Source: an uncultured Verrucomicrobiales bacterium
GTDB taxonomy: Bacteria; Verrucomicrobiota; Verrucomicrobiia; Verrucomicrobiales; DEV007
NCBI GenBank assembly: GCA_938082635.1
Contig: CALLLI010000100.1
Span: forward strand, 1 to 42,497
DNA length: 42,497 nt
Direction: 5' to 3'
Made by a program: the position numbers and the translations under genes. Each line of letters starts with the position of its first letter. Position 1 is the first letter of the stretch. Shown here in pieces: positions 1-42,497 of the stretch. The notes beneath the pieces were generated by a model. That model ran no database searches. It worked only from the letters and a program-made list of their open reading frames with translations, and was not told the origin of the DNA.

Positions 1-36
1 GCCATCCAGCGTGGGCCGCTGGCCGAGTTGATGTAA
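1..36 (+). CDS. possible 3' end of an upstream gene
   Basis: The frame beginning at base 1 reads AIQRGPLAELM and ends in TAA at 34-36. It could be the C-terminal tail of a gene entering from the left. Eleven residues are too few to assign a family, and the only support is that the frame is open from the window edge and lies on the strand of the following genes. Chance is a real alternative. Confidence 0.2.
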   Translation, partial: AIQRGPLAELM

Positions 37-50
37 GCAGTGCGCACGCG

Positions 51-137
51 GCAGCAGCAGCAGCAGGAGAGCGGGCCGCGAGCAGAATGCCCGCGGGGGA
101 TGGTTGCGAGTCGGTGGGGGCGTTGCGAGTCGGTGGG
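51..137. repeat. GCA run and 16-bp direct repeat in the leader of the first gene
   Basis: Bases 51-66 are a GCA triplet run. The 16-mer GTTGCGAGTCGGTGGG occurs twice, at 103-118 and 122-137, so the copies lie 19 bp apart. The repeat ends 63 bp before the kinase start. It could be an operator pair or simple slippage. No family is recognised. Confidence 0.5.
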
Positions 138-200
138 CGGCGTCGGAGAAAACTCGTTCTACTTGCACAGATAAGGGTCTTGGCGTTTGGATGACGTCCT

Positions 201-1295
201 ATGTTGACGATTCGAGACGCGAAAGACTGCCAATACGATTTGATCTCTCTCGGCGAAGTGATGCTGCGACTGGACCCGGGTGAGGGCCGTGTGCGCACGG
301 CTCGCTCCTTTCAGGCTTGGGAAGGCGGTGGCGAGTACAACGTGGCGCGCGGGTTGCGTCGGTGCTTCGGCATGCGCACGGGTGTCGTGACGGCCTTTGC
401 CGACAATGATGTGGGGCGACTGATCGAAGATTTCATCCTGCAAGGCGGTGTGGATGTGTCGCACATCAAGTGGGTCGACTACGACGGCGTGGGCCGCGGA
501 GTGCGCAACGGGTTGAATTTCACCGAACGTGGGTTTGGAGTACGCGGCGCTCTTGGGGTGCCAGATCGCGGCATCACAGCGGCGTCGCAGATGAAGCCGA
601 GCGATGTGGATTGGGATCATCTCTTTGGGGAACTCGGGGTGCGCTGGTTCCACACGGGCGGGATCTTTGCCGCTTTGTCAGAGTCTGCCGCTGACCTGAC
701 TCTGGAAGCGGTGCAGGCCGCGAACAAACATGGAACCATTGTTAGTTATGATCTCAACTACCGGCCTTCGCTTTGGAAAGCGATCGGTGGGCATGCCAAA
801 GCTCAAGAAGTGAATCGTGCCATTGCCAAGTATGTCGATGTGATGATCGGGAATGAAGAAGACTTCACGGCTTGTCTCGGTTTTGAAGTGGAAGGCATGG
901 ACGAGAACATTTCAGAAATCGAAGTGGAGAAGTTTCAGAAGATGATCGGGGAAGCGGTGAAAGCGTTTCCTAACTTCAAGGCGACAGCGACGACGCTACG
1001 GGCGGTGAAATCAGCGACGGTGAATGACTGGGGGGCGATTTGCTGGCACGACGGTGCGTTTCATGAAGCGATTCATCGGGAGAACTTGGAGATCCTCGAT
1101 CGCGTGGGTGGTGGTGATAGCTTTGCCTCTGGGCTTATTTACGGATTCCTCACGACGAATGATCCGGCACAGGCCGTCAACTACGGCGCGGCCCATGGAG
1201 CTCTTGCGATGACAACACCGGGCGATACGTCCATGGCGAACGTTGGCGAAGTGGAGAAACTCATGGGCGGCGGGAGTGCTCGTGTGGTACGCTAA
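201..1295 (+). CDS. PfkB-family sugar kinase, 2-keto-3-deoxygluconate kinase-like
   Basis: This 364-residue cytoplasmic kinase has the PfkB fold. The N-terminal part carries the substrate-binding beta-clasp (SLGEVMLRLDPG, then the GGGEYN segment). The C-terminal anion-hole and catalytic-base signature DRVGGGDSFASGL is near residue 300. Family members that match this layout phosphorylate 2-keto-3-deoxygluconate to KDPG, the last step before aldolase cleavage in uronate, pectin or alginate breakdown. The next gene, 25 bp downstream on the same strand, is an SDR of the fructuronate-reductase type, which supports that substrate. The start ATG at 201 precedes the first beta strand closely. Other PfkB substrates such as ribose or fructose cannot be excluded from motifs alone. 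Confidence 0.85.
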   Translation: MLTIRDAKDCQYDLISLGEVMLRLDPGEGRVRTARSFQAWEGGGEYNVARGLRRCFGMRTGVVTAFADNDVGRLIEDFILQGGVDVSHIKWVDYDGVGRGVRNGLNFTERGFGVRGALGVPDRGITAASQMKPSDVDWDHLFGELGVRWFHTGGIFAALSESAADLTLEAVQAANKHGTIVSYDLNYRPSLWKAIGGHAKAQEVNRAIAKYVDVMIGNEEDFTACLGFEVEGMDENISEIEVEKFQKMIGEAVKAFPNFKATATTLRAVKSATVNDWGAICWHDGAFHEAIHRENLEILDRVGGGDSFASGLIYGFLTTNDPAQAVNYGAAHGALAMTTPGDTSMANVGEVEKLMGGGSARVVR

Positions 1296-1335
1296 TCCCA
1301 AGAGACTATCTTAAAAATTTATGAAGACGGAAACG

Positions 1336-2097
1336 ATGTTCAATCTAACAGGCAAGACAGCAGTGGTGATCGGTGGCACGGGAGAACTGTGCGGCGCGAT
1401 GGCAGAAGGTTTGGCCAGCGCGGGAGCTGAAGTGGTTCTGGTAGGCCGCAGTGAAGAGAAAGCGGCCGCGCGGCTCGTGAAGATCAAGGAAGCCGGAGGC
1501 AAGGCTTACTTCGTGGCGGCCGATGTCAATGCGCGCGCCAGCATGCAATCTTTGTTAGACACCGTGGTCGAGAAGTCCGGGAAGATCGATATTCTGGTGA
1601 ATGGAGCGGGAATCAATTCAGCCACCCCATTTCTGGAGATTCCGGAAGAAGAGTTTGATCGGATTTGGAACACGAATACAAAGGCCGTCTTTATCTCCTG
1701 CCAAGTCTTTGGGGCCTACTTCTTGGAAAACAAGATCGAGGCGTCTATCATTAATGTCGGGTCGATGTCTGCTGTGACTCCCCTCTCCCGCGTTTTTACC
1801 TATTCGCTGACCAAGGCGGCCGTGCACAACTTGAGCAAGAACCTTGCACGCGAGTGGGCGCCCAACAACATCCGCGTAAATCTGCTAGTGCCAGGTTTCT
1901 TCCCGGCAGAGCAGAATCGCAAGGTCCTGACCGAAGAGCGCGTGGGGCAGATCATGAACCACACGCCCATGAACCGCTTCGGCGAGGCGAAAGAACTTGT
2001 TGGGGCGACGCTTCTTCTCGCCTCCAATGAGGCGAGCGGCTTTGTCACGGGGACGGAGTTGATTGTCGATGGCGGCTTTGCTTCGATGACGCTCTAG
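1336..2097 (+). CDS. SDR oxidoreductase, D-mannonate/fructuronate (or DEH) reductase-like
   Basis: A classical short-chain dehydrogenase of about 253 residues. The Rossmann glycine motif is [11 protein letters not shown], the 'LxGAMA' form I associate with D-mannonate oxidoreductase-type SDRs. Downstream are the NGAG motif, the catalytic Ser in NVGSMSA, and YSLTK (YxxxK). It ends with the usual GTELIVDGG tail. The frame is open to an ATG at 1321, but ATG 1336 has GGA about eight bases upstream and begins at the usual SDR N-terminus ([11 protein letters not shown]), so 1336 is preferred. With the kinase upstream it would make or consume a hexuronate-derived sugar acid: mannonate from fructuronate, or KDG from the alginate product DEH. 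Which of these is not decidable here. Confidence 0.85.
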
Positions 2098-2145
2098 GTC
2101 CAAATTCAAGCTTCCTCTCCGACTTGTCGCTCGCTAGCGTGCGGC

Positions 2146-3639
2146 ATGAAGATGACAACTCTCCGCAACGGATGGTTGCCAGCTATCCTGCTGGCAGCCC
2201 CTCTTTTACCTACTCAGGCGGGCCTCGATGACGACATTCTGGCCGCACGGACCTTCCACGCCACCTTCGACAAAGGAACCGATGCCGACTCGGCCAAGGG
2301 CGATAACAAGGTCTACACCGTCGTTGAGAAGCAAGGCAAAGAAGGCGTCCACACCGATGGCGCGACGACACACCAGACCTCTGGCGGACTCGCCGACAGC
2401 GGTGCGATGAAGTTCACCAAGGGCAAGGCCCCTTGGATCTACTACAAGGGTGCGAAGAATGTCTCCTACACAAAAGAGAACTGGAAAGGCTCGGTCGCCT
2501 TCTGGTTGAAGCTCGATCCAGAAGAAGACTTGGAGCCAGGCTACTGTGATCCTATCCAAATCACCACACGCGCCTGGAATGACGGCTCTTTCTTTGTCGA
2601 CTTCGCAAAGGACGGCAATCCACGCGACTTTCGGTTAGGGGCGTTTGCTGACTTGCTCGTTTGGAACCCGGAGAAGAAGGAAGTTCCGGAAGAAGAGCGG
2701 CCACTCCTCCCTGTGAAGAAGCCGCCATTTGGTCGAAACATGTGGACTCACGTCGCCTTCACCTGGGACAAGTTCAACACGGGGAAAGACGACGGCGTGG
2801 CCCAGTTCTATCTCAACGGGCATCTGCAAGGATCTATCGCGGGTTGGAATCAGCAGTTCACTTGGAAGGACGAGGAAGAGATTCGTCTCTACCTGGGCCT
2901 GCACTACACGGGCATCTTCGATGAGTTGTCTTGTTATGACCGCGCTCTAAGTGGCGAGGAAATCACTCATCTCTATCAAACCCACGAGGAACTGCGCCCC
3001 GCGAAGGTGACTGGTTTGGGACAAGGCTGGCGGGCCTTGGGTGGTGAGGACTTTGTCAATGTAAATTGCAAGCCAGACACCTGGAAATGGACGGATGGCC
3101 TAGCTGAGTGCACCGGGAATCCAGTCGGTGTGATTCGAATGAAAGAGCCGGTCAAGAATTGCGAGCTCGTGGCGGAATGGCGCCACCTCAAGTCGGCAGG
3201 AAACTCGGGGATCTTCATGTGGGCGACGGAAGCCTCGATCAAGAATCTTGAGGCGGGCAAAGGTCGTCTCCCTCACGGAATCGAGGTCCAGGTACTCGAC
3301 TTGGGTTACACCGAGGCTTACATTCGCGATCACAAAAAGCCCGCCGATTGGTTCACCTGTCACGGCGACGTCTTTCCGGTCGGGCCGGTCAAGATGACGC
3401 CCTTCCCTCCAGTCGCCCCCAATGGACGGCGCAGCTTCCCCTCGAAGAACCTGACGAAAGGCGTGGGCGAATGGAATCACTACTATGTCCGCGCGATCAA
3501 CGGCGAAGTGCGGCTCTGGGTGAATGGCGAGGAGGTCTCAGGCGGAAGCGGCTGTGATCCTTCGAGCGGCTATCTTTGCCTGGAATCTGAAGGCTCCCCG
3601 ATAGAATTCCGCAACTTGCGAATCCGCGAGCTTCCCTAA
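2146..3639 (+). CDS. secreted LamG plus DUF1080 (3-keto-disaccharide hydrolase-type) protein
   Basis: This 497-residue protein starts with a signal peptide (hydrophobic run LPAILLAAPLLP, cleavage near Ala-Gly 26). Residues of about 35-285 form a LamG/concanavalin-like fold, with the typical WTHVAFTWD strand, a YLNG motif and the 'FDELSCYDRALSGEEI' closing strand. Residues of about 295-497 form a DUF1080 domain (GWRALGG, SGIFMWA, GIEVQVLD, WNHYYV, EFRNLRIREL). Some DUF1080 proteins hydrolyse 3-keto-glycosides and others are only sugar-binding. It lies on the strand of the uronate genes and before the TIM-barrel isomerase, so an extracytoplasmic carbohydrate role is inferred. ATG 2146 is followed by ATG 2152, and either may be used. 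Confidence 0.85.
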   Translation: MKMTTLRNGWLPAILLAAPLLPTQAGLDDDILAARTFHATFDKGTDADSAKGDNKVYTVVEKQGKEGVHTDGATTHQTSGGLADSGAMKFTKGKAPWIYYKGAKNVSYTKENWKGSVAFWLKLDPEEDLEPGYCDPIQITTRAWNDGSFFVDFAKDGNPRDFRLGAFADLLVWNPEKKEVPEEERPLLPVKKPPFGRNMWTHVAFTWDKFNTGKDDGVAQFYLNGHLQGSIAGWNQQFTWKDEEEIRLYLGLHYTGIFDELSCYDRALSGEEITHLYQTHEELRPAKVTGLGQGWRALGGEDFVNVNCKPDTWKWTDGLAECTGNPVGVIRMKEPVKNCELVAEWRHLKSAGNSGIFMWATEASIKNLEAGKGRLPHGIEVQVLDLGYTEAYIRDHKKPADWFTCHGDVFPVGPVKMTPFPPVAPNGRRSFPSKNLTKGVGEWNHYYVRAINGEVRLWVNGEEVSGGSGCDPSSGYLCLESEGSPIEFRNLRIRELP

Positions 3640-3751
3640 AAGATCCAGGCGGAAGGCCTCAATAAGAGGTCGACAAGTAGCCGTTTCCTAGGCTTATCAT
3701 TGAAGAGAGCAACTGAGACTTAAACCCGATCAAGACTATTCTAACATCATC

Positions 3752-4783
3752 ATGAGCAACGTATTTCCCAAACTACACAACGCCATGTGGCCTGGCCTCG
3801 TTGGCAAAGGCGGCGAAGGCGATGAGCCCGCAATCGAGTTCGACAAGATGCTCGAATTCACCGCGAACTCAGAAGTCGATGGTCAGAAGTTCGATGGCAT
3901 CGATTTCTTTCTCTTCGATCCTCACATCAACATCGATATCAGTGAAGACGATCTCAAAGCGATGGCGGATCGCGTCACAGCGAAGGGCCTGAAAGTCGGC
4001 TCCCTCGTAGCACCAATCTGGCCAGGCACCGTGGGGGACTCTGCTATGGGAGATGCCGAGGCTCGCAAGAAGTTTGTCCTCGCAGTCGAGAAAGCCTGCC
4101 GTATCGCCAAGATCCTCAATGACCATGGAGCCCGTGACTACGGCGTAATCCGGATTGACTCCGCCACGGGTCCTGAGGACTGGTCGAAAGACCCAAGTGG
4201 AGGCACCAAGAAGATTGCCGAGACCTTCCGTGAAGCCGGGAAAGTCGCAGAAGCTCATGGCGAGAAACTCGCAGCAGAAGGCGAAATCTGCTGGGCAGGC
4301 ATGCATAGCTGGAAAGCAATGATCGATACCCTTGAAGCGACGGACATGCCTAACACAGTTGGCTTCCAGGCGGACTTGGCGCACACGTATCTATACTTGT
4401 TAGGCTACAACGCTCCGGAAGCGGCGCTCTTGAAAGAAGGCTATTCTGAGGAGGAGCTCGACGCTGCCTACACCACGATGACCAATGCGCTTCGCCCATG
4501 GACATTCGACTTCCACGTAGCCCAGAATGATGGCTCCGTGCACGGCTCAGGTTCGCATGACAAGACTGGGCGTCACTGCCCTGCGGACGATCCTAACGGA
4601 AAGCTAGACATCACCAAAGCCTCTGGCTACTGGCTAAAAGAAGGCGGCAAACCAACCAAGCGCTTCCAGCACATTTGTTGGGACGGCTGTATGTTCCCGA
4701 ATGAGATGCTCCTCAAGCAAGACACTTGGAACACCATCCTCGCCGCCATGATCAAGGTGCGTGATGCGCACGGCTGGTCGTAG
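3752..4783 (+). CDS. sugar phosphate isomerase/epimerase-like TIM-barrel protein
   Basis: A 343-residue protein of the xylose-isomerase-like TIM-barrel superfamily (AP-endonuclease 2 fold). Acidic and His metal-ligand candidates sit at barrel strand ends: the E of [14 protein letters not shown], the D and H of FQADLAHTY, the D/H of WTFDFHVAQ, and a final W-D-G segment. No signal peptide is seen. Genes of this family in Verrucomicrobiota commonly sit with DUF1080 proteins in sugar catabolic cassettes, as here. It is preceded by 112 bp without a gene and followed by a clear terminator, so it ends the transcription unit. The exact substrate cannot be told from sequence. Confidence 0.8.
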
Positions 4784-4811
4784 ATCAGAGATTGAACAAC
4801 ATTATTCAGAG

Positions 4812-4844
4812 ACACCGCAGTTGCCCACGTCGGCACTGCGGTGT
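4812..4844 (+). terminator. terminator of the sugar cassette
   Basis: ACACCGCAGT (4812-4821) pairs perfectly with ACTGCGGTGT (4835-4844) around a 13-nt loop, followed by TTCTATTTCTATTTC. It lies 28 bp after the isomerase stop. Confidence 0.85.
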
Positions 4845-5084
4845 TTCTATTTCTATTTCTAGAGCGAGGAGATAAGTCTTACAGATCCAGAAAGCGGATC
4901 TTTCCCTGGACTGCCGGAGACTTGTCACCGCTATCCGCGTCAGGGACTTGTCCCGGGCTTCGACTGGAGTTAAATTCCAGTCATTCCCTACTCGATTGAA
5001 TGCAAACCTCCCGCTCAGCAAGCTTCGACGACTACCAAAGCGGCGGTATATCTCCGTATTTCACAGCCCTCCGGCCTTTCGTGT
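4845..5084. other. gene-free spacer between convergent units
   Basis: No coding region was recognised in these 240 bp. The one structure seen is the hairpin GACTGGA (4962-4968) / TCCAGTC (4976-4982) with a 7-nt loop. It has no U tract on either strand. Confidence 0.5.
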
Positions 5085-5918
5085 TTAGAGATTCAACGAT
5101 ACTTCGCAGTCACCGAATCGGCATTCTTGATTGCGATGAATGACAGGATACACGGAGAGTTTTGAGTTGTGGACCTCCATGACTTTGGCCTTCGCCATGT
5201 TCAGATAACCTCCGAGATTCACAAGAAGGCGGTCCTGCCGCTTCCAAATGGCAGGGTAGTGAATGTGCCCAAAGACGACGGCCTTCGCTTCTGGTCGATA
5301 CCGCTCCAAAGCCGCGGCCATGAGCTTCGGCGACTTCATCCACACATTTAGAATAGTGAAAAGGCGCGTAGGCGGCCACACCTCCTGGCCAACGCAGTGG
5401 ACAAACCCACGAAGGTTCCTAGGAGAAGCCGAAGACGAGACTTCAAGCACGTCGCTGCACTGACGAGTGATTTCGTGACGGTAGTCGAGATCCACGTCCA
5501 GCCGCGCTGCATCAGCCGCTTCCAAAACCGCATCAATGCGAGGGCGACAGTGACGGAGCTTCTTGCTCCAGGGAGAGACGTAGCGGAAGAGGAAATCGCC
5601 GTGGGTCACGAGCACCTTACCCTGACAAAGATCAACATAGTGCACGTCCGATATATTGGGATCATGGTTTCCCGTGACGTAGATGGTGCACTGCACTCCC
5701 AATTCATCCAACATCGTAGACAGCTTGGCCTGCTCTTGAGCAGCCCGTTGCTTGAAGCCTTTCGAACGGACCTCGGCAGTATCACCGTTGAATATGACTG
5801 TGCCTGCCCCCTCCAAGAGAGGCCGAATCTCACGCACATCTTTCAGCGCGCAGGCACTATGCCCTAGATGCAAATCCGAGAGGATCCGAATCGGCCCCAC
5901 CAAGTCACTCCCATCCAT
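5085..5918 (-). CDS. calcineurin-like metallophosphoesterase, LpxH-like
   Basis: This 277-residue protein carries the full set of calcineurin-like metal-binding motifs in order: D-L-H (SDLHLGH), GD (NGDT), GNHD, H-G-D (VTHGDF) and GHIH (VFGHIHYPA). The size and motif spacing resemble UDP-2,3-diacylglucosamine hydrolases of lipid A synthesis, but UDP-sugar binding residues cannot be confirmed by eye and a general phosphodiesterase is possible. Its ATG lies one base after the TAA of the proteasome-type ATPase gene, so translation of the two is probably coupled. There is no signal peptide, so it should be cytoplasmic. Confidence 0.85.
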   Translation of the reverse strand: MDGSDLVGPIRILSDLHLGHSACALKDVREIRPLLEGAGTVIFNGDTAEVRSKGFKQRAAQEQAKLSTMLDELGVQCTIYVTGNHDPNISDVHYVDLCQGKVLVTHGDFLFRYVSPWSKKLRHCRPRIDAVLEAADAARLDVDLDYRHEITRQCSDVLEVSSSASPRNLRGFVHCVGQEVWPPTRLFTILNVWMKSPKLMAAALERYRPEAKAVVFGHIHYPAIWKRQDRLLVNLGGYLNMAKAKVMEVHNSKLSVYPVIHRNQECRFGDCEVSLNL

Positions 5919-5919
5919 G

Positions 5920-7602
5920 TTAGATCGCGTTGCTCATCGCCGTTTCCTGCAGCTTTGCAGAGAATGGAGCCAACTTAACTACATTGCTAGGATCAAAATC
6001 GGTCAGTTTGAGCCAGTCTTCTGTCAGATCGCTCGGCGGGAAGAGTTCGTTCTCAGCATATTCCTGAGTCAGCGCCAACTCAAGGTCTGCTAAGCTAAGC
6101 GGAGAAAGTTTCTCAGACTCAATCGAACGCCCAATAGCAAACTCTTTCGCCCGTTCCACGATGGACTCGATCATCGCTCCGCTAGCCAGGTCACCACGGT
6201 GAAGGTAATTCGTTTTCCCACTCCGGAACGTGACTTCAAGAAAGCGGCTGCTCTCACTGCGCTCAAAATGACGCTCTGTAATCGCCTTCGCCAGTTTCTT
6301 CACCGGCTTGTCTAACGGAATGCCTTTGCCAAGATAGATTCGGTAAATGGCCTCGGCTCCCGCTTTGTCAGGACGAAGGACTCGGATCTTTCGATCAATA
6401 CGTCCAGGACGCAAGATGGCGGGATCAATCAAATCCGCACGGTTTGAGGCTAGGATGACGACCACATTATTGAGCGCTTCGAGGCCATCCATCTCTGTGC
6501 AGAACATCGGCACTAGCGTATTTAGTATCGTCGAGCCCATGCGCCCTCCATTGCGGGTACCAAGGACGGCCTCGGCTTCGTCGATGAAGAGGAAGGCGAG
6601 ATGTCCCTCCGCCGCTTTCTCCCGACACTGCTGAAAGAGATCACGCACCTGACGCTCACTCTCACCTAACCACATGTTAAGAATCTCAGGCCCCTTCACA
6701 TGAAGGAAGAAGTCAGGGCGATCCACCCCATCCTTCTGCTTGATTTGCTGCCTCAAGTTGTAGGCCGTGGCACGACCTAACAAGGTCTTTCCACATCCCG
6801 GAGGACCATACAACAGAAAGCCTTTGGGAACGGGGTGCTGAAAGGCCTCAAAGAGATCTCCGTGCAAGTAGGGAAGCTCCACCGCATCGCGGATTCCCTT
6901 CACCGCAGCCTCCTGGCCGCCGATGGACTCCCATGGCGTTAGAGGCACTGCTGCTAAGACGCGATCAGTCCGCTTGGTCGTGCCCAGGACTTCAAGTGCA
7001 ATTCGCTGGGTCACATCAAGTCGCACCTCGTGTCCCTCCTTGATCAGGATGTCTCTCAAATTCGGAGCCCGCTTCACGACACCTTCCGCCGCACCATTCT
7101 CCTGTCCAAGCCGAAGGCGTCCATCCGCAAGCACCTCCGTGACTTTGAGAATAGGTCCATGGGTATCCATCCCCAAAATCCCAATCAGCGCAAAGGCCTC
7201 ATTCAGAGTCACCCGCGTACCTGTTTCCAGAGCGCTCGTATCCAACGTAGGATCAATCGCGCAAACGTAATCAGTGCCACCCGCCATCACGCAGGCCGTG
7301 CCATCATCACGTCTCTCAAGAAAGGTGCCCACACGCAATGCAGGCGAACGAAGCTTGTCTAACGCATTGCTAAGCTTCTCCAGAGTCTCACGAGCCTGAT
7401 CCTGGATCTCCTCCATTTCCTCAACGCGACTCCGAAGCAATTGGTGATCCTGACAAGGGACCCCCATGAACTCTAGCCGCGCTTGCACCATGTCTAAGAC
7501 TTGCAGCGTCGACATCTTATCGAGCTCTTCGGCTGGGACAAAGCCTCCCATGGCCTGGTCGTTATTTGGCGTGGTCACAGTGACACGATAGCTAGATTCC
7601 AC
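5920..7602 (-). CDS. arc: proteasome-associated AAA ATPase, ARC/Mpa type
   Basis: This 560-residue protein has the ARC/Mpa layout: an N-terminal coiled coil (about residues 30-90), OB domains (about 95-190), then one AAA domain with Walker A GPPGCGKT near 266, Walker B LFIDEAEAV near 340, and ASNRADLIDPAILRPGRIDR as the sensor and arginine-finger stretch. After the AAA core it has the ARC-specific segment (FLEVTFRSGK, then SGAMIESIVERAKEFAI), also present in mycobacterial Mpa. Such rings unfold tagged proteins and feed a 20S proteasome. The C-terminus ends in MSNAI, without the GQYL-type proteasome-docking tail I know from actinobacteria. No proteasome, Pup/UBact, PafA or Dop gene is visible in the window. 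The start is a GTG 17 bp after the preceding stop. A GAGAGT stretch upstream may serve as ribosome site. Confidence 0.88.
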   Translation of the reverse strand: MESSYRVTVTTPNNDQAMGGFVPAEELDKMSTLQVLDMVQARLEFMGVPCQDHQLLRSRVEEMEEIQDQARETLEKLSNALDKLRSPALRVGTFLERRDDGTACVMAGGTDYVCAIDPTLDTSALETGTRVTLNEAFALIGILGMDTHGPILKVTEVLADGRLRLGQENGAAEGVVKRAPNLRDILIKEGHEVRLDVTQRIALEVLGTTKRTDRVLAAVPLTPWESIGGQEAAVKGIRDAVELPYLHGDLFEAFQHPVPKGFLLYGPPGCGKTLLGRATAYNLRQQIKQKDGVDRPDFFLHVKGPEILNMWLGESERQVRDLFQQCREKAAEGHLAFLFIDEAEAVLGTRNGGRMGSTILNTLVPMFCTEMDGLEALNNVVVILASNRADLIDPAILRPGRIDRKIRVLRPDKAGAEAIYRIYLGKGIPLDKPVKKLAKAITERHFERSESSRFLEVTFRSGKTNYLHRGDLASGAMIESIVERAKEFAIGRSIESEKLSPLSLADLELALTQEYAENELFPPSDLTEDWLKLTDFDPSNVVKLAPFSAKLQETAMSNAI

Positions 7603-7619
7603 TCAAAGTGCACTCTCTT

Positions 7620-9230
7620 TCACCGCTCAAGATTCAATCGGACAAACGCGGCAGGAGAATTCACGTCAAGAGTAATACTCGAAGTTTCCAAGCCGGAAGC
7701 CGGCCCAACAACCTTCGAAACACCTTCGTCGTCGACGCTCCAGAGCGTGAGATCAGATGACGAAGATATGTTAAAACCCTCATTTACTGGATGAGTGAAT
7801 GAGACCGCCTCCTCTGTGAAATCAAAAAGACTCAGAAAGAACACATCAGACCGAACCTCTCCGCGTTCATTGCTGACAATGACATCATAGAGTGCCACCG
7901 ATTCCATCGTCGTGTCAGAAAAGTGCATCGCTCGCTGGTTCTCAGCCTCCACAATCTCGCCATTCCGCCTCCACACCGCCTGCTCACTGCCATCCAGTGT
8001 TTGCACCGTAAAACTAGCAGCTCCTCCTTCGTTCACTGCTAGGGAGCGAGGACCATCGATGATCTCAGGCAATGGCGTCTCAATCACCCGCCCTCGACTT
8101 CGGGTGTCACGACGGAAACGCGGCCAAGGTTGCGTGTAGCCTAGTGGCGCACCACTCTCCAAGGCATACAGTTTCCCATCAAATGCCCCTACGAGAAGAT
8201 GACCATCCACCGTTAGAGCAGGCGAGGAATCAATGACGGCATCAATTTGGGTTTCCCAGACCTCTTGCCCGCCCGGCGCAAAGGCCACCACCTTACTGAC
8301 ACCAGCGCCCGCAAAGTAAGCAATGTAAACAAAGCCATTCGCATCAATGATAGGTGAACTGTAGAAGATATCCCCAAGAAAGCGAGACCAGAGCTCCAAG
8401 CCCGATTGGTCGACTGCGTAAAGCGACCCATTACGTGAAGCGAAGTAGACGATGTTCTCTGAATCGATGGCAGGACAGACATCGACCGCTTCGGGCGTAT
8501 CGAACTTCCAGCGAAGCTGCCCTTCTGCCGTCAGTGAGTAGAGCGAACCGTTGCCCGAACCAATGTAGACATTGCCCGCGTCATCGAGCGCAGGCGAACC
8601 GTAGACGCGGCTCGCCTCTTCACCAGCGCCGTCCACGGAGAAGGTCCACTGCTGCTCCCCGCTATCATTAAGACAATAGACATTGCCATTATCTGCCCCG
8701 AATAGAATTCTATCATCCACATCAACGGCAGGCGAGCTGCGCGTGTCTGCTCCGATCTCGAAGAACCAGGCCTCTTCTCCCGAGGGCATGATGCCATGAA
8801 GGAAACCCGCCGACGTCGAGACCACGATGAGCCCCTCTGAAGTGATCGCAGGTGACGCTTGAACGACACCAAACTGGCCTTCTGACTCTCCTAGTGTGGT
8901 CACCCACTTAGATTGACCGGTATCAGGATCGAGCGCCACCAAGGTGGAATCGTAGGTTCCCACATAGATCGTCCCGTCCTCTCCTATAGCCGCTGTCGCA
9001 TCGATCCAATCATTTGCAGTGTAGGTCCACATCGGCACCGCCTCACTCTCATTAGCACGAAAGGCCATCAGTGTGCTCGCATTCGATCCGATGTAGATCG
9101 TGCCATCACGACCGAGAGTCGGCGAGGCAAAGATGGGCTCTCCCATGTCGACAGACCACAAGACATCCCCATTCTCAGCACGCGCTTCTAGACTGACAAG
9201 AATAAGCAGCAAGAGAACGCGGTAAGCCAT
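7620..9230 (-). CDS. secreted PQQ/WD40-like beta-propeller protein with Ig-like domain
   Basis: This 536-residue protein begins with a signal peptide (MAYRVLLLLILVSLEARA). Residues of about 22-380 contain repeated propeller blades built on SSPAxxxxG.IYxG..xG.LYAL units, with AW/LW closing strands as in PQQ-binding-like or BamB-type propellers. From about 385 to 475 there is an Ig-like stretch (SLAVNEGGAASFTV, VWRRNGE, YDVIVSNERGEV). The C-terminal part ends in a beta-rich tail seen on many secreted verrucomicrobial proteins. There are no PQQ-dehydrogenase catalytic residues, so a binding or scaffold role is more likely than an enzyme. The gene leads a compact minus-strand unit with the ATPase and phosphoesterase, although a functional link is not obvious. 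Confidence 0.85.
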   Translation of the reverse strand: MAYRVLLLLILVSLEARAENGDVLWSVDMGEPIFASPTLGRDGTIYIGSNASTLMAFRANESEAVPMWTYTANDWIDATAAIGEDGTIYVGTYDSTLVALDPDTGQSKWVTTLGESEGQFGVVQASPAITSEGLIVVSTSAGFLHGIMPSGEEAWFFEIGADTRSSPAVDVDDRILFGADNGNVYCLNDSGEQQWTFSVDGAGEEASRVYGSPALDDAGNVYIGSGNGSLYSLTAEGQLRWKFDTPEAVDVCPAIDSENIVYFASRNGSLYAVDQSGLELWSRFLGDIFYSSPIIDANGFVYIAYFAGAGVSKVVAFAPGGQEVWETQIDAVIDSSPALTVDGHLLVGAFDGKLYALESGAPLGYTQPWPRFRRDTRSRGRVIETPLPEIIDGPRSLAVNEGGAASFTVQTLDGSEQAVWRRNGEIVEAENQRAMHFSDTTMESVALYDVIVSNERGEVRSDVFFLSLFDFTEEAVSFTHPVNEGFNISSSSDLTLWSVDDEGVSKVVGPASGLETSSITLDVNSPAAFVRLNLER

Positions 9231-9271
9231 TCACGGAGAATCGACTAGGAGTCGTCCACAGACAAGTGCGA

Positions 9272-10642
9272 TCATACCTGAGCGTCGTCTAACGGTAGAT
9301 TCACGGCGAAAGTCGTTCCAGATTCGTCTGTTTCTAAGAGTTGCAACTCGCCCCCGATCTGCCTCGCGAGTTGGGCCGAGATCACTAGCCCAATCCCAGT
9401 CCCCTGTTCTTTGCCCGACTTCTTGGGCACAAAGAGACGTTCTCGAAGCTCCGGCGAAATGCCCTCGCCGTGATCGGCAATTTCGACAACGAGCAATGCT
9501 TCATTCCGCATGCGAAAGGTGACATCGACCGCACTCCCAGGAGGGGCAGCCTCAAGCGCATTCTCCGTGAGGTTGACGAGAATGAGTAGAAGCACATTTC
9601 CCTGCCGACCTGAGAGGGTGCGACTAGGAACATCCGACAGATGCAAGGAAACGTCCCGCCGCTTGGCCTTCGAAAGTGTCTTCTCCTCGAGCAGACCGCG
9701 CACTTCATTGAGATCGTATTCATAAACGAGCTCACTCTCCTCATCGCGCATCACGTCGACGAGATGATCAATCATGCGCTGCATTTCACGGACACGCTCT
9801 TTCCCATGCTTGGCATGCGTCTCCGTCAGGGTTTCTTCAAAAAGCCCTTTCAGCGCAGCCAGAGGATTCTTCAATCCATGAATCAAATGCGCGCTGAGCG
9901 AACCCACAGCAGAGGACTTGTCCGCGAAGGCCAGTTGATGGTTCAGTTCGACCAGCCGCTGATGGGACTCTTCGATCAACCGGCGAGAACGCTCCGATTG
10001 ACGATAGGCCCAAGCAAAGAGCGTCGCAAGACACACCAACGCCATCGCCAGCAACGCCCCACTGATCGTTACCAACTGACGGTCCATCTCATGCAGATCG
10101 TTCGCGGTCTCGGCACCATCTAATAGATACCGCGCCATGGCCACCGTCCGCTCCTCGGCATCATCACGGAGCGGGACAATCACTTCGACCAAGGCAATGC
10201 CTAGCGGCTTACTCTCAGCCTCACTGTTAGGAAATAGATCTGCCCCGTAAGCCTCAGCGTGATAGCGAGTTGAGGGTTCACCTTGGAGGGCCCTCGCCAA
10301 GTCGGCTGGAGCCAAGGTGATGGTGAGTGACTCACCAATATCATCACTGATGAGGAAACCATCTTCATCAAAGAGGCTCACATCGATGAGGTTATCCATC
10401 TGCACGTCCGACAGAACGAGACTGATGAGTTCGCTCGCCTCGAAGAGGCTCCCCGTGAGCAGAAGTGTCTCGCGAGTCTCTGCTAGTTGATTTGCTGACA
10501 GGGGCTGGAGGATCTTACCATGCTGATCAATGAAGACCGTCCGAAGTTGCCCACGCACGCTCCAGGTGAGCCAGGCCACGAGACAAGTCAGCACGATTGC
10601 AGTGATGGCAAACAGCTTGAGAGCAATGCGTTTGGTAAGCAT
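9272..10642 (-). CDS. membrane sensor histidine kinase
   Basis: A 456-residue kinase with TM1 at about residues 7-28 and TM2 at about 193-213, enclosing a periplasmic sensor domain of some 165 residues. The DHp H-box is LSAHLIHGLKNPLAALKG with His about 255, and the HATPase motifs are NLTENALEA (N), DHGEGI (G1) and GTGIGLVISAQLA (G2). There is no clear HAMP, only a short coiled coil after TM2. It lies 63 bp downstream of the beta-barrel gene on the same strand. Its likely partner is the NtrC-type regulator 2.2 kb upstream, because this kinase type (periplasmic sensor, LKNPLAALKG box) commonly pairs with sigma-54 activators. That pairing is inference from position. Confidence 0.92.
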   Translation of the reverse strand: MLTKRIALKLFAITAIVLTCLVAWLTWSVRGQLRTVFIDQHGKILQPLSANQLAETRETLLLTGSLFEASELISLVLSDVQMDNLIDVSLFDEDGFLISDDIGESLTITLAPADLARALQGEPSTRYHAEAYGADLFPNSEAESKPLGIALVEVIVPLRDDAEERTVAMARYLLDGAETANDLHEMDRQLVTISGALLAMALVCLATLFAWAYRQSERSRRLIEESHQRLVELNHQLAFADKSSAVGSLSAHLIHGLKNPLAALKGLFEETLTETHAKHGKERVREMQRMIDHLVDVMRDEESELVYEYDLNEVRGLLEEKTLSKAKRRDVSLHLSDVPSRTLSGRQGNVLLLILVNLTENALEAAPPGSAVDVTFRMRNEALLVVEIADHGEGISPELRERLFVPKKSGKEQGTGIGLVISAQLARQIGGELQLLETDESGTTFAVNLPLDDAQV

Positions 10643-10705
10643 GTTAATGTATATCCATGAGGAAATAGATGATCATCGACAACTCAACCAACTAGCACAG
10701 CATCA

Positions 10706-11899
10706 TCAGAACGTATGGTGAAGGCCGAGAGTGAACACGTGCACATCGTACTGATCCTCCAGAACATTGGACAGATAGCCCTCAAAACCATAGCGAGCAA
10801 CGCCTTCCAAAGCCGTTCCGAATTTCCGCTTCGCATCAAGCCCCAGTCCGAGCCGGGATCGATGGCGTTGGTTGGAGTCTCCCACTTCTTTCGTTTGCAC
10901 AGTATAATCGTAGTGCGTGTAGCTGCCGTTGAGTGAGACCGACCAGCGATCCTGTTTGTAGGCTAGGGTCTGCGCGACTCTCGTCATGGCAAAGTCATTG
11001 AAGCCAGAGCCAGAGTCTTGTACTAGTCGATGCCTCAGCCTCGTCTTGCTGCGCCAGTGTTTTGCCTTATCGAGGTCGACTTCCAATCCCAGTTCTACCT
11101 GATGCTCCTCCCATGACAGCTTCTTGCCCGGGATACTGTTTCCGCTACGATCCCGCTCTAAGCGATCCGCATAGTCACGCTGCTCGTAGCTGTAGCTGCA
11201 GACAACTTTCGCTCGATCTGACAGAGACACACGAAGATCGGAAACGAGTCCAATTTCATCGTAGTTCTGATCGCTGTCTTGGAACCGATTGAAGGACACA
11301 GGCAAGCGGAATCCCAAGGTGGTTCGATCTGTCAGTTTCACTTCCGCACGCGGAGTCACCACGAACTGATGCAAGGTTATATTCGTCCGCCCCAAATCCA
11401 ACTCTTCAAACTCTAAGCTGAACGCTTGCTCCAAGTACATGTACTGGCCAGCCAACCCAATTTGCCAGCCACCACCTAACGGTTTGTCCACCTGGGCCAG
11501 AGCGATGCCTAACCACTCGTTGTTGAGACCATCAACATCGGCGTAGTGCCGATTCTCCACCAGCACGTAGCCCAGAAACTTCCAATCCGTGGGTTGTCCA
11601 AGCCTAAAGACCGTCGTTTCCCACTCGGTCAAGGTAAACGCACTGTCCTCCTCCGAGAAGGCGCTGAAGAGAGCATTCGTTTTGTAGCCACCACCTACCA
11701 GAAGACGATGCTCGATATCCCAGAGTGCCGAGGTCGGTTCTGTCTCTCCTGACAGCTCAGCCTCTCCATAAAGAAGCGCATCCAGCAAGTCATCGTCCGC
11801 CAACAAAGCTTCGACATCGAGCGTCTCCTCCTCGTCTGCCAGACCAGGCACAAGTCCTGACCAGAGCATGCATGCTATGAGTAGAAGAAGTCGGCTCAT
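10706..11899 (-). CDS. outer-membrane beta-barrel protein
   Basis: A 397-residue protein with a signal peptide (SRLLLLIACMLWSGLVPGLA), a short acidic segment rich in Asp/Glu/Leu, then alternating amphipathic strands typical of a barrel (WQIGLAGQYMYLEQAF, VVCSYSYEQRDYADR, WSVSLNGSYTHYDYTV). It ends in a C-terminal aromatic, HTF, as outer-membrane insertion signals do. The frame is open to a TTG at 11908, but the ATG at 11899 begins the signal peptide. It sits between the coiled-coil protein and the histidine kinase and probably shares a transcript with the kinase. The substrate or cargo is unknown. Confidence 0.8.
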   Translation of the reverse strand: MSRLLLLIACMLWSGLVPGLADEEETLDVEALLADDDLLDALLYGEAELSGETEPTSALWDIEHRLLVGGGYKTNALFSAFSEEDSAFTLTEWETTVFRLGQPTDWKFLGYVLVENRHYADVDGLNNEWLGIALAQVDKPLGGGWQIGLAGQYMYLEQAFSLEFEELDLGRTNITLHQFVVTPRAEVKLTDRTTLGFRLPVSFNRFQDSDQNYDEIGLVSDLRVSLSDRAKVVCSYSYEQRDYADRLERDRSGNSIPGKKLSWEEHQVELGLEVDLDKAKHWRSKTRLRHRLVQDSGSGFNDFAMTRVAQTLAYKQDRWSVSLNGSYTHYDYTVQTKEVGDSNQRHRSRLGLGLDAKRKFGTALEGVARYGFEGYLSNVLEDQYDVHVFTLGLHHTF

Positions 11900-11953
11900 C
11901 GCGACCAAGGGTCCATGTCATTGCCATACGATCAATGACAATCACAAACGCAA

Positions 11954-11988
11954 AGAGCCGCCCAACAGACACGCTGCTGGGCGGCTCT
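11954..11988 (-). terminator. terminator after the coiled-coil gene
   Basis: AGAGCCGCCCA (11954-11964) pairs with TGGGCGGCTCT (11978-11988), with three further inner pairs (11966-11968 with 11974-11976). On the minus strand it is followed by TTTGCGTTTG, so it serves the gene ending at 12006 and separates it from the beta-barrel/kinase unit. Confidence 0.9.
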
Positions 11989-12005
11989 GAAAGATAGGTC
12001 AGAGG

Positions 12006-12647
12006 TTACTCACCGTCACGGCGGTCATTCTCCTCTTGGCGATTGCCGCGAATCTCCTCGCGAAGCTTCTTCAACTCGTCGCGCACTTGCTTATGGAGGT
12101 CGCGTTGCTCAACCTTGTGATCATCCAGCAAGGCCTTGCGCTCTTCCTTCGTTTCGGCTGCAGCGAGAGCAGTCCGCAGGGCCTCGTGGGCCGCTTTCTT
12201 CTCTTCGCGTGATTGGCTGAGAAGTTTGCGCAGATCTTTCACGCCATCTGGTGCGTTCTCAAGCTTAGCGTCACGGGCTTCCTTAGCGGCATCACGGAGA
12301 GCTTCAGCAGCCTCGCGCTGAGCGTCAATCAATGCGGCGTTCTCGTCTTTAAAGCTGGAAACGACCTCTTTGACCTGGCCACGGGTGGCATCTGCCCCGA
12401 GAGCGGCAATTTCTGCCTTGAGAGCATCACGAAGGGCTTTGCGCTCCTCGTCGTAACTTTCCTTCTGAGCTTGAATCTCGGCAGGCAGTTCTGGACGACC
12501 ATTCTTAAAGGCGTCTTTCGCTTTCTTAATCGCTTCTTCAGCGGCCTTACGAGCGGCATCGATGTCTGGGCCGCCAAGGCCTCGCTGGGCCATGGAAAGG
12601 CTGGTAAATCCAAGAACGAGAGCTGCGGTGATGGTGAGTAACTTCAT
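12006..12647 (-). CDS. periplasmic Ala/Lys/Glu-rich coiled-coil protein
   Basis: A 213-residue protein with a signal peptide (MKLLTITAALVLGFTSLSMAQ) and then an almost entirely helical, charged sequence. Long runs of heptad-like A/K/E/R/D/L occur from about residue 35 to the end, closing in a hydrophilic RxxExxDRRDGE tail. The chosen ATG at 12647 has AAGGAAG about six bases upstream; a longer frame to 12689 would bury the signal peptide. I do not recognise a named family. By position between a kinase and an NtrC-type regulator, and by its helical, extracytoplasmic, low-complexity nature, it resembles Spy/CpxP/ZraP-like envelope accessory proteins in a general way only. Its own terminator suggests an independently controlled, possibly abundant product. 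Confidence 0.75.
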   Translation of the reverse strand: MKLLTITAALVLGFTSLSMAQRGLGGPDIDAARKAAEEAIKKAKDAFKNGRPELPAEIQAQKESYDEERKALRDALKAEIAALGADATRGQVKEVVSSFKDENAALIDAQREAAEALRDAAKEARDAKLENAPDGVKDLRKLLSQSREEKKAAHEALRTALAAAETKEERKALLDDHKVEQRDLHKQVRDELKKLREEIRGNRQEENDRRDGE

Positions 12648-12751
12648 GCACACTTCCTTTGCATGAAGCGTACCGTTCCGAACAACCACCCCTTAAGCAA
12701 CTTACTACCAGGCACTTAAAGAAACGATGCCTGCCACGTTCAAAACTCAAA

Positions 12752-12769
12752 TTGGGCATATTGCCCCAA
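12752..12769 (-). terminator. probable terminator of the NtrC-type regulator gene
   Basis: On the minus strand TTGGGGCA / TGCCCAA form a hairpin followed by TTTGAGTTTT. A second inverted repeat, GGGAAATA...TATTTCCC, overlaps the regulator stop codon just before it. Confidence 0.6.
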
Positions 12770-12800
12770 CATTCACTGGGAAATAGCCCCCAGTTGGGAA

Positions 12801-14228
12801 TTATTTCCCCATGGCCTTCATGCGATAGCGAATGAAGTCCCGTTTCACACCGAGCAACCGGGCTGCCGCAGAGACATTCTCCCCAGACTGATCGAGCGCC
12901 TTCTGAATCATCCGATTCATCGCCTCGTCTAGTGAGAATCCTTCTTCAGGAAATTGCCACCCAGGTTGGAGCCAATCCTCGGGCACGCGACTGGTAGTCG
13001 GAATAGCGGCGAATGCACCAAGCGCGCTCTCCTGACGACTAGCCGGTACAAGGTGGGAGAAATCGAGCGTTTCTCCCCTGCCCCACACGAGCTGGCGCTC
13101 GAGTTCGTGCATCAGTTCGCGGACATTCCCTGGCCAAGGGTAATCTAATAGGAAGCCTTCCTGCTCCTTGGGCACTTGAGTGACACTCGCTTGATAACGT
13201 TCGGATAGCTGGCCAAGCAGGTGATTGGCCAGCGCCACGATATCATGTCCGCGATCTCGCAATGGTGGAATGTCTACGGTGAGCAGGTTGAGACGATGAT
13301 AGAGATCTTCGCGGAACTCTCCCTTCGCAATCATGTCCTGCAAATCCGCATTCGTCGCGCCAATCACGCGCACATCCACGGCAAGATCCTTGTTTCCTCC
13401 TACCCGGCGGATCTTGCGGTCCTCAATGGCCGTCAGGAGCTTCGCCTGAACTGCCGGAGACAAAGTAGGCACTTCATCGAGAAAGAGGGTGCCTTGATGA
13501 GCCGCCTCGAACAATCCCATACGTGCCTTCCGGGCGTCTGTGAAAGCGCCCCGCTCATGGCCAAAGAGTTCCGATTCTGCCAGATTGTCCGGCAAGGTCG
13601 AGCAATTCACTTCCACGATTTCCTGATCGGCCCGCGGCCCGTGGCGATGAATCCAGCGCGCAAAGGTCGACTTACCCGTACCCGTAGCCCCAGAGATCAT
13701 GACCGGAGGAAGCGCCGTCGCCAAACGCTGGTCCGCCTCCAGAATCCGCTCAAGCTGCTCCTGCACCTTGCCAAGGGAGCCCCCAAAGAAGAGTCCATCC
13801 TGGGACGGCTTGACCAGGGCCTGCCGATGCTCCAGCAAACGCACGGCCTGCTCCTGCCGTTGGCAACGCTTAAATATAATAGGGAGCTCTTCGTGATCGA
13901 AGGGCTTCGCCAGGAAATCCGCAGCTCCGAGCTGCATCGCTTCGACCGCCCGCCCCACGCCACCGTCAGAGGTCATCACCACCACCGACGTGGTTTCCGG
14001 GAAAGCCCCTTCCCTTAATAAGTCCAGGCCCTCGCCATCAGGTAGCTGAATGTCGACGAGCGCGAAATCGAAGGTCCACTCTTTAAGAGCCACGCGAGCC
14101 TTGGCCAACGTGTCCACCGCCACCACTTCGGCCCCAGCCCGCTCAAGAAAGGCCGCAGCCCGCTTCCGAAGCATCAGCTCATCTTCCAAGACTAGGATCT
14201 CCCGATCAGCAATGAGGCCGCGCTCCAT
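12801..14228 (-). CDS. sigma-54-dependent response regulator, NtrC family
   Basis: A 475-residue regulator. The receiver domain (about 8-125) keeps the acidic pair (EDE), phospho-acceptor Asp in ALVDIQLPDGEGL and Lys in FLAKPFD. The AAA sigma-54 interaction domain (about 150-390) has Walker A GATGTGKS, Walker B-type GTLFLDEV and the loop GAFTDA in place of the more usual GAFTGA. A Fis-type HTH closes the protein (SAAARLLGVKRDFIRYRMK). It should bind enhancer sites and activate sigma-54 promoters, presumably under control of the histidine kinase encoded downstream. I looked for a GG-N10-GC promoter before the coiled-coil and barrel genes and found none with correct spacing, so its targets are open. 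Confidence 0.93.
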   Translation of the reverse strand: MERGLIADREILVLEDELMLRKRAAAFLERAGAEVVAVDTLAKARVALKEWTFDFALVDIQLPDGEGLDLLREGAFPETTSVVVMTSDGGVGRAVEAMQLGAADFLAKPFDHEELPIIFKRCQRQEQAVRLLEHRQALVKPSQDGLFFGGSLGKVQEQLERILEADQRLATALPPVMISGATGTGKSTFARWIHRHGPRADQEIVEVNCSTLPDNLAESELFGHERGAFTDARKARMGLFEAAHQGTLFLDEVPTLSPAVQAKLLTAIEDRKIRRVGGNKDLAVDVRVIGATNADLQDMIAKGEFREDLYHRLNLLTVDIPPLRDRGHDIVALANHLLGQLSERYQASVTQVPKEQEGFLLDYPWPGNVRELMHELERQLVWGRGETLDFSHLVPASRQESALGAFAAIPTTSRVPEDWLQPGWQFPEEGFSLDEAMNRMIQKALDQSGENVSAAARLLGVKRDFIRYRMKAMGK

Positions 14229-14489
14229 ATAAGCAGCAGCCTAGCGCCACGAGCCGCCGCTTCAAGCCCCTCGTTTTAAGGCAATCCCTGAGCTTTTCTC
14301 AATTCTGGCTCTTTATTATAATTTTTATCATAAAAATGATTTACTTTTATAGTGATTATTGTAAAATGAATCAGCTTTGAAACACGTCTCACTTCAGATT
14401 CCAATGAACACCACAACTCCCCAAACTCCGCCTCGATCCTCTCAACATCGACGGCTGCACTCACTCAAGAGAATCACTACCTAGGTAAG
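14229..14489. other. AT-rich divergent intergenic region
   Basis: These 261 bp separate the divergent regulator and sugar transferase genes. Bases of about 14310-14370 are strongly AT-rich and contain the hairpin ATTTTTA-TCA-TAAAAAT (14321-14337). Promoters for both directions are likely here, but I could not choose a convincing -35/-10 pair. Confidence 0.5.
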
Positions 14490-15056
14490 ATGAGCCCTCT
14501 CAAGCGCGGCCTCGACATCATCGGTGCCCTCGTTGGCCTGATCTTGTCAGCACCTCTCATGATGGTCATCGGCATCCTCATCTACCGCGAATCGCCCGGC
14601 TCGGTGATCTATACCCAGAAGCGCGTTGGCCGCGGCGGTAAACTCTTCACCATCGTCAAGCTCCGCAGCATGAAGTTCGATTCTGAGACCGGTGGCCCAG
14701 GCTGGACGAATGAGAACGATCCCCGCGGTCTCAAAGTTAGCAAATTCATCCGCGCCTGGAACCTCGACGAGGTCCCTCAGTTCTGGAACGTCCTCAAAGG
14801 CGACATGAGCCTCGTCGGCCCACGTCCTGAGCGTCCTGAGCACATCGAGCGCCTCCGCGAAGAGATTCAAGGTTGGGACAAGCGTGTCGCAGTGAAGCCA
14901 GGTCTTACAGGTCTTGCCCAAGTCAACGGATGGCGCGGCGATACAGACATGAATGAGCGCCTCAACAGCGACGTGAACTAAATCCGCAACGGCTCGTTCC
15001 GCATGGATCTCGTCATCATGGCTCGCACGCTCATCAATCGCGAGAACGCTCACTAG
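14490..15056 (+). pseudogene. polyprenyl-phosphate sugar-1-phosphate transferase with in-frame TAA
   Basis: Bacterial sugar transferase (WcaJ/PglC family), initiating exopolysaccharide or glycan synthesis by moving a sugar phosphate to undecaprenyl phosphate. It has an N-terminal reentrant helix (IIGALVGLILSAPLMMVIG), YTQKRVGRGGKLFTIVKLRSM, the basic/acidic catalytic stretch LDEVPQFWNVLKGDMSLVGPRPE, and KPGLTGLAQVNGW. The frame stops at TAA 14979-14981 after NSDVN. Reading on in the same frame gives IRNGSFRMDLVIMARTLI and ends at TAG 15054-15056, exactly the expected family tail, where the stop replaces the Tyr of the conserved 'DVxYIRN' motif. So 163 residues are made unless the stop is read through. 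The full length would be 188 residues. Mutation or sequence error are both possible. Confidence 0.85.
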
Positions 15057-15128
15057 CAGAAACACTTTGCGTCAGTCGTGAGTGGCCTGGGGAGGCGCTT
15101 GCGACTGGCGCGTCGAAGAAAGAGCAGC

Positions 15129-15163
15129 AGCCCCCCCCCGTCGGATACGTCCGGCGGGGGGCT
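15129..15163 (+). terminator. terminator after the sugar transferase
   Basis: AGCCCCCC (15129-15136) pairs with GGGGGGCT (15156-15163), with extra inner pairs CCG/CGG, followed by TTTGCGTT. It lies about 70 bp after the ancestral stop at 15056. Confidence 0.85.
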
Positions 15164-15225
15164 TTGCGTTCATGGGCGGTGTTTCGAGTGTCAGAATTTC
15201 CTCAGCTGTGTGAAGATAAAGGACC

Positions 15226-15963
15226 ATGCCATCTTCCATTCGCCCTGGCACCCTCATCATCCTTCTGGTCCTTTGCGCTGTCATTGTCTGGCAACGACGA
15301 ACTATCCACGATTTGCGACAGCCTCATGACGCTGCCATCACCTCCCTTTCCCAAGGTCCCCAGGAAACACCCTCGATCGTTCCGCCACCAACGCCTAACA
15401 AAGAAGCCTCCCGCCCCACGAAGGACCAAGACTTACGCGAGCGCATCATGCATCTCGAATCTCAATTAGCCGAGTTTACCAAACCATTCGAATCAGATAT
15501 CCGCAGCGCCACAGTCGACACCGAAGTCCTCGCGGATGAAACGCTCGTCACCGGCGGCTACAAGACGCCCGATGGAAATACCAACTTTCTCTTTCTTCGA
15601 CCTGAGCGAACTGTCTTGGACGATGGGCGAGTAGCCGTAAAACTCTCCAGCACAGTGATAGCCCTATCGGATGAGCACCTCAAAGGCTCCGGTGTGGAAG
15701 ACTTGGCCACAAATGCTTCAAACACCCTACAACATGGCGAAGCCTGGAAGAACACTGAAGCTGAAAGCATCCTCACCGATCTACAAGAAACCGGGATGGT
15801 CGGCATGCCCTCAATCCTTGCCCTGCCCGGACAAGCTGCTCAGATCAACATCCAAGATGACCTGCAATACAAGGTCACCCCCGAGTTTCTCGACAACGGT
15901 AAAGACTTCCAAATTCGTCTTCGCATGGAACACCCAAACAATGTCAGCGAAACCAATGAATGA
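15226..15963 (+). CDS. membrane-anchored protein of unknown function
   Basis: A 245-residue protein with one N-terminal hydrophobic anchor (PGTLIILLVLCAVIVW) and a basic residue cluster after it, then a Pro/Ser-rich linker and a short coiled coil (about 75-100). The remaining domain contains two recognisable patterns: LVTGGYKTPDGNTNFLFL near residue 118 and MPSILALPGQAAQINI near 200. The second is reminiscent of the 'set of values, then perfect input' strand pairs found in secretin-like or extracytoplasmic verrucomicrobial proteins, but I cannot name a family. It precedes the nitroreductase by 15 bp, so the two may be cotranscribed. Confidence 0.7.
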   Translation: MPSSIRPGTLIILLVLCAVIVWQRRTIHDLRQPHDAAITSLSQGPQETPSIVPPPTPNKEASRPTKDQDLRERIMHLESQLAEFTKPFESDIRSATVDTEVLADETLVTGGYKTPDGNTNFLFLRPERTVLDDGRVAVKLSSTVIALSDEHLKGSGVEDLATNASNTLQHGEAWKNTEAESILTDLQETGMVGMPSILALPGQAAQINIQDDLQYKVTPEFLDNGKDFQIRLRMEHPNNVSETNE

Positions 15964-15978
15964 GACAACACATTCGTT

Positions 15979-16650
15979 ATGCCAAATCCCTCAAACAGTC
16001 ACCCGCTCGAAGAGTATGAAGCCCCCTCCCACAACGATCTCCTAGCACGATCAGCAGCACTTCTAGATCAATCCAAGCGCCGTCGATCAGTCCGTGAGTT
16101 TTCAGATCACCCCGTACCCCGCGAAGTCATCGAGAGTTGCCTCAAGACCGCAGGCACGGCTCCAAGCGGTGCCAATCAACAACCCTGGCACTTCGCTGCC
16201 GTTCAAGATCCAGAAACCAAGTCAACGATTCGACGCGCAGCCGAAGCCGAAGAACAAACTTTCTATGAATCCCGCGCACCTCAAGATTGGTTAGACGCCT
16301 TAGCCCCGCTCGGCACCAATGCCCAGAAACCATTCTTAGAAATCGCCCCTTGGTTGATCGTCATCTTCTTGCAACCCTGGTCGAAAACCGACGGACAAGA
16401 ACAGCAAAAACACTACTACGCGAGAGAGTCCGTGGGCATCGCCACTGGTTTCCTCATCCAGGCCATTCATCACGCCGGGCTCGCCAGCCTAACACACACG
16501 CCTAGCCCAATGGGATTCCTAAACACCTTGCTCGGCCGTCCCAGTCACGAGAAACCCTTTCTTGTCCTCGTCGTGGGTTACCCAGCAGATCAGGCAACCG
16601 TTCCTTCGATCACCAAGAAGGCGCTCGGAGAGATCGCCAGCTTTCACTAG
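15979..16650 (+). CDS. nitroreductase-family FMN oxidoreductase
   Basis: A 223-residue enzyme of the nitroreductase/flavin oxidoreductase superfamily. FMN-binding motifs are [16 protein letters not shown] near residue 35, [12 protein letters not shown] near 57, and the C-terminal half with [22 protein letters not shown] and a late VLVVGYPA strand. The ASG/Asn-Gln-Gln-Pro arrangement is like that of dehalogenase-type members (BluB/iodotyrosine deiodinase branch), but the specific substrate is not apparent. It lies between the membrane-anchored unknown and the thioredoxin-like gene. A redox link to the latter is only a guess from position. Confidence 0.88.
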
Positions 16651-16715
16651 AGGGCTAATCGCCCGAACCGATCACTTCAGCAAGAATTCGGTAAAACTAC
16701 GGAATAAGTCACGCG

Positions 16716-16744
16716 TTGACTTCGTCTCACGCCATAGCAACAAT
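16716..16744 (+). promoter_or_regulatory. possible sigma-70 promoter of the thioredoxin-like gene
   Basis: TTGACT (16716-16721) and AACAAT (16739-16744) are 17 bp apart and lie 15 bp before the ATG at 16759. The -35 is good and the -10 is weak (4 of 6). If used, the leader is very short. Confidence 0.35.
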
Positions 16745-16758
16745 CAAGCTACGCAGTC

Positions 16759-17271
16759 ATGAATAAACTCTTCACCACAAGTATTGTCGGCCTCGCTTTG
16801 GCTTTGACTTCCGTCACCGGAAATGCAGAGACCAAAGCAAAGGGAAAAGTAGCCAGCGCCGTCGCGGGAAAACTCGTGAAAGCAGAAGGCAAGAAAGTCA
16901 AAGACTACAGCGTCAATGGCTCTCCAAAGCACTACGTTCTTTATTACTCTGCTAGTTGGTGAGGTGCCTGTAAATCCGTGACGCCACAGTTAGTGGACGC
17001 CTACAAGAGCAAGAAAGGGAACGACGTTGAATTCATCCTCATGAACTACGACGACAGTCAGAAGGGCATGGACAAGTACATGGTGAAGAGCAAGATCAAC
17101 TTCCCAGGCCTCAAGAACGGGGAACGCGAGTCCAACTACCTTTCAAAGGTATTTGAAACCAAAGGGTTGCCAACCTTGGTCATCGCAGACGCCGATGGCA
17201 AAGTCATCAGCTCCGGCGTTGGGGGACCAGAAATCTCCAAAGTCATCGCGAAGATCAAGACGCTCAAGTAA
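16759..17271 (+). CDS. thioredoxin-fold protein with TGA at the first active-site Cys (candidate selenoprotein)
   Basis: Read through one in-frame TGA (16960-16962, codon 68) this is a 170-residue secreted thioredoxin-like protein. It has a signal peptide (KLFTTSIVGLALALTSVTGNA), then YVLYYSASW-(TGA)-GACKSVTPQLVDAY, a cis-Pro-type loop (KGLPTLVIADADGK) and a final helix. The family motif is WCxxC, so TGA stands exactly where the nucleophilic Cys should be and gives UxxC with the resolving Cys kept. Sequence on both sides stays in one frame and is conserved in character. A SECIS-like hairpin follows at 16984-16996. The alternative is a Cys-to-stop mutation or sequence error, which matters because two other genes nearby carry in-frame stops. 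No selenocysteine machinery is in the window. Without recoding only a 67-residue fragment is made. Confidence 0.75.
16984..16996 (+). promoter_or_regulatory. candidate bacterial SECIS hairpin
   Basis: CCAC (16984-16987) pairs with GTGG (16993-16996) around loop AGTTA. The loop starts 25 nt after the TGA and has G at its second position. The bacterial SECIS pattern as I remember it asks for an apical loop 16-37 nt after UGA with G in the first two loop bases. The stem is short (4 bp), so folding support is modest. Confidence 0.4.
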
Positions 17272-17300
17272 CAAGGCCTCTCGGCCAACAAACGCTATAT

Positions 17301-17334
17301 AACGGCCCAATCAGCATTGTTTGATTGGGCCGTT
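17301..17334 (+). terminator. terminator of the thioredoxin-like gene
   Basis: AACGGCCCAATCA (17301-17313) pairs perfectly with TGATTGGGCCGTT (17322-17334), loop 8 nt, 29 bp after the stop. The following U tract is weak (CTCGTCT). Confidence 0.8.
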
Positions 17335-17415
17335 CTCGTCTACGGCAATACCTCCACTTCAACGCGACTTCTGCTTGTCATCGCCCACACACGAGCGGAG
17401 GCTGATGGCGTAGAG

Positions 17416-18387
17416 ATGGTCTCCTCCTCCCCATACCGCTCTTCGTTGCGTCACTTGTTAGGCATTCTCGTCTTTACAAACAGTGCTATCTTATCGACTT
17501 GGGCAAAGCCCCCCGACACCACGGAGATCACCCGACTGCAAGTCTTTCTAGACAACCATCATTTCAGTCCTGGCCCGATCGATGGGCAATATGGCACCTT
17601 CACAAAGCGAGCATTAGCCTACTACAACACCCAGCGGCAACGCAAGCCATCCGATTGGAAAGCAGCCCTCAACCTAGCAGAACATCAAATCCCCATCGTC
17701 TTTGTCACTCATCAGATCACTTCACAAGAACTGCATCAGATCGGCACCATTCCGAAAGAGCTCAGCAAGCAGGCAAAGCTACGCGCTCTACCATACACCT
17801 CATTGGTTGAGTACATTGCCGAGCGCTATCACGCCGATCGCCGTTTCCTCCAGCGCCTGAACCCTCAGCTAGATCTCGATCTGCTGAAGTCTGGAGACCT
17901 CGTCGTTGTCCCCAACGTGAAGCACGTCTTTCGCATCGAAGCCGTGCCAAGATCCAGACGGTATCGCACTCAGGCAAAGCTACTCGAATGCTATATTTTC
18001 ATAGACACCAAACAACGGATGGCCGGACTCTACCGCGGCACGAAACTAGCTGCCGCTTTTCCCATCACCCATGGCCGAGCACAATTCGTTCCGAGAGGTC
18101 AGTGGAAGATTCAAACCATGCTCACAACCCCGACCTTCCGCTGGGACGAGCGCATGCTCAAGGAAGGCCAGCGCAGTGAAACCTATCACTTGCTTCCTCC
18201 AGGCCCCAACAATCCAGTAGGAATTCTTTGGGCAGGCATCAACAAGCCAGGGATCGGGCTTCACGGAACAAACTCACCAGAGACCATCGGCCGAGCCCAC
18301 AGCGCGGGCTGCATTCGCTTCGCCAACTGGGACGCGATCCGGCTACCCAAGTTCCTCTGTCCAGGATCAAAAGTGATCGTGCGGTAA
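17416..18387 (+). CDS. L,D-transpeptidase (YkuD) with peptidoglycan-binding and LysM-like segments
   Basis: A 323-residue exported protein that crosslinks or anchors to peptidoglycan. It has an N-terminal hydrophobic segment (LRHLLGILVFTNSAILSTW), then a PG-binding-1-type repeat (LQVFLDNHHFSPGPIDGQYG), a LysM-like stretch (SLVEYIAERYHADRRFLQRLNP, GDLVVVPN), and a C-terminal YkuD domain with GLHGTNSPETIG and the catalytic SAGCIRFANWDA motif (Cys nucleophile). The frame is open to 17317, but that start would overlap the upstream terminator, so the ATG at 17416 is chosen. It stands alone on its strand before lexA. Confidence 0.88.
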   Translation: MVSSSPYRSSLRHLLGILVFTNSAILSTWAKPPDTTEITRLQVFLDNHHFSPGPIDGQYGTFTKRALAYYNTQRQRKPSDWKAALNLAEHQIPIVFVTHQITSQELHQIGTIPKELSKQAKLRALPYTSLVEYIAERYHADRRFLQRLNPQLDLDLLKSGDLVVVPNVKHVFRIEAVPRSRRYRTQAKLLECYIFIDTKQRMAGLYRGTKLAAAFPITHGRAQFVPRGQWKIQTMLTTPTFRWDERMLKEGQRSETYHLLPPGPNNPVGILWAGINKPGIGLHGTNSPETIGRAHSAGCIRFANWDAIRLPKFLCPGSKVIVR

Positions 18388-18564
18388 TCCGTCCAAAGAT
18401 TCCGCCGCACCAAGCACCTCCAGAGGTGTGGAGCTCTTAAGGCTCATGTAAGTCTTAGTATAGCCTGTCGAAGTTCACCTACTGAGAAAGCAACGGCAGG
18501 GTCCTCGAATAAGGAAGAAAGGAGAGATTGGTACCGGGAGCCCATTTCTTGAGGCAGCTGAAAA

Positions 18565-19170
18565 CTAGACGTGGCGGAGCAAGCCGACCATCACGCCTTG
18601 AATAATCAGTTCCCTTGCTGGGATCAGATCAGGATACATGGAATTCTCCGCCTTGAGGAACGGACGACGGTTCTTGAGAAGGAAACGCTTCAATGTCGTC
18701 TCTCCATCGATAAGGGCGGCTACAATGTCACGCGTCCGAGGCTCGCGGTGCTCTAAGATGACACAGTCTCCCTCGACAATGTGCGCATCAATCATCGAGT
18801 CTCCACGAACCTTCAAGGCGAAGGCCTTGGCGCTCGCCGAGATCCCCAAAGACGCCGTGTCGACCGAGATACAACGGTCATGCGGCGAATGCTCCACCTC
18901 CTCCGCCATACCAGCAGCGATAGAACCCAATAGCGGGATGTCGATAATCGGACCGCGATCCAGCTCATCTGTGAAACTCACTGCCCGAGCTTTCCCAACC
19001 TGCCGTTGGATAACCCCCTTCCGCTCGAGAGCCCTCAAATGGCTGATGGCTGCCGTCTGGCTAGAGAATCCAAAGTGCTCCTGAATCTCACGCGTTGTGG
19101 GCATGATTCCGGTGGTACTATGGGCTTCCTTTAAGAAATCGTAGAGTTGTTGTTGGCGCGCGGTTAGCAT
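18565..19170 (-). CDS. lexA: LexA SOS repressor
   Basis: A 201-residue LexA, the usual family length. The N-terminal winged HTH is at about residues 1-65 (MPTTREIQEHFGFSSQTAAISHLRALERKG read in parts). The autocleavage site is Ala-Gly in SIAAGMAEE near residue 88. The catalytic Ser is in RGDSMIDAHI and the catalytic Lys in ETTLKRF. It represses SOS genes until RecA-stimulated self-cleavage. The frame extends upstream to 19218, but ATG 19170 (MLTARQQQ) is the standard N-terminus, and a LexA operator sits 8 bp upstream, which supports it and suggests autoregulation. It faces away from the TPR gene, which starts at 19266. Confidence 0.95.
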   Translation of the reverse strand: MLTARQQQLYDFLKEAHSTTGIMPTTREIQEHFGFSSQTAAISHLRALERKGVIQRQVGKARAVSFTDELDRGPIIDIPLLGSIAAGMAEEVEHSPHDRCISVDTASLGISASAKAFALKVRGDSMIDAHIVEGDCVILEHREPRTRDIVAALIDGETTLKRFLLKNRRPFLKAENSMYPDLIPARELIIQGVMVGLLRHV

Positions 19171-19178
19171 CTGAACAG

Positions 19179-19192
19179 TGTTCTCTAGAACA
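19179..19192 (-). promoter_or_regulatory. LexA operator (TGTTC-N4-GAACA)
   Basis: TGTTCTCTAGAACA on the plus strand is a perfect inverted repeat with arms TGTTC/GAACA, extended to GTGTTCT/AGAACAC. It lies 8 bp upstream of the lexA ATG. This is the operator form I recall for Verrucomicrobia. Autorepression of lexA is inferred. The divergent TPR gene is 73 bp away and could be co-regulated. Confidence 0.8.
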
Positions 19193-19265
19193 CATAGCAA
19201 ATCTCCGCTAACTGCCAAGTAGAAATTAGACTTTCTTCAACGCCAGGCCATAGCGAGCATGTGCT

Positions 19266-19919
19266 ATGACATGGCGGCCTCGCTTTCTTCTCATCTCAAG
19301 CAGCATCCTCATTCTCGCGAGCACATGCCTCGCCGATGAACCAGCCAGCTCGGCACCTTGGCAAACCACTCGTCGCCAGCTTAGCGAGCAAGCGACCGTG
19401 GCTTTTGGAAAGTCCGATTGGCAAGAGGCACGCCGGCTGTATAACAAGATCCTGGAGCATGAACCTGAGAATGCCATGATCTTGGCCAATCTCGGTGCCA
19501 TCGAATATCAGCTTGGGGACTACACCGCCAGTTGTCACTACTTAGAGAACGCTCTATCTAAGAAGGCGGATCTAGTGTCGTCTCGGGAGATGTTGGGCAT
19601 GTCCTATCATCTGAACAAGCAACCCCTCCGCGCCGTAGCCGCTCTCGCCACTGCGGTAGCCAACCAGCCAGAGTCTCCGCGCGCCCACAATCAACTAGCA
19701 GTGGTCTTGCAAGCGATGGCTTGGTACGGTGGGGCTGAGAAATCCCTCCTCAAGGCCATTCAGTTAGACCCTGAATACCGCGATGCTCATTTCAATCTCG
19801 CTCTCATCTACATCGACCACGATGCCCCCTCCTATAAACTCGCACGCAAACACTATGACAAAGCGGTTGAACTAGGCGCCACTCCGGACAAAGACCTTGA
19901 GAAGCGCCTGAAACGTTAG
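19266..19919 (+). CDS. secreted TPR protein
   Basis: A 217-residue protein with a signal peptide (RFLLISSSILILASTCLA) and about four tetratricopeptide units from residue 45 to 200: WQEARRLYNKILEHEPENAMILANLG, LGDYTASCHYLENAL, PLRAVAALATAVANQPESPRAHNQL and YGGAEKSLLKAIQLDPEYRDAHFNLALIY cover the helices in order. It is probably a periplasmic scaffold for protein-protein contacts. The stop is two bases from the stop of the convergent methyltransferase. No partner is evident. Divergence from lexA raises the possibility of shared control. Confidence 0.8.
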   Translation: MTWRPRFLLISSSILILASTCLADEPASSAPWQTTRRQLSEQATVAFGKSDWQEARRLYNKILEHEPENAMILANLGAIEYQLGDYTASCHYLENALSKKADLVSSREMLGMSYHLNKQPLRAVAALATAVANQPESPRAHNQLAVVLQAMAWYGGAEKSLLKAIQLDPEYRDAHFNLALIYIDHDAPSYKLARKHYDKAVELGATPDKDLEKRLKR

Positions 19920-19921
19920 AT

Positions 19922-20680
19922 CTAGAAGCGCTTCCAGAGACTCCCCTCAGCCATCGTCCACTGAAACTTACGCGCCGTTTCGCGAATCAGCATGGGTAGA
20001 TTCTGTCGGCGCACGAGTTCGAAATGTGGCTGGAGAGATTTCTCTAACACATCAATCGTGACGACTGGACGATCGCCATCGACATAGCCACCTAACCAAC
20101 GATCTCTTGGCGTGAATTCATCAAGCCAGGTGTAGGGGCTCGTGATGACAAGCTGCCCTTCTGAACGGACAAGGCCAGGGAGAAGCTCTAAACATCGAAC
20201 CGGCTCCGGAAGGCGGCAGATCAGATTGGCAAGCAAGGCCACGTCAAACTGCCCCACCGTCTCGGGGACATCCATGGCATCTCCTTGAAGAAAATTCACC
20301 CGCTCCGGGCGCGCCCCCTCAGGCAAGCGAGCCACCAGCGGAGTCGTCATCGCGCCCTCATCGATACGATCATAAGCGAGCTGACCTTTGGCCGCCATCG
20401 ATTGAGAGGCCTCAACAAACGCATGGGAGAAATCAATCCCAACGACCTCACCACACTTCTCTGACAGTGTAAAACTAGACCGCCCGACAGCACAACCGAG
20501 GTCCAAAGCACGAGGACTCTCTGGTAGTGTCTCGAAGTCCACCATCTCCGTCACCGCCCGGACAGCGAAATCCAGAGCACTATGAGGCGCCTCTTCATAA
20601 GGAAGGATCTCATCAGGTGCACCGTAGTGGAAGAGTAGGTACTGACTGATCAACGTCGGCGTTTCGTAGGGATTGCTCAT
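19922..20680 (-). CDS. ovothiol-type 4-mercaptohistidine N1-methyltransferase (OvoA C-terminal-domain-like)
   Basis: A 252-residue SAM-dependent methyltransferase. It begins NPYETPTLISQYLLFHYG, has the SAM glycine loop ALDLGCAVGRSSF, then VGIDFSHAF, LQGDAMDVP, ANLICRLPEP, SPYTWLDEFT and finally IRETARKFQWTMAEGSLWKR. These blocks match, from memory, the C-terminal methyltransferase part of OvoA, which completes ovothiol A by N-methylating 4-mercaptohistidine (5-thiohistidine). Here it is encoded alone, without the sulfoxide synthase domain. Ovothiols are antioxidants. The sulfur-inserting partner is not in the window. No signal peptide is present. Confidence 0.82.
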   Translation of the reverse strand: MSNPYETPTLISQYLLFHYGAPDEILPYEEAPHSALDFAVRAVTEMVDFETLPESPRALDLGCAVGRSSFTLSEKCGEVVGIDFSHAFVEASQSMAAKGQLAYDRIDEGAMTTPLVARLPEGARPERVNFLQGDAMDVPETVGQFDVALLANLICRLPEPVRCLELLPGLVRSEGQLVITSPYTWLDEFTPRDRWLGGYVDGDRPVVTIDVLEKSLQPHFELVRRQNLPMLIRETARKFQWTMAEGSLWKRF

Positions 20681-20872
20681 AAGCCCGGACCTTTAGAGGC
20701 CCTCCGACCTATACGCAATGGCTCCCTAAGCATCAAGAAGGAGAACTCCGGCTCAAAACACGACGCAAACAGAAGAATTCACAGCTCACCCAGAAGATTC
20801 CTCCAATCTCATTATAATTCCCATATAAATTTGATTCTCTATATGCTAACCTCGTTCGAATTCCTGCCACCG

Positions 20873-21652
20873 ATGAACCGCATCCTACTTTACGAAACCG
20901 ACAGCAGTGAGGCTGTGCACCTCTCCCAGTTTCTCCAGTCCGCTGGCTACGCCGTTGCCACGGTGACCACCGCTCGCCAGGCGACTAGCTTTGCTCGAGA
21001 TTACGAATTTGAACTCTTCCTAATCAACCTCGCCGATCCAGGTGAGACTGGCTACACCACGATAGCTGAGATCAAGTGTCGCCCCCAACCAACGGATGTA
21101 GGTGTCATCGGATTCGTCCCACAAGCCAGCATGCGGACTGCTGCGGAAGAAGCCGGATGCGACTCAATTCTGGCAAGACCGTTCAACAATGAGCATGTGT
21201 TAAGAAAGGTCTCGGAACTGCTTGAGCAGTCTTCCAAGTCGATTAAGTTCATTCATCAAGCCATGGACACCAACACCCCCAGCTCTCAGACCACGTTCGC
21301 TTCCCTAGCAGATTCACTCTGCCTCGGTGTCGAATGGCTCAAAGGACGCCTGTCCGAACTAGGAGAACAGGGTCCAATCGCGATTGAAAGCATGGAAGAC
21401 GCCTCCTCGTCACTCCGCGTCCGCTTAGAAGCGGACAAGGTGACTCCAGGCCATCATCTTCCTGACTCCGTGCGTGACCGCCAAGTCCGCCACGACTTTC
21501 GAAATCTATTAGCAGCAGTCAATGGCTTCGCTCAAATTCTACTCCTCGAGGACTACTTACCCCAGGATATCGAAGCAAGATTGCGGGTCATCAAGAAAGA
21601 GTCTCGCGATTTCTGTAACATGCTAGACAGCATTCGAGAGTCGGCTGCCTAA
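20873..21652 (+). CDS. pseudo-receiver plus DHp histidine-phosphotransfer-like protein
   Basis: This 259-residue protein joins a receiver-like domain (about 1-118) to a dimerisation/His domain near the C-terminus (RHDFRNLLAAVNGFAQIL, His near residue 207). No HATPase domain follows. The receiver has lost key residues: the phospho-Asp position reads N (LFLINLADPGETG) and the conserved Lys is R (LARPF). So the receiver is unlikely to be phosphorylated, while the DHp His could still pass a phosphate, as in ChpT/Spo0B-like phosphotransferases, or act as a dimer module. The chosen ATG at 20873 begins MNRILLYETD, which is the domain start. Upstream ATG codons (20831, 20843) lie in AT-rich DNA. The partner kinase is unknown. 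Confidence 0.75.
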   Translation: MNRILLYETDSSEAVHLSQFLQSAGYAVATVTTARQATSFARDYEFELFLINLADPGETGYTTIAEIKCRPQPTDVGVIGFVPQASMRTAAEEAGCDSILARPFNNEHVLRKVSELLEQSSKSIKFIHQAMDTNTPSSQTTFASLADSLCLGVEWLKGRLSELGEQGPIAIESMEDASSSLRVRLEADKVTPGHHLPDSVRDRQVRHDFRNLLAAVNGFAQILLLEDYLPQDIEARLRVIKKESRDFCNMLDSIRESAA

Positions 21653-21761
21653 GCTAGATAGGAACCAACTAGCAAAGCATTAATACCCATGGAGCAGCGG
21701 GCCGCTACACGATCTACTCAAAGCGAGGAAGACTCGTCGCTTGACCGGCCCAAATTTCCGC

Positions 21762-22169
21762 ATGACGTTCTTCGCGTTCATGCTTCGCGTCGCTAAAGCA
21801 CTCGTCACCATACTCTGCATCGTCTCGTTGCTCGATCTCTCGTGGATGGGCCTTCAAGTGTATGCTTGGGCGAAGATGGTTCAGGACCGACCTACTGACA
21901 TCGGTTGGACTCAAGCCATTGCCGATGCTATCAGCGGCGACGATCCCTGCAAGGTGTGCCTTTACATCCAAAGCGCGCAAGGGAAAGAGCAGGACAACCA
22001 ACGGGCCACCAACGTGAAACAATCGTTGCGCCAGCCTATGAGCCTCTGCACCGGAATCAGCGTGCAACCGGCAACCATCATCGGGACCGTGAACCATTTC
22101 CATCGCGAAGAGAGTCGCTTACTTCGAAGAGAACGCCCGCCTGTGCCGCCACCGAAGCAGCTAGGCTGA
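21762..22169 (+). CDS. small membrane protein with a CxxC pair
   Basis: About 135 residues with one N-terminal membrane segment (FMLRVAKALVTILCIVSLL), then a predicted extracytoplasmic stretch carrying DDPCKVC, and a basic Pro/Arg tail (RRERPPVPPPKQLG). The frame opens at a TTG at 21741, but ATG 21762 starts the membrane segment. I do not recognise a named family. Small proteins with a Cys-pair near 'HPC.LC' sit upstream of outer-membrane transporter-like proteins in other Verrucomicrobiota as I remember, and here one follows 109 bp downstream. A metal or redox role is only suggested by the CxxC. Confidence 0.55.
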   Translation: MTFFAFMLRVAKALVTILCIVSLLDLSWMGLQVYAWAKMVQDRPTDIGWTQAIADAISGDDPCKVCLYIQSAQGKEQDNQRATNVKQSLRQPMSLCTGISVQPATIIGTVNHFHREESRLLRRERPPVPPPKQLG

Positions 22170-22278
22170 TTGGCCCCATTTGCGCTACACCAACGTCGGG
22201 TGGTGCGCGTTCAACAACCTTCGAACCGAGACCTCTAGCACGATGCTAGTGACGTCTCTTCAACCAATCTTTAGATCC

Positions 22279-23340
22279 ATGTACTCTCGTACCAACACAA
22301 TCCTATCATTCATCCTCCTATCCACATCTATCACCTTTGCTGGCGAACCTCAGCCCCTTCAGCTCACGAACGATCATCCTGTCGATCTCTGGTCCTCGGC
22401 CCGTCCAGACGGCCATGCCCCCATTGGGGTGATGGGCGATCATGGTCACGGCAAGGGAGAATGGATGCTCTCCTACCGCTACATGAATATGGCGATGGAG
22501 CAGAACTACGATGGCAGTTCCCGCGTCAGTGACGCAGAAATCCTCTCACCTACCGGCGGGAACTACCGTGTCGTCCCCCAGTGGATGGACATGGAAATGC
22601 ACATGTTCGGGCTCATGTACAGCCCCATAGACCACCTCACCATGATGCTCATGATCCCTTACGCGAGTAAGGAAATGGGCCACCTCCGTCGCGACGGTGT
22701 GGAGTTCATTACGAAATCAGAAGGCTGGGGAGATCTCAAACTCGCGGGCATCTACGAACTTCATCACGGACATCGCTCCACATGGCTCCTCAACCTCGGA
22801 CTTAGCTTGCCGACCGGCTCTACGAGTGAAGAGGACTTCATTCCAGGGCCAGGCGAGACACGCCTCCCCTATCCAATGCAGATCGGATCTGGCACCTGGG
22901 ACCTCTTACCCGGCATCACTTACCTTGGACAAGCCGACACGTGATCATGGGGCGCTCAGCTCTCTGGAGTCATTCGGTTAGGCGAGAACGACGAAGGCTA
23001 CACACTTGGGAACGTCGGCCAACTCACCACGTGGGGAGCCTACAAGTGGAATGACCATGTGAGCACCTCACTGAGAGTCACCGGTAAGGCCTGGGGAGAC
23101 ATTGATGGCAGAGACGAAGACCTTCGCCTCGCACCAAACGTTGTGCCAACGGCAGACCCAAGACGACGCGGTGGCGAGGAAATCGATCTCTCCCTCGGTG
23201 TTAATGTAAAGATGCCAGGCAACTTCCTCAACGGCCAGCGAATCGCCGCTGAGATCGGTGTGCCAGTCTACCGTTCACTCGATGGCCCTCAATTGAGCAC
23301 CGATTGGTTCTTCAATCTGGGATGGCAGTGGTCGTTCTAG
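22279..23340 (+). pseudogene. outer-membrane transporter-like beta-barrel protein with in-frame TGA
   Basis: Signal peptide (MYSRTNTILSFILLSTSITFA), then a Met/His-rich beginning (GVMGDHGHGKGEWMLSYRYMNMAM) and repeated amphipathic strands (MHMFGLMYSPIDHLTMMLMIPYAS, WLLNLGLSLPTGS), ending in a C-terminal aromatic WQWSF as barrels do. The frame is cut by TGA at 22942-22944 (codon 222) but continues in frame with SWGAQLSGVIRLGEN to 23340. TGA replaces what is probably a Trp codon (TGG), since DTWSWGAQ-like strands would be expected. The full length would be 353 residues. The Met/His-rich start may hint at copper or another metal. A single-base mutation or sequence error is the simplest reading. 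Confidence 0.8.
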
Positions 23341-23363
23341 ACTGAGCCGAACAAACGTTCACT

Positions 23364-23389
23364 GCGTTTGGGGCCACTTCTCCAAACGC
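23364..23389 (+). terminator. hairpin between convergent genes
   Basis: GCGTTTGG (23364-23371) pairs with CCAAACGC (23382-23389), loop 10 nt, 23 bp after the outer-membrane protein stop. No U tract follows, so it may be an RNA end or a plain inverted repeat. Confidence 0.5.
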
Positions 23390-23443
23390 GGTGGGAGCGG
23401 CTTCGCCAACGGCATACCGCGCAACACAGAAATCCTCAAAAAC

Positions 23444-23677
23444 CTACTTCACTGGCGTCACCACAATGCTCACATCCGCCTGATTACTGGCGCGGAGCGG
23501 TTGCTCGTTTACGCCTTCAGTAGGAGCCTCAGGGCCAGCTTCTGCTTCTGTCACCGAACCTATCACCGATCCAGGAAGCTGTAGGACTGAGCGAAGCAAA
23601 CCGCCAACGACTGCACAGCTACTCAGGCAAGTAAGCGAGAACGCTGCAAAGAAGAGGATAAGGGAACGTTTGATCAT
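23444..23677 (-). CDS. small lipoprotein
   Basis: A 77-residue protein. The N-terminus RSLILFFAAFSLTCLSSC is a lipoprotein signal with lipobox LSSC, so Cys 21 is the lipidation site. The remainder is short, with a Pro/Glu-rich middle and no recognisable domain. It lies between the hairpin and the zinc protease on the same strand as the latter. Function unknown. Confidence 0.6.
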   Translation of the reverse strand: MIKRSLILFFAAFSLTCLSSCAVVGGLLRSVLQLPGSVIGSVTEAEAGPEAPTEGVNEQPLRASNQADVSIVVTPVK

Positions 23678-23740
23678 AATGAATGTAGCGAAAAGAAGGA
23701 TGAGCCACTCGGCAAGAATAAAGCGCTAAAATATTAATTA

Positions 23741-24430
23741 TTATCGCCTCTGAGACTTCAGATAGAGACTGACAAAGTAAAGAAGTTGCCCAATGGAAGC
23801 CAGAGCGCCAACGGTGTAGGTCATAGCCGCCCAGAAGAGAGCCTTCTTAGCTTTGCCATGGTCCTCTCCTTGCGTGACACCGCTCGACTCCATCCACTGG
23901 AGAGCACGAGAACTCGCATTGAACTCGACCGGCAAAGTAATGATGGAGAATAGCGTGGTCACGGCAAACAGAACGATGCCGACTAACAACACCATCGTAT
24001 TCCCGTAAGCGGCCATGGCAAGGCCAGCCATAAGAATCCACTGATTCACCGAGCCACTCATCTTAACGAGCGGAACGATCGCAGAACGGAACTTGAGGAA
24101 GGGATAGGAATTCGCATGCTGGATAGCATGCCCACACTCGTGAGCCGCCACGGCAGCTGCCGCCACATTGTTCTGAGAGAAGACAACCTCGCTTAAATTG
24201 ACAGTCTTGTTTACAGGATTGTAGTGATCGGTGAGTTGACCACCCACGGCAGTCACTTTGACATCTGTCAGACCCGCTTCGTTTAACATCTTGTGGGCCA
24301 CATCTCGCCCGGAGACTGGCAAAGGCACCTGCGAGAATTCGGTAAACCGTTTCTGAAGCATCATGCTCGCAAGGCGACTTGCGCCCATGGTGGCGACCGT
24401 GATAATGGTGTAGACTGGATCGAAGTACAT
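23741..24430 (-). CDS. YugP-type membrane zinc metallopeptidase
   Basis: A 229-residue protein with the zincin signature AAHECGHAIQHA (HExxH) near residue 117, and a downstream Glu in a helix (PVEFNASSRAL) as third-ligand candidate. Membrane segments are found at about residues 5-20, 145-190 and near the C-terminus (WAAMTYTVGALASIGQLLYF). Layout and length fit the neutral zinc metallopeptidase family of B. subtilis YugP. The frame extends to 24478, but ATG 24430 (MYFDPVYTIITV) matches the family start. The physiological substrate is unknown. Confidence 0.88.
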   Translation of the reverse strand: MYFDPVYTIITVATMGASRLASMMLQKRFTEFSQVPLPVSGRDVAHKMLNEAGLTDVKVTAVGGQLTDHYNPVNKTVNLSEVVFSQNNVAAAAVAAHECGHAIQHANSYPFLKFRSAIVPLVKMSGSVNQWILMAGLAMAAYGNTMVLLVGIVLFAVTTLFSIITLPVEFNASSRALQWMESSGVTQGEDHGKAKKALFWAAMTYTVGALASIGQLLYFVSLYLKSQRR

Positions 24431-24507
24431 GATGAGGAACGGGTATTGAGGGTCTTTGGATGATGCGACTTCTTCCAAAGGGTATCAACAGAGGAATCCG
24501 GGGTTGT

Positions 24508-25914
24508 CTAGGCAAGAATAGGGTCAATCACGTGCCCATGAACGTCCGTGAGCCGCCGATCAATCCCATTGTGGTAGAAACTCACCGATTCATGGTCCAA
24601 ACCTAACAAGTGGAGGACCGTGGCGTAGAAGTCCCAGACAGTAGCCTTGTCCTGGACCGCTCTTCGCCCAAATGGATCCGTGGCCCCGTAACTCACCCCA
24701 CCTTTGACACCGGCTCCGAGCATCCACGTGGTGAAGGCATCTGGATTGTGATCGCGGCCCACGGTGCCAGCCTGATGCGTGGGCATTCGCCCAAATTCCG
24801 TCGTCCAGAGTACCAGAGTGTCGTCGAGCAGGCCACGTTGCTTCATATCTCTGAGAAGAGCCGCCGTCGGCTGATCCAGGATCGGCGCGTGGCGCTCGTA
24901 GTCCGATTTGAGAGTCTTGTGAGCGTCCCAATTCATGAGCCCATCCACACCACTTGCACGCGAACCACAGTAGAGAGTCACGTAGCGAACCCCGTGCTCA
25001 AGGAAACGCCGAGCGAGAAGACAATTGCGAGCGTAGGCCGCTTTAAGAGCGTTAGAATCATCCGTCCCATAAGCTCGATGCGTACTCCGACTCTCTCGGC
25101 CGAGATCACTCACTTCAGGCGCTGCTAGTTGCATACGGGCAGCCAACTCATAGGACGCCATGCGTGCTGCTAGTTCGGAATCCCCCGCCCTCTCAGCCAA
25201 GTGCTTCCTGTTTAACATCCGAAGGAAGTCACGCGACGCCTCTTCTTTCTCTAGCGAGATCCCTACCGGAAGTTTCAGATTCCGAATCGGATTCGCGGCA
25301 TTGATCGAAACACCTTGATGCTGAGCCGGGAGAAAGCCTGAGTTCCAATTCGCCTTCCCGTTAGGAGGTTCACCTCGCACGTCAGGTATCGCCACATAGG
25401 TCGGAAGGTTATCGTTCTCACGCCCTAGCGCATAACTCATCCACGAACCCGCAGAAGGAAATCCCTCTTGGACGAAGCCCGTGTTCATAAAGAGGCAGCC
25501 CGGCCCATGCGTGTTCGACTTCGAATGCATCGAGTGAACAAACGCCATCTCATCGGCAAACTCGCCCAGCTGGGGCAAGAGACTCGAAAGGTGCTTGCCA
25601 CACTGCCCCCGCCGCTGGAAGTCCCAAGGACTCCGCATGAGATTGCCATTCTTACCTTGGAACGAGACCATCTCTTCCTCGCCAGGCAACGGCTGGCCAT
25701 GATGTTTGATCAGCTCCGGCTTGTAGTCCCAGAGATCCAAATGAGACGCTGCCCCGGGGCAGAAGACCTGCAAGACCCGCTTTGCCTTCGGCCGATACCC
25801 ACTCGGCCGGGTATCCGCTAGCAGATCAGCCATCCCGATACCCATGAGACCAGTACTCATCCTCCCGAGAAAGGCACGACGTCTTAAAGAACCTGTCAGA
25901 AAGGAAGAGGTCAT
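24508..25914 (-). CDS. DUF1501 secreted protein (Tat-type signal)
   Basis: A 468-residue DUF1501 protein of the alkaline phosphatase-like/sulfatase-like fold. The N-terminus (SLRRRAFLGRMSTGLMGIGMADLL) has a twin-arginine-like RRR-x-FL start, as in this family. Family blocks visible are VFCPGAASHLDLWDYKPEL, HSMHSKSNTHGPGCLFMNTG, YVTLYCGSRASGVDGLMNWDAHK, LVLWTTEFGRMP and GRDHNPDAFTTWMLGAGVKGG. It starts at ATG 25914, sharing an A with the stop of the DUF1549/DUF1553 gene (TGATG), so the pair is translationally coupled. These pairs are numerous in Planctomycetes and Verrucomicrobiota. The biochemical function is not settled, and sulfated-glycan handling has been proposed. Confidence 0.93.
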   Translation of the reverse strand: MTSSFLTGSLRRRAFLGRMSTGLMGIGMADLLADTRPSGYRPKAKRVLQVFCPGAASHLDLWDYKPELIKHHGQPLPGEEEMVSFQGKNGNLMRSPWDFQRRGQCGKHLSSLLPQLGEFADEMAFVHSMHSKSNTHGPGCLFMNTGFVQEGFPSAGSWMSYALGRENDNLPTYVAIPDVRGEPPNGKANWNSGFLPAQHQGVSINAANPIRNLKLPVGISLEKEEASRDFLRMLNRKHLAERAGDSELAARMASYELAARMQLAAPEVSDLGRESRSTHRAYGTDDSNALKAAYARNCLLARRFLEHGVRYVTLYCGSRASGVDGLMNWDAHKTLKSDYERHAPILDQPTAALLRDMKQRGLLDDTLVLWTTEFGRMPTHQAGTVGRDHNPDAFTTWMLGAGVKGGVSYGATDPFGRRAVQDKATVWDFYATVLHLLGLDHESVSFYHNGIDRRLTDVHGHVIDPILA

Positions 25915-28418
25915 CAATCGAGATAGATCAGTTCATTCGCATTGAGCAACGCACGGCAGAATGCTTCCCCGCCATGAATCTTCAGGAGTTGAATAGCAGC
26001 ACGAAGCTCATCCTCCTCAGGCTTACGTTGAAAAGCCTGGCTAAAGGCCTGATGGACTTGCTCTGTTGGCGTACGTCCAGACAGCACCTGAGCAAAGAGC
26101 GCCGCTTGGTCTAGCAGGAACCCATGATTCATGAGTGTCAGCGCTTGCAATGGCGTCGTCGTCGTCACCCGTCGCGGCGTCACCAGGGCACAATCTGGAG
26201 CATCAAAATCCGAAAGCACGTCCACAGGCGCGGCTCTTGCGTTCTGATGATAGACAGCGCGACGATACGTCTCCGCTCCCGGACGTTCGAGCGGCACATA
26301 AGTCGCCACATTGTCTCTTAGATACTGATAAAGGCGAAAGCCGGGACCTCCTTGCCGTTTATCTAGCTGGTTCGCAACTGTCAGCAGGGTATCACGCACC
26401 TCTTCCCCACGCAGCCGCCGAGGAGGAAAGCGCCAGAGCAAGCGCGCCTGCGCATCGACAGCGGAAGCCTCTTCGCGGCGTGCACTGGATTGCTGATACA
26501 CTGCCGACGTCAGGATGAGGCGATGCATTGGCTTCATGTACCATTGATAGTCATGAAGTCGCTTAGCCAAGAAATCGAGTAACTCAGGATGGGACGGCCT
26601 TCCCCCCATGTTCCCAAAGTCGCTCGGGGTATCAACAATACCCGTTCCGAAATGATAGTACCAAAGGCGATTGGCCAGAACACGTGGAGTCAGCGGGTTA
26701 TCGGCCTGCACGAGCCATTCCGAAAGTGCCCGCCTCCGCTCGGCTTCGGGAGCCTGTAAGGGCAGCTCATAACGGGCCGAGGTCGACTGAAGTGTTGTTA
26801 GACTGGCAGGTGCAATCTCCGGACCTCGCTGTGCAGGATCACCACGTTTCATCAAGTAGGCCGGTTTGGCAGGTTCCGAGAACACACCTGCCCAAGCCGT
26901 TCTCGGAGCAGGAATGGCGCGAAGCCGAACTCTCACTCGGGCCAAGCTTGAACGAATCCCTCTAAGGGTCTTCGCCGCCTCTGGATTCATCGCCAAACGT
27001 AGCCGACGTTGCCGAGCATGCGCATCACTGATCGGCGGGCGGGCGTTCTCCCTCGTCACCGTCGTCCACCTCACGCCATCTGTTGAGACATCAAGCTGAT
27101 AGTCACCAATGAATCGACGTTCGCCATGCGTCGGGCTCAGATTCCGAGGGCGATCACTCGAAAGCAGCACTCGATTCACAAGAACGGGGTCGTCCCAAGT
27201 CAATGTCAGGACCGCATTACTGTCGGTGATCCAATGCTGACCAAACTTGCCGTCGTTCACCCATTGCGGGCCATAGGCCGCAGGATTATCAGCGGCAATC
27301 TTCGATGACGCCGTGACCTTGGCTTCACGCGCGACATTCCGCAGTTCCTCACCCGCCGTCCAAACCTCGATCTCATCGACTTTGCTGCCTGCTGGAGAAG
27401 ACGCATTCTGCTCCGCATTGTGAATCGTCAGTCTAACCAATTTAAGCTTCACAGGATCAAAGCGATCCTCCGTGATGTAGTGGCTCGGCGCGGGCAAAGG
27501 AAAGCTCTTCGGCAACTCGACGCTAGCAAGAAGACGCTCTTCTTCCTCAGTCAGTTGAGTTTGCCAATGTTGCTGTTCTTTAAGGATCGGTGCGCGTTCC
27601 CGCTCATACACAGCCAACTCGTCCTTTGTCGCCAGTACCCGCTCTCCATGGTGCACCCCAGCAAAGGTCGCCTGCATCCGATAGTAGTCAGCCTGCTCAA
27701 TCGGATCGAACTTATGATCATGGCACCGAGCACAACTCACGGTTAATCCAAGGAAGGCCGAACTCGTGGCTCCGACGATATCATCTAACGTATTCGCACG
27801 GATCTGAGCCTGTGCCAGTGGATCCTGATTCCCCACCAAATCATCCGGTCCAGCGACAAGAAATCCTGTCCCCACTTCAATCTCCGGATCTCCATTACCA
27901 ATGACATCCCCGGCAAGATGTTCCCGCACCAACTGGTCATACGGTTTATCGTCGTTGAAGGAGCGGACGATATAATCGCGAAACGGCCAAGCATTGTCGA
28001 TCAGCGGATTCACCTCAAAACCTCGGCTCTCGCCAAAGCGGATGACATCGAGCCAATGCCTCCCCCATTGTTCGCCAAAGTGCGGGGAAGCTAACAAACG
28101 ATCCATCAGCCGTTCCTCTGCGTTGATCGACTCCTCGGCCTCAAACGCGGCCACTTGATCCGCACTGGGGGGCATACCTAACAAATCGTAGGTTACACGC
28201 CGAATGAAATCTCGTCGAGAGGCTGCTGGATTAGGGCCCAGCTGGCGCTGCTTGAGATCGTGCTCGATATAGCTATCGATGGGTGTCTTCGCCCAACCCG
28301 AAGCCTTCGGGATCTCATCGTCAACCAGAGGACGAAAGGCCCACCACGTCTCGTCTTCACCTTTCGCGAAAGGTGCCGCAACAGCTAAACTAAATAAGAG
28401 GGCAAACCACAGATTCAC
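25914..28418 (-). CDS. DUF1549/DUF1553 secreted protein with a discoidin-like insert
   Basis: An 834-residue protein with a signal peptide (LWFALLFSLAVAAPFAKG). DUF1549 follows (about 45-250: RRDFIRRVTYDLLGMPPS, HWLDVIRFGESRGFE, FLGLTVSCARCHDHKFDPI with a CxxCH-like C-A-R-C-H). The middle (about 310-480) is a galactose-binding/discoidin-like region (WVNDGKFGQHWITDSNA, RVLLSSDRPRN). DUF1553 ends it (about 570-834: LSEWLVQADNPLTPRVLANRLW, DTPSDFGNMGG, RRLRGEEVRD, LTLMNHGFLLDQA). The usual N-terminal PSCyt1 cytochrome domain of planctomycete relatives is absent. It is the partner of the DUF1501 gene. Confidence 0.93.
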   Translation of the reverse strand: MNLWFALLFSLAVAAPFAKGEDETWWAFRPLVDDEIPKASGWAKTPIDSYIEHDLKQRQLGPNPAASRRDFIRRVTYDLLGMPPSADQVAAFEAEESINAEERLMDRLLASPHFGEQWGRHWLDVIRFGESRGFEVNPLIDNAWPFRDYIVRSFNDDKPYDQLVREHLAGDVIGNGDPEIEVGTGFLVAGPDDLVGNQDPLAQAQIRANTLDDIVGATSSAFLGLTVSCARCHDHKFDPIEQADYYRMQATFAGVHHGERVLATKDELAVYERERAPILKEQQHWQTQLTEEEERLLASVELPKSFPLPAPSHYITEDRFDPVKLKLVRLTIHNAEQNASSPAGSKVDEIEVWTAGEELRNVAREAKVTASSKIAADNPAAYGPQWVNDGKFGQHWITDSNAVLTLTWDDPVLVNRVLLSSDRPRNLSPTHGERRFIGDYQLDVSTDGVRWTTVTRENARPPISDAHARQRRLRLAMNPEAAKTLRGIRSSLARVRVRLRAIPAPRTAWAGVFSEPAKPAYLMKRGDPAQRGPEIAPASLTTLQSTSARYELPLQAPEAERRRALSEWLVQADNPLTPRVLANRLWYYHFGTGIVDTPSDFGNMGGRPSHPELLDFLAKRLHDYQWYMKPMHRLILTSAVYQQSSARREEASAVDAQARLLWRFPPRRLRGEEVRDTLLTVANQLDKRQGGPGFRLYQYLRDNVATYVPLERPGAETYRRAVYHQNARAAPVDVLSDFDAPDCALVTPRRVTTTTPLQALTLMNHGFLLDQAALFAQVLSGRTPTEQVHQAFSQAFQRKPEEDELRAAIQLLKIHGGEAFCRALLNANELIYLD

Positions 28419-28462
28419 TCCCAGAGTATAGCCACCGAGCCTCCAGTTCCAAGCCTGTTCCG

Positions 28463-29359
28463 CTATTCCTTGGTCAGCGCTTCTAGACGATCCAAATTTG
28501 CCCGCATGACACTCAGATAATCCTGACCTTCTCCTGGATTCCCTTCACAGGGTGAAACGAGAACATTGCGAAGACCAAGCTCCGAGACCTTTGCAGCGAT
28601 CGCTTCAGTGGGCTCGCCCTCCCACAAGAGAACGGTCGCCCTGTGAGCCTTGATCTCTTCATAGGAAGCGGCGTCCACCTGTTCAGGATCTAGATCTAGA
28701 CTGGCAATCTCTAACCCGTAGCGCTTCGCCAGATAATTATACGCAGGATGAGACGCTAACAGTAAACGTTTCCCCCAAACCTTGGCAAACGCCTGAAATC
28801 GCGCATCCAGAGCCAGCAAATCCAACTCCAATTGCGCCAGCCCACTAGCAAAGATATCCGTGTGCTCAGGCCAACGCTTGGTGAGCGAAGCCGCAATGAC
28901 CTGCGCTTGTGCGAGAGCATTCAGTGGATCAACCCAAGTGTGGCCATCGATCCCCTCGTGCATGTGGTCCCCTTCCGGGCCGTGGCGATGAGCCGACGCT
29001 TCCTGATAACTCACTAGCCGATCTTCGAGCACGCTCGCTGTATCGATCACGCGACTCGACGGCAAGCTCACCTTGTCTACCCATTTCTCAAACGCCGCCC
29101 CATTCAGCAGAATAAGATCCGCAGCTTGGTAACGCTGCATTGCCTCCGCATCAGGCATCCAGAAGATCGGATCTGCACCATCCGGCAGGGGGCAGTCTAC
29201 CTTCAGCTCTTCTCCAGCGATCCGTTGAGCAAAGTAAGTCGTCGGGTAAAACGTTGTTAGAATCGTATTCGATCCATGATCGTTCGAACGCTCTGACTCG
29301 GTCGCCTTTTGACAGGAAGTGAACAGGAAAAGTAGTCCAAGGAAAGTGAAGCGGTTCAT
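28463..29359 (-). CDS. ZnuA-like metal-binding lipoprotein of an ABC system
   Basis: A 298-residue member of the cluster 9/ZnuA substrate-binding family. The lipobox is FLFTSC (Cys 16). The His-rich loop is SAHRHGPEGDHMHEG, and HTWVDP, the ASHPAYNYLAKRYGL helix and LLWEGEPT supply three metal ligands. The first ligand His of ZnuA (in DPHxYxP) is absent: the matching segment reads ADPIFWMP. Thus it may bind metal differently or chiefly through the His loop. Its start overlaps the permease stop by 4 bp (ATGA), so it is the last gene of the operon. Zinc or manganese is inferred from family. Confidence 0.88.
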   Translation of the reverse strand: MNRFTFLGLLFLFTSCQKATESERSNDHGSNTILTTFYPTTYFAQRIAGEELKVDCPLPDGADPIFWMPDAEAMQRYQAADLILLNGAAFEKWVDKVSLPSSRVIDTASVLEDRLVSYQEASAHRHGPEGDHMHEGIDGHTWVDPLNALAQAQVIAASLTKRWPEHTDIFASGLAQLELDLLALDARFQAFAKVWGKRLLLASHPAYNYLAKRYGLEIASLDLDPEQVDAASYEEIKAHRATVLLWEGEPTEAIAAKVSELGLRNVLVSPCEGNPGEGQDYLSVMRANLDRLEALTKE

Positions 29360-30540
29360 GGCTGAAGGAAGAAGAAGGATTGAGTGACAGACAGCAGGAC
29401 ATAAGCAAGGCCAAGAGCCACTGCAAGAGCACCGCCAAGAAGAAGAATCAATTCAGACACCTGAAGGCCAACCAAGGTAAGACGCGCACACCCTATACGC
29501 TTGAGAGTCTCGCGCTCACGTTGGCGTAGCTTCCACGTCAACGTCATGACGAGAATGAGAAACAGCACGGTCATGACCATGACCAATCCAAAGCTGGCAT
29601 CGAAGAAGCGCTTCACCTTGAAAACGATGGCCAGAAGATCGTCCACCACATCGCGAGGCGCCACCAGCTGCCTCGTTTCGGAGGTCGCATAGTGCCCTTT
29701 CAGGATCGTCGCACTCTTGGCGCTATCCGGGACGACAATAAGAGACGTCAGCGGCAGTGCCTTCGGATCACCATGGAAATGGAACGTTGGGAGATTCGCC
29801 TCAGTGATCTCACGATACGGAGCCACCGCAGCACTCCCGATAGGCGACCCATCATCATCTCTACCCAGCAGCTTCCCTTGATTCTCAGGACTATCCAGGT
29901 CCTCATGCCCGTGACCGATGCAACCGATCACCCAAGCCGTCTTCACATCGACAAAGACAGCACCGTCATCCGGGGTGCCTGCTGGCGCGAGCACCCCCGT
30001 GATCCGCAGCTTGAGGGGCTGTTCTGCCGCAATATTATAAAGACTCGTCTGATCCGTCAGCACATGATCCCCCGCCCCCAAATCCAACCGAGCTGCCACG
30101 TCATGCCCGAGAACGGCATCGCCCAGAACCAGCGGAAACGTCCCTCTCGCAGCACGCAACTGCCGATGCTCAAAGTAGTCCAAGGACGTTCCAATCACAG
30201 GAGCCTCCTGGGCCGTGTACTCCAAATGAAGCGGGATGGCCAACCCACGCCCTTGCGCATCCATCCCCTGTTGATCCGCTAAATTCAGCCGACTATCACT
30301 ACCTTCGTTCGAAAGAAAGTAGAGACTTCGTAGCACCAGCTCAAACTCATTCCCTCGAGGTCCCAGAACGAGAGGCGTTTCTTCCGCACGTTGAGTGAGA
30401 CTAGTTTCGTAAGCCCGAATCAACAGATGCAGGTAAACCGGCAAGAGAAAGGCCAAGGCCAGACACACAAGCAAGATCACGGACCGCGCCCGATGAAAGT
30501 ACAGGTACCTCCACGTCAGCCTGAGAAGACCACCGTTCAC
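29356..30540 (-). CDS. FtsX/MacB-type ABC permease with His-rich extracytoplasmic loop
   Basis: A 394-residue permease with four predicted TM helices: one at the N-terminus (SVILLVCLALAFLLPVYLHLL), a large extracytoplasmic domain (about 45-300), and three near the C-terminus (FGLVMVMTVLFLILVMTL, LILLLGGALAVALGLAYVLL and a helix between). This is the FtsX/MacB architecture, not that of ZnuB. The periplasmic domain contains CIGHGHED and TFHFHGD, metal-ligand-like motifs. It overlaps the ATPase stop (ATGA) and the binding protein start by 4 bp each. I recall a zinc-responsive FtsX-type ABC cluster in Pseudomonas aeruginosa (PA4063-PA4066) of similar composition. Confidence 0.88.
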   Translation of the reverse strand: MNGGLLRLTWRYLYFHRARSVILLVCLALAFLLPVYLHLLIRAYETSLTQRAEETPLVLGPRGNEFELVLRSLYFLSNEGSDSRLNLADQQGMDAQGRGLAIPLHLEYTAQEAPVIGTSLDYFEHRQLRAARGTFPLVLGDAVLGHDVAARLDLGAGDHVLTDQTSLYNIAAEQPLKLRITGVLAPAGTPDDGAVFVDVKTAWVIGCIGHGHEDLDSPENQGKLLGRDDDGSPIGSAAVAPYREITEANLPTFHFHGDPKALPLTSLIVVPDSAKSATILKGHYATSETRQLVAPRDVVDDLLAIVFKVKRFFDASFGLVMVMTVLFLILVMTLTWKLRQRERETLKRIGCARLTLVGLQVSELILLLGGALAVALGLAYVLLSVTQSFFFLQP

Positions 30541-31217
30541 GAAGAAGCCGCCTCCGTCCCAAGATCGAACCGCCAGTCAAAGAAATCGAGGAGCGTCAGA
30601 TCATGCGTCACCATGAGAAACGTTGTTTCTCTTTCCTGGATCAACTCACCAACCTGCTCTAGCACTTGCCTTGCTGTTTCTCCATCCAAATTGCCTGTAG
30701 GCTCGTCTGCGATCAATATCTCCGGCTGCGTAATGAGCGCCCGGGCAATAGCAACGCGCTGCCGCTCTCCCTGAGAAAGCTGATGCGGAAACCGGGCTGA
30801 CTTGTCCGCTAACCCTAGGGCCTCAGCCAAGCGCCCGCATTCCTCCCGCACTTCCTGAGTCAACGCTAAGGCCTTGTTGATGAAATAGGGAAGGAGCATG
30901 TTCTCCTCCACCGAAAGGTAGTCGAGCAGATCGAGTTCCTGAGGAATGGATCCCACACGAGTGATGCGAAGCGATCGCTTCTCCGCTTCGTCTAACTTTC
31001 CCACCTTGTGACCTCCCAAGCAGATCTCCCCAGCTTCGGCCTTCAGTAATCCGGTGACCAAACGAAGTAACGTGGTCTTCCCACAGCCACTCGGTCCAGT
31101 GAGGGCCACCCGCTCGCCTCGCTGCACCTTGAACTCGTTCAGGCTCAGCTCGAACGGCGAGTCCGGATAGCGATAGACCAATCCTGAAACCGCGATGATG
31201 GGCTCAGCTTTCGACAT
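30537..31217 (-). CDS. LolD/MacB-type ABC transporter ATPase
   Basis: A 226-residue nucleotide-binding subunit. Walker A is GPSGCGKT, the Q-loop region RVGSIPQELDLLDYLSVEEN, the signature LSQGERQRVAIARAL, Walker B ILIADEPTGNLD and the switch His MVTHDLTLL. The 'DEPTGNLD' form and short length are those of LolD, FtsE and MacB-like ATPases that serve FtsX-type permeases. It ends four bases inside the permease start and begins three bases after the membrane-protein gene, so it is in the middle of the operon. Confidence 0.95.
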   Translation of the reverse strand: MSKAEPIIAVSGLVYRYPDSPFELSLNEFKVQRGERVALTGPSGCGKTTLLRLVTGLLKAEAGEICLGGHKVGKLDEAEKRSLRITRVGSIPQELDLLDYLSVEENMLLPYFINKALALTQEVREECGRLAEALGLADKSARFPHQLSQGERQRVAIARALITQPEILIADEPTGNLDGETARQVLEQVGELIQERETTFLMVTHDLTLLDFFDWRFDLGTEAASS

Positions 31218-31220
31218 CTG

Positions 31221-32471
31221 CTAGTTCTCAGGCTCGAGGGTTTCCGGATTGAGACGTTTCTCCCGAGAAATTTCTACGTCCATGATCCGCCAAGTTCCCC
31301 CTGATTCAGAAAGAAGGTAACGGGCCTCATAGTCATTGAGACGTTCATGGGTGTGCCCATGATGCTGAACCAACCCATCCACACGCCAATGACAGTCAAA
31401 GGCGTAGCCCTTCTCATCCTGCTTCAACGCCGTAGGCTCGCACTTCACATAGTCCAACTTCCTCACCCGGCACACCGCACCACCCTCATCCTTGAGAACA
31501 AGGCTCTTGTAGACATCTCGATAGATCTGATCGAGCAGATCACCACTGACACTCTGCGCAAGCGTATCATAGATGGCATCGTCGTCTTGATAGTCGAACG
31601 CGCGATAGATATTCTGATGCAAGTCTCGGAACCGCTGAAGGGCGTCCTCGCCGGCGAGGCCACTGCGGGCTGATCCTAGAGAAAGCGTCAGCGGCTGGTG
31701 CGCTGCCACTGCAGCCACGGCCATCCCTACAAACGCCACTGCTAACGCTGGCCGTCTCTTGGCTCCCATGACGATGCCACCAAGAGCAAGCAGGCCTGCT
31801 AGTGGCCAAGCGAGTGAGAATTTGCGCACTGAAGCTTTCGCTGCGGCTGTTTCCACTGCCTGCAAACGCTTCTGTGCATCGACCGACAAGATAGGCTCCG
31901 GCGTATGCCAAACATACTGGGGTTCCGATGGCGTGAATTTCATGAGATCAAGCTCGCCGAACGTGTAGAAGATGCTGCCCACGGTCTGTGGATCGTGCCC
32001 AGTCGGATCGGGCGTATCGGGCACAATGTCTTGCACTTTGTCAGGAAGGTAGAGGCCCCAACGCATGTCTACCGTTTGCGGACGCGTCTTGATCGGATAG
32101 CTTAAGATCATGTAGGCCATGACAAAATTCGTCACTTCGCCAAGATTCACTTGGTTCTCCATCGTCGCGTATTCAATATCATCTAACACTGGTCGCACCT
32201 GAACACCATCGATGACGACCGGACAGTATTCCGTAAAATAGGCTTCCAGATCCTCACGCACGTCCTCAGGAGTCGGAAACGGCTCTGATCCGTAAGTGAT
32301 CTTCGCCAACGGAGGAATGAGGGAGGTCTCAGCACTGACATCATAGCTCAATTTCTCTTCAGTCAGTTCCGCAATGAGCTGAAGGTTGGCACCTGCCACC
32401 TCGTGAGCCTCCGCGCGCCGGGAAGACGCCAGATAGAGAAAGCTACAAGCAAGAATGAGACACCATCGCAT
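31221..32471 (-). CDS. exported membrane protein, first gene of the metal ABC operon
   Basis: A 416-residue protein with a signal peptide (MRWCLILACSFLYLASSRRAEA), so the mature protein starts HEVAGANLQ. An extracytoplasmic N-terminal domain extends to about 215. Two membrane segments follow (about 222-240 and 245-262), then a C-terminal extracytoplasmic domain with a His-rich turn (VQHHGHTHERLNDYEAR) and a DUF4440/SnoaL-like closing strand (GTWRIMDVEISREKR). I do not recognise a named family. Being first in the operon and His-rich, it may feed or receive metal for the transporter. It ends 3 bp before the ATPase start. The divergent HTH-containing gene begins 136 bp upstream. Confidence 0.75.
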   Translation of the reverse strand: MRWCLILACSFLYLASSRRAEAHEVAGANLQLIAELTEEKLSYDVSAETSLIPPLAKITYGSEPFPTPEDVREDLEAYFTEYCPVVIDGVQVRPVLDDIEYATMENQVNLGEVTNFVMAYMILSYPIKTRPQTVDMRWGLYLPDKVQDIVPDTPDPTGHDPQTVGSIFYTFGELDLMKFTPSEPQYVWHTPEPILSVDAQKRLQAVETAAAKASVRKFSLAWPLAGLLALGGIVMGAKRRPALAVAFVGMAVAAVAAHQPLTLSLGSARSGLAGEDALQRFRDLHQNIYRAFDYQDDDAIYDTLAQSVSGDLLDQIYRDVYKSLVLKDEGGAVCRVRKLDYVKCEPTALKQDEKGYAFDCHWRVDGLVQHHGHTHERLNDYEARYLLSESGGTWRIMDVEISREKRLNPETLEPEN

Positions 32472-32607
32472 GCGGAGATCCTAAAGAGCCTTGAAACGTA
32501 CTCAATCTAGATTCCTCAAGGACGCGAAACTCCCACCAGAAACCGGGCTCAAGGCTTGCCTGCATTGAACGTTCCACTAAGACTGGTGTCAGAACACCCT
32601 ACAAGTC

Positions 32608-34248
32608 GTGCCTCAACCCACTCCTCAACCCTCCGGGAATCCACAAGATCCAGCGTTTCGCGAGCATGTCATTCAGCGCATGCTACGTGAGAGAATCTCC
32701 GCGAAGGCCATCGCGAAGGAATACGGGCTCAGCGCCAAAGAGGTCCAGTCGTGGAAGACAAGCTTTCTCAAGCAGCTGAAGACCGCGACCAAGGGTGCCG
32801 CCCCCCGCAAGACCGCTCGTCCTCGTCCGAACCCAGCGCCGATGGTCGAGGACATCAGCAACAAACGGATTCGAAAAGAGGACGCAAAACGTCCTCCGCA
32901 GACGTCTCCGCTTGTCCCCTTCCCGGACCAGCCAGGCTCCGAACCGCTCACTGCCAAAGATCGTCAGAATCTTGAGAAAACGCAGCGCCTCATCATTGAG
33001 AAGGGGCAAATTGCAGAAGTAGGCAAGAAGTTGGGCATGATGCCTCGCCATCACTACGAGGCCCCTCGCGCCGAACCCATCAGCGAAACAGGTGATCCCT
33101 CAACGGGCGGCGCCAGCATGCACGAACTCGCCGACGATACGAAGGAACGCTTCGCCAAGAATTGGGCGAAAGTCGGGGCCAACGATCCACCGATTGCACA
33201 GCAGCAGCTGCCACCGCCTCCGATGGTCCCGAACTTCAAGGAGCGACTGGGCACGCGCCTAGCAAGTTTACCCGTCATTTCATGGATGCTGCACGGCGGT
33301 CGCTTGCGCAGCCCTTGGCTCGCCCCTATCATTCTTCTCATTGTAGGCGGAGCGGTGTATCTGCTCTTGCAGGACTGGGCCAAGTATCAACGTCAGGATA
33401 GCTTCTCTGCTGAAGAGCTCAAAGAAACCCCGCGTTATCTCCAACCCATCGATCGAGCGGAAATCGAGAGTTCCGAGAAACTCATGCGAGATTTCTTTGC
33501 CGTTCGCACGATCGAAGGCCTCGAGCCTTACGTGAGGATGCCTGGCACTGTCCTACCACTGATGCGACGTTACTACCTCACCCGTGCCGTGAAGCCGCTC
33601 GAGGTGAAGGGATTCGACTATCATCGTCGCTCAGATGTTTCTACCGACGACATCACCGTCCACGGCGCACACCTCGGCCACCTAGGGAAAGTGCGAGAGA
33701 TCGCTATCGAACACACGCCAGATGGCCCCAAGATCGATTGGGAAACAGCCGTCCGCTACCAGCCCATGGAGTGGCAACAGTTTCGGCGAAGTCGTCCCCG
33801 GGAGACCACCTACTTTCGCCTCTCCTTGCAGCCCTCAAGCTACTACGAGAAGCCCTTCCACGACATGACGGTTTACCAGTCTTACCGGATCATCTACCCT
33901 GGTGAGCTACGTCCTCTCAACGGCTTTGCCATGATCGATACAGAAGCAGAAGTCGCGCTGCGCGCGATCTTTAAAGATCCCTCAGTGACCAAGTCACTGA
34001 TCGTCGGCCTGAAGTTTCAATCATCGGCGGAGACAGGAGGTAGCCTCGTGGAAATCACCGAGCTTCTTCAAGATTCATGGATCATGTCGTATGAAGAAGG
34101 CGAACGCCACATCGACCTTCGCCGTCGAAAGAAGCCTGAACTCCCCACGCTCCCAGTGGAACCAGCCGTTCCTGAAACAGTGCCCGCCAAGGTGCTGGAA
34201 GCCGAAGAATCCTCTGAAACACCGTCAGAAACCACTCCGAAAGAATAG
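32608..34248 (+). CDS. HTH-TM-periplasmic protein of unknown function
   Basis: A 546-residue protein from a GTG start (no ATG fits before the HTH). Residues of about 10-50 read as a helix-turn-helix of transposase/IS3 style (ISAKAIAKEYGLSAKEVQSWKTSFL). A basic, Pro-rich linker follows (KTARPRPNPAP). A single TM helix is at about 233-252 (WLAPIILLIVGGAVYLLL), and a roughly 270-residue extracytoplasmic domain follows (SSEKLMRDFFAVRTIEGLEP, RYYLTRAVKPLEVKG). The C-terminus is an acidic Glu/Pro-rich tail. The layout, cytoplasmic HTH plus periplasmic domain, is that of ToxR/CadC-like one-component regulators, but the HTH is not of the usual winged type. It is divergent from the metal operon, so control of it is an attractive but untested idea. 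Confidence 0.65.
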   Translation: MPQPTPQPSGNPQDPAFREHVIQRMLRERISAKAIAKEYGLSAKEVQSWKTSFLKQLKTATKGAAPRKTARPRPNPAPMVEDISNKRIRKEDAKRPPQTSPLVPFPDQPGSEPLTAKDRQNLEKTQRLIIEKGQIAEVGKKLGMMPRHHYEAPRAEPISETGDPSTGGASMHELADDTKERFAKNWAKVGANDPPIAQQQLPPPPMVPNFKERLGTRLASLPVISWMLHGGRLRSPWLAPIILLIVGGAVYLLLQDWAKYQRQDSFSAEELKETPRYLQPIDRAEIESSEKLMRDFFAVRTIEGLEPYVRMPGTVLPLMRRYYLTRAVKPLEVKGFDYHRRSDVSTDDITVHGAHLGHLGKVREIAIEHTPDGPKIDWETAVRYQPMEWQQFRRSRPRETTYFRLSLQPSSYYEKPFHDMTVYQSYRIIYPGELRPLNGFAMIDTEAEVALRAIFKDPSVTKSLIVGLKFQSSAETGGSLVEITELLQDSWIMSYEEGERHIDLRRRKKPELPTLPVEPAVPETVPAKVLEAEESSETPSETTPKE

Positions 34249-34529
34249 CTTCTCACACTCGCCGGAGAAACAGGCCGATCAGCAAGAGCGCAAGCGCTCC
34301 AAGATAGAACCACGAGGCCACTGATCGGCGCGCGGCAAGCGGCCGAAGACCTTCACGCAAACCCACCTCGGAAAGGCGCGGCAGGGCATCGAGCGATTCA
34401 GAAACGTTGCCGGACAGCGCATACTCTCGGGGGTAGGCTCGGTGGTAGTGCAAGACCCTTGAGAAGATCATCCTGCGTGTCGTGTACTCGCAGTGTTAGC
34501 TTCTCGTGCCCCTTGAGTGACATCGAAGC

Positions 34530-34561
34530 TTCATAGCTTCATAGCTTCATAGCTTCATAGC
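34530..34561. repeat. 8-bp tandem repeat, 4 copies
   Basis: TTCATAGC is repeated exactly four times (34530-34561), read as GCTATGAA on the gene strand. The net excess is 24 bp, in frame, but an 8-bp unit cycles all frames and creates the TGA at 34539-34541. The single-copy ancestor has GCT flanking one unit, a 3-bp slippage seed. Confidence 0.9.
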
Positions 34562-35565
34562 GTCCCAGCCCCAGCCCCACTTGTCGCACCGGCACATTGA
34601 TATTGTTCCCCAACGCATCGGTCGCCTGTGCGTCCCAAGACACATTATTGACAGGGTCCCGATTCGGATCGCGCCTGATCATCTGAATACGCCACAGATC
34701 ATCATCAATCGTCTCTGTGATTTCGAGGCCGCGCGTGAACGCCTTTCTAAAAATAGCACGAAAGACCTGAGCCCAGAACTTGCCGCATTCCTCCCAAGCC
34801 AACCACTCCGCGCCCCATTTCTCGGAGAGATCCGAGGTGTAGGCCAGGCCAGTGCCAAGACCATACCGCCCCATAGCCAAGAGAAGATCACCCGTATCCG
34901 CCGAAAGAAGGACTTGAGACGTCGACTTGGGCTCCGTCATAACATAGCCTAAAGAGAATGGTAAGTCTTCCTCGCGATAACCAGAGAGCATGGCGTGGTC
35001 TCCCGTGATCAGTGTAGAATAGAGATCCTCTTTAATCGCTGAACGCGAGGCCTTCATCGTCTCTTTGGTAAAGATCTGCGGCACCGTCGCCGGATCGACC
35101 GTTTCATAATAGCGCCCCCGCCCCAACTCAGCGATCATCGCAAGCAACTCACGAGCAGCAGAAGTCCCCAGAGCAACGGACGACACGGTGATTCCATTCT
35201 CAGTCATTGCTTGGACCAGCCCGTGGAAATCAGCGGCGCCCGTTTGGCCGTCTGTCATCACGATCATGTATTTGATCTTCGCCGTCGCATTGTCCAGCAT
35301 GTCCTTCCCCGCTACCATGCCCATATCGACATTCGTGCCTCCGTCTGCCGCTATGGAGTCGATGGCAGACTGAATCGCCTCAGACTCTGAAGCAGGTCGC
35401 AGCTCAGAGATAATCTGAGGCTGCCCATCAAATCCGATCACGCCTATCTGATCCCGAGCGCTGAGCACCTCGACCGAGGCCTTCGCCGCTTGGCGCGCGA
35501 GTTCAATCGGCAGGCCTTGAATGGAGCCTGACTTGTCAATGACCAGCGCCAAAGCGAGTGACGGC

Positions 35566-35588
35566 TTCTCCTTCTCCTTCTCCTTCTC
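35566..35588. repeat. TTCTCC hexamer run
   Basis: TTCTCC x3 plus TTCTC, read as Glu-Lys repeats (EKEKEKEK) on the gene strand. Being a multiple of three it keeps the frame and simply lengthens a charged linker. Confidence 0.85.
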
Positions 35589-35597
35589 AAAGCGTGT

Positions 35598-35722
35598 GAT
35601 CAAAGCGTGAGATCAAAGCGTGAGATCAAAGCGTGAGATCAAAGCGTGAGATCAAAGCGTGAGATCAAAGCGTGAGATCAAAGCGTGAGATCAAAGCGTG
35701 AGATCAAAGCGTGAGATCAAAG
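35598..35722. repeat. 13-bp tandem repeat, about 9.6 copies
   Basis: GATCAAAGCGTGA occurs nine times in exact tandem (35598-35714) plus an 8-base partial copy to 35722. The gene strand reads TCACGCTTTGATC. The net excess over the expected sequence is 117 bp (nine units), which is in frame, but each frame meets TGA every third unit, so the gene stops. No spacers separate the units. Confidence 0.95.
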
Positions 35723-36934
35723 GCAGCACCTCCTCGACAGGCGTCTTGTAATATCCTCCCAAACCGAAGGAGTTCTCTGAACCTAACATCGCCAAGCCTC
35801 CCCCGAATTCGATGACGTATTGTTTCAACAACTCCATCTGCTGCGATGTCATGACGGTTGCCGGCACATCTGCCAGGACAACAGCATCAAAGGCTAGCAA
35901 ACCTTCTATCGACTCTGGCAATCCGCGCACGCCGCGAACATCCACCTCAATCTCCTGCTCCTTCAGGGCTCGGCTCAAATTGCGCATGTCTCTGGGCGAG
36001 TCATGGAGGACAAGCAGACGCGGCTTGCCTGTCACACTCACAGTGACCGCACGTTGATTGTTTAAAGGAAAGTGATCGCGCTCTGGCACCAGCTCCGCCG
36101 TCCACTGACTTTCCCCAGGCGTGATCATGGGAACATCCACATCGACCTCCTGTTCTCCGTCGATCAGAGCAACGTCGACTTCGCGCATGACGACTCCCTT
36201 ATGCAAGATACGAAGCTTGGCGGCCTGAGCTTCGTTCGCGGCAAGAGTCACCCGCATCCTCACCGTCTCTCCCTCAAAAGCAGTGAGCGCATTTGCTTCT
36301 ACCCTTACGACAGCGGCTTCCGAGGCTCGCAGACCAGCCAAGGGATGCCAAAGGACATCGATCTCCTCTTTCGCTAGCAGAGGCATGGCCTCAGCGACGG
36401 GGCGATGTGTTTCTCGATCATCTGAGAAGAGGACAATCCGGCGCGCCTTTGACGCAGAAAACCTGAGGCGGCTCGTTAGAAGCCCTTCAGGCAGTCGCGT
36501 CGCGCTACGGAAAGCGTCATCGACGATCCCGTCCCGCCATTGCTCGAGCAGCGTGGTCATCTCATCCACGCTTCCAAAGAAGCGAACGCCATCACCCAAG
36601 ATTCCAACGGTATAGGAGACCGTTACGTCCAGAGAATCGATCGCGCGCTCGATCTCTAGCACGGCCTAAAAGACAACAGGCAGATCGACCGATTCTGACA
36701 CATCCACCAAGAAGACAACATGAAGATCTTGAGTTTCCCGAAGGACAAACGGTCGGCACAAGGCAAGCGCCAAGAGCACCACCGCGCCAGCCCGACACAC
36801 GAAAGAGGCCACCTTCAATGACCGTGGCCGATCGACCAACGAAACCGCATAGCCTACTCCCAGGATCAGTAGGAGACCAAGCCAGAAGAGTGGTTGGTAG
36901 AACGCTAGCTGCATGGACCTACAACCTAAGCAAA

Positions 36935-36967
36935 GGGCCCTCGGCACGTCATGTGCATCGAGGGCCC
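36935..36967 (-). terminator. terminator of the cyclophilin gene
   Basis: GGGCCCTCG (36935-36943) pairs with CGAGGGCCC (36959-36967), with inner GCAC/GTGC and a 2-nt bulge. On the minus strand it is followed by TTTGCTT, 28 bp after the cyclophilin stop. Confidence 0.85.
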
Positions 36968-36995
36968 CGATAAAGTCGACTTAGAACAGACGTTG

Positions 36996-37688
36996 TTAGT
37001 CCTTCGCAATCGTCACACTCTTAATGTAGGTGAGCTTGGGGAAGTCTTTCTTCATGTAAGCATTGCCCTGAGATTGGATACGACCTTGGCTAGGCCCGCG
37101 ACCACTAGGAGCGCCTTCGCCATAGCCTTTGTAAATCTTGTTCACGTTGTCGATGCCTTCGACCACTTTTCCAAACGGTGTGAAGCCCATGCCATCGAGG
37201 CGAGCATTGTTGCCAAAGTTGATGAACATCTGAGTCGTGCGGGAGTTCTTGCCGGAGGTGGCAAAGCTAATCGTCCCAGGCACATTGGACGCCTTTCCCT
37301 TGGGATCATCCTGCAGCTTGGCATTCTTCCAATTCTTGGAAATCGCTGGATCGCCATGGATGCCGAACTGAGCCATGAAGCCCTCGATCGCGCGGAAGAT
37401 CGCAACGTCCTCAAAGAAACCAACCTCGATCATATTGTAGAAACGGTCAGCGCCGAGCGGCGACCATTCGCGGGTAACCTCAATCGTGAAGTCACCTGCC
37501 GTGGTCGCGAACTTCGCTTTGAACTTGGCGGGAGCCTTGGCCGTTGCCTTCGAAGGATCGGTCAGACCAGCAGCCTTCTTTGCTGCAGGAGCAGCTTCCT
37601 TCTTGGCATCTTTCTTATCTTGAGCCCCAGCGAAACCTGTCAGCACGAGGCTGACACCGACAAATACAGAGAGTGAGTTCTTCAACAT
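36996..37688 (-). CDS. exported cyclophilin-type peptidyl-prolyl isomerase
   Basis: A 230-residue protein with a signal peptide (LKNSLSVFVGVSLVLTGFAGA), a Lys/Ala-rich linker to about residue 60, then a cyclophilin domain. Visible blocks are FRAIEGFMAQFGIHGDP, ISFATSGKNSRTTQMFINFG and FTPFGKVVEGIDNV. The usual FHR catalytic stretch reads FRAIEGFMAQFGI, so the Arg is kept and His is not. It should catalyse proline cis-trans isomerisation in periplasmic folding. A longer frame reaches 37751, but ATG 37688 starts the signal peptide. It is downstream of the CotH gene by 67 bp. Confidence 0.9.
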   Translation of the reverse strand: MLKNSLSVFVGVSLVLTGFAGAQDKKDAKKEAAPAAKKAAGLTDPSKATAKAPAKFKAKFATTAGDFTIEVTREWSPLGADRFYNMIEVGFFEDVAIFRAIEGFMAQFGIHGDPAISKNWKNAKLQDDPKGKASNVPGTISFATSGKNSRTTQMFINFGNNARLDGMGFTPFGKVVEGIDNVNKIYKGYGEGAPSGRGPSQGRIQSQGNAYMKKDFPKLTYIKSVTIAKD

Positions 37689-37755
37689 GATAGGCTGAAT
37701 TAACCGATCTCTAGCGCTCTGGCAACCAAGTCTCGCGAACAATGAAGACACAAGG

Positions 37756-40700
37756 CTACTCCGATATCAAAAGCCGGTAATAGGGAGACGGCTGCGCCGG
37801 GAGGGCGTAGGTCAAGGTTTCGCCTAATCCATCGAGCGCAGGCAGCCCTTCGGTCCCCCACTCCACGAGATCTTGGCTTTGTTGCACTTGATACACGCTC
37901 CCAGACGTGGACTCCCAAGCGAGGCGGAGCTGGCCTTCGGAAAGTCGTTCGATCCGGAGGTTTACACCAGGAGTACTCGTCGGGATTTCTCGTTCGCCAG
38001 CCTCGCCAGGCGATCCGCCGACCTCAGCACTCACCGCCCACGCGCTGGATTCGCCATTGGTAGCCGCGGGGGCCAGCTCATCGAAGACGAGCGACCGACC
38101 AGCCGCCACCACCGGCCAGGGCGATTCGGTGTCGTATCGAATCTCGGCAATCGTGCTACTCGTGGCGTCTTCCAGTTTGAGCCGCTCGCCTGAGTTATCC
38201 AAGCGCGTGTCATTGGCAAAGATTCCCGCGACTGGCAGCCCCGCACCATAGGCAGTTTCAAAAGCCGCCACGTCACTGACAATGAGCAATCTCCCCGCTG
38301 GCTCAAGAGAGGTGATTGAACTGTCTGCAAAGTCAAAGTCGATCCCTTGGACAAATCGCACGCCTGTTAGATCGAGCGGGGCGTCGCCCTTATTGAGAAG
38401 CTCCACAAACTCGGCTCCAGTCTGTTCAGCGGGGAAATAGAGAATTTCCGAAACGATAAGATGCTCTTGCAAGGCCGAAGGCTCACCTTCGTAGGTTTGC
38501 CGAAAAATTTCCTGTCCTTGGTCATCGAGCAAGACAAGTTCTTCGCCAAAGTTTGATAGGTGATTCTGATAGCCTCCTTGAACAAAGAGACCTTGATTAC
38601 CCGTTGGCCCCTCTTGCCGAGCACGGAAGACAACGGCATTCTTTGCCAAGTAGAGGTCGCCAGCGCCAGGGCTGAATAAGCTAGAGCCGGGAATGACCGT
38701 TCCTGGCTTGAAGGTGAAATCAATGCCTCCAGAGAGCGTCCAGCCAGAGACATCGACGGCAGCCCCTTCGCCATTCACGATCTTGATGTACTCTTCGTCC
38801 TGATTGCCTGACGCAGGATTGAATTCAACGTGCTCGATCCTTACTGTCGGCTTGTCGGCTTGCGGGCCAGGAATACCAACACCTCCGCCAGACTGCAAAT
38901 AGATCAGACGTGGCCCAAGGTACTCCGTCTTGATGCGCTCGACCGTTTCACGCATGGTGTCCCGCCTGCCCCCAAAGTGAGCCTGACCGCCCCAACGCGC
39001 ACGATCCAGCTCCACATCAGGCTCCATGAGTTCGACCAGTTCGTCTAAACGATTGGTGAAGTAGTCACTCGCAAGATAGCGATCCGTTAGTGTTCGAATA
39101 CGGCGAAAGAACATCGCCTTCGTCCGGGAATCCACCATAAGCCTATCGAGGTAATCGTTGTGCTTTCCTGCTCCGAGTTCGACTTGGCGGCTGCCTAAGA
39201 GCGGATTGATGGCCTTGCGATTACCAGCGTCATCTCCGTCCGCCATGATGAGATCTGTATTCAAGGCATCTGGACCAAATGTTAGATCCAAATCCCAAGG
39301 CGTCATGAACCACTCCCCACTGCCTCGGGTGTCCCGATAGAGGAAATGGTTCTTGTCACTCGCATCGATGTTCTGAGTGATGACCACTCCAGCCATGAAA
39401 TTAATCTGGGCAGGTAGATCGGCCACATCGAAGAGGAATTGCTCGCGCTCGTCTCCGCTAAGCCTAAGCCCGTCGATAAACTCCTGAGCATCATCCTTGC
39501 CCCCCTCGTAGCGGCGCGTCTTCTTCTCGAACGTGGAAACTGAGCTGTAGAACGATCCCGGATTAGCTTTGTAGTAAACGCCTTCTGAATCGAGGTCTCC
39601 CCGCCGTAGAAAGTCTTTGTCAGGCTGCTCCACATAGAGCGACACACTGTAAAATTCGCCATTCTGTTGTACCCGCATGGGAAAGGTGATCGGCGAATGC
39701 GTGCCAGACTCTTGATGAAACTCGGTCGTGAGGATCGCCCGGCAGTATGACTTGTCCGTGTAGGTCGTGTTCTGATCAAACTCGGTCACTCGCGGCAAGT
39801 CCGCATCAAACTGGAACTCATGGTCGTCATTTAGCTCAATCTTGTAGGCTTTCTTCGGCCAACTCGTTGCCGTACCACCTCGGATTCTCACAAAGACATT
39901 GTCATAGAACTCGGCTCCAAAGGAGCCTTCGTAAAACAAGGCCCCTCGAGTGCCACCACCAGTTTCTGCCCTATTCGGAGACTCAAAGAAACGATGCAGC
40001 ACTGGCAATTTCGTATCGATAGTAGGATCGACCGCCACGGTACCACGATAGATGTCCGAGTCATCTGGATCATGAACCCATGGATCGCTAAACACCGCGC
40101 CTTGATCATCCTCTGCCTCCACCCGCCAACGCAACATCTGGCCTGGCTTGATCGCCGAGCCAAACAGGGTCGTCATGCTGAACGACGCTGAATAAATGCT
40201 GTCACCTGCCGTTTCGTCCGGCGTTTCTCCATCGTCCTTCATTTCTAGCATCACCTCATTCCTAAACATGAAGCGGTAGAAGAGCGTCACCTTCGCAATC
40301 TCTGATTCATTCGGCACGACCTTCGCCGTGATCACGGTGGTCTTGGTTTCTCCGGACACCGGTCGTCCCGTCACATTCGTCACCTCACTGACATAAGGCC
40401 CTAACGACTCGATTGCGCCGTTCCCCTTTCCTGGTGTCGGGGTCTTGAAGTATCCCGTTTGCCCTGTGTCAGAGATACCGTAGGAAACGTCCGCCACCTG
40501 ACGCGGGTAGCTAGGTCCATAGGCATGCTCGATCGTCACGCCGTCAGGCTGCACCAGTGCTAGATAATCTCCCGATGACGAGAGTTTGAAATTGGTGTGC
40601 GTGAGTTTGATCGGATCACTCTGCTGAAACAACGTCTGCCGCGTGTGCTGATCCTTTCCCGAGGCAAAGACCGTGATCTCGTCGCCTGCACCGATCTTCA

Positions 40701-40956
40701 GACTCGGAAACGCCCATTTGTCCAAATTCTCAGGATCATCCGTCAGGAAGTATCCCTGTATATTCGCTTCCGCGCCCCCCTCGTTACGGATCTCGATCCA
40801 ATCGCTGGAAGCCAGCTGTTCATCATCCAAGGTGGCCAAGTTCTTTGCTTGAAACTCGGCTATCCGCAGGGCAGCGAACGTTTCAAACGAGAGAGTCCAG
40901 GCAATCGCAGCACTGGCAAGCCCTATCGTTAGGACATTTCTGAGGGGGTGTTTCAT
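37756..40956 (-). CDS. secreted CotH-kinase/lamin-tail-domain protein
   Basis: A 1066-residue secreted protein. After a signal peptide (VLTIGLASAAIAWTLSFETFA) comes a lamin tail domain (about 30-140: SDWIEIRNEGGAEANIQGYFLTDD in parts), an Ig/Fn-like region (about 190-300), then a CotH-type domain (about 330-650: KKAYKIELND, SLYVEQPDKDFL, DKNHFLYRDTRGSGEW and FMTPWDLDLTFG). Two further lamin tail domains follow (about 700-800 and 830-960). The C-terminus has the verrucomicrobial tail YQVQQSQDLVEWG. CotH is a spore-coat protein kinase; in secreted bacterial relatives the reaction is not known. The order is typical of surface proteins in this phylum. Confidence 0.88.
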   Translation of the reverse strand: MKHPLRNVLTIGLASAAIAWTLSFETFAALRIAEFQAKNLATLDDEQLASSDWIEIRNEGGAEANIQGYFLTDDPENLDKWAFPSLKIGAGDEITVFASGKDQHTRQTLFQQSDPIKLTHTNFKLSSSGDYLALVQPDGVTIEHAYGPSYPRQVADVSYGISDTGQTGYFKTPTPGKGNGAIESLGPYVSEVTNVTGRPVSGETKTTVITAKVVPNESEIAKVTLFYRFMFRNEVMLEMKDDGETPDETAGDSIYSASFSMTTLFGSAIKPGQMLRWRVEAEDDQGAVFSDPWVHDPDDSDIYRGTVAVDPTIDTKLPVLHRFFESPNRAETGGGTRGALFYEGSFGAEFYDNVFVRIRGGTATSWPKKAYKIELNDDHEFQFDADLPRVTEFDQNTTYTDKSYCRAILTTEFHQESGTHSPITFPMRVQQNGEFYSVSLYVEQPDKDFLRRGDLDSEGVYYKANPGSFYSSVSTFEKKTRRYEGGKDDAQEFIDGLRLSGDEREQFLFDVADLPAQINFMAGVVITQNIDASDKNHFLYRDTRGSGEWFMTPWDLDLTFGPDALNTDLIMADGDDAGNRKAINPLLGSRQVELGAGKHNDYLDRLMVDSRTKAMFFRRIRTLTDRYLASDYFTNRLDELVELMEPDVELDRARWGGQAHFGGRRDTMRETVERIKTEYLGPRLIYLQSGGGVGIPGPQADKPTVRIEHVEFNPASGNQDEEYIKIVNGEGAAVDVSGWTLSGGIDFTFKPGTVIPGSSLFSPGAGDLYLAKNAVVFRARQEGPTGNQGLFVQGGYQNHLSNFGEELVLLDDQGQEIFRQTYEGEPSALQEHLIVSEILYFPAEQTGAEFVELLNKGDAPLDLTGVRFVQGIDFDFADSSITSLEPAGRLLIVSDVAAFETAYGAGLPVAGIFANDTRLDNSGERLKLEDATSSTIAEIRYDTESPWPVVAAGRSLVFDELAPAATNGESSAWAVSAEVGGSPGEAGEREIPTSTPGVNLRIERLSEGQLRLAWESTSGSVYQVQQSQDLVEWGTEGLPALDGLGETLTYALPAQPSPYYRLLISE

Positions 40957-41051
40957 GATACGGGATACTTACTTCTACTTTGCTAGCTCCTTGGTCCAGG
41001 CGGATATCAAACCGGAAATAACGCCACGGACAACCTGGAGCCCCACGGATC

Positions 41052-41197
41052 GGCGCTTTTCAAGCGCCCCACCCTAGCCCGGCGGTTAAAAACCGTCGCT
41101 CCTTGGAGCCGACCGTTATTTGGAAGATCGCTGCTTAGTGTAGCTCGGGCATCTTGCCCGAGTCGCGGCCTGGAAGGCCACGCTACCTTAAGTAGCG
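41052..41197. repeat. mosaic of five short hairpins
   Basis: Perfect inverted repeats follow one another: GGCGCTT-TTC-AAGCGCC (41052-41068), CGGTT-AAA-AACCG (41083-41095), CTCGGGCA-TCT-TGCCCGAG (41144-41162), GGCCT-GGA-AGGCC (41167-41179) and CGCTAC-CTTAA-GTAGCG (41181-41197). Three-base loops predominate. Similar 'CGGGCAAGATGCCCGAGC' modules occur as dispersed repeats in this phylum as I recall. It may be a REP-like element rather than a terminator, since it lies upstream of the CotH gene. Confidence 0.7.
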
Positions 41198-41350
41198 CCT
41201 GTTCGTATCCGAGCGTGTTTGTCTGGAGTTCGCTTTCCATGGCAATTGATTAAGATAACAAAGTGGAATTACGCAAGATTCATTACTATACGACAGCTAG
41301 CTCACTGCCGTCCAGGATTCACTATACCCTATCATTTGAAAGCAAAGAGA

Positions 41351-41370
41351 CACCTGCGGAAACGCAGGTG
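41351..41370 (-). terminator. terminator of the LamG gene
   Basis: CACCTGCG (41351-41358) pairs with CGCAGGTG (41363-41370) around GAAA on the plus strand (TTTC on the transcript), with GAG/CTC flanking pairs. The minus transcript continues TCTCTTTGCTTTC. It lies 35 bp after the stop. Confidence 0.85.
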
Positions 41371-41405
41371 CCTCTCGAGTCTAAGTCTTAGATTAAGCGA
41401 TTCTA

Positions 41406-42497
41406 CTACTGCTTGCCCCTATAGAAGCCAGCAGGAGCCGCTTGGCGACCTGCATCTGTCTCTGAGACCGTGCCGGTGACACCAGGAGCAATCACCTCCC
41501 AATTGATCAGATCCGTTGAGTACTCGATGTCTGCGGTCAAGCCGTCAGCAAGCGTGGCGCTAAAGGCCCCGTCAGCACCGATCCCAACTGCCGTCAGGTC
41601 TGGCAACGGATCGAGAACGACGCCACTTGTAAGACGCTGACCAGCGAGACCGCGATTGTAGACTTCAGTCACATCGGCAGTAGAAAGCGCGCGATTAAAC
41701 ACGGCCACTTCGTCGAACAACCCGTTGAAGTTCTCGAGGGCTGCACCATCAGTTCCCGCCTGACCACCGAGGTAGAGGGGCTGCGCATTTACGGGAGCCG
41801 ACGTGATATCGCTTGAGGCGACCTCGGCACCATTGATGTAGTAGGTCAGGTTGTTACCTGACTTCACCACAAGGCGATGAGACCACTCGCCTTCGACGAA
41901 CACCGTATTATCGGCAGGTACATTCTGTCCAGCACCGTCTACATGCCATTCGAACGTTGTCGGGGTGAACTTCACAAACTCGCGGGGAGCGAAGTCCACG
42001 CCATCCGTCATGTAGCGGTTGCCAAAGACGATGTCATTTACACCGGACGCACTTGCATTGACCCAGAAGGACCAGGTGAAGTCCGTATCGAGCCCGATGA
42101 CCGGTAACATTCCTAAGTCGACATAAGATCCACCACCAGATTGGTAGACACTTCCGAGCGTTTCGTCATTCGCCCAAGCAGCATCTGGTGCGATGATCGT
42201 GCCGTCATTGCCATTGCCACTGGAATCGGCCACTGTGCCGCCAGCACCTTCGTTGAAACGCCAATAGCCGAGGACACCCGCCATGTCTTCAAAATCAACG
42301 GGCACGCCAAAGTCCGCCGCAGAGGCGACGAAGTCAGCGAGGATGTCCTCGTCAGACAGGGTGCTATCGAAGATGCGAACCCTACCGATCGAGAGCGAAC
42401 CTTTGAGCGGATCCGTGACATCGACGCCATTACCCTCACGCTGCGCCCCCACGAGAATCCCGAGGCCGCCAAAGGTATCGAGAGCGGCATCCTCAGA
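41406..42497 (-). CDS. LamG-domain secreted protein, 5' end outside the window
   Basis: The frame is open to the right edge (reading SEDAALDTFGGLG before the GTG at 42452), so this is the C-terminal part of a longer protein. At least 363 residues are visible. A LamG fold occupies about 60-270 from the edge (GYWRFNEGAGGTVADSSGNGNDG, SYVDLGMLPVIG, TWSFWVNASA, YINGAEVAS, LFDEVAVFNRALSTADVTEVYN in parts). The tail YSTDLINWEV and a final GFYRGKQ match the C-terminal style of secreted verrucomicrobial proteins. It has its own terminator. The missing N-terminus prevents a functional call. Confidence 0.8.
   Translation of the reverse strand, partial: SEDAALDTFGGLGILVGAQREGNGVDVTDPLKGSLSIGRVRIFDSTLSDEDILADFVASAADFGVPVDFEDMAGVLGYWRFNEGAGGTVADSSGNGNDGTIIAPDAAWANDETLGSVYQSGGGSYVDLGMLPVIGLDTDFTWSFWVNASASGVNDIVFGNRYMTDGVDFAPREFVKFTPTTFEWHVDGAGQNVPADNTVFVEGEWSHRLVVKSGNNLTYYINGAEVASSDITSAPVNAQPLYLGGQAGTDGAALENFNGLFDEVAVFNRALSTADVTEVYNRGLAGQRLTSGVVLDPLPDLTAVGIGADGAFSATLADGLTADIEYSTDLINWEVIAPGVTGTVSETDAGRQAAPAGFYRGKQ

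Follow-up and report, generated by a model that had tools for sequence, protein, structure and literature searches.

A probable thioredoxin-fold selenoprotein with a conserved in-frame TGA and a covarying SECIS-like hairpin in an uncultured Verrucomicrobiales bacterium

We report that a gene at positions 16759-17271 (forward strand) of a 42,497-nucleotide stretch of DNA from an uncultured Verrucomicrobiales bacterium, hereafter the window, is very probably a real selenoprotein gene. The product would be a thiol:disulfide oxidoreductase with a thioredoxin fold, a member of the tryparedoxin/TlpA-like group that is probably exported and carries selenocysteine (Sec) at residue 68, and we put the probability of this reading at roughly 94%. 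A UxxC selenoprotein had been proposed at this site in a preliminary description made from the letters of the window, and that proposal now gains support from the TGA carried by relatives, from a hairpin that covaries among them and from the presence of SelA, SelB and SelD in the genome. Standard gene calling would cut this gene short or divide it in two; read with Sec it would be an intact selenoprotein gene, and along with its SECIS element it would mark selenium use in a family of the Verrucomicrobiales.

The gene forms a single open frame from an ATG at 16759 through the TGA at 16960-16962 (codon 68) to a TAA at 17269-17271. Read through, the product has 170 residues with Sec68, and U68-G-A-C71 constitutes a UxxC motif in which Cys71 (codon 16969-16971) would be the resolving residue. 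Translation bears out what had been read from the letters, namely YYSASW-TGA-GACK with the TGA at the first Cys of a WCxxC motif and one frame common to both sides. The Pfam domain Thioredoxin_8 (PF13905) matches on both sides of the TGA (58.1 bits, E 1.1e-15, cut-off 27), and further matches of the read-through protein, to Thioredoxin (43.4 bits) and AhpC-TSA (41.6 bits), likewise cross it. The residues flanking the TGA (W67, G69 and C71) are invariant in 16 aligned proteins, as is Pro138 (codon 17170-17172), which we take to occupy the cis-Pro loop position of the thioredoxin fold. A hydrophobic stretch of about residues 1-23 (16759-16827) resembles a signal peptide. The gene had been described as otherwise intact, with a proline loop and its own perfect terminator. 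The proline loop stands and the inverted repeat 30 nt past the stop codon is indeed perfect (13 + 13 nt, 17301-17313 and 17322-17334, forward strand), but no T-run follows it and a terminator scan made no call at 17301-17334, so that “perfect terminator” is too strong a label for what is a possible terminator. Upstream, a weak sigma-70-like promoter match on the same strand (16716-16744, 9 of 12 positions; one found against 0.5 in shuffles) is no evidence of function.

The host assembly amounts to 6.33 Mb in 472 contigs and is 88.65% complete; the window corresponds to one entire contig of it (C100). Nine of the 31 ORFs listed for the window terminate in TGA; UGA is therefore an ordinary stop in this host, and a reassigned genetic code was rejected on this ground.

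At codon 68 the close relatives carry TGA and not TGC or TGT. The nearest locus, L014 in the metagenome-assembled genome ANT-87 (an “Akkermansiaceae bacterium”, a family that the NCBI taxonomy places within the order Verrucomicrobiales), is about 91% identical with TGA at the same codon, and all three other genomes of the host's genus that were searched (G050, G051 and G052, at 73, 73 and 55% identity) have one TGA each, again at codon 68; the loci sharing the TGA codon are L014 and L063-L065. The search for relatives covered 74 genomes of the host's family and then 387 genomes of the phylum. Among the matches listed there are at least 44 TGA loci, 43 in genomes of the host's family and one in ANT-87, and the phylum search added at least five more from three genomes of a neighboring family of the same order (f2). 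This gives a total of at least 49 among the matches listed, to which further members may be added; a further TGA locus, L128, scored 55.8 bits with the hairpin model described below and was left out of the 49, its gene being cut by a contig end. At 37 homologous loci the aligned codon is TGC or TGT, including a paralogue in the host itself (L010, 40% identical), so that the catalytic Cys of these homologues corresponds to the position of the in-frame UGA in the window gene. This Cys count leaves out L167, which has Ser, and L175, a spurious match; moreover, seven of the 20 loci of one set and 14 of L170-L203 gave no pattern match.

The codons beyond the TGA evolve as coding sequence. Over this part the dN/dS is 0.092 against ANT-87, and 0.188, 0.177 and 0.280 against G050, G051 and G052, the last three values being rough because dS exceeds 1 in each; these low ratios indicate that the region past the stop is under purifying selection as protein. 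The ANT-87 locus has only 625 bp in common with window positions 12001-24000 (90.1% identity), made up of the gene plus roughly 100 bases of upstream sequence, and the rest of the 6.5-kb locus has no match to that part of the window, which places the gene in a different neighborhood in ANT-87. A plasmid search returned four records, every one below 60% identity.

Directly downstream of the TGA lies a SECIS-like hairpin (16982-16999, forward strand). The element CCAC-AGTTA-GTGG at 16984-16996 was confirmed as described earlier, with 25 nt from the TGA to the first loop base and G as the second; G in a small apical loop is named as a common SECIS feature in the sections available of a Sargasso Sea survey (PMC1088965). 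The full stem pairs 16982-16987 with 16993-16999, with A16997 bulged, around the loop AGTTA at 16988-16992. When the T of the TGA is numbered 1, positions 23-28 pair with 34-39 across a five-base loop, and 44 TGA loci align without gaps from the TGA onward over the stretch used. Covariation was measured in 27 of these 44 rows, near-copies having been left out by hand. Paired cells make up 91.4% of 162, as compared to 67.1% in shuffles, two-sided changes occupy 38 cells against 14.5, and covariation scores 0.598 against 0.194, with a maximum of 0.248 in slid controls. The number of pairs with a two-sided change does not stand out in the same 27 rows (5 against 4.1, with 47 of 500 shuffles as high), nor does that of further pair types (8 against 7.0, 162 of 500). 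RNAalifold recovers five of the six family pairs unaided, and the pair 25-37, for instance, is seen as C-G, A-U, G-C and U-G. The hairpin is thus kept and covarying across relatives.

At the apex, C28, A29, G30, T32 and G34 are identical in all 44 of these loci, and the apex CAGxTxG occurs in 49 of 49 TGA loci, each with at least four of the six pairs (six pairs in 35 loci, five in 10 and four in four, the window being among these last). Since the loci were gathered for holding TGA, this figure bears on the hairpin and not on the codon. The 37 Cys loci have at most four pairs, a number that five of them reach; the apex is present in three, and in no case together with four pairs. That the stem is only 4 bp had been raised as a worry, which is eased in part: of the six family pairs the window forms the four nearest the apex, the bulged A16997 permits two more, and 45 of the 49 TGA loci have five or six of the six. 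For the window hairpin folded singly, RNAfold favors another structure and z is -0.11, not beyond shuffles. Single-sequence folding was accordingly dropped as SECIS evidence, and the case for the hairpin is comparative.

A covariance model built from the 27 rows finds the window site (16960-17007) at 53.4 bits, an in-sample score, with the next match at 8.8 bits (E 0.65). Eight TGA loci outside the model, some of them close to model rows, receive 43.1-56.3 bits. Two Cys homologues, L191 (577-624) and L198 (2236-2283, reverse strand), score 33.3 and 31.1 bits, and the remaining non-TGA loci scored reach at most 17.7 bits. The scores of L191 and L198 may reflect SECIS remnants or mere coding similarity; because coding similarity is rewarded too, the model is no clean SECIS detector.

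The proteins required for Sec insertion are all present in the host genome: SelA (412 bits, above cut-off), SelB (665 aa, carrying SelB-wing_2 and SelB-wing_3 domains; 259 bits, cut-off 242.25) and SelD (262.8 bits, above cut-off). SelD lies behind a pyridine-nucleotide oxidoreductase domain (Pyr_redox_2) in one 751-aa ORF on another contig of the assembly (C160; L060:1393-3648, reverse strand). The covariance model for tRNA-Sec (RF01852) found no tRNA-Sec in the 88.65%-complete host assembly, its seven sub-cut-off matches being Leu, Ser, Gly and Glu tRNAs. The complete host contigs bearing selA, selB and selD hold only tRNA-Gly and tRNA-Cys, with no tRNA-Sec. A BLAST comparison of selC and its flanks from G050 and ANT-87 with the host assembly gave no significant match, a result weakened by the fact that these two selC genes are themselves only 76% identical.

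Relatives do possess the tRNA. Matches of 68.5, 65.1 and 55 bits were found in G050, G052 and ANT-87 and were called tRNA-SeC by ARAGORN; in G051 there was none above cut-off among the matches listed. The selC of ANT-87 sits two bases from a contig end, and the assembly therefore broke there at least once. Across the family, again among the matches listed, a tRNA-Sec of at least 55 bits occurs in 27 of the 39 genomes for which a TGA gene is listed and in nine of the 35 others (Fisher p 2.2e-4), although the 55-bit line was chosen after seeing the scores. Matches scoring around 47-52 bits span 81-85 nt. ARAGORN confirmation covered the best 20 tRNA-Sec matches. Three genomes that are each at least 95% complete and have the TGA gene (G028, G030 and G057) show no tRNA-Sec of at least 55 bits among the matches listed, in a family search with tighter filters and no more than 49 candidates scored per genome. 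In one genome two tRNA-Sec matches of 95 nt each (G002:C73:119883-119977 and 120585-120679; 55.0 and 55.4 bits) lie about 700 bases apart, possibly a duplicated selC.

In-frame TGAs are also found where Sec is not indicated. The preliminary description had spoken of two other genes in the window with single in-frame stops, one of which we placed, at 22180-23340 (forward strand). In that gene, a TGA at 22942-22944 stands in QADT-TGA-SWGAQ, and the Phenol_MetA_deg match across it is weak (22.3 bits against a cut-off of 22). The hairpin model has no match there up to E 1; a second selenoprotein in the window was accordingly dropped as a candidate, and a nonsense mutation or an error is the likelier explanation of this TGA than Sec. 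Likewise, at the locus of a relative in a genome of the neighboring family (L203; G294:C1, about 8936-9298) a TGA replaces the Trp before CGPC, no hairpin-model match is present, and the TGA looks like a plain nonsense codon. Single in-frame TGAs therefore do occur without Sec, but both of these lack the signs of it.

Such cases lend some color to the possibility that the window gene is simply broken or misassembled, its TGA being a nonsense mutation or sequencing error in a Cys-type gene, as do the fragmentation of the host assembly (472 contigs, 88.65% complete) and the tRNA-Sec that was not found in it. An accident of this kind would nonetheless have to be shared by G050, G051, G052 and ANT-87, which were assembled separately and have the same TGA, and it fits poorly with purifying selection on the codons past the TGA; we hold it to be very unlikely. 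Alternatively, the host strain might have lost selC and might now decode UGA without Sec, by near-cognate read-through or as Cys or another residue. The selC gene was indeed not found in the host assembly, but selA, selB and selD are retained and so are the hairpin and its apex, while an estimated 11% or so of the host genome is missing and the selC of ANT-87 lies at the very edge of a contig, so that we give this explanation even less credit. It might also be argued that the locus holds two genes, one for a peptide of 67 residues and one whose product begins at GTG 16978, since the ORF list includes a 97-aa ORF at 16978-17271. Against this, the Pfam domain crosses the TGA, W67, G69 and C71 on its two sides are invariant in the 16 aligned proteins, GTG 16978 lies just ahead of the hairpin stem, and the 67-residue product would be without the active-site Cys pair; of the alternatives considered we find this one the hardest to credit.

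If the gene is read as a selenoprotein gene, its expression can be pictured as follows. SelA would make Sec-tRNA using selenophosphate from SelD; SelB with the Sec-tRNA would bind the hairpin at 16982-16999 during translation, just downstream of the UGA; and Sec would be inserted there in place of termination. The AlphaFold2 model (28 rows) has a mean pLDDT of 77.7, exceeding 90 around residues 61-80, with residues 1-29 of low confidence. For this model Foldseek ranks ResA, StoA and tryparedoxin II highest (E 9e-10 to 6e-9), and by sequence the best PDB matches are a filarial-worm thioredoxin (2.1e-13) and then tryparedoxin II. Given the signal-like start and the lipobox-like starts, read by eye, in three relatives (L067, L079 and L086), the protein is probably exported. 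From the fold matches and this probable export we infer an extracytoplasmic disulfide reductase or isomerase, in which Sec would attack and Cys71 resolve. After export, the U68 selenolate would attack a disulfide or similar oxidized substrate, C71 would resolve the mixed bond, and the oxidized U68/C71 pair would be re-reduced by a partner.

Tryparedoxins work in the trypanosomatid cytosol with trypanothione. They resemble the window protein in fold and in the position of WCxxC (PDB 1fg4 and 1o81; tryparedoxin II, phmmer 1.6e-12 to 2e-12, Foldseek 5.8e-9), but have Cys where the window gene has Sec, and the signal-like start belongs to the window gene. With the ResA/TlpA-type oxidoreductases, which include the best fold match (ResA, 1st9, E 9.2e-10), the protein has in common a suggested extracytoplasmic role; ResA, however, uses Cys, and the NCBIfam ResA model (NF002854) gives 47.8 bits, short of its cut-off of 170. 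A Sec-containing thioredoxin (PF00085) would likewise combine UxxC with the thioredoxin fold, but the window protein is longer and probably exported, and it does not reach the NCBIfam thioredoxin cut-off (TIGR01068, 40.5 bits against 96.8).

The nearest published kind, judged by description, is the UxxC “thiol-disulfide isomerase-like” (Thioredoxin_8) selenoprotein, whose reference sequence is MAK15852.1. In the parts available of each source, this family is listed under pfam13905 in 2022 (PMC9312934) and with cd02966 in 2026 (PMC13188914), and a family of the same name appears with four sequences in the Sargasso Sea survey (PMC1088965). As far as those parts describe it, it has in common with the window gene Thioredoxin_8, a UxxC motif with Sec first and a bacterial SECIS directly after the UGA. 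The members described here come from Verrucomicrobiota, whereas the string “verrucomicrob” is absent from the main text of PMC13188914 and PMC9312934. The available sections of other papers concern selenoproteins in Planctomycetes (PMC4807772) and Sec/Cys exchange in bacteria (PMC1794560), and in those of a paper on tRNA-Sec (PMC5330540) the phylum name has no match. Among the openly licensed PMC articles listed, judged by title and the start of the abstract, we found no account of this family in the Verrucomicrobiales.

In this lineage Sec looks fixed. A tree built on 86 domains explains the 49 Sec rows with a minimum of two state changes, as compared to 28.1 in shuffles, and divides them between one clade of 24 rows that includes the window (support 100/99) and another of 25 rows (94/84), with none of the 37 Cys rows inside either. 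A single origin of Sec in both clades may still apply, as 16% of bootstrap trees show one state change. We tentatively propose, at a little less than even odds, that one family of the Verrucomicrobiales locked Sec into a probably exported thioredoxin-like lineage, either by two Cys-to-Sec conversions or by one with early losses. If so, these bacteria would depend on selenium for their redox work outside the cytoplasm. The two all-Sec clades, together with the Cys paralogue L010 in one and the same genome, provide a natural setting in which to ask what maintains Sec in a thioredoxin-like protein that is probably exported. An extra N-terminal region of RTW type is present in 20 of the 49 TGA rows, including the SHD1-like cases of the second clade. 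In one genome (G016:C270) two TGA-type thioredoxin-like genes stand in tandem (L132:502 and 1472), with the hairpin present in both.
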